DNA from: Janthinobacterium lividum
Lineage (GTDB): Bacteria; Pseudomonadota; Gammaproteobacteria; Burkholderiales; Burkholderiaceae_D
Assembly (NCBI RefSeq): GCF_023509035.1
Contig: NZ_CP075583.1
Location: 2,542,001-2,606,000 of the forward strand
Length of the DNA: 64,000 nt
Reading direction: 5' to 3'
This document shows positions 1-64,000 of this stretch, piece by piece; positions within the stretch are counted from its first letter, which is position 1, and each line of letters opens with the position of its first letter. Below the pieces are notes generated by a model. That model ran no database searches, was not told the origin of the DNA, and was given only the letters and a program-made list of their open reading frames with translations. The position numbers and the translations under genes were made by a program.

Positions 1-849
<849 letters not shown>

Positions 850-869
850 GCTGATGTAAAACCCACTGG

Positions 870-897
870 CCGGCCGGAGATATCCGGCCGGTTTTTT
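870..897 (+). terminator. Rho-independent terminator of eno
   Basis: Perfect 9-bp stem CCGGCCGGA / TCCGGCCGG with a GATA loop followed by six T. It ends only 13 bases before the ftsB start codon, so ftsB expression probably depends on read-through or on a promoter inside the terminator or eno. Confidence 0.93.
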
Positions 898-910
898 AAC
901 TGAATGCCCC

Positions 911-1234
911 ATGCGCCTGATTACGCTCGCCCTGGCAGCCCTGCTGCTGTTGATTCAATTTCCCCTCTGGCTGGGTAAAGGTGGCTGGCTGCGTGTTGCC
1001 GACATGGAAGCCCAAGTGGCGGTGGCCAATAAAAAGAATATGGAATTGAAGGCGCGAAACGCCAAGCTCGAATCCGAAGTGCGCGACCTGAAGGATGGTA
1101 CGGGCGCCGTCGAAGAGCGTGCCCGCTATGAGCTGGGCATGGTCAAACAGAATGAGATTTTCGTGCAGATCGTGCGCAAGGGCCAGACCCCGCCACTGCT
1201 GGAAACGCCGGTGGACGCTGCTGCGCCCCACTGA
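911..1234 (+). CDS. ftsB: Cell division protein FtsB
   Basis: Small bitopic division protein that forms the FtsQ-FtsB-FtsL complex at the septum. The 107-aa product has an N-terminal membrane segment (about residues 3-20) followed by a coiled coil (about 30-70, heptad-like [20 protein letters not shown]) and the conserved [16 protein letters not shown] motif of the FtsB/DivIC family. Length matches the family (about 90-110 aa). It lies directly behind eno. No Shine-Dalgarno sequence is visible before the ATG (context ACTGAATGCCCCATG) and the eno terminator ends 13 bases upstream, so how it is transcribed and initiated is unclear. Confidence 0.94.
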
Positions 1235-1375
1235 GTACGGATTACTTCCCATTTGCCAGCCTGGACCGATTGCCAGGCTGACATATCACCTTACTACCTT
1301 GTATTGCTACTCTGTACTGCTACACACGACTGGCCGCATGGCGCGGCGTGGTGCTACTACCTTGCTGCTTGCCGA

Positions 1376-1468
1376 TCAGAAACGGGCTTTGCCGGTCGTG
1401 ATCAGGTAGAAATGGATGCCGGTGACCACGACGGCAACAGCGATCAGTGCGGTTTCGAGAAACATCAT
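1376..1468 (-). CDS. Possible 30-aa single-pass membrane peptide
   Basis: Starting at a double ATG (1468 or 1465), the frame encodes a peptide beginning MMFLETALIAVAVVVTG and ending FYLITTGKARF: one uninterrupted hydrophobic helix and a short basic tail. This resembles KdpF-like and other small membrane proteins in build, but no kdpA is nearby, so no function is assigned. The upstream TACTGGAATTTTT offers only a weak ribosome binding site. It lies in an otherwise unexplained stretch between ftsB and the 93-aa gene at 1590-1871. The rest of that stretch holds a hairpin at 1257-1280 (CAGCCTGG/CCAGGCTG, no T-run) that may end ftsB. It could be non-coding. Confidence 0.35.
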   Translation of the reverse strand: MMFLETALIAVAVVVTGIHFYLITTGKARF

Positions 1469-1505
1469 AAAAATTCCAGTAAGTTGTTTATATAGAGTTA
1501 GCTTT

Positions 1506-1590
1506 AAAAAAACGTCCAGGGCCAGGCGCCAAGCCGAAGACAGTACACACGTACGGCAAGGCGCAGGCAACGCCGCCCTGGGCGTTTTTT
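1506..1590. repeat. Inverted-repeat element acting as bidirectional terminator
   Basis: The ends are near-perfect inverted repeats (AAAAAACGTCCAGGGC against GCCCTGGGCGTTTTTT, one mismatch), giving an A-run, long stem and T-run readable from both strands. The roughly 50-base interior contains a further small dyad (GTACACACGTAC) and GCCAAGCCGAAG / GGCAAGGCGC segments, so it looks like a mobile or REP-like intergenic element rather than a simple terminator. It sits at the 3' end of the 93-aa minus-strand gene, whose stop codon falls in the T-run. Confidence 0.7.
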
Positions 1591-1871
1591 TATCCGCGCG
1601 AAGCCAGGAAGCGCAGTTCCGAGGCCAGGTTCGGCATCAGCTTTTCGTAGCGGTTCGCTTCCGAGTTCAACAGGGCGAAATCGCTCTTGCTAGGGCGCAC
1701 ATAGCGCTCGTCATCGGCGCTGGTTGCCGTGGTGGCGATGACTTCCTTCTGTGCCAGTTCGCTGTACGGCTTGGAAGCGAGCAGGGCACCGAGGAAGGCG
1801 CGCGTGGCGCGGCCCAGGTTGCTGAAGTAGTTGTCGTTGTCGTTGCTGTAGGTGTTGGTAAAAGTGGACAT
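1590..1871 (-). CDS. Conserved-looking 93-aa hypothetical protein
   Basis: I do not recognise a family. The product begins MSTFTNTYSNDNDNYFSNLGRATR and is hydrophilic, with a mildly amphipathic centre (RATRAFLGALLASKPYSELAQKE) and an Arg/Leu-rich end (NLASELRFLASRG). There is no signal peptide or membrane segment. The start was chosen at 1871 because a clear ribosome binding site (GGAGGGCAT) precedes that ATG; the upstream extension to 1934 has none. It is monocistronic, bounded by the inverted-repeat terminator at its 3' end and the glpQ terminator region upstream. Confidence 0.7.
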   Translation of the reverse strand: MSTFTNTYSNDNDNYFSNLGRATRAFLGALLASKPYSELAQKEVIATTATSADDERYVRPSKSDFALLNSEANRYEKLMPNLASELRFLASRG

Positions 1872-1975
1872 ATGCCCTCCATGAATGGTCTGTTGTTGCA
1901 TTGCACAATAATGGAGTTTGCGATATGCGTCCAATTCGAAATTCCAATTTCAGAAATTCAAGAAACGAATAATAA

Positions 1976-1998
1976 GGGCGTAGCCATTGGCCACGCCC
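1976..1998 (-). terminator. Terminator of the TonB receptor-glpQ operon
   Basis: Inverted repeat GGGCGTAGCC / GGCCACGCCC (one internal mismatch, 3-base loop). On the minus strand it follows the glpQ stop by about 25 bases and is followed by a T-rich run (TTATTATTCGTTTC). Confidence 0.7.
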
Positions 1999-2023
1999 TG
2001 AAAATGAATTTGTTACGAAATGT

Positions 2024-3166
2024 TTATCCGGCGGCGATGCGTCCCAAACCCGGATCGTCGCTGAAAAAGCCGTCCAGTCCCGTTTCGATATAGCGCCGCA
2101 TTTCCGCCACGGAACCGGCCTCGTTGCGTGCATTTTCGCCATTGCCGTCGCGGAAGTCGGCCGCCAGGAAACGGTTTTCCGGGCGGAAGGTCCACGTGTG
2201 CAACAGCAGGCCCGCCTGGTGCGCATCGTCGACGATGGAAGAGGGTTTTGCCAGGCGCTGGTCGGCGCCCAGCGGGATGACGCCTCGCGTGGGCGGCGCC
2301 ACCACGTCCGCGTAGGCCGCGATGTCGCGCAGACCGGCCGGCGTCGTCATTTGCCCGAACGTTAGCTTCCCGCCCGCCTTGGCCACGTCCATCGGGCGCA
2401 CATCGCCGCCCACCACCAGCTGCATCAGACGGACGTTGGCGCGCCGTCCCAGCTTCTCGCGCAGGTATTTCAAATTCGCCACTTCGAAGGACTGGATCTC
2501 GATCGGCGCGCGGCGCGTGTATTCGTGCGCCAGCATGGTCGACAGGAATCGGTCTTCCAGCGCCAGGCCAGCATCGCGGAAGTACGTCGAGCTTTTCAGC
2601 TCCGGCACGAGGCCGATGATGCGGCCGCTGGCGGCCGATTGCGCTGCAACAAAATCGATGATTTCTTCCCAGGTCGGGATCTGAAATTGTCCATCGTACA
2701 AGGTGTTGCCGGTGCGTACTTTCGGCAGCCGTTCGATGGCGCGCAGGGTTTTCAATTCCGCCAGGGTGAAGTCGTCGACAAACCAGCCTTCGTGCCATTC
2801 GCCGTCGACCATCTTCTTGCCGCGCCGGCTGGCAAATTCAGGCCGGCGCGCCACGTCGGTGGTGTCGATCAGATTGCTTTCATGGCGCGCCACGAGGATG
2901 CCGTCGCGCGTGGCCACCAGGTCCGGTTCGACGTAGTCGGCGCCGTCGAGGATGGCCTTGGCGTATGACGCCAGCGTATGCTCGGGGCGCAGGGCGCTGG
3001 CACCCCGGTGGGCGAACACGAGCGGACGCGCGGGAGGCGGAGCCAGCAGGCCGGCGGCAAAGCCGGGCGCGGCGGCCAGGGCCAGGCCGCCGGCGGCCGC
3101 GCGGACGAAGCTGCGGCGTGAAAAATGCCGTTGCGGCAAGACAGGGGCGAGATGCGGAGCGCGCAT
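2024..3166 (-). CDS. glpQ: Periplasmic glycerophosphodiester phosphodiesterase (GlpQ-type, Tat-exported)
   Basis: Hydrolyses deacylated phospholipids such as glycerophosphocholine to glycerol-3-phosphate and an alcohol. The 380-aa product has a twin-arginine signal (SRRSFVR, residues 16-22, then an Ala-rich hydrophobic stretch to about 40), so it should be exported folded. The GDPD barrel starts with AHRGAS (catalytic His/Arg at 52-54) and PEHTLASY, with metal-site residues in YVEPDLVATRDG; VPELK and the C-terminal GLLLHTWTFRPEN and DGFFSDDP segments are also typical. The start at 3166 overlaps the stop of the upstream TonB receptor by one base (TGATG), implying translational coupling. A Pho box upstream of the operon fits phosphate-starvation control. 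Confidence 0.93.
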   Translation of the reverse strand: MRAPHLAPVLPQRHFSRRSFVRAAAGGLALAAAPGFAAGLLAPPPARPLVFAHRGASALRPEHTLASYAKAILDGADYVEPDLVATRDGILVARHESNLIDTTDVARRPEFASRRGKKMVDGEWHEGWFVDDFTLAELKTLRAIERLPKVRTGNTLYDGQFQIPTWEEIIDFVAAQSAASGRIIGLVPELKSSTYFRDAGLALEDRFLSTMLAHEYTRRAPIEIQSFEVANLKYLREKLGRRANVRLMQLVVGGDVRPMDVAKAGGKLTFGQMTTPAGLRDIAAYADVVAPPTRGVIPLGADQRLAKPSSIVDDAHQAGLLLHTWTFRPENRFLAADFRDGNGENARNEAGSVAEMRRYIETGLDGFFSDDPGLGRIAAG

Positions 3167-5574
3167 CAGAAATCCGCCGTCAAGGTCAAAAAGCCCTGGC
3201 GCGGGGCGATCGGGAAGGTGTTGTACGTCTTGTCGGCCGCGCCCACCACCACGTTCAGCGATCCTTCGCGGTTGGCCAGGTTGCTGACGTTGACGCGCCA
3301 GCGCGGGTTTTTCAGCCAGCTGGCCATGGCTGGCAGCTTGCCCGACACGCCCAGGCCCATCAGGAAATAGCTGGGGACGGACAAATCGTTGGTGTACGTC
3401 GCGTAGCGCTTGCCCACATAGTCTCCCGTCAGTTGCACTTCGATATCGCCAAAGGTGGCCGAGGCCACAAACTTGTTCAGCCATTCCGGCGAGCCCGGCA
3501 CGTTCTTGCCTGCCGTCAGCACCAGCGCGGCGCCATTGTTGTAATTGTCCGCGTACTGCGAGCGGTTGTACGACAGGGCATTGTAGAACGAAAAATTATT
3601 GCCGAAGTGCACGGTGCCGGCGATATCGATGCCGTCCGTGCGCACGCTGCCCACGTTGGCCAGCACGGGGTTGCCACCGATGATGGAGGAAATCACGGGT
3701 GTCGGGCTGATCTGCAGCAAACGGTTGCTGAAATCGACGTGGTACACATTGACCTGACCATCGATGGCCGTGATGGCGCCCAGGTTCAGCGCGTGGCTGC
3801 CGCGCACGCCCACTTCATAGGTGAGGGCCGTTTCCGGCTTGGCATCGCGCTTGAACAGGTCGAAGGCCGCCTGGCTCGACAAGCTCCATGGCGAGGCGCC
3901 GCCGCCGCCATAGGTGACGAACTGGCGCATGTTTTTCTGGATATTGAAGTACAACTGGTCTTGCGGCGTGAAATCCCAGCGCGCGCCCACTTGCGGCAAG
4001 AACCATTTTTTCGTGTTGATGGTGCCGACCGGCAAGGCCGTCGAACCACCGGAAATGGCGCCCTTGGCCGGCTGCACGGGGAATTGGCCATCGGCAAACT
4101 GCAGGCTGGACTTGAAGCCCGCTTGCAGGGCGATATCAGGACGGATGCGCCATTCATCCTGCAAGTGCAGCTGCACCACCTTGTTGTCGATCTCGCTGCC
4201 GTATTGCGTGATCAGGGGATTGCTGGGGCGGTCATATGGCGAGGTCGGGTTGTTGACGTCCAGCGCATACCAGCGGCGGTAGGCGGACGAGCGGTTCTGT
4301 TCCAGCCACAGGCCCGCTTCCAGCTGATGCTCGCCGATTTCCTTGCGCAGGGTGGAAATGAAGCCGCCCCGCTTGATGTCGTATTCCGTCGTGCGCACGG
4401 CGTAACCCGAGTTGCCGAACACCTGTTTCAGGTTCTGTTTCGGGTAGTACACGCTGAACAGGCCCGGCAAGCCGGCCACGCCGATGGGGCCGGCCACCAC
4501 GCCCGCGCCGTCATCCTTGTGGTAATACACCTGGTTCGACCACGTCGTGCCTTCGGACAAGTTGGCGTCGAACTTGGCGTAGGCCAGGTAATCGGTGCGC
4601 TGCGCATCGCTATAGTAATTGCGGTAATTGTTGCCGTCGGCGGCAGGCGTGGCGCCCGTCGGCGACAAATAGTTCAGGGCCGCCTTGAAGTCCGGGTACA
4701 GGAAGGGCCGCGTGTACGGCGCGCTCGTCTCGCCCGCCACGTGCACGGTGCTGTCTTCGTTCGGCTCGATCTTGTCCGAGTAATTGAAGAACAGGGTCAG
4801 CTTGCCCGCGTCGCTGCGGTTGACGTACTTGGCGTTGAACTGATCGCCTCCCTGGCGCGCATCGAAATCCCAGGCGCGCGCTTCGTGGTGCAGGATGGAA
4901 AAATAGGCGCTGCTGCCGTCGCCGAAGGCGCCCGTGTCGTAGCGGGCGAACGTGCGCGAGGTGCGGTGGCTGCCCACGGTTTGCTGCACGCTGGCGCCTT
5001 GCGTGGCCAGCGGGTCGCTGGAATAGGTTTCGATGGTGCCGCCCAGGTTGCTGGTCGACGCCGTGGCCAGGTCGCCCGCACCCGAGGACAGCACGACGCT
5101 GCGCACGTTTTCGCTGATCACGGCGCGCTGCGGCGACAGGCCGTTGTAGTTGCCGTACTGCTGGTCACCGAGCGGCACGCCATCCATGGTGTAGCCCAGT
5201 TGCTGGCCCGAAAAACCGTGCACGAACAGCGACAGGTTTTGCTCGTTGTTGCCCCAAGGATCAGCTGTCTGGAAGCTGACGCCCGGCAAGGTTTGCAAGG
5301 CTTTCAGGGGATTCGTGCCGGGCAGGATTTTCTGGATTTCATTCTTGCTCAGGGCGACCGAGGAGCGCGTCTTGCGCGAGGAAATTTCCACGGTGGTCAT
5401 CGGTGCGCCGTCATCAGCGGCAGTGGCAGGCGTGGCCATCTCGGTAGCGGCGGACGCCACGGCGGCGGCGACGGCCGTTTGCGCCAGTGCCGGCAAGGAG
5501 AGGCCTGCGGCGCAGGCGCCCAGCAAAACATGGAAGGAATGGCGGCGCAGGGCCAGCGTCAAGTGGGTGGTCAT
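3166..5574 (-). CDS. TonB-dependent outer-membrane receptor, coupled to glpQ
   Basis: Outer-membrane active-transport receptor of about 802 aa. A Sec signal peptide ends at ALAQT (about residue 32), followed by an Ala-rich linker. The plug domain starts around VEISSRKTRSS and contains LSLFVHGFSGQQLGYTMDGV and NLGGTIETYSSD. A long beta-barrel ends with a terminal Phe (FLTLTADF). The start could be either of two adjacent ATGs (5577 or 5574). The substrate is not given by sequence, but coupling to a Tat-exported glycerophosphodiesterase by a TGATG overlap and the upstream Pho box point to an organophosphate, perhaps a glycerophosphodiester. That substrate is inference. Confidence 0.93.
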   Translation of the reverse strand: MTTHLTLALRRHSFHVLLGACAAGLSLPALAQTAVAAAVASAATEMATPATAADDGAPMTTVEISSRKTRSSVALSKNEIQKILPGTNPLKALQTLPGVSFQTADPWGNNEQNLSLFVHGFSGQQLGYTMDGVPLGDQQYGNYNGLSPQRAVISENVRSVVLSSGAGDLATASTSNLGGTIETYSSDPLATQGASVQQTVGSHRTSRTFARYDTGAFGDGSSAYFSILHHEARAWDFDARQGGDQFNAKYVNRSDAGKLTLFFNYSDKIEPNEDSTVHVAGETSAPYTRPFLYPDFKAALNYLSPTGATPAADGNNYRNYYSDAQRTDYLAYAKFDANLSEGTTWSNQVYYHKDDGAGVVAGPIGVAGLPGLFSVYYPKQNLKQVFGNSGYAVRTTEYDIKRGGFISTLRKEIGEHQLEAGLWLEQNRSSAYRRWYALDVNNPTSPYDRPSNPLITQYGSEIDNKVVQLHLQDEWRIRPDIALQAGFKSSLQFADGQFPVQPAKGAISGGSTALPVGTINTKKWFLPQVGARWDFTPQDQLYFNIQKNMRQFVTYGGGGASPWSLSSQAAFDLFKRDAKPETALTYEVGVRGSHALNLGAITAIDGQVNVYHVDFSNRLLQISPTPVISSIIGGNPVLANVGSVRTDGIDIAGTVHFGNNFSFYNALSYNRSQYADNYNNGAALVLTAGKNVPGSPEWLNKFVASATFGDIEVQLTGDYVGKRYATYTNDLSVPSYFLMGLGVSGKLPAMASWLKNPRWRVNVSNLANREGSLNVVVGAADKTYNTFPIAPRQGFLTLTADF

Positions 5575-5629
5575 CATCAGCCTGTGGGAAGTGGGAAGTA
5601 ATACAAGCTGCGCAGCGTAACGGCGGCGC

Positions 5630-5669
5630 GTGACGGGCTGATGACGAACTGATGACGGAACGATGACAG
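5630..5669 (-). promoter_or_regulatory. Pho box (four 11-nt repeats) upstream of the TonB receptor-glpQ operon
   Basis: Read on the minus strand, four heptamers occur at exact 11-nt spacing: CTGTCAT, CCGTCAT, TCGTCAT, CCGTCAC, separated by 4-nt spacers. This matches the PhoB recognition pattern (CTGTCAT-type half-sites repeated every 11 nt, two dimers). It lies 53-92 bases upstream of the receptor start. Candidate -10 elements downstream (TATTAC at 5598-5603, or a weaker one around 5615-5620) are less certain. Confidence 0.8.
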
Positions 5670-5680
5670 TGGAAACAACT

Positions 5681-5701
5681 GCGCCGCCTGAGGGGCGGCG
5701 C
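5681..5701 (-). terminator. GC hairpin after hslO (weak terminator)
   Basis: Perfect 8-bp stem GCGCCGCC / GGCGGCGC with a 5-base loop, about 25 bases past the hslO stop. The following minus-strand sequence (AGTTGTTTCC) is only modestly T-rich, so termination would be weak. It also lies just upstream of the Pho box. Confidence 0.4.
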
Positions 5702-5726
5702 GGAGATTATGGCGAAACTGTAATGC

Positions 5727-6706
5727 TTAGTTAATGCTTGCTGCAGGAGGAATCAAGACTTCCGCCGGCGCATCCGTGATGAACAGTTGCGCGCAATCGA
5801 CCTTGTCGAATTCGTAGTGCTGGCCGCAGAAATCGCAGTTCACGCCCACTTGTCCCACTTCATCGAGGGTGCTGTTGACTTCTTCCTCGCCCAGCATCTT
5901 GAGCATATTGCCCACTTTTTCGCGTGTGCAGCTGCAATGGAAGCTCGGGTGCAACGGATCGAAGACGCGGATCGTTTCTTCCCAGAATAAGCGCTGCATC
6001 AGGGTCTCGATGTCGGTGGCGAGGATTTCTTCCTCTTTCAGGGTCGACGCCAGCATCACGGCGCGGTGCCACGTGTCCAGCGCATCTTCTTCCGACACGG
6101 GCGTCGCTTCGGCCTTGCCGCCATGGTGAGGCAGCTTTTGCAGCAGCAGGCCGCGCGAGACGGTGTCATCCGTGGCCAGCCACAGACGCGTGTCGAGCTG
6201 TTCCGAGCGCAACATGTAGTTTTCGATGACGGTCGCCATGTCGTCGCCGTCCAGCGGCACGATGCCCTGGTACGGTTGCTGGCCTGGCACCTTGTCGGCC
6301 GGGTCCAGGGTGATGATGAAGCGGCCCTTGCCCGTGGCGTTGAGCAATTGCGGTACGGTGGCGACGTCGGCAATGGTGGCGTCCGGGTCCAGCTTGGCCG
6401 TGGCGCGCAGGCGCAGGTCGGAGTCGCACTCGACTACCATCAGGCGCACGGGGCCGTCACCATGGATTTGCATGATGATGGAGCCGTTGAATTTGAGGTT
6501 GGCCGACAGCAGGGCGGCGGCAGCCACCATTTCGCCCAGTACTTTTTCACGGCCGTCGGGTAGGCGTGGCGCGACACCACTTCCTGCCAGGTGTGGGAAA
6601 CATCGATGAACTGGCCGCGCACGGCGGCGTTGTCGAAAATAAATTTTTGCAGGGTATCCTGGCCGGTAACGGCTGCGCTGACTGCGCCCGTGGTTTCAGT
6701 CGTCAT
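5727..6706 (-). CDS. hslO: Redox-regulated chaperonin Hsp33, interrupted by a one-base frameshift
   Basis: Hsp33 holdase, activated by oxidation of a zinc-bound cysteine cluster. Residues from MTTETTGAVSAAVTGQDTLQKFIFDN through SRHAYPTAVKK are in one frame; from GEMVAAAALLSANLKFNG to the C-terminus they are in another. Adding one A to the A5 run (T5 on the plus strand, 6543-6547) restores VKKVLGEMVAAA and a continuous 326-aa protein (E. coli Hsp33 is 292 aa). The Zn motifs HCSC and CDFC are intact. The start at 6706 has GGATAAGAGA just before it and lies 4 bases after the upstream gene. Either a sequencing error or a real lesion; the otherwise perfect conservation favours error. Confidence 0.9.
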
Positions 6707-6710
6707 TCTC

Positions 6711-7235
6711 TTATCCAATCTTCTTGAGTTGCGTATTAAATAGCAGGCCGCGTTGCACATAGTTCACGGCGTTGCCTTGTAGCCTGGTGATATCGTCTGC
6801 CGTCAGGGCCCGCACGGCTTTCGCCGGTGAGCCGAGGATCAGCATATTGTCGGGGAATTCCTTGCCTTCCGTGACCAGTGCGCCCGCGCCGACCAGACAC
6901 CCTTTGCCGATCTTCGCGCCGTTCAGGATCACGGCCTGGATGCCGATCAGAGCGCCATCGCCGATCGTGCAGCCATGCAACATCGCCTGGTGGCCGATGG
7001 TAACGTTCTGGCCAATGTCCAGCGGGTAGCCTGGGTCCGTATGCAGCACGGCGCCTTCCTGCACATTGCTGTTGGCGCCCACGGTGATGCGTTCGTTGTC
7101 GCCGCGAATGGTGGCGCCGAACCATACTGACGTATTCGCTTCCAGGGTCACCTTGCCGATCACATTGGCCGTGTCGGCAACAAAAGCGGAAGCATCAATC
7201 TGCGGCGCATCGGCGCCCAATTGGTAGAGTGTCAT
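6711..7235 (-). CDS. Gamma-carbonic-anhydrase-like hexapeptide protein (YrdA/PaaY family)
   Basis: 174-aa left-handed beta-helix protein with repeated hexapeptides (ANVIGKV, SVWFGATIRGD, NVTIGHQAMLHGCTIGDGALIG). The metal-site histidines typical of the family are visible in AVLHTD, IGHQAMLHG; the RGD before NERITVG is also characteristic. Homologues are cytosolic trimers, some with zinc-dependent carbonic anhydrase activity, many of unknown role. It is the first gene of a two-gene unit with hslO (4-base gap; the hslO ribosome binding site lies over its stop). Confidence 0.9.
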   Translation of the reverse strand: MTLYQLGADAPQIDASAFVADTANVIGKVTLEANTSVWFGATIRGDNERITVGANSNVQEGAVLHTDPGYPLDIGQNVTIGHQAMLHGCTIGDGALIGIQAVILNGAKIGKGCLVGAGALVTEGKEFPDNMLILGSPAKAVRALTADDITRLQGNAVNYVQRGLLFNTQLKKIG

Positions 7236-7445
7236 CGTTAGCCTGTGGCGGTGGTGGAAGCGCCGGGCACGGCCGGACGCTGAAGTTTTACTGTGCTGCG
7301 TACGCTATTTTACGCTGTTGCAGCACAAGTCCTGATGCCGAGCGCCAATCCGGTATAATTATCGAACGGTCGTACTTTTATATCCGCACTATCTACAGAC
7401 ACAGCATGTGGCGCCATCTGCGCCACTTTCAAGGCAGGCAATGAG

Positions 7446-8330
7446 ATGAAACCCATGAAACTTTCCCGTCTCGAATTCATCAACATCCGCGGCGCACGCA
7501 CGCATGTGCGCCACTGGGGCCGCGAAGGGGCGCCCATCCTGTTCATGGTGCACGGCTGGATGGACGTGGCCGCCTCGTTCCAGTTCGTCGTCGACGAGTT
7601 AGCTGGCGACTGGCACGTGATTGCACCCGACTGGCGCGGCTTTGGCCTCAGCGAGTACACACAATCGGACACCTACTGGTTCCCCGACTACCTGGCCGAC
7701 CTGGATGCCATGCTGCTGCACTATTCGCCGGACTCTCCCGTCAACTTGCTGGGCCACAGCATGGGCGCCAACGTGGCCGGCCTGTACGCGGGCGTGCGGC
7801 CCGAGCGCATCAGCCGTTTCATCAACCTGGAAGGCTTCGGCATGATGGCGACCAAGCCGGAGCAGGCGCCGGGCCGCTACGCCAAGTGGCTCGATGAATT
7901 GCGCGAGCCGCCCGCCATGCGCAGCTATCCTTCGCAGCGCGCCGTGGCCGAGCGCCTGCAAAAGACCAATCCCCGCTTGCCGGACGACCGTGCGGCGTTT
8001 CTGGCCGAACACTGGTCGGCGCAGAACGAGGCGGACGAGTGGGACATCATGGGCGACCCGCAGCACAAGAGGGTCAATCCCATCCTGTACCAGGTGGAAG
8101 AAGTGATGGCGTGCTGGCGCCGCATCACGGCGCCCGTGCTGTGGGTGGAAGCCGATGACACGAATATGTGGCAATGGATGGGGCCGAAGGAAGAGGCAAG
8201 GATTGAAATCGACCGGCGTTTGGCCTGCATCAAGGACGTGCACTGCGAGATGATGCTGGACGCGGGCCACATGTTGCATCATGACCAGCCCCAAGCACTG
8301 GCACGGCTGGTGGAAGCCTTTTTGGCCTGA
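7446..8330 (+). CDS. Alpha/beta-fold hydrolase
   Basis: 294-aa cytosolic hydrolase. The oxyanion region FMVHGWMDVAASF, the DWRGFGLS motif and the nucleophile elbow GHSMGANVAG (Ser about residue 107) are clear; the C-terminal MLDAGHMLHHDQP supplies the catalytic His and the acid probably lies in VLWVEADDTNMW. No signal peptide. The start has AAGGCAGG about 8 bases upstream; a second ATG four codons in is possible. A TATAAT sits at 7354-7359 without a good -35. The substrate cannot be told from sequence. It is divergent from the gamma-carbonic-anhydrase-like gene (210-bp gap). Confidence 0.88.
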   Translation: MKPMKLSRLEFINIRGARTHVRHWGREGAPILFMVHGWMDVAASFQFVVDELAGDWHVIAPDWRGFGLSEYTQSDTYWFPDYLADLDAMLLHYSPDSPVNLLGHSMGANVAGLYAGVRPERISRFINLEGFGMMATKPEQAPGRYAKWLDELREPPAMRSYPSQRAVAERLQKTNPRLPDDRAAFLAEHWSAQNEADEWDIMGDPQHKRVNPILYQVEEVMACWRRITAPVLWVEADDTNMWQWMGPKEEARIEIDRRLACIKDVHCEMMLDAGHMLHHDQPQALARLVEAFLA

Positions 8331-8420
8331 TGTGTGTCGGGAACGCTGCAGCGCTATTTGACAAGCAGCGTACAATGAAAACTTCTTCCATGCTGAGCCC
8401 GTGCAGGGTATTGTTTTCAC

Positions 8421-9254
8421 ATGCTTAAAGTCGACCTGCATTGTCATTCGAATATTTCCGACGGCGTCCTCGCGCCTGCCGCCGTGGCTGCGTACGCTCA
8501 CCGCGCTGGCGTCGACGTGTGGGCGCTGACGGACCACGATGAAGTGTCCGGTGTCGCCGCCGCGCGCGCGGCCGCGCTGGATCTGGGCATGCGTTTCGTG
8601 GCCGGCGTGGAAATTTCCATCACCTGGGCCGGCGAAACCGTGCACATCGTGGGCTTGCAAGTCGATGAAAACAATCCGGGTCTCGTGCAGGGCTTGCACC
8701 AGACGCGCTCCGGGCGCGACGCGCGCGGCCGCGAAATCGCCCGCCAGCTGGACCTGGCCGGCATCCCCGATGCCTATGAAGGGGCCTTGAAATTTGTCGG
8801 CAACCCGGACCTGATGTCGCGCACGCACTTTGCCCGCTACATCGTGGACATGGGGAAGTGCGCGAATATCCCCGACGTGTTCAAGAAATACCTGTCGGAA
8901 GGCAAGCCTGGCTACGTCGAGCACCGCTGGGCCACCCTGGCCGAAGCCGTGGGCTGGATACGCGGCGCGGGCGGCGTGGCCGTCATCGCCCATCCGGGCC
9001 GCTACCGCTTCAGCGACATGGCGCAAGGCGTGCTCTTCGATGAATTCAAGCAGCTCGGTGGCGTGGCCATCGAAGTCGTCACGGGCAGCCACAGTCCGGA
9101 CCAGTATCCGGAATACGCGCAACTGGCCAACGCCTACGGCTTCCTCGCCTCGCGCGGCACGGATTTCCATGCGCCGGGCGAATCGCGCGTGGATTTTGCC
9201 AAGCTGCCGCCGTTGCCTGCCAACGTGACCCCGATCTGGCACGACTGGTTTTAA
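8421..9254 (+). CDS. rnm: PHP-domain phosphoesterase (RNase AM / 3',5'-nucleotide bisphosphatase, TrpH/YciV family)
   Basis: 277-aa metal-dependent phosphatase. PHP metal motifs: DLHCHSNISDG (residues 5-15), ALTDHDEVSG (about 35-44), AGVEIS, AVIAHPGRY and GTDFHAP near the end. Family members hydrolyse 3',5'-bisphosphonucleotides and trim RNA 5' ends; in betaproteobacteria the gene typically lies near the YciO and M50 genes, as here. Length is normal. It is followed by the structured repeat at 9261-9363. Confidence 0.88.
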   Translation: MLKVDLHCHSNISDGVLAPAAVAAYAHRAGVDVWALTDHDEVSGVAAARAAALDLGMRFVAGVEISITWAGETVHIVGLQVDENNPGLVQGLHQTRSGRDARGREIARQLDLAGIPDAYEGALKFVGNPDLMSRTHFARYIVDMGKCANIPDVFKKYLSEGKPGYVEHRWATLAEAVGWIRGAGGVAVIAHPGRYRFSDMAQGVLFDEFKQLGGVAIEVVTGSHSPDQYPEYAQLANAYGFLASRGTDFHAPGESRVDFAKLPPLPANVTPIWHDWF

Positions 9255-9260
9255 TGCCGT

Positions 9261-9363
9261 CGAAAATCTACTGCGCGGCGCGACTTGCGGCCTGCGATGC
9301 TCACTGTGCTTTAGCACAGCTCCGCTTCTCGGCCACAATTCACATCCGCTCGCGACGATTTTC
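9261..9363. repeat. Structured intergenic repeat, copy 1
   Basis: About 103 bp sharing CTACTGCGCG, CTTGCGGCCTGCGATGCTCAC and CGCTTCT..CCACAA..TCAC with the copy at 14730-14845 (present there in inverted orientation). It is bounded by GAAAATC / GATTTTC inverted ends and contains the internal hairpin CTGTGCT-TT-AGCACAG. The stem sequences differ between copies but remain complementary, suggesting selection on structure or a palindromic mobile element. It follows the PHP gene directly and could terminate it, though no T-run is present. Confidence 0.75.
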
Positions 9364-9455
9364 TTAGGTATTAAGTGCAGGATGTGCGCAGGGCTTGAAA
9401 AGTCGCGACCGCATACTTATCTTTTAGTTATTATTGTTTTTCGGAGCCATCGCCC

Positions 9456-10340
9456 ATGAAACGTATCGTCCTTTTCATTGCAACCAATCTGGCCGTGATG
9501 CTGGTGCTGTCGCTCGTGCTCAGTTTGCTGGGCGTGGGCAATCCGGCGCGCGGCAGCACGCTGAACCTGGGCAGCCTGCTGGTGTTTTCGCTGGTGGTGG
9601 GTTTCACGGGTTCGATCTTTTCCCTGTTGATCAGCAAGCCTATGGCCAAGTGGAGCACGGGCGCGCGCGTCATCGATAACCCTACTTCCTCGACCGAATT
9701 GTGGCTGGTCAATACCGTGCGCGCGCTGTCCGAGCGGGCCGGCATCGGCATGCCGGAAGTGGCTGTCTACGACGGTGACGCGAATGCCTTTGCCACGGGC
9801 GCGTTCAAAAATTCGGCGCTGGTGGCTGTTTCCACGGGCCTGCTGCAAAGCATGAACCGCGATGAAGTCGAAGCCGTGCTGGGCCATGAAATCGCCCACG
9901 TCGCGAATGGCGACATGGTCACCTTGACCCTGATCCAGGGCGTGGTGAATACCTTCGTCGTCTTCATGGCCAGGGTGGTAGGTTTCTTTGTCGACAATGT
10001 GCTGCTGAAGAATAACAACCGCGAAGGCGGCGGACGCGGCATCGGCTATTTCGTCACCGTCATGGTGTGCGAAGTGATCTTCGGCCTGCTCGCCTCCATC
10101 ATCGTGGCCTGGTTCTCGCGCCAGCGCGAATTCCGTGCCGATGCCGGTTCAGCCAAGCTCCTGGGCAGCCCGACGCCGATGATGCATGCGCTGGCCCGCC
10201 TGGGCGGCGTGCCGCCGGGCGAACTGCCACAATCGATGCAGGCGCTGGGCATCAGCGGCGGCAATGGCGGCTGGGGCGCACTGTTCGCCACCCATCCGCC
10301 GCTCGAACAACGTATTGCCGCGCTGCGCGGCGTACAATAA
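9456..10340 (+). CDS. htpX: Membrane zinc metalloprotease HtpX
   Basis: Inner-membrane protease of the M48 family that degrades damaged membrane proteins. The 294-aa product has two N-terminal membrane helices (about 4-25 and 38-58), the zinc motif HEIAH (144-148) and two further helices (about 155-178 and 193-213). The third zinc ligand lies in [14 protein letters not shown]. Length matches E. coli HtpX (293 aa). A GGAG-containing context (TTCGGAGCC) lies upstream of the ATG. Confidence 0.95.
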
Positions 10341-10378
10341 TGCTAACTTAACAAGCTGGTTCGCCAGAACGCTTACAC

Positions 10379-11002
10379 ATGAGTCAATTTTTTCATATAC
10401 ACCCAGAGAATCCGCAATTGCGCCTGATCAAGCAGGCGGCGCAAATCATCCAGTCCGGCGGCGTCGTGGCCTTGCCCACCGACTCCTGCTACGCGCTGGT
10501 GTGCCAGCTCGACGACAAGAGCGCCGTCGAGCGCCTGCGCCGCATCCGTGGCGTGGATGAAAAGCATCACCTGACCCTGCTGTGCCGCGACTTGAGCGAG
10601 CTGGGCGTTTACGCCAGGGTCGACAATCGCCAGTTCCGCCTGCTCAAGGCGGCCACGCCGGGCGCCTATACCTTCATCCTGGAAGCGACCAAGGAAGTGC
10701 CGCGCCGTCTCAGTCATCCTTCGCGCAAGACCATCGGCCTGCGCGTGCCGCAGCACCGCATCGTGCAATGCCTGCTGGAAGAACTGGGCCAGCCACTGCT
10801 GGGCGCGACATTGACCCTGCCCGGCGACGAAGACAGCCTGACGGATGCCGACACCATCCGTGAACGCCTGGAAAAACTGGTCGACCTGATCATCGATGGC
10901 GGCGTCTGCGCACATGGCCCCAGTACCGTGATCGACCTGACGGGGCCGGAGCCTGAGGTGGTGCGCGTGGGACGCGGTGACCCGGCCGTGCTGGGCTTGT
11001 AG
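10379..11002 (+). CDS. Sua5/YciO/YrdC-family protein (YciO-type)
   Basis: 207-aa cytosolic protein with the YrdC fold: VVALPTDSCYALVCQ, the KxR region LRRIRGVDEKHHLTLLC (family KRP..PL segment), GAYTFILEATKEVPRRL and GLRVPQH, and a C-terminal STVIDLTG. YrdC members make threonylcarbamoyl-AMP for tRNA t6A; YciO-type proteins share the fold, but their physiological role is less settled. The M50 gene follows 94 bases on. Confidence 0.88.
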   Translation: MSQFFHIHPENPQLRLIKQAAQIIQSGGVVALPTDSCYALVCQLDDKSAVERLRRIRGVDEKHHLTLLCRDLSELGVYARVDNRQFRLLKAATPGAYTFILEATKEVPRRLSHPSRKTIGLRVPQHRIVQCLLEELGQPLLGATLTLPGDEDSLTDADTIRERLEKLVDLIIDGGVCAHGPSTVIDLTGPEPEVVRVGRGDPAVLGL

Positions 11003-11080
11003 AGGGGCATCGGGTGCCCGTTATGGCGCCGATCTTCACCTGTTCTTAATGACAACGTAAGAAAGGGCCTGGTTCGCCTC

Positions 11081-11089
11081 TGGTAGAAT
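11081..11089 (+). promoter_or_regulatory. Extended -10 promoter giving a predicted leaderless mRNA
   Basis: TGGTAGAAT (TGn plus the -10 hexamer TAGAAT) ends 7 bases before the ATG at 11097, so transcription would start at or next to the start codon. No convincing -35 and no Shine-Dalgarno are visible. Confidence 0.5.
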
Positions 11090-11096
11090 CGCGGTC

Positions 11097-11774
11097 ATGA
11101 GCGATTTCAATACGATAGTCCAGACCGTTGCGGTGTACCTGGTGCCGGTGCTGTTTGCCATTTCCCTGCATGAGGCGGCGCACGGCTACGCCGCCCGTTA
11201 TTTCGGCGACCCCACGGCTTCGAACGAGGGCAGGTTGAGCCTCAATCCCATCCGGCATATCGATCCTTTCGGTACGATCTTGCTGCCCTTGATACTGTAT
11301 TTCACGATCCAGGTACCGTTTGGCTATGCCAAGCCGGTGCCCGTCGATTTCAGCCGCCTGCGCAATCCGAAGAAGCAGATGGCCTGGGTGGCGTTTGCCG
11401 GCCCTGGCGCCAATTTCGTCATGGGCCTGGGCTGGATGATCGCCTTTGTCGTCCTCAGCATCCTGCCGCCGACGGAAATGGGCATGTTTTTCCGCAAGAT
11501 GGCGGGCGCCGGCGTCAGCGTCAATGCGGCCATGTTTGTCTTTAACCTGATTCCCGTGCCGCCACTCGATGGCGGACGCATCATGACGGGCTTGCTGCCG
11601 ATGCAGCTGGCGCGTCCTTACGCCAGCATCGAGCGCTACAGCCTGTATGTGTTCGGCGCCCTGGTGCTGCTGATGTACACGGGCATCTTGAACCGCGCCT
11701 TGCTGGCGGCGATCGAATTTGTCATTGGTATTTTTGTCACCCTGGTCACGCCCCTGACGGCCCTGTTGACTTGA
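11097..11774 (+). CDS. Site-2-protease-family membrane metalloprotease (M50)
   Basis: 225-aa integral membrane protein with the zinc motif HEAAH (residues 22-26) in the first hydrophobic region and the second metal motif PVPPLDGGRI in a later helix; about five to six membrane helices. Family members cleave substrates within the membrane; the bacterial short form seen here has no PDZ domain and mostly no known substrate. It follows the YciO-type gene, a common betaproteobacterial order. The mRNA may be leaderless (see the extended -10 just upstream). Confidence 0.9.
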   Translation: MSDFNTIVQTVAVYLVPVLFAISLHEAAHGYAARYFGDPTASNEGRLSLNPIRHIDPFGTILLPLILYFTIQVPFGYAKPVPVDFSRLRNPKKQMAWVAFAGPGANFVMGLGWMIAFVVLSILPPTEMGMFFRKMAGAGVSVNAAMFVFNLIPVPPLDGGRIMTGLLPMQLARPYASIERYSLYVFGALVLLMYTGILNRALLAAIEFVIGIFVTLVTPLTALLT

Positions 11775-11816
11775 TGCCCGCAACTGGAAGTACGCAAATA
11801 ATTGATGGAAGTACCG

Positions 11817-12389
11817 ATGCAAGTAATTGAACCAACAATAGAAACTGAAGCGATTTCGGGCTGGGTACGCCGCTGGGCACCCCTGATCCCGGGCGGCGAA
11901 GTGCTGGACCTGGCGTGCGGCGCAGGCCGTCATGCGCGCCACCTGGTGAGCCTGGGCCACCCCGTGATCGCGCTCGACCATGATCCTGAGATGCTGGAAA
12001 AGGCGGCCGGCACGGGCATCACCACGTCGCTGGTGGACCTGGAAGCGCCGGGCGCCGTGTGGCCGTTCGCCCCCGGCCGCTTTGCCGGCATCGTCGTCAC
12101 TAATTATCTGCACCGGCCGCTGCTGGAAGCCATGATTGCCAGCCTGGCGCCCGATGGCGTGTTGCTGTACGAAACGTTCGCTGAAGGCAATGAGCAATTC
12201 GGCAAGCCGTCGAACCCTAAATTCCTGCTGAAGGAAGGCGAAATGCTGACCTGGGCGGTGCAGCACGCCTTGCGTGTGGTAGCGTATGAGGATGGGCGCG
12301 TGGAACAGCCAAAAGCTGCTCTGGTGCAACGAATTTGTGCCGTCCGGCCGGATTTTCCACGGTTGGCAGCCCTGCTGCCGACGTTTTGA
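11817..12389 (+). CDS. Class I SAM-dependent methyltransferase
   Basis: About 190 aa. The SAM-binding motif I is VLDLACGAGRHARHL (about residues 29-43), with the acidic loop ALDHDPEML following and YETFAEGNEQFGKPSNP near the C-terminal third, a pattern seen in TehB/UbiE-like small methyltransferases. The substrate is unknown. The start is ambiguous: an ATG at 11817 has GGAAG five bases upstream and is preferred, but an ATG at 11805 or TTG at 11802 in the same frame is possible. A near-duplicated 20-25 base segment (TGGAAGTAC...AATTGA) spans the start region. Confidence 0.85.
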   Translation: MQVIEPTIETEAISGWVRRWAPLIPGGEVLDLACGAGRHARHLVSLGHPVIALDHDPEMLEKAAGTGITTSLVDLEAPGAVWPFAPGRFAGIVVTNYLHRPLLEAMIASLAPDGVLLYETFAEGNEQFGKPSNPKFLLKEGEMLTWAVQHALRVVAYEDGRVEQPKAALVQRICAVRPDFPRLAALLPTF

Positions 12390-12473
12390 GCGGCCATACT
12401 ATGTCAGAATGCACCACAGGCGCGGGCTATCCGCTACAATCGTTGTTTTATTTATCGGCGCTATAAACTTACT

Positions 12474-13352
12474 ATGATCAAGGGCAGCATTGTAGCAATC
12501 GTCACCCCGATGCACGCAGACGGCAGTCTGGACTTTCCAGGTCTGCGCAAGCTGATCGACTGGCATATCGCCGAGGGTACGGACGGCATCGTCATCGTTG
12601 GCACGACGGGCGAATCGGCAACAGTCAGCGTGGAAGAACACTGCGAACTGATCCAGTTGACCGTCGAACATGCCAAGGGACGCATTCCTATCATCGCCGG
12701 CGCCGGAGGCAACTCCACGGCCGAGGCCATCAAACTGACGCGCTATGCGAAAGAAGCGGGCGCCGATGCTGTCTTGCAAGTGGTGCCGTACTACAACCGT
12801 CCTACCCAGGAAGGCATGTACCAGCACTTCAAGGCCATCGCCGAAGCCGTCGACATTCCCGTCATCCTGTACAACGTGCCTGGCCGCACGGTTGCCGACA
12901 TGAGCAACGAGACCATCGTGCGCCTGTCCGCCATCCCGAATATCGTCGGCGTGAAAGATGCGACCGGCAATATCGGCCGTGGCATCGACCTGCTGCGCCT
13001 CGTGCCGGCCGACTTCGCCGTGTACTCGGGCGATGATCCGACGGCCATGGCGCTGATGTTCTGCGGCGGCCACGGCAACATCTCTGTGACGGCCAACGTC
13101 GCGCCGCGCGCCATGCACGAACTGTGCGTCGCAGCCATGGCGGGCGAGCGCGCCACGGCGATTGCCATCAATAACAAAGTTTTTCCTCTGCACCAGAAAT
13201 TGTTTGTCGAGCCCAACCCGGTGCCCGTCAAATGGGCGCTGGCCGAAATGGGCCTGATGCCAGCCGGCATACGCTTGCCACTGGTACCGCTGGCTGAAAA
13301 TTGCCATGCCACCGTGCGCGATGCCTTGCGCGATGCTGGCATCCTGTCTTAA
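12474..13352 (+). CDS. dapA: 4-hydroxy-tetrahydrodipicolinate synthase
   Basis: First committed enzyme of lysine/diaminopimelate synthesis, condensing pyruvate with aspartate semialdehyde. The 292-aa TIM barrel has the Schiff-base lysine at 161 ([11 protein letters not shown]), Tyr133 in ILYNVPGRT and the GTTGES motif (43-48). Length equals that of E. coli DapA. There is no clear ribosome binding site (AAACTTACTATG); TACAAT at about 12434 or TATAAA at about 12463 may serve as -10. It is followed by bamC, the usual pairing. Confidence 0.97.
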
Positions 13353-13432
13353 GCCGAACTTTAAGCCCGGGCTTGACCAGTCCGGACCTTCCCTGATTCC
13401 AGCTGCTACTTAGCTTCTTATCCAGTTACGAC

Positions 13433-14626
13433 ATGACTAATTGCAAGAAAACCCAATCGGCGCCTGCCACCATCGCCGTCCGCGGCATCGTCATCGGCGC
13501 CGTCGCAGCCAGCCTCGCGGGCTGCGGCATGATCAGTTCGGTAGTCGGTGGCGACAAGGTCGACTACAAGTCGGTCAAGAAAGCCAGCACCCTGGACGTG
13601 CCGCCTGACCTGACGCAATTGCAGCAGGACAACCGTTACTCCTTGCCGGATGCAAAAAACGGCGTGGCCACGGCTTCCGGCTACAACGCGCAGCGCAATG
13701 CCACGGCCGGCGCGCCCGTCATCGTGGGCGCCGACGGCGTGGTGGGTGTCGTGCCTGTCACGGCAGGTGGCGTGAAGGTCGAGCGCGCGGGCAACCAGCG
13801 CTGGCTGGTCGTCAAGCAGTCGCCTGAAGTGCTGTGGCCGCAACTCAAGCAATTCTGGGAAGATTCGGGCTTTACCGTCGCCATCGACCAGCCCACGGCT
13901 GGCATCATGGAAACCGAGTGGAACGAAAACCGCGCCAAGTTGCCGCAAGACTTTATCCGCAACACCATCGGCAAGGCTTTCGATTCGATGTACTCGACCG
14001 GTGAAAAAGACAAGTTCCGCACCCGCGTGGAACGTCTGGCCGATGGTTCGACCGAGATCTACATCAGCCACCGTGGCGTGGAAGAGGTCGTCACGGGCCG
14101 CGACAAGGAAACCACCACTTGGACCGCGCGTCCGAACGATCCGGGCCTGGAAGCGCAATTCCTGGCCAAGCTGATGACGCGCCTGGGTGCGGCCAGCGAC
14201 GATGCGCAAGCGAAGACAGCCGTCGACGGCGCCATCGTGCAGCCGCTGCACGCCAAGCTGGTCGGCGACGCCGCCACGCCGGCGCGCGGCATCGAAGTCG
14301 ATGAAGGTTTCGACCGCGCCTGGCGCCGTGTCGGCCTGGCGCTGGACCGCGTTGGCTTCACCGTGGAAGACCGCGACCGCACGCAAGGCACGTATTTCGT
14401 GCGTTACGTCGATCCGGACGCGGTCAAGAAAGATGGTTTCTTCTCGAAACTGTTCAGCTGGGGTTCGTCGTCCGACAAGGACAAGGAAGCGCAGCGCTAC
14501 CGCGTCCTCGTCAAGGCCGGCAATGGTTCGACCAGCCTGGTCAGTATCCTCAGCAACGAAGGCCAGCCGGACGTCTCGCCAGTGGCCGAGAAGATCCTGG
14601 GCTTGCTGAACGAGCAGCTGAAATAA
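13433..14626 (+). CDS. bamC: Outer membrane assembly lipoprotein BamC
   Basis: Lipoprotein component of the BAM complex that inserts beta-barrel proteins. The 397-aa precursor has a long positively charged N-region and a lipobox SLAGC with the acylated Cys at 31; the flexible segment DYKSVKKASTLDVPPDLTQL that contacts BamD follows, then two helix-grip domains (about 100-215 and 255-395). It is coupled in position to dapA (80-bp gap) as in many proteobacteria and closed by a terminator. Confidence 0.95.
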   Translation: MTNCKKTQSAPATIAVRGIVIGAVAASLAGCGMISSVVGGDKVDYKSVKKASTLDVPPDLTQLQQDNRYSLPDAKNGVATASGYNAQRNATAGAPVIVGADGVVGVVPVTAGGVKVERAGNQRWLVVKQSPEVLWPQLKQFWEDSGFTVAIDQPTAGIMETEWNENRAKLPQDFIRNTIGKAFDSMYSTGEKDKFRTRVERLADGSTEIYISHRGVEEVVTGRDKETTTWTARPNDPGLEAQFLAKLMTRLGAASDDAQAKTAVDGAIVQPLHAKLVGDAATPARGIEVDEGFDRAWRRVGLALDRVGFTVEDRDRTQGTYFVRYVDPDAVKKDGFFSKLFSWGSSSDKDKEAQRYRVLVKAGNGSTSLVSILSNEGQPDVSPVAEKILGLLNEQLK

Positions 14627-14640
14627 GCAGGGTGATAGCG

Positions 14641-14704
14641 GCAGGTCGTAAAACCTGCCGCGCAATAAAAAAGGCTGATCCGGGAAACCGGGCCAGCCTT
14701 TTTT
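14641..14704 (+). terminator. Terminator of dapA-bamC
   Basis: A first hairpin GCAGGT / ACCTGC (14641-14658) is followed by a classic bidirectional terminator: AAAAAAGGCTG / CAGCCTTTTTT (14667-14704) with an inner CCGGG / CCGGG-type loop. Confidence 0.9.
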
Positions 14705-14729
14705 ATTATTATGCACCTGGACGCAGCAA

Positions 14730-14845
14730 CGCCCAACAAAACCGTAGCGAGCGCCAGTGATTTGTGGGTAAGAAGCGCAACCGTACTTTGGTACGGTGAG
14801 CATCGCAGGCCGCAAAGCGCGGCGCGCAGTAGGTTTGGTTGGGCG
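14730..14845. repeat. Structured intergenic repeat, copy 2 (inverted relative to copy 1)
   Basis: Reverse complement of this segment aligns with 9261-9363 through CTACTGCGCG, TTTGCGGCCTGCGATGCTCAC and TGCGCTTCTTACCCACAAATCAC. The outer ends CGCCCAACAAAACC / GGTTTGGTTGGGCG pair with one mismatch and the inner hairpin is ACCGTAC / GTACGGT. Both stems differ from copy 1 but keep complementarity. It lies between the bamC terminator and the lipoprotein terminator. Confidence 0.75.
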
Positions 14846-14855
14846 TTTACCCAAC

Positions 14856-14882
14856 AAAAAAGCCGACCCTAAGGTCGGCTTT
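14856..14882. terminator. Terminator of the Ala-rich lipoprotein gene (bidirectional)
   Basis: AAAGCCGACC / GGTCGGCTTT stem with a CTAA loop; on the minus strand the stem is followed by six T. It lies 20 bases past the lipoprotein stop. Confidence 0.88.
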
Positions 14883-14902
14883 CTCTAGTGCAGGGTGCTA
14901 AA

Positions 14903-15156
14903 TTACTTAGCAGCCGATGCAGCAGCCGAAGCAGCCGAAGCAGCGTCGGTAGCGGCCGAAGCGGCAGCCGAAGCAGCAGCAGCAGCGTCGGTAGCGGCCG
15001 AAGCAGCAGCGTCAGCAGCAGCAGCTGGAGCAGCTTCAACTGCTGGTGCTGGTGCTGGGGTTTCAACTACTGGTGCTGGTGCAGGAGCTTCTTCTTTTTG
15101 CTGCAAGCAGCCAGAGCAACAACCATCAGGGAGGCGATCAGCAGGGATTTTTTCAT
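14903..15156 (-). CDS. Small Ala/Pro-rich lipoprotein, interrupted by a one-base frameshift
   Basis: From the ATG at 15156 (ribosome binding site AAGGAAAAC) the sequence reads MKKSLLIASLMVVALAACS, a signal peptide with lipobox ALAAC (Cys18). It then runs into an A5 run (15095-15099 as T on the plus strand) where the frame is lost. Adding one A gives SKKEEAPAPAPVVETPAPAP and a continuous 84-aa protein. The second half is almost pure Ala/Ser/Thr/Asp (ASAATDAAAAASAAASAATD), reminiscent of low-complexity envelope lipoproteins; no function can be assigned. It has its own terminator and a long 5' leader with an 18-bp palindrome. Confidence 0.75.
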
Positions 15157-15509
15157 TTGTTTTCCTTAATTATTTCAAAAAATAAATCAATATTGTTGCG
15201 ATGAATAATTACCGGTAATTATCGCTCGTTAGGTCGTCTTCGAAGGCTTTTCGTACCAGGTGGTGCCTGCCAGACAACGGAAACTTCCTAACCGAATATT
15301 ATAGCGATTTTTGGTGCGTCGCAATAGGAGCAAGAGGCAAATTCGCAACTATTTTGTGATATCGCAATATTTGCCGAAGCAAATTGCAAGCAAGTGTAAG
15401 CGATTTGCGAAAGCGCGACAAAACGATATAGAAATAATATGTTTTATTGCGCCAACACAGATGCTGATATTTCACCTGCTGTAATACCACTTTGCTACGC
15501 CCCATTCAT
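15157..15509 (-). promoter_or_regulatory. AT-richer leader and promoter region with an 18-bp perfect palindrome
   Basis: This gap holds no credible gene. For the lipoprotein on the minus strand there is a TATAAT at 15296-15303 with TTGCGA 15 bases further upstream, giving a leader of about 135 bases. Within the leader ATAATTACCGGTAATTAT (15205-15222) is a perfect 18-bp palindrome that could be an operator or an mRNA hairpin. The remaining part (15310-15509) is AT-rich with no recognisable element. Confidence 0.5.
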
Positions 15510-16632
15510 TCAGGCCAGTTCGATCCAGCCATCCTGATACCAGGTATATAAGGCATCCATCACGTCATCGGAAGCCTGGGCCACGGCGGCGCCATCGAGG
15601 GCGCGTTCGTTGGCCAGGGTTTCCAGGGCCGTTTTATCGGCCTTGCCAATGGCAAACGATTCGCCATTGATGAAGACATTCTTGCCACGATACAGCATCA
15701 GGGTCTTGCGCGACAACACGACACCCTTTTTTTTGTGCGGCATCCGCGAAACGGCCCACCGTCAGCGGCTTGGACAGCGGTGTGAAAAACACATTGTGCT
15801 TCGGTTCCGACAGGTGTTCGCCCAGGAAGATGGTCACGTCTTCTTCCGTGAAGCGCACCTTGTTCATTTCTTCCGTGATGGTGCTGAGCATTTCACGGGG
15901 GATTTCCGCCGGCTTGCCCGATGCTTTCAAGTCGGGATCGCTGTAGATGCCTGGCAAGTCGATCGAGTCGGCCATGAATTGCAGGAAGGCTTCGCCCAGT
16001 TCCTGGAACGTGGGCGAGCGGAAACCGATCGAATACGTCTGGCAATCGCCGATGGCCACGCCGTCGTGCGCGTAGTGGGGCGGCAGATACAGCATGTCGC
16101 CCGGTTCCAGGGTGAATTCTTCGTCGGGCGTGAAGTTGCTGAGGATTTTCAGCGGCAAGCCGTCGATCAGGCTCAGGTCCTTCTGCGCGCCGATGCGCCA
16201 GTGGCGTTTGCCCTGGCCTTGCAGCAGGAACACGTCGTAGGAATCGAAATGCGGGCCAACGCCGCCGCCATCGGTGGCGAAGCTGACCATCAGGTCGTCC
16301 AGGCGCGCGTCCGGCAGGAAGCGGAACTGGCGCAGCAGGGCGTCGGCCTTGGCGCTGTGCAGGTTGGCGCCCTGCACCAGCAGGGTCCATTCCTTCTGTT
16401 TCAGCGAGGGCAGGCTGGTCAGCGGACCTTGCTGCATGTTCCAGTGGCCATCGGCATGGCTGACCAGGCGCGATTCGACGTGGTCGAGGGTGGCCAGCTC
16501 GGCCAGGGCCTTGAAATCGAACAGCGCCTTGAAGCCGGGTACGGCTTGACGGATCAACAAGGGTTTTTTATGCCAGTAATCGCGCAGGAATTGCGCCGGC
16601 GTGATATCGCCGAGGAGAGTTAATTTTTTCAT
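15510..16632 (-). CDS. roxA: Ribosomal protein L16 arginine hydroxylase (RoxA/YcfD), interrupted by a one-base frameshift
   Basis: JmjC-type 2-oxoglutarate/Fe(II) oxygenase that hydroxylates an arginine of ribosomal protein uL16. The Fe ligands are in GPHFDSYD (His128, Asp130) and PPHYAHDG (His189). The frame is lost in an A8 run (T 15727-15734 on the plus strand) after TVGRFADAAQKKG. Shortening it to A7 gives QKKGVVLSRKTLMLYRGKN and a continuous 373-aa protein, the length of E. coli RoxA. The C-terminal winged-helix part (to DGWIELA) is therefore encoded in the second frame. The ATG at 16632 lies 6 bases after an extended -10, suggesting a leaderless mRNA. Confidence 0.9.
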
Positions 16633-16638
16633 GCGCCC

Positions 16639-16647
16639 ATTATAACA
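16639..16647 (-). promoter_or_regulatory. Extended -10 promoter of roxA, predicted leaderless
   Basis: On the minus strand TGTTATAAT (TGn plus consensus TATAAT) ends 6 bases before the roxA ATG. A -35 at the right distance is weak (CGCATT), as usual for extended -10 promoters. No Shine-Dalgarno fits between. Confidence 0.55.
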
Positions 16648-16725
16648 ACCGGAAATGCAGGAATGCGCCTGCCGTTGGCGGCGTGAAGGTATAATTTGCC
16701 AGCTTATACAATGAAAGGAAGCATA

Positions 16726-17277
16726 ATGAAGATTGCCAAAAATACGGTCGTGACTGTCAACTACAAACTGTCAGACGCGCAAGACAATCTGATCGAAGAC
16801 GGCCGTCAGCCGATGGTCTACCTGCACGGTGATTATGAAAACACCCTGCCGAAGATCGAAGAAGAACTCGACGGCAAGGAAGTTGGCTACTCCAACACGA
16901 TCCAGATCGAACCGGATGATGCTTTCGGTGAATACGATCCAGCCCTGGTGAAGGTCGAGCCGCGCAATCGCCTGCCTGAGCCGCTGGAAGTGGGCATGCA
17001 GTTCGAAGGCATGCCGGAAAGCGATTCGCCGGACGAAGAAGCGATGATCTTCACGGTCACCGATATCGCCGACGACAAGGTCGTGCTGGACGGTAATCAT
17101 CCCCTGGCCGGCATCGCGCTGCGCTTCTCGCTGACCGTCGCTGACGTACGCGAAGCCACCGACGAAGAAATCGCCCATGGCCACGTGCATGGCGCACACG
17201 GCCATGACCATGGCGATGAAGATGATGAAGGCGAAGGCGAAGAGGGCGACCACTTCCGCACCCACCCGATTCATTAA
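16726..17277 (+). CDS. slyD: FKBP-type peptidyl-prolyl isomerase SlyD
   Basis: Cytosolic prolyl isomerase/chaperone with metal-binding tail. The 183-aa product starts MKIAKNTVVTVNYKLSDAQ, has the FKBP core with an inserted IF chaperone domain (DDAFGEYDPALVKVEPRNRLPEPLEVGMQFEG) and ends in a His/Asp/Glu-rich tail (GHVHGAHGHDHGDEDDEGEG) that would bind nickel, as in SlyD. The start at 16726 follows AAAGGAAGC; the in-frame ATG 30 bases upstream (16696 region) lacks such a site. TATAAT at 16690-16695 may be its -10. It is divergent from roxA. Confidence 0.94.
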   Translation: MKIAKNTVVTVNYKLSDAQDNLIEDGRQPMVYLHGDYENTLPKIEEELDGKEVGYSNTIQIEPDDAFGEYDPALVKVEPRNRLPEPLEVGMQFEGMPESDSPDEEAMIFTVTDIADDKVVLDGNHPLAGIALRFSLTVADVREATDEEIAHGHVHGAHGHDHGDEDDEGEGEEGDHFRTHPIH

Positions 17278-17289
17278 TACTGCTTCTTC

Positions 17290-17311
17290 CAGGCCGGCTA
17301 TATGCCGGCCT
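17290..17311 (+). terminator. Hairpin after slyD
   Basis: Perfect stem AGGCCGGC / GCCGGCCT with a short TATAT-type loop, followed by the moderately T-rich GTTCGTTTGTG. It lies between convergent slyD and the phosphoesterase-like gene. Confidence 0.6.
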
Positions 17312-17331
17312 GTTCGTTTGTGCCGTTGTTA

Positions 17332-18374
17332 TTAACGGCGCACAGTCGACGCCTTGGCTCTTGCTTGCGCCGATGGCCTGATGGCCCGTTGACGTACCTC
17401 AAAGAACGGTGTCTTGCCGGGCCTTACGGCGATGGCGGACCAGTCGTTATCGATGCTGACGTGGCCCAGGTTGCCTTTCCAGCTGATTTTAGGCCCGCCT
17501 GCCCTGGCTGCGGCCTTTTTACTTTTACCCTCCTTGCCGTCCGCGTCGCCATCGCGCTGCGTATCGACCAACAAGACCTTGCCGCTGAACTTCTTCGCCA
17601 GGGTGCGGATCTGCTTGCGCGGTCCGGCAAAGCCGTCCTGTTTCGAACTAAAGCTGGGCAGCAGCGAGTTGTCGTCTTCATCGAGCACGCCCACGTCACC
17701 ATCGGAGAACAGCACGATACCGTCGAGCTGCTTGCGTTGCGCCATGGCGAACAGGCGTTGCAGCCAGGAGCGGTTGGCCACCAGGCGGTCTTCGAATTCG
17801 CTGTTGCGTCCCGCTTCCGGTAAGAAATGGTTGTTATTCGCGGGCAGGTTGACGGTCGCAAACAGTACACCGCCGTATTCCCAGTGGGCGTTTTCCGCGT
17901 AGCTGCGGAATTTCGCCGTCGATGACAGCCGCGACAGGGTCAGCTTGCGCTGGCCCAGGCTCTGGTCGTCAGAAAAATACACGTCGCGCAAGCGGTTCAG
18001 GCGTTCGATGGCGTTGATCCTGCCACGCGAATTGCGGCAGTTGGCCCAGTCGCTGGCCGACAGCGAGACGATCAGCGGCGGGCCGCTGGCGTCCAGCAAA
18101 TCCTTGCGCTGGCCATACAATTTGTCGCTGCAGGACTCGCTGGCGGCCTTGATGCCGGTGGCCACCACGAAAGAGGCATTGAAGGCGCTGGTGTCGGCGA
18201 TGGCTTTTTCAGGGGGCCATCGTCGGGCCCGGCGTTGAAGGAATGGCCCAGCACGGCAAACTCGAAGCCGGCCTGATCGACCTGGGCGGCCAGCGCCGCC
18301 TGCCACGGCAGGCTGGCGGCCAGCAAGCCGGCGGCCAGCAGGCACAGGCTAGCGATGCTGCGCCGCGTGGTCAT
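17332..18374 (-). CDS. Exported metallophosphoesterase-like protein, interrupted by a one-base frameshift
   Basis: From the ATG at 18374 the signal peptide [20 protein letters not shown]...ALAAQ leads into [23 protein letters not shown]; the frame is then lost at an A5 run (T 18205-18209 on the plus strand). One extra A gives [19 protein letters not shown] and a 347-aa protein. The rest resembles calcineurin-like phosphoesterases (SDWANCR...[21 protein letters not shown]...[19 protein letters not shown]), but the usual GDN/GDNEW metal motif reads SASDW, so catalysis is doubtful. The tail has a Lys-rich segment. Its stop lies close to slyD (convergent) and its start 4 bases from the mutS stop on the same strand. 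Confidence 0.7.
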
Positions 18375-21064
18375 GCGGCGGCCAGCCGTTTCAACTGGTA
18401 CAGCTGTTCCAGCGCATCGCGCGGCGTGAGCGCGTCGGGATCGAGGTCGGCGATGGCGTCGAGCAAGGCTTGCTGCGCCGCGTTCAGTGCGGCCAGCGGC
18501 GCTGCCGCTTCCTCTTCTTCCTCCTGCGCATACGGATCGGCGGAGGGCAGCGCGAACAGGTCGCGCTGCGGCGTGGCGTCGAGCGCTTGCGCTTCCAGGC
18601 GCGCCAGGTGCTTGCGCGCGGCCTTGATCACGGGCTGCGGCACGCCGGCCAGTTGCGCTACCTGCAAGCCGTAGCTTTGCGAAGCGGGACCGGCCTGCAC
18701 GGCGTGCAGGAAGACGATGCTGTCCTTGTGCTCGACGGCGGACAGATGCACGTTGGCGGCGCTAGGGTGACTGTCCGGCAATTGCGTCAGCTCAAAGTAA
18801 TGCGTGGCAAACAGGGTGAAACTGCGGCTGCTGTCGATCAGATGGCGCGCGATGGCCCACGCCAGGGCCAGGCCGTCGAAGGTCGAGGTGCCGCGGCCCA
18901 CTTCATCCATCAGCACCAGCGAGTGCTCGGTGGCGCCGTTCAGGATCGCCGCCGATTCCGTCATTTCCACCATGAAGGTCGAACGCCCGCCCGCCAGGTC
19001 GTCGGTGGCGCCGATGCGCGTGAAGATGCGGTCGATGGGGCCGATGGTGGCGGAAGCGGCCGGCACGTAGCTGCCCACGTAGGCCAGCAGGGTGATCAGG
19101 GCCACCTGGCGCATGAAGGTCGATTTACCGCCCATGTTCGGGCCGGTAATCAGCAGCAAGCGGCGCTCGTTGACGAAGCGGCAGTCGTTGGCGATGAAGC
19201 GTTCGATCTGCTTTTCCACCACCGGGTGGCGGCCTTCGACGATGTTGATGCACGGCTCGTCGACCAGTTGCGGCGCGGCCCAGTTGTGCTGCTGCGCATG
19301 TTCCGTCAGCGCGTTCAGGGTGTCGAGCTGGGCCAGGCCCTGCGAGATCGTCTGCAAAGTCCCGATGTGCGGCGCCAGCTCGGCCAGCAACAGGTCGTAC
19401 AGCAGCTTTTCGCGCACCAGGGCCTTGTCTTGCGCCGACAGGGCCTTGTCTTCGAACACTTTCAGTTCGGGCGTGATGTAGCGCTCGGCGTTTTTCAGGG
19501 TCTGGCGGCGGCGGTAGTCGTCCGGCACCTTGTCCGTCTGGCCGTGCGTGACTTCAATATAGAAGCCGTGCACCTTGTTGTATTCAACGCGCAGGTTGGC
19601 GATGCCCGTGCGCGCCCGTTCACGCGTTTCCAGGTCGAGCAGGAACTGGCCCGCGTTTTCCGACAGCGCGCGCAATTCATCGAGTTCGGCGTCGAAACCG
19701 GTAGCGAAGACGCCGCCGTCGCGCACCATGGCAGCCGGCTCCTGCGCCACGGCGCGCACCAGCAAATCCAGACAGGCCGTTGGCGTGGCCAGGGCCGCGT
19801 GGATGGCGGCCAGCAAGCCCGTTTCTCCGCCCTGGCCAGGACCGTAGCAGCGCACGACGTCGCCACGCAGGGCCGGCAATTGCAGCAAGCCGTCGCGCAG
19901 GGCGGCCAAGTCGCGCGGACGGGCCGACAGCAGCGCGATGCGCGTGGTGATGCGTTCGATATCGGGTACTTGCGCCAGGGTGGCGGCCAAGGGCCCCGCC
20001 GCTTCGCTTTGCGCCAGCGCGGCGATGGCTTCATGGCGCGCGCGCGCCACGTTCTGGTCGCGCCGCGCATGGTGCAGCCAATGACGCAGCATGCGCGAAC
20101 CCATGGCCGTGCGGCAATGGTCGAGCAGAGAGAACAGCGTAGGCGATTCCTGGCCGCGGATGGTCTCCGTCAATTCCAGGTTGCGGCGCGTGGCCGCATC
20201 CAGGCCGATGAATTCGCTTTCCGTTTCCGTCGTCAAAGAGCGCACGTGCTGCAGACCGCGTCCCTGCGTCGATTGCGCATAGCGCAGCAGCGCGCCGGCC
20301 GCGCCGAACGCGGCGCCGAGGCCATCCGCGCCAAAGCCCGTCAAGGTTGCCACGCCCAGTTGATCGAGTAGAGCCTTGTGGCCGCCGACCACGTCGAAAT
20401 GCCAGTCCGGCACGCGGTTGATGTGCGTGCCCGCGTAGTCGTCGAACAGGTTGCCATTGTCGCCGCTCAAGATTTCGGCAGGCACGATGCGTTCCAGTTC
20501 CTGCTGCAATCGCACGGCCACGGTGGCGCTGTCGCCGGAAAACTCCATCAGCTTCAAAGCACCGCTGGCCAGCGACAGCCAGGCCAGGCCCGTCGTCACC
20601 GTCTTGCGCTGCGTGATGCTGCACATGGCCAGCAGCGGGCGCTCGGCCTTCTCGGGCAGCAAGTCCGCATCCGTCAGTGTGCCGGGCGTGACGACGCGCA
20701 TGACCTTGCGTTCGACGGGGCCCTTGCTGGTGGCCGGATCGCCAATCTGCTCGCAAATGGCCACCGACTCGCCCAGCTTGACCAGCTTGGCCAGGTAGCC
20801 ATCGAGCGAATGAAACGGCACGCCGCACATCTTGATCGGATTGCCACTGGCCACGCCGCGCGCCGTCAAGGTAATGCCCAGCAGGCGCGAGGCTTTTTCC
20901 GCATCCTCGAAAAACAGCTCGTAGAAATCGCCCATGCGGTAGAAGACCAACATCGTCGGATGGTTTTCCTTAATGCCTAAATATTGCTGCATCATGGGAG
21001 TAAGCTTTTCAGCCGAATTTTTCTTTGCCGCGGCGGCGTTGATTTCTTTTGGGACGGTGGTCAT
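18371..21064 (-). CDS. mutS: DNA mismatch repair protein MutS
   Basis: Recognises mismatches and starts methyl-directed repair with MutL. The 897-aa product begins [20 protein letters not shown]; the mismatch-binding domain has the [11 protein letters not shown] signature (Phe-x-Glu type GDFYE), followed by connector, lever and clamp regions and the ATPase with Walker [24 protein letters not shown] and [13 protein letters not shown]. The C-terminal dimerisation tail ends [13 protein letters not shown]. The start at 21064 was chosen by homology; a longer frame runs upstream but lacks similarity. The stop overlaps the next gene's start by 4 bases (ATGA), so mutS and the phosphoesterase-like gene form one unit. 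Confidence 0.97.
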
Positions 21065-21223
21065 GTGTTCTTTGTCGTTGGTCCGGCGGCCGGAAAATGC
21101 GTGCCTGCCGGGCTGTGTGTGGTGCTGTGTGCATTCAAGACCGCGCCAGTGGGCGGAGCTTGGGTTCAAGGCCGTCATTTTACCGCTTTCGGCAGGCGGG
21201 GCGGCGTATTGCGTGCGGATGTG

Positions 21224-21254
21224 AAAAAGCCGCGCCGATGGAGGTCGGCGCGGC
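21224..21254 (-). terminator. Terminator of the kinase-partner operon
   Basis: GCCGCGCCGA / TCGGCGCGGC stem with a short loop; on the minus strand it is followed by TTTTT. It lies about 60 bases past the stop of the 185-aa gene and before mutS. Confidence 0.85.
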
Positions 21255-21311
21255 CTGGAGTGGGACGGGCGGCGGTGCTGTCCACGCAGCGCTTGCGCCA
21301 AGCGCCTGCTG

Positions 21312-21869
21312 TTACATGTCGATCGAACCGCCGACAGAGCTTTCCGGATCGAAGGCAAAGACGCGCAGTTCCGGTTGCACCCCTTCGCCGCGCAGGATGC
21401 GCACGGTAATGACAAAGGATAATTCCCAGCGGCCTTTTGTATGGCCTACGTCCAGTGTATGTTTCCACTCCTGGCGTATGCGGCGCAGGTCTGGCAGTTC
21501 AGGATCTGGTGGCAGCAGGTGCGATTCGAAATCCAGTTGCAGCGGATAGGTGGCGCCGATGGCTTGCAGGAATGGCGACGGGGCCGAGTAAATGGTTGGC
21601 ACATTCGGGCCGATCTGCGTCAGCTGCGGAATGGTGACGATGCAGCAATCGACGATCTGGAATGAGGTGAAGCCGCTTTTCTTGGAACCGCAGCAATTGA
21701 CGTCCACGTAGACATGCTGTCCTTGCTGGAAGTGCACACCTCCCATATATTCGCCGTGGCGAGGATCCGCCGTGCCATCGCAGGAGGTGAATTTGTAGTC
21801 GAGCTGGCTGCTGGTCTGGTCTGCGTCAAAATGTACGGACAGTTTCATCCAAGGGTTTACATGCGTCAT
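21312..21869 (-). CDS. Unknown 185-aa protein coupled to the Ser/Thr kinase
   Basis: I do not recognise it with confidence. No signal peptide or membrane helix. It looks like an all-beta protein: [52 protein letters not shown], then [18 protein letters not shown] and [13 protein letters not shown]. The last segment resembles the C-terminal end of PixA/AidA-type inclusion-body proteins, but that is only a weak impression. Five Cys, including paired CC twice. Its ATG overlaps the kinase stop (ATGA, 4 bases), so it is translated with the kinase and is a candidate substrate or effector. Confidence 0.8.
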
Positions 21870-24106
21870 GTTTTACGATCTTTTTTCAGGTTAATAATAA
21901 ACTGCTGGTAGCGAGCATCTCGCCTGAGGTTCAACAGATCGGGTGCGGTCTCGATCAGATTGACGGGGTAGCCGAGTTTGGCCGCTTGTTGTAGTGCCGC
22001 CAGCGCCTCGTCGTGATTGCCGATCAGCTCATGGGTCAGGGCGGCACGGAACTGCACGTCTGCCACTTCGCCGGACAATTCCAGCGCCTGTTTGAGCCGT
22101 GCCAGCGCTTCCGTTGCCTCTCCCACGTAGGCGCGGTACAGTGCCATGCGCGAATGAATCATCGCGTTATCCTGCCGGCGTTGCAAAATGGGCGTCAACA
22201 GCGCGATGGCGCGGCGGTAGGAATCCGTCGATGCAGCGGCCTGGGCTGGAATCCAGCGTTGCGCGTCGGCCAGGTTAGCCCACAGTAAATAGGTGTTCGG
22301 GCTGCCCTTACTGGACGAGACGGCATTCTTGAACGCTTCCACCGCACCCAAGTAGTCGGCCTTGGCGAACAGCGAGGTGCCCAGATTGTTGTACAGCTCC
22401 CAGTGTGGTTGGATTTGCAATCCCTGCTGCAGGATGCGCAAGGCTTCATCGTTGCGGTCCAGCCGCAGCAGGGTGGCATTCAGGTAGGCATAAGCGTTCG
22501 ATGATTGCGGATCAAGCTCGATGGCCTTGCGGAACGACTTTTCCGCATGGGTGTAGGCGGACTGGCGAAAGTACAGCATACCCTGCATGATGTGAAACAG
22601 GCGTTCGCGCGGGTAGAGAAGTTGTGCCTTGTCGATGATGGACTGTGCCAGATCAAATTTCTGCACATTCATCAGCACGCGTATCTTGCCCATGTGCGCC
22701 AGCAGGTTTTGTGGATCCAGGTTCAACGCTGCAGCGGTGCTTTTCAGGGAGGCCTCGGACTGTCCCTTTAGTTCCTGCACCCAGGCTTGCGCGACATGTG
22801 CCAGCGCCAGCTGGTCATCCCCCGCCAACGCCTGCTGGGCACTGGCATCGGCGCGCTGCAGCCAGGTTTCGTCGCGGCCATTGCCTACGTAGCGCTGGCT
22901 ATATGCCAGGGACAGGCCGGCCGCCGCCGCCGCACTGCCTGGGTTGTGCGCCAGCACGGTGGTGAATTGTTCGATCGCCAAGGCCTGACTGGTATCACGA
23001 TCAAACACTCGCAACGCTTCCATCCCAGCCGCCATGCTGGCCATTTCCGAGTACGGCGCAGGTGCTTCCTCGCCCGTGATGAGCGATTTGACGGCAGGAA
23101 TGATATTGGGTAGCTGCCATCCCGCCAGCACGGCCAGCAGCGCCACGCCCGCGCCCCATTTCAGGGTGCGCTTGCGTGGCAGGGGCAGGCGGATGGAGAC
23201 GGTGGACGGCGGTTCTTCCTTCGCAGGCGTCTCGTCAGCAAGGGGCGTGGCCAACATGAGTGGTTCCCCGCGCTGTGCGCCCAGCGCCTCGCGCACATCG
23301 CGCATGGTGCGTGGCCGTTCGGCCGGGTTGTGCGCCGTCATCGCGCGCACGAGGGCGTTGATGGTCGGCGGGACGGTTTCCGGCAGGTCGGGCCAGGCTT
23401 CCGTCGCCTGCATGTGGGCGGCGGCCAGGGCCAGGCCGTTCAGGTGGGCGAAATGTCGTTGGCCGGCCAGCATTTCGTACAGCATGGCGCCCAGCGCGTA
23501 GACGTCGCCGCGCGTGTCGGGCAGGCGGCCCATCAGGCGCTCGGGCGCCATGTAGGCGATGGTGCCCTGCAAGTCGCACAGGGTGGTCGTTTGCGTCGCT
23601 TGCGGGTCGATGTGGCGGGCCAGGCCGAAGTCGAGGATGCGTACCTTGCCATCCGCTTCCAGCATCAGGTTCGATGGCTTCAGGTCGCCGTGCACGAGGT
23701 CCATGGCGTGCGCCTCGTCCATGGCGTCGGCGATCTGGTAGGCGATGTCGAGCGCCGCTTGCAGGTCAGCCTTGCCGCTGTGCATGAACTGGCCCAGGGT
23801 CTGGCCTTCGACCAGTTCCATGACGATGGACTGGCTCGTGCCCTGGCCCTCGATGGCGAAAATGCGCACGAAGGCGGCATGCTTGAGCGAGGCGGCCAGG
23901 CGCGCTTCATTGATGAGTTTTTCCGGATGCAGCACGTCGGCTTGCGGTTTCAAACGCTTCAGCGCCACGCTGCGGCACAGCTTGGCATCCCAGGCTTCGA
24001 ATACATGACCGAAACCGCCTTCACCCAGCAAGCGGCGCACTTCATAGTGCCCGCTGATCGTGTCGTCTTGCAGTGGGGTCTGACGCAGGGAGTCGAGCAG
24101 TTCCAT
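21866..24106 (-). CDS. Membrane Ser/Thr protein kinase with C-terminal TPR region
   Basis: 746-aa Hanks-type kinase. Kinase domain about residues 20-290: glycine loop LGEGGFGHVFEAWD (27-40), lysine VALKRL (Lys50), catalytic HGDLKPSN (139-146, a non-RD variant with Gly in place of Arg), DFG at 159-161, APE in YMAPERLMGRLPDTRGDVYALG. A proline-rich juxtamembrane link leads to one membrane helix (about 315-340), and the outside part (about 360-740) has several TPR repeats (YFRQSAYTHAEKSFRKAIELDPQSSNAYAYLNA). It overlaps the downstream unknown gene by 4 bases. A good sigma-70 promoter lies about 100-130 bases upstream. Confidence 0.92.
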   Translation of the reverse strand: MELLDSLRQTPLQDDTISGHYEVRRLLGEGGFGHVFEAWDAKLCRSVALKRLKPQADVLHPEKLINEARLAASLKHAAFVRIFAIEGQGTSQSIVMELVEGQTLGQFMHSGKADLQAALDIAYQIADAMDEAHAMDLVHGDLKPSNLMLEADGKVRILDFGLARHIDPQATQTTTLCDLQGTIAYMAPERLMGRLPDTRGDVYALGAMLYEMLAGQRHFAHLNGLALAAAHMQATEAWPDLPETVPPTINALVRAMTAHNPAERPRTMRDVREALGAQRGEPLMLATPLADETPAKEEPPSTVSIRLPLPRKRTLKWGAGVALLAVLAGWQLPNIIPAVKSLITGEEAPAPYSEMASMAAGMEALRVFDRDTSQALAIEQFTTVLAHNPGSAAAAAGLSLAYSQRYVGNGRDETWLQRADASAQQALAGDDQLALAHVAQAWVQELKGQSEASLKSTAAALNLDPQNLLAHMGKIRVLMNVQKFDLAQSIIDKAQLLYPRERLFHIMQGMLYFRQSAYTHAEKSFRKAIELDPQSSNAYAYLNATLLRLDRNDEALRILQQGLQIQPHWELYNNLGTSLFAKADYLGAVEAFKNAVSSSKGSPNTYLLWANLADAQRWIPAQAAASTDSYRRAIALLTPILQRRQDNAMIHSRMALYRAYVGEATEALARLKQALELSGEVADVQFRAALTHELIGNHDEALAALQQAAKLGYPVNLIETAPDLLNLRRDARYQQFIINLKKDRKT

Positions 24107-24205
24107 ATACCTTGGCTTCAGAGTGCATCTACGTGGGCGTCCAGCATCGAAAAGGGCAATGCGATGTTTGAATGCTCAAGATGATTGATTATGAGTAACT
24201 TCCTG

Positions 24206-24234
24206 ATTTAAAACGATTGTTTAGAATAAGTCAA
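24206..24234 (-). promoter_or_regulatory. Sigma-70-type promoter of the kinase operon
   Basis: Minus strand TTGACT (-35) and TTAAAT (-10) separated by exactly 17 bases, about 100 bases upstream of the kinase ATG. Confidence 0.65.
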
Positions 24235-24306
24235 TTAATATTGGCAAGGAGTGAACAAAACTTGCTGGCAGAGTCCTTAGCCCGATTCTGCCGCAGGCAT
24301 GCGCGG

Positions 24307-25629
24307 CTATGCCACGCAAGCCTCGATGGCCGTGCCCAGCTTGTCGACGAGCTCATCGACGTGGCTGGCGTCGATGATGTAGGGCGGCGCCAGCAGGATG
24401 TGGTCGCCGTGCAGGCCGTCGATGGTGCCGCCCATGGGATAGCACATCAGTCCGTTTTGCATGGCTTGCGCCTTGATGCGCGCATGCAGGCGGCGGGCCG
24501 GGTCGAACGGCTGCTTGCTGGCGCGGTCCTGCACCAGTTCCAGGCCCAGGAACAGGCCGCGGCCGCGGATGTCGCCCACGTGCGGATGGCTGTCGAAACG
24601 CGCATGCAGCCGCTCCTGCAGCAAGTCGCCCATGGCGCGCACCTTGGCCAGCAAATCGCGCTCCTCGATCTGCCGCTGCACCGCCAGGGCCGCGGCGCAG
24701 GCCGTGGCGTGGCCGATATAGGTGTGGCCATGCTGGAAGAAGCCTGTGCCGGCGCGGAGGGTGTCGCGGATATCCTTGGATACCATGACGGCGCCGATGG
24801 GCTGGTAGCCGGCGCCCAGGCCCTTGGCGATGCAGATCAGGTCAGCCGTGATGCCTTCCTGCTCACAGGCGAACAGGCTGCCCGTGCGTCCCATGCCGCA
24901 CATGACTTCGTCGAGGATCAGGAGGATGCCGTGGCGCTGGCAGATTTCGCGCATGCGCTGGAAGTAGCCGGCGACGGCGGGCAGGGCGCCGGCCGTGGCG
25001 CCGACGACGGGCTCGGCGATGAAGGCCATGACCTTGTCCGCGCCCAGTGCGACGATATTGTCTTCCAGTTCCTGGCCCAGGCGCGCCACGTAGTCGCCAT
25101 CCGTTTCATCCGCCTGCTGGTCGCGCCAGGAGTAGCAGGGAGACACATGGGTGACGTCTATCAGCAGCGGCTCGAACTGCTGGCGGCGCCAGGCGTTGCC
25201 GCCCGTGGCCAGCGCGCCCAGGGTATTGCCGTGGTAGCTCTGGCGGCGCGCGATGACGTGGCGGCGCTGCGGCTGGCCCCGTTCGACGAAATACTGGCGC
25301 GCCAGCTTGAGCGCGCTTTCCACCGCTTCCGAGCCGCCCGAGACGAAATACACGCTGTCGATGCCGCTTGGCGCCCTGGCGACGAGGAAATCGGCCAGTT
25401 GTTCCATCGGTTCGCTGCTGAAGAAGGAGCTGTGCGCGTACGCCATCGTGGCAATCTGCTGCTGCACGGCGGCGATCACGGCGGCATCCGAATGGCCGAG
25501 GCAGGAGACGGCCGCGCCGCCGCAGGCATCCAGGTAGCGCTTGCCACCCGCATCGATCAGGTATGGGCCATCGCCACCGGCGGCGACGGGATAGCTGGTA
25601 CTCAGGCTGCGGTGGAAGACATGGCTCAT
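24307..25629 (-). CDS. Class III PLP-dependent aminotransferase
   Basis: 440-aa fold-type I aminotransferase. Family marks: SGGSEAVESALKLARQY, the SYHGNTLGAL region, LILDEVMCGMGRTG (Asp contacting the PLP ring nitrogen), the PLP lysine in LICIAKGLGAGYQPIGAVM and the FQHGHTYIGHATACAAALA segment. This group covers omega-amino acid:pyruvate and related transaminases; substrate cannot be fixed from sequence. The upstream gene on the same strand encodes an RpiR-type regulator, 82 bases away, with a strong promoter between them, so the regulator probably controls it. Confidence 0.92.
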   Translation of the reverse strand: MSHVFHRSLSTSYPVAAGGDGPYLIDAGGKRYLDACGGAAVSCLGHSDAAVIAAVQQQIATMAYAHSSFFSSEPMEQLADFLVARAPSGIDSVYFVSGGSEAVESALKLARQYFVERGQPQRRHVIARRQSYHGNTLGALATGGNAWRRQQFEPLLIDVTHVSPCYSWRDQQADETDGDYVARLGQELEDNIVALGADKVMAFIAEPVVGATAGALPAVAGYFQRMREICQRHGILLILDEVMCGMGRTGSLFACEQEGITADLICIAKGLGAGYQPIGAVMVSKDIRDTLRAGTGFFQHGHTYIGHATACAAALAVQRQIEERDLLAKVRAMGDLLQERLHARFDSHPHVGDIRGRGLFLGLELVQDRASKQPFDPARRLHARIKAQAMQNGLMCYPMGGTIDGLHGDHILLAPPYIIDASHVDELVDKLGTAIEACVA

Positions 25630-25664
25630 GGCATCGCTTTCTTATCGGCAAGGGGGGATGGCCG

Positions 25665-25693
25665 ATTATAGGATGCGGTGCACGCTATTGCAA
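25665..25693 (-). promoter_or_regulatory. Consensus promoter of the aminotransferase gene
   Basis: Minus strand TTGCAA (-35), 17-base spacer, TATAAT (-10), about 35 bases before the aminotransferase ATG. Two TTTGATG motifs lie just upstream on the plus-strand reading. Confidence 0.75.
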
Positions 25694-25711
25694 CGTTTGA
25701 TGTATTTGTTT

Positions 25712-26599
25712 TTATTTTGCATCATTTGATGTTTCTGCGTAGGCACCCAGCGCCCGCAATTGCTTTTCCGCCGCGCCGATGGCTTGCACGGCGTCCGGCC
25801 CCGCGCGCGCCACCAGCAATTCCACCAGGCTTTCCACGGCGGCCACGCCGGCCACGATGGAGGGGAAGAACGAGGGGCTGTCGACGGCGATGACGATGCT
25901 GGCGTCAGCCTGCAGGGCCAGCGGCGACATGGCGCTGTCGCTGATGGCGACCACCTGGCAGCCGGCCTGGCGCGCCGTCTGCGCCACCAGCAGCGCTTCG
26001 TTCGAATACGGCGCGAAGCTGACGACGACGACGGCTTCGCCCGCCTGCAGGGCGCGCAAGTCCATTTCCAGGGTACCGCCCTGGCCGCTCAGCAGCTGCA
26101 CGCTGGGGCGCAGCAGCCGGTACAGATAATGCAGGGTGTAGGCGATGGGGTGGGCGGCGCGAAAGCCGGCCACATGCACGCGGGGCGCCGCCTGCAGCAG
26201 GCTGGCAGCTGCCTCCAGGGCGGCGTGGTTGGCGCCTTCCGTGGCGGCCAGGTTGCGCTGCTGCACCGTGAACACTTCGGTGACCAGGTCTCCGTCCTTG
26301 CCGGCCAGCGCGCCCGCCTTCGCCGCGTAGCCGGCCGGTCCGGCGCGCAGGCGTTCGACAAAGATGGCTTTGAGTTCCGGCCAGCCGGCAAAGCCCAGCT
26401 GTTGCGCCAGGCGCACCAGGGCGGCCGACTGCACCTGCGCGCGCGTGGCGATGCTGCGCATCGAGGACACTGCCACCTCGTCCGGGTGGTCGACCAGGTA
26501 GCGCGCGCCGGCCTGGAATTGCGGGCTCAGGTCCGCATGGCGCGCCTTGATCAGGTCCATCAGTGCCGCATAGGAGTCGTGGGGTGTCGCTGCCTGCAT
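25712..26599 (-). CDS. MurR/RpiR-family transcriptional regulator
   Basis: 295 aa: N-terminal HTH_6 domain (LIKARHADLSPQFQAGARYLVDHPDEVAVSSMRSIATRAQVQSAALVRLAQQLGF split across about residues 16-70) and a C-terminal SIS sugar-isomerase domain (about 130-270, HVAGFRAAHPIAYTLHYL, GTLEMDLRALQAGEAVVVVSFAPYS). Such regulators sense phosphosugars or other small ligands. Placed immediately upstream of the aminotransferase gene. A perfect dyad CATCATTTGATG near its own 3' end may be an operator for that gene. Confidence 0.93.
   Translation of the reverse strand: MQAATPHDSYAALMDLIKARHADLSPQFQAGARYLVDHPDEVAVSSMRSIATRAQVQSAALVRLAQQLGFAGWPELKAIFVERLRAGPAGYAAKAGALAGKDGDLVTEVFTVQQRNLAATEGANHAALEAAASLLQAAPRVHVAGFRAAHPIAYTLHYLYRLLRPSVQLLSGQGGTLEMDLRALQAGEAVVVVSFAPYSNEALLVAQTARQAGCQVVAISDSAMSPLALQADASIVIAVDSPSFFPSIVAGVAAVESLVELLVARAGPDAVQAIGAAEKQLRALGAYAETSNDAK
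25720..25731. promoter_or_regulatory. Candidate RpiR operator (CATCA-TT-TGATG)
   Basis: Perfect inverted repeat inside the last codons of the rpiR gene; a second half-site TTTGATG lies at 25696-25702, close to the -35 of the aminotransferase promoter. Placement fits local control, but no binding motif for this regulator is known to me. Confidence 0.4.
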
Positions 26600-26643
26600 C
26601 GCCGTGCCTCAGTTAATAGGTTGCGGCGATGGTACAGGATTCG

Positions 26644-26928
26644 TCAGCGCGCCGGTAGCGGCGCGCCTCGCGCCAGCGCGGCCGTGCGTGGACGCAGGCG
26701 GGAAAACAGATGCGGCCCGGTCGGTTTGCGGCGCGGTCCCGTTGTCAGCACGCGCAAGGCGGTGGGTAGCGGCACGTCGTGGCAGTGCAAAAACAGGGCG
26801 GCGGCGCCCGTACCGGCCATTTCCTGCAAGGCCAGCGCATGTTCCACCAGCGCCGCCGTGCGCATGTCGAGCCGCACCGGGATGTCGGGTTGAAATAATT
26901 GTCTGTCGACTTGCCGTGCCTCGCGCAT
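26644..26928 (-). CDS. Small hypothetical protein (94 aa)
   Basis: I do not recognise a family. The product begins MREARQVDRQLFQPDIPVRLDMRTAALVEHALALQEMAGTG in two stretches, is soluble-looking and ends in an Arg/Pro-rich tail (GPRRKPTGPHLFSRLRPRTAALARGAPLPAR part). The start at 26928 was chosen because GGCGGGGACAGC precedes it; a longer frame to 27159 overlaps the terminator of the next gene. It lies between the RpiR gene and the second TonB receptor on the same strand. High Arg content could also reflect a spurious GC-rich frame. Confidence 0.5.
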   Translation of the reverse strand: MREARQVDRQLFQPDIPVRLDMRTAALVEHALALQEMAGTGAAALFLHCHDVPLPTALRVLTTGPRRKPTGPHLFSRLRPRTAALARGAPLPAR

Positions 26929-27030
26929 GCTGTCCCCGCCGGGTTCGCTAGTCAAGCTGCCAGCATAAAAGCGCCCCGGCGGCGCCACTTTGCGCCAGAT
27001 CACTCCACTGTCGGATAGATTCCTCAGTGC

Positions 27031-27060
27031 AAAAAAAACGCCAACCGTTGCCGGCTGGCG
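27031..27060 (-). terminator. Terminator of the second TonB receptor gene
   Basis: CGCCAACC / GGCTGGCG-type stem (one G-T pair) with an eight-T run on the minus strand, about 40 bases past the receptor stop. Confidence 0.85.
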
Positions 27061-27097
27061 CTGAAACCCTCGCAAGGAAGAAAGGGTGGGGGACTGG

Positions 27098-29782
27098 TTA
27101 GTAGCTCCAGCGGACTGAGATACCGACAACCTTGTCATAGCGCCGCACATCGCGCACATAGTCCGGCGTGTCGTGGTAGTCGCGGTAGGTCGAGTCGAGC
27201 AGGTTGTTGGCGTCCAAAGTCACCGTGGTGTTCGGGTTGAGCTTGTACGAGACCGACGCGTCCAGGGTCTTGGTGGGTGCCACGGTCAGGTGGATGCCCT
27301 TGCCACGGTAGTTGTAGTCGTCGACGTACTTGTCGCGCCAGCTGTAGGCCAGGCGCGCCGACCACGGTCCCTGTTCGTACAGGCCGACGATATTGGCCGA
27401 CCACTTCGACATGCCCGTGAACGGATGCACGCCGCCATTCAGTTCTTCCAGCTCGCCCGTCATGTAGGTGGCGTTCGCCTGCAGGCCCAGGCTGCTCATC
27501 CAGCCGGGCAGCTTGTCGTAGAACTGCTGGTAGGCCATTTCCACGCCTTGCAGATGGCCCTTCGAGGTGTTGCGCGGGCGCGTGATGTCGTACTCGATGC
27601 CGCCATACGTTTCCTTGGCTGAACCGGACAGGATGTAATTCTTGAAGTTGTGGCGGAACACGGTGGCCGTGACGGAACCCGTCTGCGCGAAATACCATTC
27701 CAGCGCCGCATCGAGGTTCTTGCCTTCCACGGGTTTCAGGTCGGGATTGCCGCCGCTGCCTGTCGGGCGCACCATCTCCAGGCTTTGACCCAGGGTCACG
27801 CCGGGATTGAAGTCGGCGAAGTTCGGGCGCTGCACGGCCTTGCCGGCCGTCAGGCGGGCGATCAAGTCCTGGCGCAACATGGCTTTCAGGGTCAGGCTGG
27901 GCAGCACGTCCGTATCCGAAGTCTTCACGCGCACCGGCGTGACGATGCCGTTTTGCGAGGAATTGCCTTGCAAGTCCTGCTTGGTCTGCACCACGCGCAC
28001 GCCCAAGGTACCGTCGACTGGCACTTGCGCCAGGTCAAAGCCGATGCGCGCCTTACCGTAGATGGCATTGGTTTTTTCCACATCCTTGAAGTGAGTCATT
28101 GGATCGTCCGGGCTGCGCTCGCTGCTGCCCGTAAACAGCTGGCGCAGCGTGTCCGTGTTGTTGAGCATGAAATCGCGGCACGGCGTGAGCCAGCTTTGCA
28201 GGCCGAAGTTGCCCGTGTTTTTGTGCGAGGTGCAGGCCAGGCCGGGCAGGGCATCGGCAGTCATGATCGACGTCAGCCCGCCTTGCACGTTCTTTTCGCG
28301 GATTGATTCGGCCTTGCGCTTGGCCAGGCGCACGCCGCCCGAGAATTCGCGGAAGAAGCCCGTGCTGTCCATGTCGTAGGTGACGTCGCCACGCCAGTCG
28401 GTTGAACTGCCTTCGTCGTGGCTGTGGTTATCGTAGAAGCCGAGCAGGGTGTAGTTCTTCGGATCCGTCATGTTGTAGCCGGGGTAGCTGATCTGCGCGC
28501 CGCCGTTCACGTTCGTGCTGCCGATGATGCTGGTCGGATGGGCGAGGAAGTCGAGGATGGGAAATTCGCGCTCGAAATTGCTGACCGTGCGCGCCAGTTC
28601 CGTCGTGGCGCGCAGCTGCGGCGTGATATCCCAGCGCGCGCCGATGGCGCCCTGCGAGCCGATCGAGCGGTCGCGCCGCGCCTGGGTCGAACCGAGCGTG
28701 AACGGCGACCATGGTCCGTCGATCTTGCCCACCGTGGCCGCCTGATTGGTGCCGGGGATCAGGGTGATGTCCGGGTTCTGGCCCCACGGCAGCGAACCGA
28801 CGAAGAACTGGCTGTCGAACGCGTGCTTGATCAGGGTCGACATGCCTTCCGCATACACTTCCACCTGCGAGTTCGGGCGCCACTGGAAGGCGGCATTCGC
28901 CGCATAGCGCTTGCGGTCGCCCACGGTCGGGATCATGCCGACGGAATCGGGCCCTGTGATGTTGCCCGCTTCCGGGCGCTTGACGGGTTCGGCGTTCCAG
29001 ATCGTCTCGTCATAGTATTTGCTGCGCTGGTAGGACAGGCCGAGCAGGGCGCCGAATTCGCCGTACTGCGTCTTCCAGCGGTTCGAGACCATGCCGCTGA
29101 CGTTCGGGTCCGTCGAGCCGGACTTGTCGCGGTGCTCGGCGCGCACGTTGCCCGATGCCGTAAAGCCCTTGAAGTCGAACGGGCGGTTGGTGCGCACGTC
29201 GACCACGCCGGCCGTGCCGCCTTCGACCATGTCGGCGCCCTGCGATTTGTACACGTCCACGCGCTGCAGCATGGCCGTCGGAATGTCGGCCAGGTACAGG
29301 CTGCGGCCCACGGACGTGAACATCTCGCGGCCATTGAGCAGGGTCACCACGCCGGGCAAGCCGCGGATGATGACGGAACCCGCCTCGCCGCCTTCGCGGC
29401 GGATCTGCACGCCCGTCACGCGGCCGAGGATCTCGGCCACGTTCTTGTCGGGGAATTTGCCGATTTCATCGGCGACGATGGAGTCGACCACCTGGTCGTT
29501 GTTTTTCTTGATCGTCTGTGCGCTTTGTGCTGCCCTGCGCACGCCCGTGACGGCCACCACGGCGATGCCCGCATTGTCGGCTGGCGCCGCCGCTTGCGCG
29601 GGTGCCACCGGTGCAGTTTCCACCGCCTCCGCCGCCGGTGTTTCCACGGCGGGCGCCTGTTGCGCCCAGACGGAAGCGCTGCTCAGCAGGCCGGCGCCGG
29701 CCAGGGCGGCCACCGTGGCCTTCAATGTCAATCGTGTGTTTTGCCTGGGCGTGCGGGTGCCCGTTGCCATCAATTGCTTCAT
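27098..29782 (-). CDS. TonB-dependent receptor (large, oligosaccharide-receptor-like)
   Basis: 894-aa outer-membrane receptor. Signal peptide ends near SVWAQQ (about residue 41), followed by an Ala/Pro linker. The plug begins VVAVTGVRRAAQSAQTIKKN and carries the IVADEIGKFPDKNVAEIL and GEAGSVIIRGLPG motifs typical of the Xanthomonas/Caulobacter-type receptors that often import oligosaccharides. The barrel ends with aromatic Tyr (ISVRWSY). It stands alone with its own terminator and a palindrome upstream; the substrate is not evident. The nearest genes (RpiR regulator, aminotransferase) might suggest an amino-sugar, but that is speculation. Confidence 0.92.
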   Translation of the reverse strand: MKQLMATGTRTPRQNTRLTLKATVAALAGAGLLSSASVWAQQAPAVETPAAEAVETAPVAPAQAAAPADNAGIAVVAVTGVRRAAQSAQTIKKNNDQVVDSIVADEIGKFPDKNVAEILGRVTGVQIRREGGEAGSVIIRGLPGVVTLLNGREMFTSVGRSLYLADIPTAMLQRVDVYKSQGADMVEGGTAGVVDVRTNRPFDFKGFTASGNVRAEHRDKSGSTDPNVSGMVSNRWKTQYGEFGALLGLSYQRSKYYDETIWNAEPVKRPEAGNITGPDSVGMIPTVGDRKRYAANAAFQWRPNSQVEVYAEGMSTLIKHAFDSQFFVGSLPWGQNPDITLIPGTNQAATVGKIDGPWSPFTLGSTQARRDRSIGSQGAIGARWDITPQLRATTELARTVSNFEREFPILDFLAHPTSIIGSTNVNGGAQISYPGYNMTDPKNYTLLGFYDNHSHDEGSSTDWRGDVTYDMDSTGFFREFSGGVRLAKRKAESIREKNVQGGLTSIMTADALPGLACTSHKNTGNFGLQSWLTPCRDFMLNNTDTLRQLFTGSSERSPDDPMTHFKDVEKTNAIYGKARIGFDLAQVPVDGTLGVRVVQTKQDLQGNSSQNGIVTPVRVKTSDTDVLPSLTLKAMLRQDLIARLTAGKAVQRPNFADFNPGVTLGQSLEMVRPTGSGGNPDLKPVEGKNLDAALEWYFAQTGSVTATVFRHNFKNYILSGSAKETYGGIEYDITRPRNTSKGHLQGVEMAYQQFYDKLPGWMSSLGLQANATYMTGELEELNGGVHPFTGMSKWSANIVGLYEQGPWSARLAYSWRDKYVDDYNYRGKGIHLTVAPTKTLDASVSYKLNPNTTVTLDANNLLDSTYRDYHDTPDYVRDVRRYDKVVGISVRWSY

Positions 29783-29909
29783 CTTGTCTCCACCTGTATT
29801 TTAGTTATGTTGAGAACGCTGCGGCAGTCGCCGCCAGAGCTGGAACTTGCTCAGAAACATGGTAGGTTGGAATGACTTTGCCCCACAAATGACTTCTTTT
29901 GCGATGTCA

Positions 29910-29925
29910 ATACCAATTCCGGTAT
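29910..29925. promoter_or_regulatory. Candidate operator upstream of the TonB receptor (ATACC-N6-GGTAT)
   Basis: Inverted repeat ATACCAATTCCGGTAT located about 130 bases upstream of the receptor start in a 227-bp gap with no gene. Sugar-responsive receptors often have LacI/GntR palindromes of this kind; the regulator is unknown. Confidence 0.35.
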
Positions 29926-30009
29926 CCCTGCTGCGTTCATGCGCCCTGGCGGCGCACCGCGCGTTGTCGAATCCGGCGTGCGCGCGTTGCGGGCGCTCCA
30001 CAGGTGGTG

Positions 30010-33000
30010 TCAGGCGGTGCAGGGCGCGGCGCTTTGCGCCAGCCAGGCCATGAAGTGCGCCTGCGGCATGGGGCGGGCAAAATAGTAGCCCTGTAATTCA
30101 TCGCAGCCGGCGTGGCGCAGCACGTCGGCATCGGCCGCGCTTTCCACGCCCTCGGCGGTGACCGTCAAGCCCAGGGTGTGGCCAAGGCCGATGATGGTTT
30201 TCGTCACCGCCAAATTCTGCGGCGAACCGTGGATGTCCTGCACGAAGCTCATGTCGATTTTCAGCTTGTCGAGCGGGAAGCGGCACAGGTAGTTCAGGCT
30301 CGAATAGCCGGTGCCGAAATCGTCGATCGACAGCGCAAAACCCAGCGCCTTGATGGCGTGCAGGGTGGCGATGGTGTCGTCCACGTTGTCCATCAGGATA
30401 GACTCGGTCAGTTCGAATTCGATCTGTTCTGGCGTGACGGGAAACTCGCGCAGCACTTCGCGCAAGGTCGCCACCAGGCCGCCGCTTTTCAACTGGATGG
30501 CCGACAGGTTGATCGACACGGCGATGTCGCCCGCGCCCGCCTCGCGCCAGGCCACCTGCTGACGGCACGCTTCGCGCATGACCCACGCGCCGATGGAGAC
30601 GATCAGGCCAGATTCCTCGGCGGCGGGAATGAAACTGTCGGGCGCGATCAGGCCGTGCTGCGGATGCTGCCAGCGGATCAGGCTTTCCACGCCATTCAGG
30701 CGGCTGCTTTTCGCATCGATGCGCGGCTGGTAATACAGCACCAGTTCCTGCCGCTCGATGGCGTGGCGCAGGTCGCTTTCCAGGTGCAGCTGCTGCAACT
30801 GCTGCTCCTGCATCTGCGGCGTGAACATGCGCGCGTGATCGCGCCCGCCGCTCTTGGCCTGGTACATGGCCGCATCGGCGTGGCGCATCAGGGTGTCCAT
30901 GTCGTCGCCGTGATCCGGATAGATGGCTACGCCCACGCTGCACGAGACATACAGCTCGCTGCCTTCCACCTGGTGCGGCTGGCGCATGGCCGGTATCAAT
31001 CGCGTGTCGAGCAGGGCGGCGATGGATGCAGCATCGCCGATGCCGTTGAGGATGACGACGAATTCATCGCCGCCCAGGCGGCTGACGGTATCGCCTTCGC
31101 GCACCAGCTGCAGCAGGCGCGCCGACACCGATTGCAGCAGCGCGTCGCCCACATGGTGGCCCAGCGCGTCGTTGACGTGCTTGAAGCGGTCCAGGTCGAC
31201 GAACAGCACGCCCACCTTTTCGCCGCTGCGGCGTGCCTGCGCGATGGCGGCCGCCAGGCGCAGTTTCGACACGTGGCGGTTTGCCAGTCCCGTCAGGGCA
31301 TCGTGGTGGGCCATGTGCTCGATCTGCCGCTCGCTGGCCTTGCGTTCGCTGATGTCGAGCGAGCTGGCGATGAAATGCGTGGTGACGCCGTCAAGGCCGC
31401 GCACGGCGTTCATCACCAGCCAGGCGGGATAGCTTTCCAGCGACTTGCGCTGCACCCGGATCTCGCCCTGCCAGTAGCCGCGCCGCGCCAGGGTCCGGCG
31501 CAGGCTGTCGAGCTGCTCGGGACTGTTGTCGGGCGCGAGCAAAAAGGCCGGGCGCTTGCCGATCAGCTCCACCATGTCGTACAGCGAATGGCGGCGGAAG
31601 GCCTGGTTGACGGTGATGATGCGCATGCTGGCGTCCATCACGATCAGGCTTTCGGCGGACGCCTCGAACACCTTGGCCCACAGTTCCAGGCGCGACTCCA
31701 TCAACTTCATCTTGTTGATCGGCGTGAAGGTCGACAGCACGGCGCGCTGGCCTTGGTAGTCGATCAGGCGCGCGGAAATCAAGGCCCAGGTGGGCGTGCC
31801 GCCGCCGCTCCAGCACACCTCGAATTCATCGACGGCGCCCAAGTCGCTCAAGCGCTGGAAGAAGCGCGAACGGGCCTGCGGACGCATGCCGTCCACCCAC
31901 GGATCCAGGTCCAGGCCGCCCTGCCACGCGTGCGCGGCCTGGTTCGCGTGCAGCACCTGGTGATGGGGGATCGAGGTGACCATCAGCGGGATGGGAATGG
32001 CGTCGACCAGCTGGCGCTGCGCATCGGCCGCGCTGGCGCGCGCCACCAGTTCCTGCTGCGCCATGCGCTGGAAGTCGAGCTGCTGCAGCATGGTATTGAA
32101 GGCGCTGACCAGGCGCCCCGTTTCGTCCTCGCTGTCCCAGACGGCGCGCAGGCTATGGTCGCCCGTTTCGCGTACCTCCTGCGCCACGCGCGCCAGGCGG
32201 CGGATGGGCAGGGCGATCTGCCGCGCGACGAAAAACACCAGGCCCAGTATCATCACTAGCAGCAGCACGGCCGTGCCCAGGTGCAGCCACATGCGCATAA
32301 AAAAGCCGTCCACGCGCAGCTGGATCAGGCGGTGCAATTCGTTCTCCGCCTCGCGCCAGGCACGCTGCAGGGCTGCGACGGCTGCCGCATCATGCCTTGC
32401 CAGCGCCGTGCTGCCGGCCGCATGGACAGGTGCGCTGGCCAGCGCCTGGGTACTGGCGCGTAACTGCGCCACGGCTTGCTGCAGGGCCGCGCGCGAGCCG
32501 TCCAGGTGTTGGCGCAGCAGCGGCGTGCTGGCCGCGAACGCCTCCGTGTAGTCGCTGCCGATGCCGCCCATGGTGGCGTCCATGCGCCCTTCCAGAATCA
32601 GGAACTGGGTCTGCAGGCGCTGGCGCTGCGCACCTTCGGCCGTGGCCAGTTGCAGGGCCAGGGCGCGCGTGCTGTTGATCACTTCCAGCAGTTCCGGAAA
32701 GCGCAGGATCACCAGCGACATCGTGTAATAGCTGTCCAGGTCCGGGTCGAGGATCAGGTTGGATTGGTTGCCCACGCGCGTGAGCAGTTCGCGCCCGGCG
32801 ACGAAGGCGGGCGAGGGCGCGATGCTGTCGTCGGGCGCAGCGGGAGTACTAGCTGCCTGGCGCAGCAGGGCGGCAAATTGCGCATTCAGTTCGGCGCTGC
32901 GCATGCCCGCGCCGAAGCTGCGTTCGGCCTGCTCCACGGCTGCCGCTTGCGCGCCCGGTTGCGCCGTGCTGCGCGTCAGGGGCAGCAGCGCATCGCGGAC

Positions 33001-33177
33001 CGCGGCGATGTAGTCATTGCCCGCCATTTCCTTGCGCGAGAAATCGATGGCGATGTATTTTTCGTTGATGAGGATGCCGGAAATGAAGATGACGGCGGAC
33101 AGATCGAGCAAATAGATCAGCGCCAGTTTGCGCCCCACCGTCAATTTCCCGATCATGCGCGAGATTCTGCCCACCAT
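30010..33177 (-). CDS. Membrane-bound dual GGDEF/EAL cyclic-di-GMP protein with PAS domains
   Basis: 1055 aa. Order: TM1 (about 18-37), a periplasmic sensor region of about 250 residues (helical, MCP-like), TM2 (about 297-319), HAMP (about 320-372), PAS (about 385-490), PAS (about 500-615), GGDEF domain with intact GGDEF (702-706) and an I-site RxxD (REGD, 693-696), then EAL domain whose signature is ESLIRW (831-836) with EFELTES, DDFGTGYS and the final LGHTLGLTVTAEGVE. Both halves look catalytically possible, so output may be synthesis or hydrolysis of c-di-GMP. Single gene; no partner evident. Confidence 0.94.
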   Translation of the reverse strand: MVGRISRMIGKLTVGRKLALIYLLDLSAVIFISGILINEKYIAIDFSRKEMAGNDYIAAVRDALLPLTRSTAQPGAQAAAVEQAERSFGAGMRSAELNAQFAALLRQAASTPAAPDDSIAPSPAFVAGRELLTRVGNQSNLILDPDLDSYYTMSLVILRFPELLEVINSTRALALQLATAEGAQRQRLQTQFLILEGRMDATMGGIGSDYTEAFAASTPLLRQHLDGSRAALQQAVAQLRASTQALASAPVHAAGSTALARHDAAAVAALQRAWREAENELHRLIQLRVDGFFMRMWLHLGTAVLLLVMILGLVFFVARQIALPIRRLARVAQEVRETGDHSLRAVWDSEDETGRLVSAFNTMLQQLDFQRMAQQELVARASAADAQRQLVDAIPIPLMVTSIPHHQVLHANQAAHAWQGGLDLDPWVDGMRPQARSRFFQRLSDLGAVDEFEVCWSGGGTPTWALISARLIDYQGQRAVLSTFTPINKMKLMESRLELWAKVFEASAESLIVMDASMRIITVNQAFRRHSLYDMVELIGKRPAFLLAPDNSPEQLDSLRRTLARRGYWQGEIRVQRKSLESYPAWLVMNAVRGLDGVTTHFIASSLDISERKASERQIEHMAHHDALTGLANRHVSKLRLAAAIAQARRSGEKVGVLFVDLDRFKHVNDALGHHVGDALLQSVSARLLQLVREGDTVSRLGGDEFVVILNGIGDAASIAALLDTRLIPAMRQPHQVEGSELYVSCSVGVAIYPDHGDDMDTLMRHADAAMYQAKSGGRDHARMFTPQMQEQQLQQLHLESDLRHAIERQELVLYYQPRIDAKSSRLNGVESLIRWQHPQHGLIAPDSFIPAAEESGLIVSIGAWVMREACRQQVAWREAGAGDIAVSINLSAIQLKSGGLVATLREVLREFPVTPEQIEFELTESILMDNVDDTIATLHAIKALGFALSIDDFGTGYSSLNYLCRFPLDKLKIDMSFVQDIHGSPQNLAVTKTIIGLGHTLGLTVTAEGVESAADADVLRHAGCDELQGYYFARPMPQAHFMAWLAQSAAPCTA

Positions 33178-33304
33178 GCGTGTACCACCTTTTCGTCAGC
33201 CCATTTTATGTTTTCTTATGAGCAATTTTCATGCCTGAATTTACAAGCTTGCAAGGGGGCTTTTGCACCATGCCGGTGCGCGGAGGGAGGCGGCGCGCGC
33301 CCAT

Positions 33305-33330
33305 AAAAAAGGGCGGCCCGCAGGCCGCCC
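33305..33330 (-). terminator. Terminator of the cphA'-cphA operon
   Basis: GGGCGGCC / GGCCGCCC stem with a short loop followed by six T on the minus strand, about 25 bases past the cphA stop. Confidence 0.92.
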
Positions 33331-33351
33331 TAGTATGCCGTCAGGCTGTAC

Positions 33352-35922
33352 TTACGCTTCGGCGACGCGCTTGGCGATGTGCGCCAGCGCTTCTTCCACC
33401 TGGTCGATCAGGATCAGGCACAGATCGCCTTCGTTCAAGCGCGCCAGGGCCTTGTCGATGGCGACGAATTCGCCGTTGATTTCATCGATATGGCTGGTGC
33501 GCTTGGCGCCGTTCAAGCCCTGGCGCAGCAGTGCCACGACTTCGCCGTCGGCGCGGCCGCGCTGGCACTGGTCCTGGTACAGCAGCACGTCGTCGAAGGC
33601 GGCGCCGAGGATTTCCGTCTGCTGGCGAATGTCTTCGTCGCGGCGGTCGCCGGCGCCGCTGATGACCACCGAACGGCGCTTGGCCGGCATGCTTTCCACG
33701 GCCTGCACCAGCGCCAGGATGGCGTCCGGATTGTGGCCATAGTCGGCGATCAGGGTAGCACCCTTGTAATCGAAGACGTTGAAGCGGCCCGGCGCATTGT
33801 CGGCTTCATTGGCAAAGGTTTTCAGGCCCAGCGCGATGGTTTTCCAGTCCAGGCCGACGGCCCAGGCGGCGGCCAGCGAAGCCATGACGTTGTCGACCTG
33901 GAAGCCGATGGCGCCGTTGCGCGTGATCGGCACTTGCGACAGCGCGATTTCATGGCGGTCCTTGCCCTGTGCCGCGACCAGTTTGCCGTCTTCCACGTAC
34001 ACCACGCGGTTGCCTTGTGCGCGGTGCGTGGCCATCACGGGATGCGTCTTGTCGGCGGCGAAGAAGGTCACCGTGCCGCTGCAATTCTTGGCCATGCGGG
34101 CCACGGCCGGGTCGGTGGCGTTCAGGACGGCTACGCCGCTGTCGGCCACGTTCTGCACGATCACGCGTTTCAATACCGCCAGGTCTTCCACGGTGGTGAT
34201 GTAGTTCAGGCCCAGGTGGTCGCCCGCGCCGATGTTCGTCACCACGGCGACCTGGCAGCGGTCGAAAGCCAGGCCTTCGCGCAGCATGCCGCCACGCGCC
34301 GTTTCGAACACGGCCGCGTCCACGTCAGGGTGCAGCAGCACGTTGCGCGCGCTGCGCGGGCCGCTGCAGTCGCCGCTGTCGATCTGGCGCCCTTCGATGT
34401 ACACGCCATCGGTATTCGTCATGCCCGTGCGCAGGCCAGAGGTCGTCAGCAGGTGGGCGATCAGGCGCACGGTGGTGGTCTTGCCGTTGGTGCCCGTAAC
34501 GGCGACAACGGGAATGCGGCCATCGTCGCCCTCGGCGAACATGGCGGCGATGATGGCTTCACCCACGGGGCGCGGCTTGCCGAACGATGGCGCCAGGTGC
34601 ATGCGCAGGCCCGGTGCGGCGTTCACTTCGACGATGCCGGCGTTCTGCTCTTCCAGCGGTTTTAAAATGCTTTCAGAAACGACGTCCACGCCGCAGATGT
34701 CCAGGCCTACCATGTGCGCGGCCGCGACGGCGCGCGCCGCCACTTCCGGGTGCACGTCGACGGTGACGTCGGTGGCCGAGCCGCCCGTCGACAGGTTGGC
34801 GTTATTGCGCAAAATCACGCGCTGGCCCACGGGCGGCACGGATTCGGCCACATAGCCCTGCTTGGCCAGGCTGGCCAAGGCGATGTCGTCGAAGCGGATT
34901 TTCGTCAGCGAGGTGGCGTGGCCGCTGCCGCGGCGCGGGTCGAGGTTGACCTGGTCGACCAGTTCGCGCACCGTGTGCTGGCCGTCGCCCACCACTTGCG
35001 GCGGGTCGCGGCGGGCGGCTGCCACCATCTTGTTGCCGATGACGAGCAAACGGAAATCGTGGCCCGGCAGATAGCGCTCGACGAGAATGTCGTCGCGGAA
35101 TTCCTGCGCCGCGAGGAAGCCGGCCGTCAGCTGTTCGCGCGTGGTGACATTGACGGTGACGCCCTTGCCCTGGTTGCCATCCTTCGGCTTGACGACGACG
35201 GGCAGGCCGATCTCGCAGGCGGCGGCCCAGGCGTCGTCCGCGTCGATGGCGACACGGCCTCGCGGCACCGGCACGCCGGCCGAGTCCAGCAGCTTCTTGG
35301 TCAGTTCCTTGTCTTGCGCGATGGCTTCGGCGATCGCGCTGGTGCCGTCCATTTCGGCGGCCTGGATCTTGCGCTGCTTGCTGCCCCAGCCGAACGTCAC
35401 CAGGCTGCCTTCGGTCAGGCGGCGGAACGGGATGTTGCGGGCCACGGCGGCGTTGACGATGGCGCCGGTGGAGGGGCCCAGGCGCACGTCTTCATCGAGT
35501 TCCTGCAACTGGTGCAGGGCGCCGGCCAGGTCGAACGGCGCATCGTCGAGCGCGGCGCGGCACAGTTGCTGCGCCAGTTCCAGGGCCAGGCGGCCGACGG
35601 CTTCTTCCGAGTATTCGACGACGACCTGGAAGATACCCGTTTCCAGGGTCGATGTGGTGCGGCTGAAGGTGACGGGGCAGCCGGCTTGCGCCTGCAGGCC
35701 CAGCGCCGCCAGTTCCAGCACCTGCGCCATTGGCGCGGCGTTGTAGTTGCCCAGCGGTTGCAGCGGGCTCAGTTGCGGAAAGCGCGCGCGCAGGCGGGCT
35801 TCGAAGCCGGGCAGCTGGGCGATGTCGAGTTCCTGCGTAGTGCAGGAAACAATGGCTTCCACGGCGGTGTCGTGGCTCCAGAGGTTAGGGCCACGCAAGG
35901 CCCGTACGCGAGATACTTCCAT
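33352..35922 (-). CDS. cphA: Cyanophycin synthetase CphA (M-domain intact, N-domain motif lost)
   Basis: Makes multi-L-arginyl-poly-L-aspartate from Asp and Arg with ATP. 856 aa in three parts: N domain (1-about 160), ATP-grasp G domain (about 170-465; VVVKPKDGNQGKGV 242-255, VEVNAAPGLRMHL 431-443) that adds Asp to the backbone, and Mur-ligase-like M domain with intact P-loop TGTNGKTT (476-483), HNPDA (730-734) and GAGDRRDEDI, which adds Arg. In the N domain the HxxEH motif seen in the partner CphA' is replaced by AQVLEL, so the primer-producing site described for this domain is probably dead here. Second gene after CphA', 57 bases apart. Confidence 0.95.
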   Translation of the reverse strand: MEVSRVRALRGPNLWSHDTAVEAIVSCTTQELDIAQLPGFEARLRARFPQLSPLQPLGNYNAAPMAQVLELAALGLQAQAGCPVTFSRTTSTLETGIFQVVVEYSEEAVGRLALELAQQLCRAALDDAPFDLAGALHQLQELDEDVRLGPSTGAIVNAAVARNIPFRRLTEGSLVTFGWGSKQRKIQAAEMDGTSAIAEAIAQDKELTKKLLDSAGVPVPRGRVAIDADDAWAAACEIGLPVVVKPKDGNQGKGVTVNVTTREQLTAGFLAAQEFRDDILVERYLPGHDFRLLVIGNKMVAAARRDPPQVVGDGQHTVRELVDQVNLDPRRGSGHATSLTKIRFDDIALASLAKQGYVAESVPPVGQRVILRNNANLSTGGSATDVTVDVHPEVAARAVAAAHMVGLDICGVDVVSESILKPLEEQNAGIVEVNAAPGLRMHLAPSFGKPRPVGEAIIAAMFAEGDDGRIPVVAVTGTNGKTTTVRLIAHLLTTSGLRTGMTNTDGVYIEGRQIDSGDCSGPRSARNVLLHPDVDAAVFETARGGMLREGLAFDRCQVAVVTNIGAGDHLGLNYITTVEDLAVLKRVIVQNVADSGVAVLNATDPAVARMAKNCSGTVTFFAADKTHPVMATHRAQGNRVVYVEDGKLVAAQGKDRHEIALSQVPITRNGAIGFQVDNVMASLAAAWAVGLDWKTIALGLKTFANEADNAPGRFNVFDYKGATLIADYGHNPDAILALVQAVESMPAKRRSVVISGAGDRRDEDIRQQTEILGAAFDDVLLYQDQCQRGRADGEVVALLRQGLNGAKRTSHIDEINGEFVAIDKALARLNEGDLCLILIDQVEEALAHIAKRVAEA

Positions 35923-35954
35923 AATTAAACCGTAATCCTGTTGTGTTCTTGTGG

Positions 35955-35972
35955 GCCCGGCCGAAGCCGGGC
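35955..35972 (-). other. Intercistronic UUCG-tetraloop hairpin between cphA' and cphA
   Basis: On the mRNA strand the sequence GCCCGGC-TTCG-GCCGGGC folds into a 7-bp GC stem with a very stable UUCG loop, no T-run after it. It sits between the two synthetase genes and could set transcript stability or the CphA':CphA ratio. Confidence 0.7.
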
Positions 35973-35979
35973 TCGAGTC

Positions 35980-38157
35980 TTAGTTGCCGATGCAGCCAGG
36001 GGCCGCGTCGAAGGTGCGCAGGCCGGCGCAGATAAGGTCGACGGGCAGGTTCAGGGCCCAGGCGGCGGCGGCGACTGCCAGCACGCTGTCGACATTGCCG
36101 GCCGTGGCCGGTTTCAGCAGGTCCAGGCACAGCAAGACCGTTTCGATGCCGCCTTCGGCCAGCACGATGTGGTTGCCGCGTACGAACACGGCGCGCTGGC
36201 CGGCGGCCAGTTGCGCCGCGATGGCGGCCAGGCTGCCATCCTGCGCATACAGGGTCACGCTACCGTCGCACAGCTCGGCCAGTTCCAGCACGTGGGCGTT
36301 GGCAGCGTTCAGCACGGCCACGCCCGTTGGTACCACCACGTCGACCTGGCTGCGCACAGCCTTGTACAGGCCCGCTTCATCCAGCACGTCGAAATCCTTG
36401 ACGCTATCGAGGCTGCCCATGTCCGTGACGATGCCGATCTGGCACTTGTCGTAGGCCAGGCCTTCGGCCAGGATCATGCGCGGATTGCTCTCGAACAGGG
36501 CCGTCTGCACGGTGCGGTTGAGCAGCAGGCGCTGGCCCGCGTCCCAGTTCACGCAATCGTTGCTGACGACGCGGCGCTGGTCCAGGTACATGCCTTCGCT
36601 GCAGACGGCGCCCGTATGCAGGCCCGACAGGTTGAGCAGTTTGCACAGCATGCGCACGATCAGGCTGGCGCCGCGCGTGCCCGTCACGCCGATCAACGGA
36701 ATGCGGCCCGTTTCCTCGGGGGCGAACAGGTGGTCGACGATGGCCGCGCCGACAGGGCGGGGCTGGCCCACGCCCGGCTTGATGTGCGCCAGCAGGCCGG
36801 GGCTGGCATTGACTTCGATGATGGCGCCGCGCTGCTCTTCCAGCGGACGCGTGATGTCGGTGGTGACCAGGTCGATGCCGGCGATATCCAGGCCTACCAC
36901 GCGCGCGGCCAGCAGGGCCGCATGCACGACGGACGGATGCACGTCGTCCGTGACGTCGATGGCCACGTTGCCGTTCGGCTGGATCAGCACTTTCTGGCCG
37001 GCCTGCGGCACGGACAGGGCGGTCATGCCCTGGCGCTGCAGTTCCAGCACGATTTCACCCGATTCATGCGGCTTGACGGTACCCAGCGGGAAGTCTTCGC
37101 CTTCGCCGCGGCGCGGGTCGGTATTGATCTGCGCGTTCACCAGTTCCAGCACGGTGGAGACGCCGTCGCCGTCGACCCACAACGATTCGCCCTTGGCGGC
37201 CGCGATCAGCTTGTTGCCGACCACGAGCAAGCGGTGTTCGTCGCCCGTGATGAAGCTTTCCACCAGCACGGCCGAGCTGTCGCCCTTGCGCGCGGCCAGT
37301 TCGTAGGCCGCTTTCACGTCGGCTTCCGTCATCAGGTTCAGCGACACGCCGCGGCCATGGTTGCCGTCATACGGTTTGACGACGACGGGCACGCCGATGT
37401 CTTGCGCTTCTTCCCAGGCTGCCTCGGCGCTGCGCACCAGGCTGCCTTCAGGGACGCGCACGCCGCACGATTTGAGCAGGAATTTGGTCAGGTCCTTGTC
37501 GCTGGCGATGCCTTCGGCAATCGCGCTGGTGCGGTCCGTTTCGGCCGTCCAGATGCGGCGCTGCGCGGCGCCGTGGCCCAGCTGCACCAAATTGCCGTCA
37601 TTCAGGCGCAGCGAAGGGATGCGGCGCTCGGTGGCCGCATCGACGATGCTGGCCGTGCTCGGGCCCAGGCAGCGCGAATCGACCATGTCGCGCAGGGGCG
37701 CCAAGGCCGCTTCCAGATCGTAGGCTTCATCGTTGATGGCAGCCATCAGCAGTTCGCGCGCGGCGGCCAGGGCGGCGCGGCCAACGTGCTCTTCACGCGT
37801 ACGGAAGGCCATCTTGTAGACGCCGCGCTGGCTGGTCGAGCGCGTCTGGCCGAAGCCCGTGCGCATGCCTGCCAGGTTTTGCAGTTCCAGTACCACGTGC
37901 TCGAGGATGTGGGCCGACCACGTGCCTTCGCGCAGGCGCTCGAAAAAGCCGCCCCGTTCGCCCACGCCGCAGCGGTGCTCGATCATGCCGGGCAGCCACG
38001 CCACCAGGCGCTCGTACAGTCCGGGCAGGGTATTGGATGGGTAATCTTCCAGTTCGCCGATGTCGACCCAGGCTTCAATCACCGGGCGATAAGTCCAGAT
38101 GTTGGGGCCGCGCAAGTGGGTGACGCGGGAAAATTCGATGTTCTTCTTCTTGATCAT
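35980..38157 (-). CDS. cphA': Cyanophycin synthetase-like CphA' (N-domain intact, M-domain degenerate and truncated)
   Basis: 725 aa. The N domain keeps SAHILEHVVLELQNLAG (about 81-97), including the HxxEH residues linked to the hydrolytic primer-making site of cyanophycin synthetases. The G domain is intact (VVVKPYDGNHGRGV 258-271, IEVNASPGLLAHIKPGVG about 447-464). The M domain is defective: the P-loop TGTNGKTT is TGTRGASL (492-499) without the Lys, and the chain ends at LRTFDAAPGCIGN, lacking the Mur C-terminal lobe with the HNPDA motif. It is therefore unlikely to add Arg by itself. First gene of the operon; divergent from the ABC transporter. Confidence 0.92.
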   Translation of the reverse strand: MIKKKNIEFSRVTHLRGPNIWTYRPVIEAWVDIGELEDYPSNTLPGLYERLVAWLPGMIEHRCGVGERGGFFERLREGTWSAHILEHVVLELQNLAGMRTGFGQTRSTSQRGVYKMAFRTREEHVGRAALAAARELLMAAINDEAYDLEAALAPLRDMVDSRCLGPSTASIVDAATERRIPSLRLNDGNLVQLGHGAAQRRIWTAETDRTSAIAEGIASDKDLTKFLLKSCGVRVPEGSLVRSAEAAWEEAQDIGVPVVVKPYDGNHGRGVSLNLMTEADVKAAYELAARKGDSSAVLVESFITGDEHRLLVVGNKLIAAAKGESLWVDGDGVSTVLELVNAQINTDPRRGEGEDFPLGTVKPHESGEIVLELQRQGMTALSVPQAGQKVLIQPNGNVAIDVTDDVHPSVVHAALLAARVVGLDIAGIDLVTTDITRPLEEQRGAIIEVNASPGLLAHIKPGVGQPRPVGAAIVDHLFAPEETGRIPLIGVTGTRGASLIVRMLCKLLNLSGLHTGAVCSEGMYLDQRRVVSNDCVNWDAGQRLLLNRTVQTALFESNPRMILAEGLAYDKCQIGIVTDMGSLDSVKDFDVLDEAGLYKAVRSQVDVVVPTGVAVLNAANAHVLELAELCDGSVTLYAQDGSLAAIAAQLAAGQRAVFVRGNHIVLAEGGIETVLLCLDLLKPATAGNVDSVLAVAAAAWALNLPVDLICAGLRTFDAAPGCIGN

Positions 38158-38624
38158 GTAAGTGGTTTCTTGATAACAAGCCAGGCGTCTGGGCGCCAGA
38201 TACTTTATGTTGGCTCTACAGAGTCTTTTCAGGCTCGTGCTTGGTTCTTTATCCCGGGTATGCGCAGTGTGCCACTTTTAGCGGTCTCTTGTCGCGTTTG
38301 CTTCTCGTATTCTGCTGGTGTTGTCATTCTAATTGTTACTAATTGTTGCCATACTTGTTATAAAGATACCGACTCCGGGCCAAGCTGGAGCATTTGCGCA
38401 ACAGTGGGCTGTTGTATACTTGTCTCCGTACGATGGCCGCTCATTTTTTTGCGCCGTTTTGCCATCATTCCTTACCGGCAGGCATCCATTCGATACAATA
38501 CAGGAAATTGCCACTGGTGCATCTACCTCGCCATCGCGCAGTACACAAACATTGATCGGGCGTCTGCCCCATCCCCCAAATCCCGCCCTGAAGGGCTTGG
38601 CCTCGAGCCGGAGTATGCTTTACG
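38158..38624. promoter_or_regulatory. 467-bp divergent control region of the cyanophycin locus
   Basis: No gene is supported here. Base composition is lower in GC than around it. For the rightward genes a candidate -10 TATACT (38415-38420) has a poor -35 (TTTGCG about 16 bases upstream), giving a leader of about 200 bases. For the leftward operon no convincing promoter could be picked out; the CphA' ATG has only a weak ribosome site (AAGAAACC). Confidence 0.4.
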
Positions 38625-40895
38625 ATGACAACTGAACTGAGTGTTCCTGCAACAACTATTCCCCTCACTTCGCTGCCGGAACACTGGCTGGCGGAAGTGG
38701 AGAGCAACCTTTCTCCAGGGGAGAACGTTTTAAGTAGCGTTGAGGTTGACCTCGATGCGCGATTACGTTTCACAAAAGGCATAATTGTTGTCACCGAGAA
38801 GCGTTTGCTGGCCCGTTCGCCGGGCGATACCGTCTGGAAAAGCTGGTCTTTCCGCCCTGGACTGCGCCTGACGCACCATGACCACGCCGGTGTCGGCCAC
38901 CTGGAACTGTTCGACGACCATGGCCGCCTGGCCTCGTGGCGCTTTACCCTGGGACAGAACCTGCACGCCATCCGCGTGCTGGAACAGTTCGTCGAGCGCC
39001 TCGACAGCCACCTGACGGGTCAGCCCGTGCTGGAAGCGGAGCAGGAAGTGTGTCCCAGCTGCAAGGCGCCGCTGGAACCCGAGCAGGAAGAATGTCCGAT
39101 CTGCGCCAAGGTCCTGTACACGCCGCCATCGACCTGGACCCTGTTCCGCCTGTGGCGCTTTGCCCATCCCTACCGTGGCCAGCTGGCGCTGGGCTTCATG
39201 CTGATGCTGCTAAGTACGGCTGCGCACATGATTCCGCCCTACCTGACGGCGCCGCTGATGGACAATGTGCTGATTCCGTATCAGAACGGCAAGCATATCG
39301 ATCCATGGCTGGTGGTGTACTACATGAGCGGCTTGCTCGGCTCGGCCTTGCTGGCCTGGCTGCTGGGCTGGGGCAAGACCTATGTGCTGGCCCTGGTGTC
39401 CGAACGCATGGGCGCCGATTTGCGCTCGGCCACGTATGAACACCTGATGAAACTGTCGCTGGAATTCTTTGGCGGCAAGCGCACGGGCGACCTGATGGCG
39501 CGCATCGGCAGCGGCAGCGACCGCATCTGCGTCTTCCTGTCGCTGCATTTGCTCGATTTCGCTTCCGACGTGCTGATGATCATCATGACGGGCGTGATCC
39601 TGTGGTCGATGAATCCATGGCTGGCCATCATGACCCTGGCGCCGCTGCCCTTCATCGCCTGGATGATCCACCTGGTGCGCGACCGTTTGCGCACGGGCTT
39701 TGAAAAGATCGACCGCGTGTGGAGCGAAGTGACCAACGTGCTGGCCGATACGATTCCCGGCATCCGCGTGGTGAAGGCGTTTGCGCAGGAAAAACGCGAA
39801 GCGGCCCGCTTCCGCGACGCCAACGCGCACAACCTGGCCGTCAACGACAAGTTGAACAAGGTCTGGTCGCTGTTCTCGCCTACTGTTTCCTTCCTGACGG
39901 AGATGGGTTTGCTGGTCATCTGGTGCTTCGGCATCTGGCAACTGTCGCGCGGCGAAATCACCGTCGGCGTGCTGACCGCCTTCATCGCCTACAGCACGCG
40001 CTTCTATGGTCGCCTCGACTCGATGAGCCGTATCGTCTCAGTGACGCAGAAATCGGCTTCCGCCGCCAAGCGCATCTTCGACATCCTCGACCACGTGTCG
40101 AGCGTGCCGGAACCGGCGCAACCCGTCAAACTGGACAAAATCGAAGGCAGGATCGATTTGCGCGAAGTCGGTTTCCGCTACGGCAACCGGGCCGTCAACC
40201 GCGGCATCACGCTGAACATCAAGGCGGGCGAGATGATCGGCCTGGTGGGCCACAGCGGTTCGGGCAAGAGCACCCTGGTCAACCTGATCTGCCGTTTCTA
40301 TGACGTGTCGGAAGGCGCGATTTTGCTCGACGGCGTCGACATCCGCTCGTTCGCCGTGTCCGACTATCGCCGCAATATCGGCCTGGTGCTGCAGGAACCG
40401 TTCCTGTTCTTCGGCACCATCGCGGAAAATATCGCTTACGGCAAGCCGCACGCGACACGCCAGGAGATTATCGCCGCCGCGCGCGCCGCGCATGCGCACG
40501 AATTCATCCTGCGCCTGCCGCAAGGCTACGATTCGATGGTGGGCGAGCGTGGCCAGGGCCTGTCCGGCGGTGAACGCCAGCGCATCTCGATTGCCCGCGC
40601 CCTGTTGATCGACCCGCGCATCCTGATCATGGATGAAGCGACATCGTCGGTCGACTCGGAAACGGAAAAAGAAATCCAGAAGGCGCTGGACAACCTGGTG
40701 CAGGGCCGCACGACGATCGCCATCGCGCACAGGCTGTCGACCTTGCACCGGGCCGACCGTCTGGTGGTGCTGGACCGCGGCCAAGTCGTCGAAGTGGGCA
40801 GTCACGATGAACTGATGGCGAAAGAGGGCGCCTATTTCCGCCTCTACGAAGCACAGGCGCGCAACAACGAACTCGCCCTGGATGACAAGGAATAA
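38625..40895 (+). CDS. Cyanophycin-locus ABC transporter (fused permease/ATPase with N-terminal PH-like part and zinc ribbon)
   Basis: 756 aa. N-terminal about 135 residues form a soluble beta-rich PH-like part (LNPGENV-type start, RLRFTKGIIVVTEKRLLARSPGD), then a zinc ribbon with four Cys (CPSC 143-146, CPIC 157-160). A six-helix ABC exporter domain follows (about 175-480) and an ATPase with Walker A GHSGSGKS (542-549), LSGGERQR and ILIMDEATSSVDSETEKEIQKAL. An MsbA-like exporter in build. I recall this family being named for its association with cyanophycin genes; the exact cargo is unknown. Translated in tandem with the DUF1854 gene (2-base gap). Confidence 0.9.
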   Translation: MTTELSVPATTIPLTSLPEHWLAEVESNLSPGENVLSSVEVDLDARLRFTKGIIVVTEKRLLARSPGDTVWKSWSFRPGLRLTHHDHAGVGHLELFDDHGRLASWRFTLGQNLHAIRVLEQFVERLDSHLTGQPVLEAEQEVCPSCKAPLEPEQEECPICAKVLYTPPSTWTLFRLWRFAHPYRGQLALGFMLMLLSTAAHMIPPYLTAPLMDNVLIPYQNGKHIDPWLVVYYMSGLLGSALLAWLLGWGKTYVLALVSERMGADLRSATYEHLMKLSLEFFGGKRTGDLMARIGSGSDRICVFLSLHLLDFASDVLMIIMTGVILWSMNPWLAIMTLAPLPFIAWMIHLVRDRLRTGFEKIDRVWSEVTNVLADTIPGIRVVKAFAQEKREAARFRDANAHNLAVNDKLNKVWSLFSPTVSFLTEMGLLVIWCFGIWQLSRGEITVGVLTAFIAYSTRFYGRLDSMSRIVSVTQKSASAAKRIFDILDHVSSVPEPAQPVKLDKIEGRIDLREVGFRYGNRAVNRGITLNIKAGEMIGLVGHSGSGKSTLVNLICRFYDVSEGAILLDGVDIRSFAVSDYRRNIGLVLQEPFLFFGTIAENIAYGKPHATRQEIIAAARAAHAHEFILRLPQGYDSMVGERGQGLSGGERQRISIARALLIDPRILIMDEATSSVDSETEKEIQKALDNLVQGRTTIAIAHRLSTLHRADRLVVLDRGQVVEVGSHDELMAKEGAYFRLYEAQARNNELALDDKE

Positions 40896-40897
40896 GC

Positions 40898-41368
40898 ATG
40901 GCCAGTACAACTTTTACATTAAGCCGCGACACCTTCGGCAAGCTGGTGATGACGGACGCGGACGGCCAGGTCTTTGAAGGCGTGGCGCCCGTGCGCGCCT
41001 TCCCCATCCAGTCGCCCGACGAAGGTATTTCTCTGGTGCTGGGCAATGGCAAGGAAGTGGCGTGGATCGACCGCCTCGACGCCCTGGCGGAACCGGCGCG
41101 CAGCCTGCTGCAGGAAGAGCTGGAAGGGCGCGAATTCATGCCCGAGATTGCGCGCGTGAAAAGCGTCAGCAGCTTCGCCACGCCATGCACCTGGCATGTC
41201 GATACGGACCGGGGCGAGACGCAATTCGTGCTGAAAGGCGAGGAAGACATCCGCCGCATCGGCGCCACGTCACTGCTGATCGCCGACAACCACGGCATTC
41301 ATTTCTTGATCCGCGATATGTTCAATATCGACAAGACGACGCGGAAAATTTTGGATCGCTTCCTGTAA
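40898..41368 (+). CDS. DUF1854-family protein, partner of the cyanophycin-locus transporter
   Basis: 156-aa soluble protein with the DUF1854 pattern: an N-terminal beta segment (FTLSRDTFGKLVMTDADGQVFEGVAPVRAFPI), GKEVAWIDRLDALAEPARSLLQEELEGREFMPEI, and VKSVSSFATPCTWHVDTDRGETQFVLKGEEDIRRIG, ending in IRDMFNIDKTTRKILDRFL. No catalytic motif is recognised. Starts two bases after the transporter stop, ahead of a terminator, so the two are made together; members of this family are found beside this transporter and cphA genes. Confidence 0.92.
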   Translation: MASTTFTLSRDTFGKLVMTDADGQVFEGVAPVRAFPIQSPDEGISLVLGNGKEVAWIDRLDALAEPARSLLQEELEGREFMPEIARVKSVSSFATPCTWHVDTDRGETQFVLKGEEDIRRIGATSLLIADNHGIHFLIRDMFNIDKTTRKILDRFL

Positions 41369-41382
41369 ACGATGCAACAATC

Positions 41383-41413
41383 AAAAACGGCGCCTTCACG
41401 GCGCCGTTTTTTT
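41383..41413. terminator. Bidirectional terminator between the DUF1854 gene and the exported-protein gene
   Basis: AAAAACGGCGCC / GGCGCCGTTTTTTT stem with a TTCAC loop; A-run and T-run on both sides. The two genes converge on it. Confidence 0.93.
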
Positions 41414-42017
41414 ACTTCTGTTTATGCGCCTCATACTCTCTGCGTATCGAGACCATCTGGTCTTTCACGCAGGACAGCATGGCATTGTGATCTTCATCCG
41501 CGAGTTTTTGCGAGAACTGGATGATGGTCTGGCTGCGTTGGTTCGGGTACTCGATGGAAATCTGCATCTCTTCCCCTTCGATCAGATTCATCAACTGCTT
41601 GCTGGCAGGGATAAGATCGGCCATGCCGGCCATATGCCCCGGTTTGCCGGACGCCTGGATGTCCCGCGCATGCAGTGCTTCGCCGTTGTCCTTCCTGGCG
41701 ATCCAGAATCCCGTGGGGCGGGGTAATGCTTTCTGTTTTCCCGCTGTTTTCGGCTTGGCTGGATCACTCAGCTGTCCTGCATCGATGTGGCCGCTAAATG
41801 TCGAAGCTGAAACATAGAACTGGAATTCATACGTTTCAAGTTTCTTGTCTATGACTACTGCAGCGGTGGCATCCACTCCGCAGATATCAACACCGTTCGC
41901 ATCGTTTTGCACTAACGGCTGCAGCAGCATGTAGATGGGAGTGGCGGTGGTTTGTGCCAGCGCCGGTACTGACAAACCCAATGCCAGGGCGAAAGTGGAG
42001 CTTTGGAGTAGAGTCAT
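41412..42017 (-). CDS. Exported hypothetical protein (201 aa)
   Basis: Not recognised. A Sec signal peptide (MTLLQSSTFALALGLSVPALAQ) is followed by a mainly beta-looking chain with YEFQFYVSASTFSGHIDAGQLSDP, a Pro/Lys linker and EEMQISIEYPNQRSQTIIQFSQKL, and a charged C-terminal helix (LSCVKDQMVSIRREYEAHKQK). Three Cys. The start at 42017 was chosen so that the signal peptide is at the N-terminus; the frame extends ten codons upstream. It lies between the cyanophycin locus and amn and is transcribed away from neither. Confidence 0.75.
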   Translation of the reverse strand: MTLLQSSTFALALGLSVPALAQTTATPIYMLLQPLVQNDANGVDICGVDATAAVVIDKKLETYEFQFYVSASTFSGHIDAGQLSDPAKPKTAGKQKALPRPTGFWIARKDNGEALHARDIQASGKPGHMAGMADLIPASKQLMNLIEGEEMQISIEYPNQRSQTIIQFSQKLADEDHNAMLSCVKDQMVSIRREYEAHKQK

Positions 42018-42071
42018 TTGTTTTTCTTGAGATGACTGGCGGACCAAGTGGTCCGCCGGACAGGGTAATGA

Positions 42072-43586
42072 TTACTGAAATGCCACTTCCGCAAAGCTGC
42101 GCAATTTTCGGCTATGCAGCCGGTCCACGCCCTGACGGCGCAGCAATTCCACGGCGCGGATGCCGATGCGCAGGTGCTGGTCGACCCGTTCGCGGTAGAA
42201 GTGGTTGGCCATGCCGGGCAGCTTGATTTCGCCGTGCAGCGGCTTGTCGCTGACGCACAGCAGGGTGCCGTACGGGACGCGGAAGCGGAAGCCGTTGGCG
42301 GCGATCGTCGCGCTTTCCATGTCCAGCGCGATGGCGCGGCTCTGGCTGAAACGGCGCTCCGGCGTGCGTTGCGGCAGCAGTTCCCAGTTGCGGTTGTCCG
42401 TGCTGGCCACCGTCCCCGTGCGCATGATGTGTTTCAAGTCATGCCCCGTCAGCTGGGTGATTTCCGCCACCGCCGTTTGCAGCGCCTGCTGGATTTCCGC
42501 CAGCGGCGGGATCGGCACCCACAGCGGCAAGTCTTCGTCGAGCACGTGGTCTTCGCGCACATACGCATGCGCCAGCACGTAGTCGCCCAGGCTTTGGGTG
42601 GTGCGCAAGCCGGCGCAATGGCCCAGCATCAGCCAGGCGTGCGGGCGCAGCACGGCGATATGGTCGGTGATGGTTTTCGCGTTGGCGGGACCGACGCCGA
42701 TATTGACCATGGTGATGCCGCTACCATCCGCGCGCAGCAGGTGGTAGGCGGGCATCTGCGGCAAGCGCGGCGGCGCGGCGCCCAGCGCATCTTCGCTTTC
42801 GACCGTCTGGCCGACCCGGCGCGTGACCACGTTGCCCGGTTCGACAAAGGCGATGTAGCCGTCGTCGTCCGAGGGTGCGGCCGCATCGGGCGCGCGGTCC
42901 ATCATGGCGTGGCCCAGGCGGATGAATTCGTCGATGTAGAACTGGTAGTTGGTGAACAGGACGAAGTTCTGGAAATGCTGCGGCGAGGTGCCGCTGTAGT
43001 GGCGCAGGCGCTGCAGCGAGTAATCGACGCGCGGGCCCGTGAACAGGGCCAGCGGCTGCGCTTCGCCATGCGCCGGTTCGTGCGTGCCGTTGGCGATGCC
43101 GTCGTCCATGGCCGACAGGTCGGGCAGGTCGAACAGGTCGCGCATGGCCAAGCGGCGGCCCGCATCCATATTGCCTTCGATATGGTCATGCTCGGCGAAC
43201 GAGAAATGCACGGGGATCGGCTGGGCGCTCACGCCCACTTCCAGGTGTACCTTCTGGCCGCTGTTATGGTTTTTCAGCAGCAGGGTGAACTGGTCGAGGT
43301 AATAGTCGCCGAACAGGTCGGGGCGCGTCAGGGTGGTTTCAAACACGCCGGGACCGGCGACAAAGCCGTAAGCCAGCGGCGAGTCGGCGCGCGCCACGGT
43401 GTCTGTCTGGATGCGCACGAAGGGGTAGCAGGCGCGCACACGTTCGTGCATGTCTTCGCCGGCGACAAAGCGCTGCAGCGCATCGCGCAAGTGTTCGATG
43501 CTGCTGCGGTAAATGGCTTGCACTTGTTCCAACGCCAGGCGTGGATCGTCGAAGCGGGAGGAGGCGATGAAAGGGGGCGTAAGCAA
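42072..43586 (-). CDS. amn: AMP nucleosidase
   Basis: Cleaves AMP to adenine and ribose-5-phosphate. About 504 aa: an N-terminal AMN-specific domain (LTPPFIASSRFDDPRLALEQVQAIY, PFVRIQTDTVARADSPLAYGFV) and a C-terminal nucleoside-phosphorylase-like domain (VNIGVGPANAKTITDHIAVLRPHAWLMLGHCAGLR; ALDMESATIAANG). The start is a TTG at 43586 with a perfect AAGGAGA ribosome binding site 7 bases upstream; no ATG is well placed. Length then matches the family (E. coli Amn 484 aa). It is divergent from the tetR gene. Confidence 0.93.
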   Translation of the reverse strand: MLTPPFIASSRFDDPRLALEQVQAIYRSSIEHLRDALQRFVAGEDMHERVRACYPFVRIQTDTVARADSPLAYGFVAGPGVFETTLTRPDLFGDYYLDQFTLLLKNHNSGQKVHLEVGVSAQPIPVHFSFAEHDHIEGNMDAGRRLAMRDLFDLPDLSAMDDGIANGTHEPAHGEAQPLALFTGPRVDYSLQRLRHYSGTSPQHFQNFVLFTNYQFYIDEFIRLGHAMMDRAPDAAAPSDDDGYIAFVEPGNVVTRRVGQTVESEDALGAAPPRLPQMPAYHLLRADGSGITMVNIGVGPANAKTITDHIAVLRPHAWLMLGHCAGLRTTQSLGDYVLAHAYVREDHVLDEDLPLWVPIPPLAEIQQALQTAVAEITQLTGHDLKHIMRTGTVASTDNRNWELLPQRTPERRFSQSRAIALDMESATIAANGFRFRVPYGTLLCVSDKPLHGEIKLPGMANHFYRERVDQHLRIGIRAVELLRRQGVDRLHSRKLRSFAEVAFQ

Positions 43587-43663
43587 GCGGATTCTCCTTG
43601 TAGCGGTTCGTGCATACCATTGTAAGGCAGCGGGGCAACTCTTGTCGGTGCATCTCGGACCGC

Positions 43664-43700
43664 TTGACGAATTCAAATAGAATCTGTATTCTATTTGAAT
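43664..43700 (+). promoter_or_regulatory. tetR promoter with overlapping perfect palindromic operator
   Basis: -35 TTGACG (43664-43669), 17-base spacer, -10 TATTCT (43687-43692). A perfect 13-bp inverted repeat ATTCAAATAGAAT / ATTCTATTTGAAT (43671-43683, 43688-43700) with a CTGT spacer covers the spacer and -10 and its last base is the T of the tetR ATG. It should be the TetR autoregulatory operator. The predicted transcription start falls on the ATG, so the mRNA would be leaderless. Confidence 0.8.
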
Positions 43701-44298
43701 GGTCAGACTCGCAAAATTCAACGAAAACAACTTCATCGACAGCGCGATCGCCGTCGCCGCCCAGTGCGGCGTGGGCGCCGTCTCGATGGCCGCCATCGCC
43801 GTCAAGGCCGGTGCGCCCATCGGCTCCGTGTATCACCGCTTCGATTCGCGCAACGCCATCCTGGCGCGCGCCTGGCTGCGCGTGAAGAGCGACTTCCGCG
43901 AGGAAGTGGCCAGCCGCTGGCTCGGCGGCGATACCTGGGCCGGCGTGCACGGCTTGCTGGACTGGTGCCGGCGCAAGCCCGTGTATGCGCGCTTCCTGCT
44001 GCAATGCGCGGACAGCCCCGATTTCAGCAGTGGCCTCAGCGAGGAATTGCTGGCCGCCGTCGAAGAGGAACAGGCGGCGCTCGACGCCTGCTTTGTCCGC
44101 TGCGCCGAAGCCATGCCCGCCACCACGGAGCTGGACCTGGACCACATGCTGCTCAAGTTCGTGCTGATCGACGCGCCCGTGGCCGTCGTCAAGCCTTACC
44201 TGACCCAGGAGCGGCCGATACCGGCCAGTGTCGACGCCATGCTGCGCGCCTCGCACGACGCCGTGCGGGGCTGGGCCTTACACACCACATCACACTAA
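43699..44298 (+). CDS. TetR-family transcriptional regulator
   Basis: 199 aa: N-terminal HTH (residues about 10-50; IDSAIAVAAQCGVGAVSMAAIAVKAGAPIGSVYHRFDSRNAIL in two parts) and a ligand-binding domain including FVLIDAPVAVVKPYL. The ATG has no ribosome binding site and sits at the predicted transcription start, with the operator palindrome running into it. The map gene follows 14 bases on, so it is presumably co-transcribed; the divergent gene is amn. Confidence 0.93.
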   Translation: MVRLAKFNENNFIDSAIAVAAQCGVGAVSMAAIAVKAGAPIGSVYHRFDSRNAILARAWLRVKSDFREEVASRWLGGDTWAGVHGLLDWCRRKPVYARFLLQCADSPDFSSGLSEELLAAVEEEQAALDACFVRCAEAMPATTELDLDHMLLKFVLIDAPVAVVKPYLTQERPIPASVDAMLRASHDAVRGWALHTTSH

Positions 44299-44312
44299 CA
44301 AAGAAGAAAACC

Positions 44313-45116
44313 ATGCGCTATTCCACCCAGCTTGAACACGGCAAGAAAATCCCCCTGCACGATGAAGAAGGTTTTATCGGCATGCGCGCGGCCGGCCGCA
44401 TTGCCGCCGACACGCTCGATTACATCACGCCTTTCGTGAAACCGGGCGTCTCGACGGCCAAGCTCGACGCCCTGTGCGAAGAATTCATGCGCGCCGCCGG
44501 CGCCATCCCCGGCACCATCGACTACCACGGTTACAAGCACGCCAGCTGCATCTCCGTAAATCACGTGGTCACGCACGGCATCCCGTCCGAGACCAAGATC
44601 CTGAAAGTGGGCGACATCCTGAACATCGACGTGACGCCGAAGTTCCAGGGCTGGTTTGGCGACACCAGCCGCACCTTCAAGGTGGGCGCCGTCTCCATCC
44701 TCGCCAACCGCCTCGTCAACACGGCGTATGAAGCGATGATGGCCGGCATCCACACCGTGCGTCCGGGCGCCACCCTGGGCGACGTGGGCGCCGCCATCGA
44801 AGCGGTGGCCAAGGCGCAGGGCTTTTCCTCCGTGCGCGATTTCTGCGGCCATGGCGTGGGTCAGGTCTTCCACGACACGCCGCAAGTGCTGCACTATGGC
44901 CGCGCCGGCACGGGCATCGTGCTCGAACCGGGCATGATCTTTACCATCGAGCCGATGCTCAACGTGGGCAGCTACCAGGTCAAGGTCTTGCCGGACAAAT
45001 GGACGACGGTGACGAAAGACCGTTCGCTGTCGGCGCAGTTCGAGCACTCGCTGGCCGTGACGGAAACGGGCTTTGAAATCTTCACCCTGACCGGTTTGAC
45101 CGACCCGCTGGTGTAA
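44313..45116 (+). CDS. map: Methionine aminopeptidase type I
   Basis: Removes the N-terminal Met from nascent proteins. 267 aa in the pita-bread fold, with the usual metal-site residues: His in HVVTHGIP, Asp in NIDVTPKFQGWFGDTSRTF, His in CGHGVGQVFHDTPQVLH, Glu in FTIEPML and Glu/His in QFEHSLAVTETG. The start at 44313 follows AAAGAAGAAAACC; the frame reads further upstream through tetR but is not homologous there. It follows tetR by 14 bases and is followed 2 bases on by a hypothetical gene. Betaproteobacteria often have a second map, so this may be a paralogue. Confidence 0.94.
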   Translation: MRYSTQLEHGKKIPLHDEEGFIGMRAAGRIAADTLDYITPFVKPGVSTAKLDALCEEFMRAAGAIPGTIDYHGYKHASCISVNHVVTHGIPSETKILKVGDILNIDVTPKFQGWFGDTSRTFKVGAVSILANRLVNTAYEAMMAGIHTVRPGATLGDVGAAIEAVAKAQGFSSVRDFCGHGVGQVFHDTPQVLHYGRAGTGIVLEPGMIFTIEPMLNVGSYQVKVLPDKWTTVTKDRSLSAQFEHSLAVTETGFEIFTLTGLTDPLV

Positions 45117-45118
45117 GC

Positions 45119-45643
45119 ATGGATGACGCGCGCCGGCAGCAGCTCACCGATATCGTCGCCGCGAAAGCCGGCGTGGACGCGGCTTGCGCGGTGCGCCACC
45201 TGGCGCTGCATGACTACGACGTGGCGGCTGCCTTGCGCGGCATCGACGCCGAACGCTATACGCTGACGCAGCGCTTGCTGAACAAATACCGGCGCGACCC
45301 GGAAGACGCGCTGCAGCACGTGGCGCTGGCCGTGCAGCAGCAGGAGCAGATCGGCACGGACAGTGTGCTGCGCGCCGGGCGCATCGCCGCCCTGACGCCG
45401 CCCGTCGCCGGCGTGGTGATGCTGGCCGAGTGGCTGGCCTATGTGGACTGGGAAGGCTTCGACAGCGCCCTGTACGTGAATGTCGACGCGGTGGCGGCGC
45501 TCATCGCCGGTGCATTGGACCTGCCCGAGGTGGCCGCCAACCTGCTGCAAACGCACGATGCAGCCGTGTTTGAAGCGCAGCGTCCCGCGCTGGCCGCTGC
45601 GGCCCTGCTGTTCATCGAGCGCCACAATACGCAGTTTCCCTGA
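45119..45643 (+). CDS. Hypothetical 174-aa protein with UBA/EF-Ts-like N-terminus
   Basis: Starts 2 bases after map. The first 40 residues (LTDIVAAKAGVDAACAVRHLALHDYDVAAAL part) resemble the UBA-like helical bundle at the N-terminus of EF-Ts. The rest is mostly helical, with a Gln-rich segment VALAVQQQEQIG and a Trp-containing LAEWLAYVDWEGF. No signal or membrane segment. The family is unknown to me. Close coupling to map suggests a role around nascent proteins or ribosomes, which is inference only. Confidence 0.75.
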   Translation: MDDARRQQLTDIVAAKAGVDAACAVRHLALHDYDVAAALRGIDAERYTLTQRLLNKYRRDPEDALQHVALAVQQQEQIGTDSVLRAGRIAALTPPVAGVVMLAEWLAYVDWEGFDSALYVNVDAVAALIAGALDLPEVAANLLQTHDAAVFEAQRPALAAAALLFIERHNTQFP

Positions 45644-45720
45644 CGGCTGGCGCTTTGCCGCCGGCGGCGCGCGTCTTACAATGGCGGCAAGCACTGTTGC
45701 CCCATTTTGAAGACTTCCGC

Positions 45721-46368
45721 ATGAGCGATTTTCCCGAAGATATCTATACCGAGCCGTCCGCCGACGTGCACACTTTGAACAACCTGGGTCCCTTGACGGG
45801 CATGGCCGGCATCTGGACGGGCACGCGCGGCCTGGACGTCAAGCCGAAAGCCGACGGCCCGCGCAAGCAGGCGTTTGTCGAGCGCATCGAACTGCAGCCG
45901 ATCGACCCCGTCACCAACGGCCCGCAACTGTTCTACGGCTTGCGCTACTACATCCACATCACCAAGCCGGATCAAGTGAAAACCTACCATGAGCAGGTGG
46001 GCTATTGGCTGTGGGAGCCGGCCACGGGCGCCGTGATCCAGACCCTGGCCATCCCGCGCGGCCAGATCGCCATGGCGTCCGGTACGACGACGGCGGACGC
46101 CACCAGTTTCGAACTGGTGGCCAAGCGCGACTCGACAGCCTACGGCATCTGCTCGAACCCCTTCCTCGAACACGCGTTCACCACCGTCGAATACCGCATC
46201 AAGGTCGACATCCACGCCGACGGCACCTGGGGCTACGATGAAGACACGGTCATGCTCATTCGCGGCAAGGACGAACCGTTCCACCACACGGACCGCAACC
46301 TGCTGACGAAAGTCGGCGAGCCGACGCCGAACCCGATGGCCTTGCAGGTGCTGGCGGCAGCCGCTTAA
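45721..46368 (+). CDS. Heme-binding beta-barrel (nitrobindin-like / FABP-like) protein
   Basis: 215-aa soluble protein. N-terminal part has LGPLTGMAGIWTGTRGLDVKPKADGP, comparable to the GxWxGxG entry of nitrobindin/THAP4-type barrels; a beta-rich body follows (FYGLRYYIHITKPDQVKTYHEQVGYWLWEPATGAVIQTLAIPRG), then RIKVDIHADGTWGYDEDTVMLIRG and a tail FHHTDRNLLTKVGEPTPNPMALQVL. The HHTD and YWLW parts are like the family; heme binding is not proven. The start at 45721 begins MSDFPEDIYTEP; the frame runs 66 bases upstream without homology. It converges with the zinc-finger/Sel1 gene (4-base overlap). Confidence 0.8.
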   Translation: MSDFPEDIYTEPSADVHTLNNLGPLTGMAGIWTGTRGLDVKPKADGPRKQAFVERIELQPIDPVTNGPQLFYGLRYYIHITKPDQVKTYHEQVGYWLWEPATGAVIQTLAIPRGQIAMASGTTTADATSFELVAKRDSTAYGICSNPFLEHAFTTVEYRIKVDIHADGTWGYDEDTVMLIRGKDEPFHHTDRNLLTKVGEPTPNPMALQVLAAAA

Positions 46369-48832
46369 GGTTGTCCCTGGGCTACCGCCTTGATCGCGCG
46401 TTCTTCGCCCATGGCGGCGGCGATCTTCCAGCGCTGCATGGCGCTGGCGCGGTCGGGGCGCTTCAAGCCCGCGCCTTCCCAGTCCATCAGGCCCAGGTTG
46501 TAGATATCGCCCGCGCTGCCCTTGTCGGCGGCCAGGGTGAACCATTTGCGCGCTTCCTTGTGATTGACGGGGATCTGGTAGCCGCGCACGTGGTACAGGC
46601 CCAGCAAATGCATGGCTTGCGCATTGCCCTTGTTCGCGGCCTGTTTCAGCAGGTCCAGCCCGCGCGCCATGTTGCGTGCTTCCTGCCAGCCTTCGGCCAG
46701 CATCACGCCTTTCGCCGTCAGCGCATAGCTGTCGTTCTTTATCAGGCCCTTGCCGATCAGGGGCTTGGCGGCCACCTGGCGCGCTTCGCGTTGCTGCGCC
46801 GTCGGTGCCGTGACGGGGCCGGGCTTGCCTTCGCCCATCAGCAGCATCCAGCCATATAAACCATACGCGCCAGCGTCGCCCTTGCCGACCAGGCTTTCCA
46901 GCATGGCCAGCGCCTGCGCCTTGTCGCCATTTTCGTACAGCTTGACAGCTTTGGCGCTACTGGCGTCCTGCGGCACGGTGGCCGGCGCATGGGGCGCGAC
47001 GGGCGCCGACGCCATGGCCGCCTGCGCCGGCGCGGCAACCGGGCGCATGCGCACAGGCAAGCCATAGCTGGCGGCCAGCACGGCCAGGCTGGCGGGCGCG
47101 AGGATCAGCACGTGCGCCAGCTGGTTGCGGCGGCCCTTGCCGGCGATGCGCATGGCCCGTTCGGCTTGCTGCTCGCCGCCCAGCGCCTCGCTCAGCACGG
47201 CCTTGACCTTGCGGTTGAACAGCCAGTAGCCGGCGCCCGTGACGAGCATGCCTGCGACGGCGGCGGCGCCGCGGCCGGCGAAGAAGCAGGTGGCGATGGC
47301 GGCGGCCAGGGCGACCAGCGCGCTTTTCCACCAGAACTGCTTGGCCAGCCGCGTGTAGACCTGGCGCAAGGCGCCGAGCACGCAGGTGCGCACATTGTTG
47401 GCATAGTCGGCGGAGACGACATCGACGTGCGCGTGGTCGGCGTCGCCGCTGAGGACGGACTCGATCACGTCCGCATTCAGTTCCGAGGCGGCCACGTCGC
47501 GCAGCGGCGTGAGCAAGCCCTGTACGTGGGCCGAGAACAGGCCGTCGTCTGCGCTGCCGGCCAGCGCGTCGCTGAGCGCCTTGAGGTCGCCGCGCAGCAG
47601 CTTTTCCACGATGTCGTCCAGCGTCAGCCAGCGCAAGTCGGTGCCGTACGCCACCAGGTGATGCTTTTCTGCGTTGCAAGATGCGTCCAGGCGCACGATG
47701 CGCAGCTTGGCGCCGTACAGGGCGTCGACTTCCTGCGGCTGGTCTTCATTGTAAATGGTCACTTTCGCCAGGGCCAGGCTGCTGGCAATGGCGGCCAGTG
47801 AGTGCACGCTCTCCTTGTCGCGGATGCGGCGTGCATCGTCGGGCGCCTGCTTGGGCAGGCTGACGCTGTAGCCGGGTGTCACATGCACGTCGACCCAGGC
47901 CGCCTTGCCCACCTTGCCGGAACCGTCGCACGGGTTGCAGCGCAAGTCGCCCACGCCGCTGCAGGTACGGCAGGTGACGCTGCCGCTGGCGCGGCAGGTG
48001 CCGCAATTGATGTTGCCGGAACCGTGGCAGCTGTTGCACGTGACCTTGCCGTAGCTGCAATGGTAGCAATTGCGATGCTCGGTGCGGTATTGCGTGCGTG
48101 TTTCGCTATGGTAGCTGGTGTGCGAACTGCCGTTGCTGTAGGTGGTAGTGGGCACTTGCACCGTCACGTAATCGGTGACTTGCTCGGACACCGTGCCGCT
48201 GCCGCTGCAATACGAGCACGACACCTTGCCGCTGCCGTAGCAGCCATACGCGTCGCAGCTGACGGTGCGCCCCCGTGGCAGCTCCAGCAGATTTCCGTGG
48301 TCGAACCGTGGCAGGTGTGGCAGCTGATGCGGCCTTTGCCGGAACAGGCGCTGCAGGTATCGAGGTGCCAGTACTTGACGGCGTGCGGCAGATAGACGCC
48401 TGCCTCGACGTCGTTGTAGGCCTGGCCCGCCTGGCGCAAGGCATTGTCGAGCTTTGCCGCCGCGCGGCGCAGGCGTTCCTTCTCCTGCGCGTGAGCGAGT
48501 GCTCCCACCTCGTGCAGGCCACCCTGGCAGCGGCAGTCGTTGCCCGAGGGCGCGAAGTAGCCATTGATGACGCGCTGCTCGAAGCGCGCCTCGAGCGCGT
48601 AATTGGCCTGCAGGGAAAAATCCTGCAGCATGTCTTCATCGCCCAGCGGCGTGATGTCGTGCGGCTCGAAACGCGTCTTGTCCTGCACCAGGGTGCGCAG
48701 CTTGCCCAGGACGGTGGGGACTTCTTCCTTGTCGAGCTTGAGGGGCGCTGGCGCCGTCACGGCAGTTGCTGATGCCTGGGGCATGTCCTCGCTGCCTTGG
48801 GTATCGGTGGCCGTTTCGGTGCTGGGGTTCAT
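46365..48832 (-). CDS. Membrane protein with DnaJ-type zinc-finger repeats and Sel1 repeats, interrupted by a one-base frameshift
   Basis: About 822 aa when joined. N-terminal 150 residues, then a long array of CxxC(x)GxG units (CSACSGKG, CHTCHGS, CWSCHGG, CSYCSGSG, CNSCHGSG, CRTCSGVG, CNPCDGSG), as in DnaJ zinc fingers. The frame is lost at a C5 run (48270-48274, G5 on the coding strand); one more G gives CHGGRTVSCDAYGCYGSG and restores the array. Two membrane helices follow (about residue 510-545 and 575-595 of the joined product), then Sel1/TPR-like repeats (GDAGAYGLYGWMLLMGEG, GNAQAMHLLGLYHVRG, GSAGDIYNLGLMDWEG). Function unknown. Confidence 0.75.
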
Positions 48833-48903
48833 GCGCGTCCTTTTGCTCTCTGGAAAGATGTTTGAATTTTAGCATCCTCATATGACAAACCGGACCCGCT
48901 TTG

Positions 48904-49683
48904 TCAGCGCAGGCCGCGGCGGAACTGGTCCGGCGTGCCGCCGCTTTGCCGGCGAAACATGGCGATGAAGGCCGAGGCCGTGCTGTAGCCCAGTTCCAGC
49001 GCGATGGCTTGCACGGTTTCCCCTTGTTCCAGCAGGGGCAGGGCCGCCAGGAAACGCTGACGCTGGCGCCATTCGCCAAACGGCATGCCCAGTTCGCGCT
49101 GGCAGCGGCGCGCCAGGGTGCGCTCGGTAACGTGCAATTGCGCGGCCCACTCGGCCAGTGAGCGGTTACTGCCGGGATCCGCCTGCAGGGCGGCCAGCAG
49201 CGCCGCGATGACGGGCTCGTCGCTGCCCGGCAGGTAGTTGCGGCTGCACGGCGCCAGTTGCAACTGGTCGACCAGCACCTGCGCCAGGCGCTGGTCGGCC
49301 TGGGTGGCGGGCGTGGTGACGCCCCGTTCGGCAAAGTCGCCGAGGATGGCTTTGAGCAGGGGACTGAGCACAAGCGCGCACGGCTGCGCCGGCAGTTGCG
49401 CGCACAGGCTGGCGTCGATATACGCCGAGTGAAACACGACATCCTGGCGGATATAGCCGTCGTGTAAGGTCTCAGGCGGTATCCACACGGCGTACTGGGG
49501 CGGCGACAGGTAGCGCTGGCCCGCCACCATGATTTCCATCACGCCCGTGGAGCAATACGTGAGCTGTCCCCATGGATGGCTCTGGTAATCGAATTGCTGG
49601 TGCGCGTGATAATCGTCGAGGCGAAAGTACACGGGATAGGGCAGGCTGTCGGAAACGGCGGGGAAATGCTGGTTGCTGGCCAT
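48904..49683 (-). CDS. AraC-family transcriptional regulator
   Basis: 259 aa: N-terminal cupin-like sensing domain (SHPWGQLTYCSTGVMEIMVAGQRYLSPPQYAVWIPPETLH in part) and C-terminal double HTH (about 165-255, SLAEWAAQLHVTERTLARRCQRELG, ALELGYSTASAFIAMFRRQSGGTPDQFRR). Divergent from the EamA transporter gene (95-bp gap), so it likely regulates that exporter. No operator could be singled out in the gap. Confidence 0.93.
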   Translation of the reverse strand: MASNQHFPAVSDSLPYPVYFRLDDYHAHQQFDYQSHPWGQLTYCSTGVMEIMVAGQRYLSPPQYAVWIPPETLHDGYIRQDVVFHSAYIDASLCAQLPAQPCALVLSPLLKAILGDFAERGVTTPATQADQRLAQVLVDQLQLAPCSRNYLPGSDEPVIAALLAALQADPGSNRSLAEWAAQLHVTERTLARRCQRELGMPFGEWRQRQRFLAALPLLEQGETVQAIALELGYSTASAFIAMFRRQSGGTPDQFRRGLR

Positions 49684-49778
49684 CTTGTCCTCTTCTTCGC
49701 ATCGTTTGTCCGGTATTCATTATATCCATGGAATCGGACCATGCGAAAATGGCGCTCATTGAATAGTGGAGTTCTTGC

Positions 49779-50672
49779 ATGAAAGCCAAGCATTATCTGT
49801 TTCCCGTGATCGCCGTGCTGATCTGGGCCATCAATACCATCGTCAGCAAGATGGCCGTGGGCGTGATCGATCCGGCCGCCATCTCGTTTTACCGCTGGCT
49901 GCTGGCCGGCGTGCTGCTGGCGCTCGTGTTTGGCCGGGCCGTGTGGAAGCAGCGGGCCGTCGTGAAACCGTATCTGGGCAAACTGTTTGTGCTGGGCATG
50001 TTGGGCATGGTCATGTACCAATGCCTCGCGTACATTGCCGCGCAAACGACGACGGCCACCAACATGGGCATCCTCGCATCGCTGATGCCGCTGCTGGCCG
50101 TGGGCCTGTCCGTATTGCTGCTGGGCGAAGCGCCTACCGTGGGCGGCGTGTTTGGCGGCCTCGTGTCGCTGCTGGGACTCGGCTACTTGCTCAGCCATGG
50201 CGACCCGGCCGCGCTGATCGCCCATGGCGCGGCCTTGGGCGACGCCCTGATGCTGCTGGCGTGTTTGTCGTACGCGGGCTATGGCGTGCTGCTCAAGCGC
50301 TGGAAGATTCCCCTGAATAACTGGCACTCCCTGCTGATCCAGGTCTGGTGCGCCGTGCCCGTGCTGTTCGTGTATTACCTGAGCCAGTCCGCGCCGCCCG
50401 TCACCAGCGCCGGCTTGCCGCTGGTGCTGTTTGCCGGCATCCCCGCGTCCATCATCGCGCCATTCTTGTGGATGCACGGCCTGGCCAAGCTGGGTCCCAG
50501 CCGCGCGACGACATTGATGAATCTGTTGCCCGTGTTCACGGTGATCATCGCCATGCTGTTCCTCGGTGAAACCTTGCACAACTACGACGTGATCGGCGGC
50601 GGCGTGACCCTGCTGGGCGTGGTGATGGTGCAGTACCTGAAGCACCCCCTGCGCCGCCGCGCCGGCGCCTAG
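49779..50672 (+). CDS. EamA/DMT-family transporter
   Basis: 297-aa inner-membrane protein with ten predicted helices in two EamA repeats (VIAVLIWAINTIVSKMAVG and ALGDALMLLACLSYAGYGVLLKRW as repeat starts; LNLLPVFTVIIAMLFLGE in the second). These transporters export amino acids and metabolites. Ribosome binding site TGGAG upstream of the ATG. Paired with the divergent AraC regulator; the substrate is not known. Confidence 0.92.
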   Translation: MKAKHYLFPVIAVLIWAINTIVSKMAVGVIDPAAISFYRWLLAGVLLALVFGRAVWKQRAVVKPYLGKLFVLGMLGMVMYQCLAYIAAQTTTATNMGILASLMPLLAVGLSVLLLGEAPTVGGVFGGLVSLLGLGYLLSHGDPAALIAHGAALGDALMLLACLSYAGYGVLLKRWKIPLNNWHSLLIQVWCAVPVLFVYYLSQSAPPVTSAGLPLVLFAGIPASIIAPFLWMHGLAKLGPSRATTLMNLLPVFTVIIAMLFLGETLHNYDVIGGGVTLLGVVMVQYLKHPLRRRAGA

Positions 50673-50710
50673 TTTTTTTGCTATGCTGATGTTTTGAACA
50701 AGGAGCCATC

Positions 50711-51298
50711 ATGCCTGACATTGATACCCTGTTGAGCGAACTTGAAGCATTTGGTAGCAGCAACGATGCGGCGCACGCGGAGCGCGCCAGCCGCATGCTC
50801 AACATTACGCGCGACACGGGCGAATTGCTGGCCGTGATGGTGCACGCGCGCGGTGCGCGCCGGGTGCTGGAAATCGGCACCTCGAACGGCTACTCGACCC
50901 TGTGGCTGGCGCGCGCGGCGCAGGCGCTGGGCGGCAGCGTGGTGACGGTGGAAAAGGCGCAGGACAAGTTCGACATGGCGTACGCCAACTTTGTGCGCGC
51001 GCAATTGCAGGGCGTGGTCAAGCAGTTGCTGGCGGACGCGGGCGACGTGCTGCGCGATGCGGCTGACGGCGCCTACGATTTCATCTTTCTCGATTCCGCG
51101 CGCCAGCAATACGCGCAGTGGTGGCCACAGCTGGACCGGGCGCTGGCGGACGGCGGCGTGCTGGTGGTTGACAATGCCAGTTCGCATTACGCGGACATGG
51201 CGGGGTTTCTTGACGCTATCCGCGCCGACAGCCGCTACACGACTTGCCTGGCGACCGTCGGCAAGGGCGAATTCATCGCCGTCAAGTCCGGCAACTGA
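50711..51298 (+). CDS. O-methyltransferase (class I, SAM-dependent)
   Basis: 195 aa. SAM motif I VLEIGTSNGYSTLWLA (about 50-65), VVTVEKAQDKFDMA (acidic loop), DFIFLDSARQQYAQWW (metal-binding Asp region of catechol O-methyltransferase-like enzymes), GGVLVVDNASSHYADM. The start at 50711 has AAGGAGCC nearby. Convergent with fRMsr: its stop at 51298 abuts the next stop. Substrate unknown; it could be a small phenol or carboxylate. Confidence 0.88.
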   Translation: MPDIDTLLSELEAFGSSNDAAHAERASRMLNITRDTGELLAVMVHARGARRVLEIGTSNGYSTLWLARAAQALGGSVVTVEKAQDKFDMAYANFVRAQLQGVVKQLLADAGDVLRDAADGAYDFIFLDSARQQYAQWWPQLDRALADGGVLVVDNASSHYADMAGFLDAIRADSRYTTCLATVGKGEFIAVKSGN

Positions 51299-51808
51299 CT
51301 ACGCTGCAACGATAGCCGCTTCCAGCACGCGCACCAGCGATTCGACGCCCTGCGCATCGACCTCGTCGAAACGCCCGATCAAAGGGCTGTCGAGGTCGAA
51401 CACGCCGATGATCTGGCCGTTCGCAAAGACCGGCACCACCAGTTCCGAGCGGGAATTGACGTCACAGGCGATGTGGCCGGGAAACGCATGCACATCCTGC
51501 ACGACGATGGACTTGCCTTCGACCACGGTGGTGCCGCACACGCCGCGCCCTTTCTTGATGCGGATGCAGGCTGGCTTGCCCTGGAACGGTCCCAGCACCA
51601 GTTCATCACCCTTGAGGAAATAAAAACCGGCCCAGTTCAAGCCCGGCATGGTGTTGAAGACCAGCGAGCTGAAGTTGGCCGTATTGGCGATGAAATCGCT
51701 CTCGCCCGACAGCAAGCCTTGCAGCTGTGAGCGCAGGTCCGCATACATGGCGTGCTTGGCTGCGGGGGTATCGGTGCCGTAGGCGGCGTCGCTGATGGTA
51801 AACGTCAT
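51299..51808 (-). CDS. msrC: Free methionine-(R)-sulfoxide reductase (fRMsr, GAF domain)
   Basis: Reduces free Met-R-sulfoxide using thioredoxin. 169 aa in one GAF domain. Cysteines at 81, 91 and 115 (KPACIRIKKGRGVCGTT, HIACDVNSRSE) show the same 10- and 24-residue spacing as the catalytic/resolving Cys of E. coli YebR. GVCGTTVVEGKSIVVQDVHAFPGHIACD is the family signature. Start at 51808; the frame extends 24 codons upstream with no homology. LysR gene lies upstream on the same strand. Confidence 0.93.
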   Translation of the reverse strand: MTFTISDAAYGTDTPAAKHAMYADLRSQLQGLLSGESDFIANTANFSSLVFNTMPGLNWAGFYFLKGDELVLGPFQGKPACIRIKKGRGVCGTTVVEGKSIVVQDVHAFPGHIACDVNSRSELVVPVFANGQIIGVFDLDSPLIGRFDEVDAQGVESLVRVLEAAIVAA

Positions 51809-51876
51809 GGTCGTGGTGGCGCGCAAAATGGGGAAGGCGCCATGGTAGCGCGTCTGGCGCATCCGCGCGCGGCCGC

Positions 51877-52767
51877 TCACTTTGTCAGATGTTCGGCTGC
51901 CAGCTGGCGCAGCAGGGGCAGGCTCGCATGGCCGTGCTCTTGCCGCCAGGCCAGGCCAATGCCGGCCGCCAATTCCTCACCCTCCACCAATGGCCGGTAG
52001 GCCACGCCAGCGAGGCGCAGCGCGCGGAACGAGTCGGCCAGCAGCGCCATGCCCTTGCCGGCCGCCACATCGCCGAGCAGTACATGGTGGTCTGGCGCTT
52101 CGCGCAGGAAAGCGGGCGCGAAGCCATGCCGGCGAAATACCTGTTGGCAATGGTCGAAGAAGGCGGGCTGGCGCGCCCGTTCGAACCAGTAGACGGATTC
52201 CTGGGCGATATCAAACAGGCTGAGCTTGCGCTTCTTCGCCAGCCGGTGGCCGGCAGGCAGGGCCAGCATCATGGGCTGGCGCGCCAGCGGCTGCACGGCC
52301 AGTTCGAACGTGGCGCTGGGCAGGGCGAGCAGGGCCGCATCGAGCAGCCCCTTGCGTACGGCTGCGACCAGGCGCGGCGAGGGTGCCGCCGTCAGTTCCA
52401 GGCGGACATTGCCCAGTTGCCCTTCCAGCGCCGCCAGCAGCGGACGGAACAGGCCGGCCGCCACGGAACTCGTCAGGCCCAGGCGCAGGCGCGCGGGCGC
52501 GCTGTCTTGCCGCAGCGACGCTTGCGCCGCATCGAGCAAGGCGATGATGTGCAAGGCCTGCGGCAGCAGGGTGCGGCCCGCTTGCGTCAAGGCCACACCC
52601 TGCGTGTCGCGCTCGAACAGGCGCGCGCCCAGCCGCTCTTCCAGCGCCTTGATGGCGCGCGACAGGGGCGGCTGGGTCATGTGCAATTGCTCCGCCGCCT
52701 GGCGAAAGTTCAGGCAGCGGGCGACGGCGCAAAACAGGCTCAAGGCATGGGTGTCGAGGGCTCTCAT
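51877..52767 (-). CDS. LysR-family transcriptional regulator
   Basis: 296 aa: N-terminal winged HTH (ALSLFCAVARCLNFRQAAEQLHMTQPPLSRAIKALEERLGARLF split) and a periplasmic-binding-like effector domain (about 90-290). Divergent from the aldo/keto reductase gene (89-bp gap), the typical LysR arrangement, so it probably controls that gene. The fRMsr gene follows 68 bases downstream. Effector unknown. Confidence 0.94.
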   Translation of the reverse strand: MRALDTHALSLFCAVARCLNFRQAAEQLHMTQPPLSRAIKALEERLGARLFERDTQGVALTQAGRTLLPQALHIIALLDAAQASLRQDSAPARLRLGLTSSVAAGLFRPLLAALEGQLGNVRLELTAAPSPRLVAAVRKGLLDAALLALPSATFELAVQPLARQPMMLALPAGHRLAKKRKLSLFDIAQESVYWFERARQPAFFDHCQQVFRRHGFAPAFLREAPDHHVLLGDVAAGKGMALLADSFRALRLAGVAYRPLVEGEELAAGIGLAWRQEHGHASLPLLRQLAAEHLTK

Positions 52768-52856
52768 ACCAGAAAGGTATCACGAAATCGCACATTCCCC
52801 CGCCCGCCGGCGCAGCCTAGACTGGCTGCATTGAGTCACCACATGAGGAGAGCAGC

Positions 52857-53842
52857 ATGCAACAACGACGCATCGGCAATAGCGGCTTGAACAGCTCGGC
52901 ACTGGGCCTGGGCTGCATGGGCATGTCGGAATTCTACGGCGCCACCGACGAGGCGCAATCCCTGGCCACGCTGGAAGCGGCCCTGGCGGCGGGCGTGACC
53001 CTGTTCGACACGGCCGACGCGTATGGCTTTGGCCACAACGAACAATTGCTGGGGCGTTTCCTCGCGCGCCACCCGGGCCAGGCCCTGGTCGCCACCAAGT
53101 GCGGCCTGGCGCGCGAGGCGGGCAGTTATGCGCGCCGCGTCGACAATTCTCCCGCCTACATCCGCCAGGCGTGCGTCGCGTCGCTGACGCGCCTGGGGCT
53201 CGACACTATCGACTTGTTCTATCTGCACCGTTTGAACCTCGAGACGCCGTTGGAAGACTCGATGGGGGTGCTGGCGCAACTGCGGCAAGAGGGCAAGATC
53301 CGCGCCGTGGGTCTGTGCGAAGTGAGCGCGGCCACCTTGCGACGTGCGGCGGCGATCTGCCCCGTGGCGGCCGTGCAGAGCGAATACTCGCTGTGGACGC
53401 GCGAACCGGAGCAGGGCGTGCTGGCCGCCTGCCGTGACGTGGGCGCCAGTTTCTTTGCCTACAGCCCGTTGGGCCGCGGTTTCCTGACGGGCGCCATCGC
53501 CGATGCGGCCAGTCTCGAGGCGGGGGATTTCCGCCAGTTCAATCCCCGCTTCGCCGCCGGCAACCTGGCGCGCAACCAGGCCATCGTCGCGCAGGTCAAG
53601 AACCTCGCGCGCGCAAAGGCTGCACGCCGGCCCAGCTGGCGCTGGCCTGGCTGCTGGCGCAAGGCGACGACATCATCCCGATTCCCGGCACCAAGCGCAT
53701 CGCCTACCTGCACGACAACCTCGGCGCGCTGGCTGTGCAGCTGGACGGGGCCGAACTGGTGGCGATGAACGCTGCCTTTCCCTTGGGCATGGCGGCGGGC
53801 GCGCGTTATACGGACGAGGGCATGAAGGGCGTGGATGCCTGA
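52857..53842 (+). CDS. Aldo/keto reductase, interrupted by a one-base frameshift
   Basis: NADPH-dependent oxidoreductase with the (beta/alpha)8 fold. [30 protein letters not shown] (catalytic Asp/Tyr), VATKCGL (Lys), FYLHRLN (His) are present. After QVKNLARAK the frame shifts at 53615-53619 (GCAAAGGC); adding one A or G restores [28 protein letters not shown] and the coenzyme end ([13 protein letters not shown]), giving a normal 328 aa. Ribosome site GAGGAGAGC. Divergent from LysR. Substrate unknown. Confidence 0.85.
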
Positions 53843-53969
53843 AAAAGACGCGCGAGCGTACGCCAGCGTACCTAACTGGCACTTTCCCTGCGCGATAATC
53901 GCCGGCGATCTGCTAGCATTTCAGCTGGCCTCCTGCACCCGTGTAGCGGTGCGGGGCCGGGGATGCAGC

Positions 53970-54815
53970 ATGGATAGAAGGGTGGATGTCAAATTGCTAG
54001 ATGACGATATTTTCGACATAGAACTGAAGTTATTGCTTGAGGGAATACTGCTGCGGTATCAGCACGATTTCCGCGATTATTCGGTGGCCTCACTGCGCCG
54101 GCGCATGCGCCAGGCTATGGAGCGCTTCGGCTGCGCCAGCCTGTCGCAATTGCAGGACCGCATCTTGCACGAGCCGGCCATGTTCGCGCAGATGCTGCAG
54201 TTTTTCACGGTGCAAGTGAGCGAGATGTTCCGCGATCCCGCGTATTTCCGCGCCTTGCGCGAAAAAGTCGTGCCCATGCTGCATACCTATCCCTCCATCA
54301 AGATATGGGTGGCCGGCTGCAGCAGCGGCGAAGAGGTGTGGTCGCTGGCCATCTTGCTGGAAGAAGAGGGGTTGCTTGAGCGCAGCATGATTTATGCGAC
54401 CGACATCAATGTGGAAGCGCTGGCCGCCGCCGAAGCGGGCATCTATCCGATCGAGCGCATCGCCCAGTTCAGCGAGAATTATCAGTTGGCGGGCGGCAAG
54501 CGCTCGCTGTCCGACTATTACACGGCCGCCTACAAGGGCGCCATCTTTGAGCGGCGCTTGCGGCGCCAGTTTGTCTTCGCCGACCACAGCCTGGCGACGG
54601 ATAGCGTGTTTTCGGAGGTGCACATGGTTTCCTGCCGTAACGTCATGATTTACTTCAATAAAGACTTGCAAGACCGCAGCCTTGGCCTGTTCCACGAAGC
54701 GCTGGTAAACCGGGGCTTCCTGGGCCTGGGCATGAAGGAAAGCCTGCATTTCAGCCGCCATGCGGCCAGCTTCAACGAGCTGAGCCCGGCTGAGCGCATC
54801 TTCCAGCGTGCCTGA
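53970..54815 (+). CDS. cheR: CheR-type chemotaxis methyltransferase
   Basis: SAM-dependent methylation of glutamates. 281 aa: N-terminal helical domain (LKLLLEGILLRYQHDFRDYSVASLRRRM), then the methyltransferase with VSEMFRDPAYFRALREKVVPML, IKIWVAGCSSGEEVWSLAILLEEEG, YATDINVEALAAAEAGIYP and MVSCRNVMIYFNKDLQDRSL. The start at 53970 follows GGGGATGCAGC; upstream extension lacks homology. CheB starts 8 bases before its stop. No chemoreceptor is in the window, so the substrate is probably a membrane sensor elsewhere or a non-chemotactic signalling protein. Confidence 0.93.
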   Translation: MDRRVDVKLLDDDIFDIELKLLLEGILLRYQHDFRDYSVASLRRRMRQAMERFGCASLSQLQDRILHEPAMFAQMLQFFTVQVSEMFRDPAYFRALREKVVPMLHTYPSIKIWVAGCSSGEEVWSLAILLEEEGLLERSMIYATDINVEALAAAEAGIYPIERIAQFSENYQLAGGKRSLSDYYTAAYKGAIFERRLRRQFVFADHSLATDSVFSEVHMVSCRNVMIYFNKDLQDRSLGLFHEALVNRGFLGLGMKESLHFSRHAASFNELSPAERIFQRA

Positions 54816-55425
54816 CATGCTGCCGACCTGCGACGTGGCGCCACCGCCCGCTGGCCTGCGCCTGATCGCCATCGGCGCCTCGGCCGGCGGCGTGGAAGCG
54901 CTGGGCATCGTGCTGCGCGCCTTGCCCGCCAGCTGCCGCGCAAGTGTGGTGGTGGTGCTGCACCTGGCGCCGGGCCGCTCGAGCCAGTTGCCGCAGCTGT
55001 ACGCGGAGCGTTGCCAGTTACCGTTGCGCGAGGCGCAGGACAAGGAGCCGCTGGCGGCGGGTGTCGTGTATTTCGCGCCACCCGACTACCACCTGCAAGT
55101 CGAACCCGATGGCTGTTTTTCCCTGTCGCAGGAAGCGCCCGTGTATTTTTCGCGCCCGTCCATCGATGTCTTGCTGGAAACGGCCGCGTACGCCTACCGG
55201 CGCGCCATGCTGGCCATCATCCTGACGGGCGCCTCGGCCGATGGCGCGGCGGGGCTGGCGCGCGTGCGACAGCTGGGCGGCAGTGCCTGGGTGCAAGACC
55301 CGCAGCGGGCCAGTTATGGCATCATGCCGGCCGCCGCGCTGAAGCGGGCCGGTGCCGACCGCGTGCTCGATTTGCCGCAGATGGCTGCCAGCCTGGCCTT
55401 GCTCGGTGATGGCGAACACAAGTGA
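54808..55425 (+). CDS. CheB-type methylesterase domain protein without receiver
   Basis: 205-aa methylesterase domain with the catalytic triad pattern: IGASAGGVEAL (Ser25), VVLHLAPGRSSQLP (His52), TGASADGAAGL (Asp146). The N-terminal receiver of classic CheB (350 aa) is absent, so activity must be set by other means. Overlaps cheR by 8 bases and precedes the REC-kinase gene, indicating a cheR-cheB-kinase signalling unit as found in orphan clusters. Confidence 0.92.
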   Translation: MPDMLPTCDVAPPPAGLRLIAIGASAGGVEALGIVLRALPASCRASVVVVLHLAPGRSSQLPQLYAERCQLPLREAQDKEPLAAGVVYFAPPDYHLQVEPDGCFSLSQEAPVYFSRPSIDVLLETAAYAYRRAMLAIILTGASADGAAGLARVRQLGGSAWVQDPQRASYGIMPAAALKRAGADRVLDLPQMAASLALLGDGEHK

Positions 55426-55513
55426 GTGGGAGTAGAGCAGTGCGTGTAATATATGTGAGAATTGAAACAATGTTTATATCCATATCGAAACACGATGGCA
55501 TCTTGCCGTTGCG

Positions 55514-56656
55514 ATGCCTGAAGATGATTCCGTGACCGCTCCTATCCATATCCTCGTCGTTGACGACATCGCGCAAAACCTGGTCGCCGCCGAAGCCGTG
55601 CTGGCACGCCCCGGTATTGTCATCCTCAAGGCAAGCTCGGGCGCCGAGGCGCTGGAATTGCTGTTGACACATGAAGTGGCACTGGCCCTGATCGACGTGC
55701 AAATGCCGCAGATGGATGGCTTCGAACTGGCCGAGCTGATACGCGGCAGCGAGCGTACGCGCAGCATTCCCCTGATTTTCCTCACGGCCGCGTCGCGCGA
55801 ACCCAGCTACAGCTTCCGTGGCTACGAGGCGGGCGCCGTCGATTTCCTGTACAAGCCCATCGATGTGAAAGCCTTGCAAAGCAAGGTGGCGGTGCTGGTG
55901 CAGTTGTACCAGCAGAAACGCGAATTGTCGGCCCAGCTTGACGAGCTCAAGCATGCACTGCACCTCAATGAACTGTTCACGGCCGTGCTGGGCCACGACT
56001 TGCGCACGCCCTTGTCGGTGGTGATGAATGGCGCCATGCTGCTGCCGATGATGAGCGACCACCCGAAGGTGATCGTCACGGCGCAGCGCATCGAAAGCAG
56101 CGCCAAGCGCATGGCGCGCATGGTCGACCAGTTGCTGGACCTGGCGCGCATCCGTTCCGGTACGATGGAGTTGCGCAGCAGCACGCACGACTACCTGGCG
56201 CTGGTGCGCGCCATCGTCGAGGAATTCGAGACGGCCGGCCAGGCCCCGCTTGTCGAGCTCAGCAGTGTCGGCGAGCTGCACGGGCAGTGCGATGCAGGCT
56301 TGCTGTCGCAAGTCATCTCGAATCTGTTATGCAATGCCCTCACGCATGGCGAGGCGGGCACGCCGGTGCAACTGGCCCTCGATGGACGGGCCGCCGACAG
56401 CATTGAATTGCGCATCGCCAATCGTGGCGTCATCCCTGCCGCCTTGCTACCCACCCTGTTCGAACCGTTCCAGCAGGCGGGCGAGAAGCGCAGGACGGGG
56501 CAGGGCCTGGGACTGGGCCTGTACACGGTCAACATGTTCGTCAAGGCCCACGGCGGCACGGTCGAGCTCAGTTCGACGGCCGCGCAGGGTACGGTGGTAA
56601 CGGTGCGCATCCCGCGCCAGTGCCAGGTGCGCGTGCAAGCGGAAATGGCGACATGA
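55514..56656 (+). CDS. Response-regulator/histidine-kinase protein (REC-HisKA-HATPase)
   Basis: 380 aa: N-terminal receiver (HILVVDDIAQNLVAAEAVL; phospho-acceptor Asp61 in ALIDVQMPQMDG), short coiled linker (KVAVLVQLYQQKRELSAQL), HisKA with His161 in VLGHDLRTPLS, and HATPase (about 270-375, LLSQVISNLLCNALTHGEAG, GQGLGLGLYTVNMF). A reversed order (REC before kinase) suggests it receives phosphate from another kinase and passes the signal on. Overlaps the hybrid kinase gene by 4 bases (ATGA). Confidence 0.93.
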   Translation: MPEDDSVTAPIHILVVDDIAQNLVAAEAVLARPGIVILKASSGAEALELLLTHEVALALIDVQMPQMDGFELAELIRGSERTRSIPLIFLTAASREPSYSFRGYEAGAVDFLYKPIDVKALQSKVAVLVQLYQQKRELSAQLDELKHALHLNELFTAVLGHDLRTPLSVVMNGAMLLPMMSDHPKVIVTAQRIESSAKRMARMVDQLLDLARIRSGTMELRSSTHDYLALVRAIVEEFETAGQAPLVELSSVGELHGQCDAGLLSQVISNLLCNALTHGEAGTPVQLALDGRAADSIELRIANRGVIPAALLPTLFEPFQQAGEKRRTGQGLGLGLYTVNMFVKAHGGTVELSSTAAQGTVVTVRIPRQCQVRVQAEMAT

Positions 56657-59600
56657 GCGCGCCATCCTGGCCGCGCGGCGGCGGCAGCATGGGCGAGCTG
56701 GTGCGCCGGCACGACTGGTCCGCCACCAGCCTGGGCGCACTCGATGGCTGGCCCGCCAATTTGCGCACCAGCGTCGACATCGTGCTCAATTCGCCGATGG
56801 CGATGGTGCTGATGTGGGGCCCGCAGCACGTGATGATTTATAACGACGACTACATCCAGATCGCCGGGGAGCGCCATCCGGCGGCGCTGGGCGGCACGGT
56901 GCCGGTCGTCTGGCCCGAAATCTGGAACTGGAACGCGCGCATCCTCGAAGCGGGATTGCGCGGCGAGACGCAGGTGCACCGCGAGTGCTGTTTGCCGCTG
57001 TTGCGCGACGGACAGCGTGCGGATGTCTGTTTCGATCTGTTTTACACGCCCGTGCATGGCGCCGACGGCCAGGTGGACGGCGTGCTGTGCACGGCGCTCG
57101 AATTGACGGCGCGCATGGAAGAGGGGCGCCAGCTGAAGCTGGCCACGGCCGAGCTGGGCGAACTCAACGCCACCTTGCAGATGGAGAGCGAGGCCGTGCG
57201 CGCGGCCAACCGCCGCCTGGGTGAGGAACGCGCGCTGCTGCGCGCCCTGTTCCAGCAGGCGCCAAGCTTCATGGCCCTGTTGCGCGGGCCGCAGCACGTG
57301 TTCGAATTGGCGAATGAACATTATCTGCGCCTGGTGGGTCACCGCGATTTACTGGGCAAGACAGTCGAAGTGGCCTTGCCCGAAATCAAGGCGCAGGGTT
57401 TCATCGAACTGCTCGACCAGGTCTACCGCACGGGCGAACCTTTCGAGGGGCGCCAGGTGAAGGTAGATTTGCAGACGGCGGACGGAAAGACGGGCCAGCG
57501 CCAGATCGACTTCGTCTACCAGCCCATCAAGGATGACGAGGGTGTGGTCACGGGCATACTCGTCGAGGGCATCGACGTCACCGAGCGCATGGAAGGCGAG
57601 GAGCGCCTGCGCATGGCTCAGCAGGCGGGCGGCATCGGCACCTTCGAATGGTTCCCCGAGACGGGCGCGATGGTGGTGTCGCCTACCTTCCGCCGCCTGT
57701 GGGGCATTGCCGACGAGGAGGAAGTGACGGAAGGTCTGCTGGTGAGCCTGGTCGATGCGCGTGACCAGCAAAAGGTCGGACCGAGCAAGCTTGCTCTGGC
57801 GACCAATCCTCTGGAATACGTGGAATACCGTATCCGCCGTCCTGCCGATGGCGCGCTGCGCTGGATCGCGCGCCAGGGCGAGGTGGTGGCCGGCCGCGTG
57901 CCGGGCCAGCGCCGCTACGTGGGCGTCTCGTTCGATGTGACGGAGCGGCGTCAGATCGAGGATGAACTCATCGCCAGCCAGGAGCGCATGGCCGCCATTT
58001 TCGGCCAGGCTTCGGTGGGCTTGTGCGAGCTGGGTCTCGATGGCCGTTTCCTGCGCGTCAACGGCGCCCTGTGCGGCATGCTGGGGCGTTCCGCCGAGGA
58101 ACTGCTGAGCCTGAATATGAACGACATCATGCATCCGGCGGACGTGCCTGGCAACAGCGTGCTGTTCCAGCGCCTGGTGGAAACGGGCGAGTCGTTCTCG
58201 CTGGAAAAGCGCTACCTGAAGCCCGATGGCTCGCAAGTGTGGGTGTCGAGCAATGTCAGCCGTTTGCTGGACGAACAGGGGCAGACGCGTTCCCTGATCG
58301 CCGTCAAGACGGACATCACGGACCGGCGCCGCGTGGAAAAAGCGCTGCATGAATTGAACGAAACGCTGGAGCACCGGGTCGAACAGGAAGTGGGTGAGCG
58401 CACCAAGGCCGAAGACGCCTTGCGTCAGGCGCAAAAGATGGAAGCCGTGGGGCAGCTGACGGGTGGCATCGCGCACGACTTCAACAATGTACTGCAAATC
58501 ATTTCCGGCAATTTGCATTTGTTGCAGCACCTGGCGGGCACGGATGCCTTGATGCGCCAGCGCCTGGACACGGCGATTGCCGCCGTCGAGCGGGGCGCCA
58601 AGCTGTCGTCGCACCTGCTGGCGTTTGCGCGGCGCCAGCCCTTGCAACCGGTGGTGGCCGACCTGGCCCGCGTAGTGCGCAACATGGATGCGCTGCTGCG
58701 GCGCGCCCTGGGCGAAGCGATCGACATCGTGCTGGTGGGGGGCGGCGGACTGTGGAATACCCTGGTCGACCGCAGCCAGATCGAGAACGTCATCCTCAAC
58801 CTGGCCATCAATGCGCGCGACGCCATGGATGGCGTGGGCAAGCTGACCATCGAGCTGGGCAATGTCGTGCTCGACGAGCAGTATGTGCACAAGCTGGTCG
58901 ACGTGCCGGCCGGCCAGTATGTGATGCTGTCGGTGACCGACACGGGCCGTGGCATGAGCGGCCCCGTGCTGCAGCGCGCATTCGAGCCCTTCTTCACCAC
59001 CAAGCCGGAAGGCGCGGGCACGGGCCTGGGTTTGTCGATGGCGTATGGTTTCGTCACGCAAAGCCGCGGCCATATCCGCATTTACAGTGAACCTGGCGTG
59101 GGCACGGGAGTCAAAATCTATTTGCCCCGTTCCCTGATGGCGGAAGCGGACGAGGAGCTGGAATTGAGCGGCGTCGTCACGGGCGGCACGGAAACGGTGC
59201 TGGTGGTGGAAGACGACGTGGGCGTGCGCACCACCGTGGTCGACATGCTCGGCGCGCTCGGCTACAAGGTGCTCAAGGCCGAGGATGGCGAAAGCGCGCT
59301 GGCCGTGCTGCACAGCGGCGCGCCGATCGACCTGCTGTTTACGGACGTGATCATGCCCGGTCCCGTCAGCAGCACGGAGATGGCGCGCCAGGCGCGCGAG
59401 TTGCAGCCCGATATTGCCGTCTTGTTTACTTCGGGCTATGCGCAGGATGTCATCGTGCACGAGGGCAGGCTCGATGCGGGGGTGGAATTGCTCAGCAAGC
59501 CATACCGGCGCGAAGAGCTGGCACGCAAGCTGCGCCATGTGCTGGCCAACCGCCAGCAGCAAATGCGCGCGCGCCAGTTCGAACGCTCCGGTGCGTCGGT

Positions 59601-60036
59601 GGCAGGCAGCACGGCGGCCAGCGTGCAGGGAGGCGGCACGCCGGGGCTGGACTTGACGGGCCATGCTTTGGCACCGCAGGGTGACATGCCGACACCCATG
59701 AAGATACTCGTGGTGGAAGACAATCTCGATTCCCAGCTGATGGTGTGCGAACTGGTGGGCATGCTGGGCCATACGGTCAGCGGCGTGTCCGATGGCGAGG
59801 CGGCGTGGGAATTGCTCAACGAGCAAGACTTCGATATCCTGTTTACGGATGTCAGCCTGCCCGGCATGTCCGGCATCGCGCTGGCACGCATGGTGCTGCG
59901 CGAGAAGCCGAACATGCGCATCATCTTTTCCACCGGCTATGGCAAGGAATCGATGGACGAGCTGGGCTTTTCCGCCAGCGTCTTGCGCAAGCCCTATGAT
60001 TTGACGGAGTTGCAAGCGGCACTCGACCAACCCTGA
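56653..60036 (+). CDS. Hybrid sensor histidine kinase with several PAS domains and two receivers
   Basis: 1127 aa: N-terminal PAS-like region (about 15-170, WGPQHVMIYNDDYIQIAGERHPAALGG), coiled coil, then PAS domains at about 190-320, 325-435 and 440-560, HisKA (His608 in GGIAHDFNNVLQ), HATPase (about 710-835), receiver 1 (Asp898 in LLFTDVIMPG) and receiver 2 (Asp1066 in ILFTDVSLPG). No membrane helix, so it is a cytosolic sensor. The start at 56653 overlaps the previous stop by 4 bases. With the CheR/CheB pair it forms a signalling operon of unknown input. Confidence 0.93.
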   Translation: MSAPSWPRGGGSMGELVRRHDWSATSLGALDGWPANLRTSVDIVLNSPMAMVLMWGPQHVMIYNDDYIQIAGERHPAALGGTVPVVWPEIWNWNARILEAGLRGETQVHRECCLPLLRDGQRADVCFDLFYTPVHGADGQVDGVLCTALELTARMEEGRQLKLATAELGELNATLQMESEAVRAANRRLGEERALLRALFQQAPSFMALLRGPQHVFELANEHYLRLVGHRDLLGKTVEVALPEIKAQGFIELLDQVYRTGEPFEGRQVKVDLQTADGKTGQRQIDFVYQPIKDDEGVVTGILVEGIDVTERMEGEERLRMAQQAGGIGTFEWFPETGAMVVSPTFRRLWGIADEEEVTEGLLVSLVDARDQQKVGPSKLALATNPLEYVEYRIRRPADGALRWIARQGEVVAGRVPGQRRYVGVSFDVTERRQIEDELIASQERMAAIFGQASVGLCELGLDGRFLRVNGALCGMLGRSAEELLSLNMNDIMHPADVPGNSVLFQRLVETGESFSLEKRYLKPDGSQVWVSSNVSRLLDEQGQTRSLIAVKTDITDRRRVEKALHELNETLEHRVEQEVGERTKAEDALRQAQKMEAVGQLTGGIAHDFNNVLQIISGNLHLLQHLAGTDALMRQRLDTAIAAVERGAKLSSHLLAFARRQPLQPVVADLARVVRNMDALLRRALGEAIDIVLVGGGGLWNTLVDRSQIENVILNLAINARDAMDGVGKLTIELGNVVLDEQYVHKLVDVPAGQYVMLSVTDTGRGMSGPVLQRAFEPFFTTKPEGAGTGLGLSMAYGFVTQSRGHIRIYSEPGVGTGVKIYLPRSLMAEADEELELSGVVTGGTETVLVVEDDVGVRTTVVDMLGALGYKVLKAEDGESALAVLHSGAPIDLLFTDVIMPGPVSSTEMARQARELQPDIAVLFTSGYAQDVIVHEGRLDAGVELLSKPYRREELARKLRHVLANRQQQMRARQFERSGASVAGSTAASVQGGGTPGLDLTGHALAPQGDMPTPMKILVVEDNLDSQLMVCELVGMLGHTVSGVSDGEAAWELLNEQDFDILFTDVSLPGMSGIALARMVLREKPNMRIIFSTGYGKESMDELGFSASVLRKPYDLTELQAALDQP

Positions 60037-60084
60037 CGGGTACGCGCCCGCGCGGCCTGCCTGTCTCACCCGCAGAGGTAAAGG

Positions 60085-60483
60085 ATGACCCCTGAACTGA
60101 CCATGCTAGTCTGTACCCTCGTGCTGGCGCTGGTGCAAATCCTGCTGCCCGCGCTGTTTCGCACGCGCGAGACAGGCACGGCCTATAACGTGAGTGCGCG
60201 CGATGGCGAAGGCCCGCCCGTCGGCAAGATCACGGGCCGCTTGCAGCGGGCCCAGGCGAACCTGTTCGAAACCCTGCCCCTGTTCGCCGCCGCCGTGCTG
60301 ATCGCCCACGTAACGGCGCAGGAAAGCGCGCTGACGCTGTATGGCGCCGCCCTGTACCTGGCCGCGCGCGTGCTGTACCTGCCCCTGTACGCATTTGGCG
60401 TACCCGTCGTGCGCACGCTCGTGTGGTGCGTGTCGATTGCCGGCTTGCTGATGCTGTTCTGGGCCATCCTCTTTGCTTCCTGA
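60085..60483 (+). CDS. MAPEG-family membrane protein
   Basis: 132-aa integral membrane protein with four hydrophobic helices (MLVCTLVLALVQILLPALF, LFETLPLFAAAVLIAHV, LTLYGAALYLAARVLYLPLYAF, LVWCVSIAGLLMLFWAILF). The RLQRAQANLFETLP segment is the conserved signature of MAPEG proteins (eicosanoid/glutathione metabolism family; in bacteria function mostly unknown). Good ribosome site AGAGGTAAAGG before the ATG. Confidence 0.88.
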   Translation: MTPELTMLVCTLVLALVQILLPALFRTRETGTAYNVSARDGEGPPVGKITGRLQRAQANLFETLPLFAAAVLIAHVTAQESALTLYGAALYLAARVLYLPLYAFGVPVVRTLVWCVSIAGLLMLFWAILFAS

Positions 60484-60586
60484 ATTCCTACGCGGGCGGT
60501 AGCAGCCGTCCTATGGCCGTACGCCAGGCCCGGCCGTAAAGTGACGACAGGCTGGCGGTTGGCGCCGGCATGTCAGGGACCGGACC

Positions 60587-62269
60587 ATGATGGCGACTAC
60601 CATTTCTGCAGTGCAAGACCCGGGCAGTGCCCGCCAGCGCAAGATACGGCGTCTGCTGCGCTCCGTCTTTGGCGTGGCGCAGTTACGCACGGGCCAGCAG
60701 GACGTCATCGACAGCGTGCTGGCCGGGCGCGACACCCTGGCCATCATGCCCACCGGCAGCGGCAAGTCCCTGTGCTACCAGCTGCCGGCCGCCCTGCTGC
60801 CCGGTGCGACGGTAGTCGTGTCGCCGCTGATTTCGCTGATGAAGGACCAGCTGGAAAAGCTGCACCAACTGGGCATCACGGCCGTGCAGCTCAACAGCAG
60901 CCTGTCGCGCGCGGAAGAGGACGACGCCGTCGCCCGCATAGGCCAGGGCGGCAGGCTCATCATCTTTTGTACGCCGGAACGCCTGGCCAGCGCCGCCTTC
61001 CTGTCGCTGCTGGCCGGTGCGCCGCCCAGCCTGGTCGTCATCGATGAAGCCCATTGCATTTCCCAGTGGGGCCACGATTTCCGTCCCGCCTACCTGGAAA
61101 TCGCGGCTGCCCTGCGCGCGCTGGGCCGTCCACCCGTGCTGGCGCTGACGGCCACGGCCACCAAGGAAGTGATTGCCGATATCGACACTCAGCTGGAAGC
61201 GCGCAAGCTACAGCTCATCAATACCGGCATCTATCGCGCCAATTTGCGCTACCGCGTGATCCAGGTCACCAATGCCGGAGAAAAACAGGATACCGTCTTG
61301 CGCCTGCTGCGCGAGACACAAGGCGTGGGCATCGTGTACGCGGCCACCGTGAAGGCCGTCGAGGACCTGGCGGCGCGGCTGGCAGAATTGGGCGAGAGCG
61401 TCACGTGCTACCACGGCAAGCTGGCGGCGCGCGAGCGCAAGCACAACCAGGACTTGTTTATGGGCGGCGAGCGCCGCATCATGGTGGCCACCAACGCGTT
61501 TGGCATGGGCATCGACAAGCCCGACACGCGCTTCGTGATCCACTTGCAGGTGCCGGCCAACCTGGAAGCGTACTACCAGGAATCGGGCCGGGCGGGGCGC
61601 GATGGCTTGTCCGCCGACTGTACCTTGCTGTATTTCCAGGAAGACAAGCGGGTGCAGCAATTCTTTCTGGCGAAGCATTACCCCACGGTCGAAGAATTGG
61701 CCGCCATCGTGGCGGCGGCGCAAGAGTTGCCAGCCACGTTTGCGTTCGCTGCGCTGGCGTCCAGCCTGCCCGAGTTTTCCGACGGCCACTTGAAGGTGTG
61801 TCTGAAATTGTTGAAAGACGGCAAGCTGCTGCGCCAGGACCGCAGGCTGGGCTACAGCTTGAAAGCCCCATCGGCCGCCATGCCTTCGTATGCGCAGCTG
61901 GCGCAGGTCTACGTCGACAAGCAGGAGCGCGACAAACAGGCGCTCGAGCAAATGGTGGCATATGCGCAAAGTGGCATGTGCCGCTGGAAACTGCTGCTCG
62001 ACTACTTTGGCGATGCCGCTGATTTCGAGCACTGCTGCACTTGCGATAATTGCCAGTCGCCGCCCGCGCTGGCCGCACCCATTACCCTGGACGAATTGCC
62101 GCCTGCGCCCGTCCAGGCGCCGGCACCCCAGATCGCCGTCGGCAGCCGCGTGTGCGTGCCCCGCTACCAGATCGGCACCGTGCTGTCGGTGGCAGGCGAC
62201 CAGGTCACCATTGCCTTTCCGGAAAACACCACGCGTACCTTCATGGCGGAATTCGTTGCCCCCGCGTGA
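60587..62269 (+). CDS. RecQ-family ATP-dependent DNA helicase
   Basis: 560 aa SF2 helicase: motif 0/I LRTGQQDVIDSVLAGRDTLAIMPTGSGKSLCYQLP in two pieces (Walker A GSGKS), DEAHCISQWGHDFRP (motif II and aromatic loop), LALTATAT (III), GIVYAATVKAVEDLAARL, ATNAFGMGIDKPDTR (V), ESGRAGRDG (VI). The Zn-binding domain has four Cys (Cys in MCRWKLLLDYFG, CCTCDNC). No HRDC domain; a C-terminal tail with GSRVCVPRYQIGTVLSV instead. Smaller than E. coli RecQ (609 aa), so possibly a paralogue rather than recQ itself. Confidence 0.9.
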   Translation: MMATTISAVQDPGSARQRKIRRLLRSVFGVAQLRTGQQDVIDSVLAGRDTLAIMPTGSGKSLCYQLPAALLPGATVVVSPLISLMKDQLEKLHQLGITAVQLNSSLSRAEEDDAVARIGQGGRLIIFCTPERLASAAFLSLLAGAPPSLVVIDEAHCISQWGHDFRPAYLEIAAALRALGRPPVLALTATATKEVIADIDTQLEARKLQLINTGIYRANLRYRVIQVTNAGEKQDTVLRLLRETQGVGIVYAATVKAVEDLAARLAELGESVTCYHGKLAARERKHNQDLFMGGERRIMVATNAFGMGIDKPDTRFVIHLQVPANLEAYYQESGRAGRDGLSADCTLLYFQEDKRVQQFFLAKHYPTVEELAAIVAAAQELPATFAFAALASSLPEFSDGHLKVCLKLLKDGKLLRQDRRLGYSLKAPSAAMPSYAQLAQVYVDKQERDKQALEQMVAYAQSGMCRWKLLLDYFGDAADFEHCCTCDNCQSPPALAAPITLDELPPAPVQAPAPQIAVGSRVCVPRYQIGTVLSVAGDQVTIAFPENTTRTFMAEFVAPA

Positions 62270-62329
62270 GGCCATGGTGCGCTGTCGAACAGTGATCTGG
62301 CGCAAGAGCGTTAGAATCAGCCCATTCCA

Positions 62330-63397
62330 ATGCGTTTTTTACATGGGGAGCAGGGCATGGCAGACATGGTGGTGGTGCGCAAGGAAGGCTTGTATTGTGT
62401 GCCGGGTCAGTTCTACATCGACCCGTGGCGCCCCGTCGAGCGCGCCATCATCACGCATGCGCACGCCGACCATGCGAGAGTCGGGCACCGGCATTACTTG
62501 TGCGCCGCGCCCGGCGAGCAGGTGTTGCGCGCGCGCCTGGGCGCCGTTTCCATCCAGGGCCTCGCGTATGGCGACACCATCGAACACCACGGCGTGCAAG
62601 TCTCGCTGCATCCGGCCGGCCACGTGCTGGGCTCGGCCCAGGTGCGCATGCGGCACGGCGGCGAAGTGTGGGTGGCGTCGGGCGACTACAAGCTGCAGCC
62701 CGACCCCACTTGTGTACCGTTCGAGCCCGTGCGCTGCGACACCTTCATCACGGAATCGACTTTCGGCCTGCCCATCTACCGCTGGCAGGCGCCGCAGGAA
62801 ATATATGATGACATCAACCAGTGGTGGCGCAGGAATGCGGCCGAAGGGCGCACCAGCGTGCTGTTCTGCTATGCCTTCGGCAAGGCGCAGCGCATCCTGG
62901 CCGGCCTGGATGCCACCATCGGCCCCATCATCTGCCATGGCGCGGCGCAAGCCTTGACGCAGGTCTACCGCGAGTCCGGCGTGGCCTTGCCCGCCACCGT
63001 GATGGTGGGCGATGTGACGGACAAGGCGGCCCTGAAGACGGCGATGGTGATCGCGCCGCCGTCGGCGGCCGGTTCGCCGTGGATGAAGCGCTTCGGCGAC
63101 TACAGCGATGCGTTTGCCAGCGGCTGGATGCTGCTGCGCGGCGCGCGCCGGCGGCGTGGCGTGGACCGGGGCTTTGTCTTGTCCGACCATGCCGACTGGC
63201 CCGGCCTGATACAAGCCATCCAGGCCACGCAGGCCGAACGCATCATCGTCACGCATGGCTCGATTTCCGTGATGGTGCGCTGGCTGCAGCAAAACGGCTG
63301 GCAGGCGGGCGGCTTCGAGACGGAGTATGGCGATGACGAAGCCGATGACAGTGCGCCTGGTGCTTCCACTGCAGCGGAGGACGTCACCCATGCGTGA
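62330..63397 (+). CDS. Ligase-associated DNA exonuclease (metallo-beta-lactamase fold)
   Basis: 355 aa. MBL/beta-CASP metal motif ITHAHADHARVGH (about 42-54), GHVLGSAQVRM, SGDYKLQPDPTC and HGSISVMVRWL; this is the exonuclease found next to ATP-dependent ligase and Lhr-type helicase genes. The downstream ligase ATG lies 8 bases before its stop, so the two are translationally coupled. The start at 62330 has no clear ribosome site; MADMVVVRKEG eight residues in is an alternative start (after GGGGAGCAGGGC). Confidence 0.9.
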   Translation: MRFLHGEQGMADMVVVRKEGLYCVPGQFYIDPWRPVERAIITHAHADHARVGHRHYLCAAPGEQVLRARLGAVSIQGLAYGDTIEHHGVQVSLHPAGHVLGSAQVRMRHGGEVWVASGDYKLQPDPTCVPFEPVRCDTFITESTFGLPIYRWQAPQEIYDDINQWWRRNAAEGRTSVLFCYAFGKAQRILAGLDATIGPIICHGAAQALTQVYRESGVALPATVMVGDVTDKAALKTAMVIAPPSAAGSPWMKRFGDYSDAFASGWMLLRGARRRRGVDRGFVLSDHADWPGLIQAIQATQAERIIVTHGSISVMVRWLQQNGWQAGGFETEYGDDEADDSAPGASTAAEDVTHA

Positions 63398-64000
63398 CTT
63401 TGCCCGGCTCTACGGGGAACTCGACGAGACTACCTCCACCAGCCGCAAGCTGGCGGCGCTGCAAGCCTATTTTCGCGGCGCCTCGCCCGAGAATGCTGCC
63501 TGGGCCGTGTATTTCCTGGCCGGCGGCAAGCCGCGCCAGGCCGTGCCCACCAAGCTGCTGCGCGAGTATGCAACCGAAAGGGCGGGCCTCGATGCCTGGC
63601 TGTTCGACGAGGCGTATCACGCCGTGGGCGACCTGGCCGAAACCATCGCCCTGATCCTGCCCGCGCCCACCAGGCGCAGCGACATCGGCCTGGCCGAGTG
63701 GGTCGAGCGGCGCATCGCGCCCTTGCGTGGCGCAGCGCCCGACACCATCCGCGCCGACTTGCTGGCTTACTGGGACGAGCTGGAAACGCGCGAACGCTTC
63801 CTGCTGATCAAATTGATCGGCGGCGGCTTTCGCGTGGGCGTGTCGAAGCTGCTGGTGACGCGTGCGCTGGCATCCATCGCCGCCGTCGACAGCAAGCTGA
63901 TCGCCCAGCGCCTGATGGGCTGGACCGATGGCAAGGTCAGTCCCACGGGCGCGGGGTTTCTCACACTGATCGCCGCGCAGTCGGAGGGCGAACATGCGCT
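63390..64000 (+). CDS. ATP-dependent DNA ligase, 5' part (3' end outside window)
   Basis: The reading frame starting at 63390 (MRDFARLYGELDETTSTSRKL) encodes 203 residues before the window ends. They match the all-helical N-terminal domain of bacterial ATP-dependent ligases (NAAWAVYFLAGGKPRQAVPTKLLREY, SDIGLAEWVERRIAPL, RFLLIKLIGGGFRVGVSKLLV). The KxDG adenylation site should follow outside. Overlap with the exonuclease stop marks the known ligase/exonuclease/helicase cluster; an Lhr-type helicase is expected downstream. Confidence 0.93.
   Translation, partial: MRDFARLYGELDETTSTSRKLAALQAYFRGASPENAAWAVYFLAGGKPRQAVPTKLLREYATERAGLDAWLFDEAYHAVGDLAETIALILPAPTRRSDIGLAEWVERRIAPLRGAAPDTIRADLLAYWDELETRERFLLIKLIGGGFRVGVSKLLVTRALASIAAVDSKLIAQRLMGWTDGKVSPTGAGFLTLIAAQSEGEHA

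Follow-up and report, generated by a model that had tools for sequence, protein, structure and literature searches.

Predicted division of cyanophycin synthetase active sites between adjacent CphA' and CphA proteins in Janthinobacterium and related bacteria

In Janthinobacterium lividum, two adjacent genes encode cyanophycin synthetase homologues, CphA' and CphA, which by sequence comparison carry between them one set of N-, G- and M-domain active sites, as a sequence-only reading of the same DNA had proposed. The pair likely arose by one ancient duplication followed by a division of labor, in which CphA' would make primers and CphA would add both Asp and Arg. The reading differed on the last point and had given Asp addition to CphA', leaving only Arg addition to CphA. 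The division of sites may explain how Janthinobacterium and many related bacteria start the synthesis of cyanophycin, a nitrogen-storage polymer.

Active sites of CphA' and CphA

The window, the whole stretch of 64,000 nucleotides analyzed, comes from a genome of 6.26 Mb. The two ORFs are located where the sequence-only reading had placed them (Table 1); on the minus strand CphA' comes first and CphA follows after a 57-base gap. Consensus matching found no terminator-like hairpin on that strand between the two genes, and the hairpin after CphA is consistent with a CphA'-CphA operon. A strong G+C hairpin is present at 35952-35975, between CphA' and CphA. It is found in some, not all, of the relatives folded and its form is not conserved among these loci; it could set the ratio of CphA' to CphA. 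A genome-wide search with CphA returned both genes, plus three weak matches at other sites (31, 28 and 18 bits). Among the best 80 of 214 relatives of CphA', the nearest named ones are from Janthinobacterium.

Table 1. Positions in the window of the two synthetase genes, their active-site motifs and the neighboring features
Feature	Position	Strand	Remarks
CphA'	35980..38157	-	725 aa; keeps the N-domain hydrolase site, lacks the Asp pocket in G, has a decayed, truncated M domain
N-domain metal site of CphA'	37897..37971	-	C63 to H87; Cx19HxxEH, motif from PMC9262961
Position of the deleted NLSTGG (Asp-binding loop) in CphA'	36961..36984	-	now reads IQPNGNVA
Degenerate Mur-type P-loop of CphA'	36661..36684	-	TGTRGASL
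CphA	33352..35922	-	856 aa; no N site, retains the G and M residues apart from Gln at position 267
AQVLEL replacing HxxEH in CphA	35710..35727	-	
Asp-binding loop NLSTGG of CphA	34780..34797	-	
M-domain P-loop TGTNGKTT of CphA	34474..34497	-	
HNPDA of M lid, CphA	33721..33735	-	
Terminator-like hairpin and T tail 3' of CphA	33310..33331	-	consensus match only
ABC transporter, 'cyanophycin metabolism-associated' (NF052233)	38625..40895	+	divergent from CphA'
DUF1854 family protein, 'cyanophycin metabolism-associated' (NF052234)	40898..41368	+	

Residue positions were transferred via alignments of CphA' and CphA to solved CphA1 chains, the check that the sequence-only reading had called for. Its calls in the N and M domains were right, and the loss of the Asp pocket had been overlooked. 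Residue roles were taken from PMC9262961 (N site, H267 and D585/H586) and PMC9427784 (G domain). The metal site of CphA' is whole, with C63, H83, E86 and H87 corresponding to C59, H79, E82 and H83 of SuCphA1 and the HxxEH motif reading HILEH; H57, R70 and E87 (SuCphA1 numbering) are likewise kept. In CphA, where HxxEH is replaced as had been noticed, only E82 is left of the four metal-site residues.

The P-loop Lys, HNPDA and GDRRDED served as landmarks of the M domain, as known from Mur ligases. The P-loop of CphA' indeed lacks the lysine present in that of CphA, H586 is missing as well, and both the ORF and the alignment confirm that the chain ends ahead of the M lid with its HNPDA lobe. The P-loop Lys, H586 and the M lid are retained in CphA. 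The ATP-grasp G domain had been assigned to both proteins and is present in both, but that of CphA' has no Asp pocket: R323 is replaced by G, the NLSTGG loop containing S396 is deleted, and R458 is replaced by L. K220, K261, H267, R309, D431 and E450 are all kept in the window CphA'. CphA has every ATP and Asp residue checked in the G domain and every one checked in the M domain, except for Gln at position 267.

CphA scores above the curated cut-offs of both NF010623 (1245.5 vs 877 bits) and TIGR02068 (973.7 vs 850 bits). CphA' exceeds that of the subfamily model NF010623 (979.2 vs 877 bits) and stays under the equivalog cut-off of TIGR02068 (677.6 vs 850 bits). Neither the Asp pocket nor the M active site expected of a CphA1 is present in CphA', which has the Cx19HxxEH motif with H57, R70 and E87 of an SuCphA1-type primer-making hydrolase, both in the window and in 168/168 relatives. 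The dipeptide-polymerizing enzyme CphA2 has no N-site motif (PMC9262961). By this measure CphA', which keeps the motif, is not a CphA2, and CphA is without the motif and retains its M site. Chain 8fxh, presumably a CphA2, scores 198 and 200 bits in the CphA and CphA' alignments, respectively, compared with 628 and 468 bits for the best CphA1 chain.

Conservation and origin of the pair

Loci were collected with CphA' as the query (best 80 of 214 kept) and by searching 399 genomes from the order and 398 from the phylum; 386 of 411 ORFs were analyzed, with 4 weak ones and identical copies removed. A locus counted as a pair if each protein exceeded 680 aa and did not duplicate one counted before; loci L226-L244, in which CphA' is short and cut, were excluded from these counts. 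The resulting 168 pairs (78 from the CphA' query and 90 from the order search) span 26 family labels, where different labels may refer to one family, plus 3 rows without a label. CphA adjoins CphA' in all 81 loci formed by the best 80 of 214 relatives and the window, and both proteins are full-length in 79 of these; the CphA of L022 is in two ORFs and that of L030 is cut by the contig end. The two L022 ORFs, from Janthinobacterium lividum, overlap (11298-13942), reflecting a frame break or an assembly error.

CphA' is upstream of CphA on the same strand in all 168 pairs. H57, C59, R70, H79, E82, H83 and E87 are intact in 168/168 CphA', which makes CphA' a likely source of primers, as had been proposed. 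The N site is complete in none of the 168 CphA, and the Cys-bearing loop (H57, C59) is deleted in every one; three (L196, L201, L209) still have the H, E and H of HxxEH, without C59. In the Asp pocket of CphA', R323 is replaced by G in 163 and by S in 5 proteins, S396 is deleted in all 168, and R458 is replaced by L in 166 and by Q in 2. CphA keeps these three residues in 168/168, together with K220, K261, R309, N394, D431 and E450 as well as K499, D585, H586, the lid His and the lid Arg; position 267 is Gln in 167/168. Since the same pattern is found in all 168 full-length pairs, it did not arise by chance. The many genomes are not independent trials, because the pair represents a single evolutionary event, and the weight of the observation rests on its long conservation.

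The four M residues checked are intact in nine full-length CphA', and at least one is missing in the other 159. The pocket is gone in these nine as well, which suggests that it was lost before the M site decayed. Domain identities were calculated for 56 diverse pairs of the 168 (less than 80% identity in CphA), with borders drawn from TeCphA1 numbering. The mean identities are 0.60 (N), 0.72 (G), 0.69 (M core) and 0.71 (M lid) for CphA, and 0.64 (N), 0.67 (G) and 0.47 (M core) for CphA'. Judged by these values, CphA' is losing its M core, whereas the G domain shows no such decay; 91 of 326 G-domain positions are invariant at 98% or more in these pairs. The site of E215 (SuCphA1 numbering), a residue that in TeCphA1 binds the side chain of the last Arg, is mostly A, S or T in CphA and S, G or T in CphA', and polymer binding or side chains may differ.

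Unsplit relatives were searched with L225, for which the identical record is named Magnetococcales. In the best 120 of 7995 homologues, Planctomycetes are among the other named members, and the N, G and M residues checked are all on one chain in 120/120, except at positions 215 and 267. Gln is found at position 267 in 85 of these 120, so we did not accept Gln267 of CphA as a mark of a dead G domain. On the contig of L225, the unsplit CphA (L246, with its end cut by the contig) is accompanied on the other strand by the ABC transporter (over cut-off) and DUF1854 genes known from the window; no CphA' was found in this draft genome, which has 8% contamination. The ABC transporter and DUF1854 genes are each present in 80 of the 81 loci (best 80 of 214 CphA' relatives and the window), and in 97 and 71, respectively, of 110 order loci with shorter flanks. 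Export of a short polymer or dipeptide by the ABC exporter-like protein is conceivable. In a quick, midpoint-rooted tree of 81 rows, CphA was represented by the window and 28 of 58 diverse loci, and the unsplit proteins by 12 of 52 diverse ones. CphA, CphA' and the unsplit relatives group apart from other CphA1 with an SH-aLRT of 100, and CphA and CphA' each form one side of a branch. The simplest reading would be one duplication, followed by a division of sites inside the same locus type.

The order was also tallied by the family model rather than by CphA', with sites called by alignment. This tally covers 139 loci from the 138 best-scoring of 145 genomes over the cut-off, a set of 145 that counts in the window's genome, and genomes with CphA' alone could be missed by it. 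It contains 124 split pairs, 8 single complete enzymes and 7 loci of neither class. Six of these run into a contig end (L148, L156, L191, L212, L296 and L313); a piece of CphA' is still visible in three of them, and in two of the genomes CphA' is on another contig (G005, G383). L178 has an N-dead CphA with a transposase-like ORF upstream (by eye), and a search of its genome, G358 (draft, 87% complete), found no CphA'; it is either a real exception or an assembly gap. The 8 single complete enzymes belong to one genus code and have all sites on one chain. Some single enzymes have a Cys-His spacing longer than a fixed motif pattern allows. Ten loci were examined beyond the 139. Nine lie outside the order and each encode a single complete enzyme, and the tenth, L255 (648-7934 in G056), has two N-dead CphA with G and M residues intact and no CphA' beside them; a pair is present elsewhere in G056. 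None of the 149 loci examined has an N-intact, Asp-competent CphA beside CphA'.

Proposed mechanism and alternative roles of CphA'

From the sites, their conservation, the gene order and the tree, which come from sequence, we infer the activities, priming in trans and any complex. The ancestor would have been a complete cyanophycin synthetase, a single chain bearing all three sites (N, G and M), that was duplicated once and had its active sites divided. CphA would elongate the polymer unaided, with Asp added at G and Arg at M, and would be unable to make primers. The N-domain metal site of CphA' would cut cyanophycin to yield short primers for CphA. The G domain of CphA' can probably still bind ATP and a chain end, but Asp addition is not expected of it; the M site of CphA' is broken in most loci seen. 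The two genes are encoded together, with CphA' first, probably so that the cutter and the polymerase are made together. The two proteins may assemble via their G domains, and a CphA'-CphA hetero-oligomer is plausible.

The closest published evidence for this mechanism comes from SuCphA1 and TmCphA1 (PMC9262961). SuCphA1 E82Q and TmCphA1 are inactive without primer, and unprimed synthesis returns when N activity is provided in trans; the isolated (solubilized) SuCphA1 N domain lets TmCphA1 work without primer, and an engineered SuCphA1 heterodimer of N-G+M+ and N+G-M- chains produces polymer without added primer. The natural pair has this N-G+M+/N+G-M- make-up by sequence in 159/168 loci. This match suggests that CphA' most likely primes and CphA elongates. 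Several observations count against the mechanism. In the SuCphA1 mixed dimers without primer, all sites on one chain worked somewhat better; TmCphA1 is a known case of an N site lost with no partner; and H267A inactivates SuCphA1, CphA having Gln at this position (PMC9262961). The same source reports the full N motif missing in 17% of an nr70 set. N-dead CphA without an adjoining CphA' also occur in G056 (two) and G358. Wild-type R. eutropha has two homologues and no cyanophycin was observed (PMC11362209), so the product or the conditions may be unusual.

The arrangement first proposed, in which CphA' adds Asp and makes primers and CphA adds Arg, is very improbable. It is favored by the conserved G domain of CphA', with K220, K261, R309, D431 and E450 kept in 168/168 and H267 in 166/168, but R323, S396 and R458 are lost in 168/168 CphA' whereas CphA keeps all three in 168/168. 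With the pocket residues gone, Asp addition by CphA' was rejected. Restriction of CphA to Arg addition does not fit either, as the Asp-site and M-site residues checked are kept in all 168 and only position 267 differs. It is also unlikely that CphA' serves CphA mainly as a pseudo-enzyme subunit with a structural or regulatory task, whose G domain binds ATP and chain ends and whose N-site activity is of little importance. Such a subunit would agree with a G domain about as conserved as the N domain, with its 91 invariant positions, and with the low identity of the M core. The seven N-site residues, however, are invariant in 168/168 CphA'; as 34 of 157 N-domain positions are invariant, seven of seven would be hit at random with a chance of 1.3e-5, a rough guide because the seven were picked as conserved in CphA1 at large. 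A pure primer maker would not account for the conserved G domain or the near-fixed G323 and L458, which hint at an additional, possibly structural or sensing role.

A further proposal, that CphA' is chiefly a polymer-mobilizing hydrolase where cyanophycinase is lacking, with priming as a side effect, seems quite unlikely. A recognized cyanophycinase is present in 2.8% of 903 beta-proteobacterial genomes with CphA1 (PMC10206079, Table 2). The cyanophycinase cut-off (TIGR02069) is passed by 10 of 104 pair genomes (5 above 200 bits) and by all 8 genomes with a single complete enzyme, one narrowly. Against mobilization as the main role, the characterized N-domain activity is slow and endo-type and leaves mainly tetramers (PMC9262961), and a cyanophycinase-model match is present in another part of the window's genome. 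This match (L266, 1294-2394; G000:C1, about 1.83 Mb) has a signal-like N terminus and follows a TonB-receptor-like ORF, both judged by eye, which suggests scavenging of cyanophycin outside the cell and would leave room for CphA' in mobilization. A combined role is doubtful, in which CphA' would be a dedicated cyanophycin endopeptidase subunit that primes synthesis and starts mobilization in bacteria without cyanophycinase, its conserved, Asp-blind ATP-grasp domain acting as a sensor of ATP or chain ends that tips the complex between building and cutting.

Relation to known systems and other loci

Complete CphA1 enzymes such as SuCphA1 (7LG5, 7TXU) consist of the same three domains as the pair proteins. 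The sites of SuCphA1 are on one chain, whereas those of CphA' and CphA are divided between two. Compared with SuCphA1 as described in PMC9262961, Cx19HxxEH is matched in CphA' and the G and M residues in CphA, except for position 267. TmCphA1 from Tatumella resembles CphA in that its G and M sites are active and its N site is lost; unlike for CphA, a partner with an intact N site is not described in the sections consulted (PMC9262961).

The N-domain site and the tandem arrangement of cphA and cphA' have each been described before, separately. Adames et al. are said to have described in 2013 a tandem CphA/CphA' in Ralstonia eutropha H16, with a CphA' lacking much of the 'J-loop'; their work reportedly predates the N-domain site and does not describe the division of sites. 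Two adjacent cphA genes are found in Accumulibacter and other sludge bacteria, where the 'Group 1' cluster has an ABC transporter and no cphB and where Accumulibacter expresses both copies evenly (PMC10687191), and in Sideroxydans (PMC5178258). These tandems are like the pair in gene arrangement, and active sites are not discussed in the available parts of the two sources. The tandem cphA genes of Tetrasphaera perhaps represent an independent split. Our search of the open-access literature found no paper on the CphA/CphA' site division, which may be in print elsewhere.

If true, the division of sites would explain the two adjacent cphA genes in many beta-proteobacteria, and neither gene alone would give efficient unprimed synthesis. 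Nature would have built the very N-G+M+/N+G-M- enzyme that was engineered to study priming, and priming could be removed by deleting one gene. The division is relevant, too, to a further puzzle, namely how the polymer is used by these bacteria when they have no recognized cyanophycinase.

Other arrangements were seen at a few loci. The two CphA genes of L255 are on opposite strands near a cyanophycinase match, and one of the ORFs is 1144 aa long, with about 270 residues ahead of the CphA part. In L249-L252 and L214, a single complete CphA is followed by a protein of 585-618 aa. Residues 199-584 of the one in L250 (4212-5978, minus strand) match the M-domain part of TIGR02068 (477-858), making it a partial CphA paralogue.
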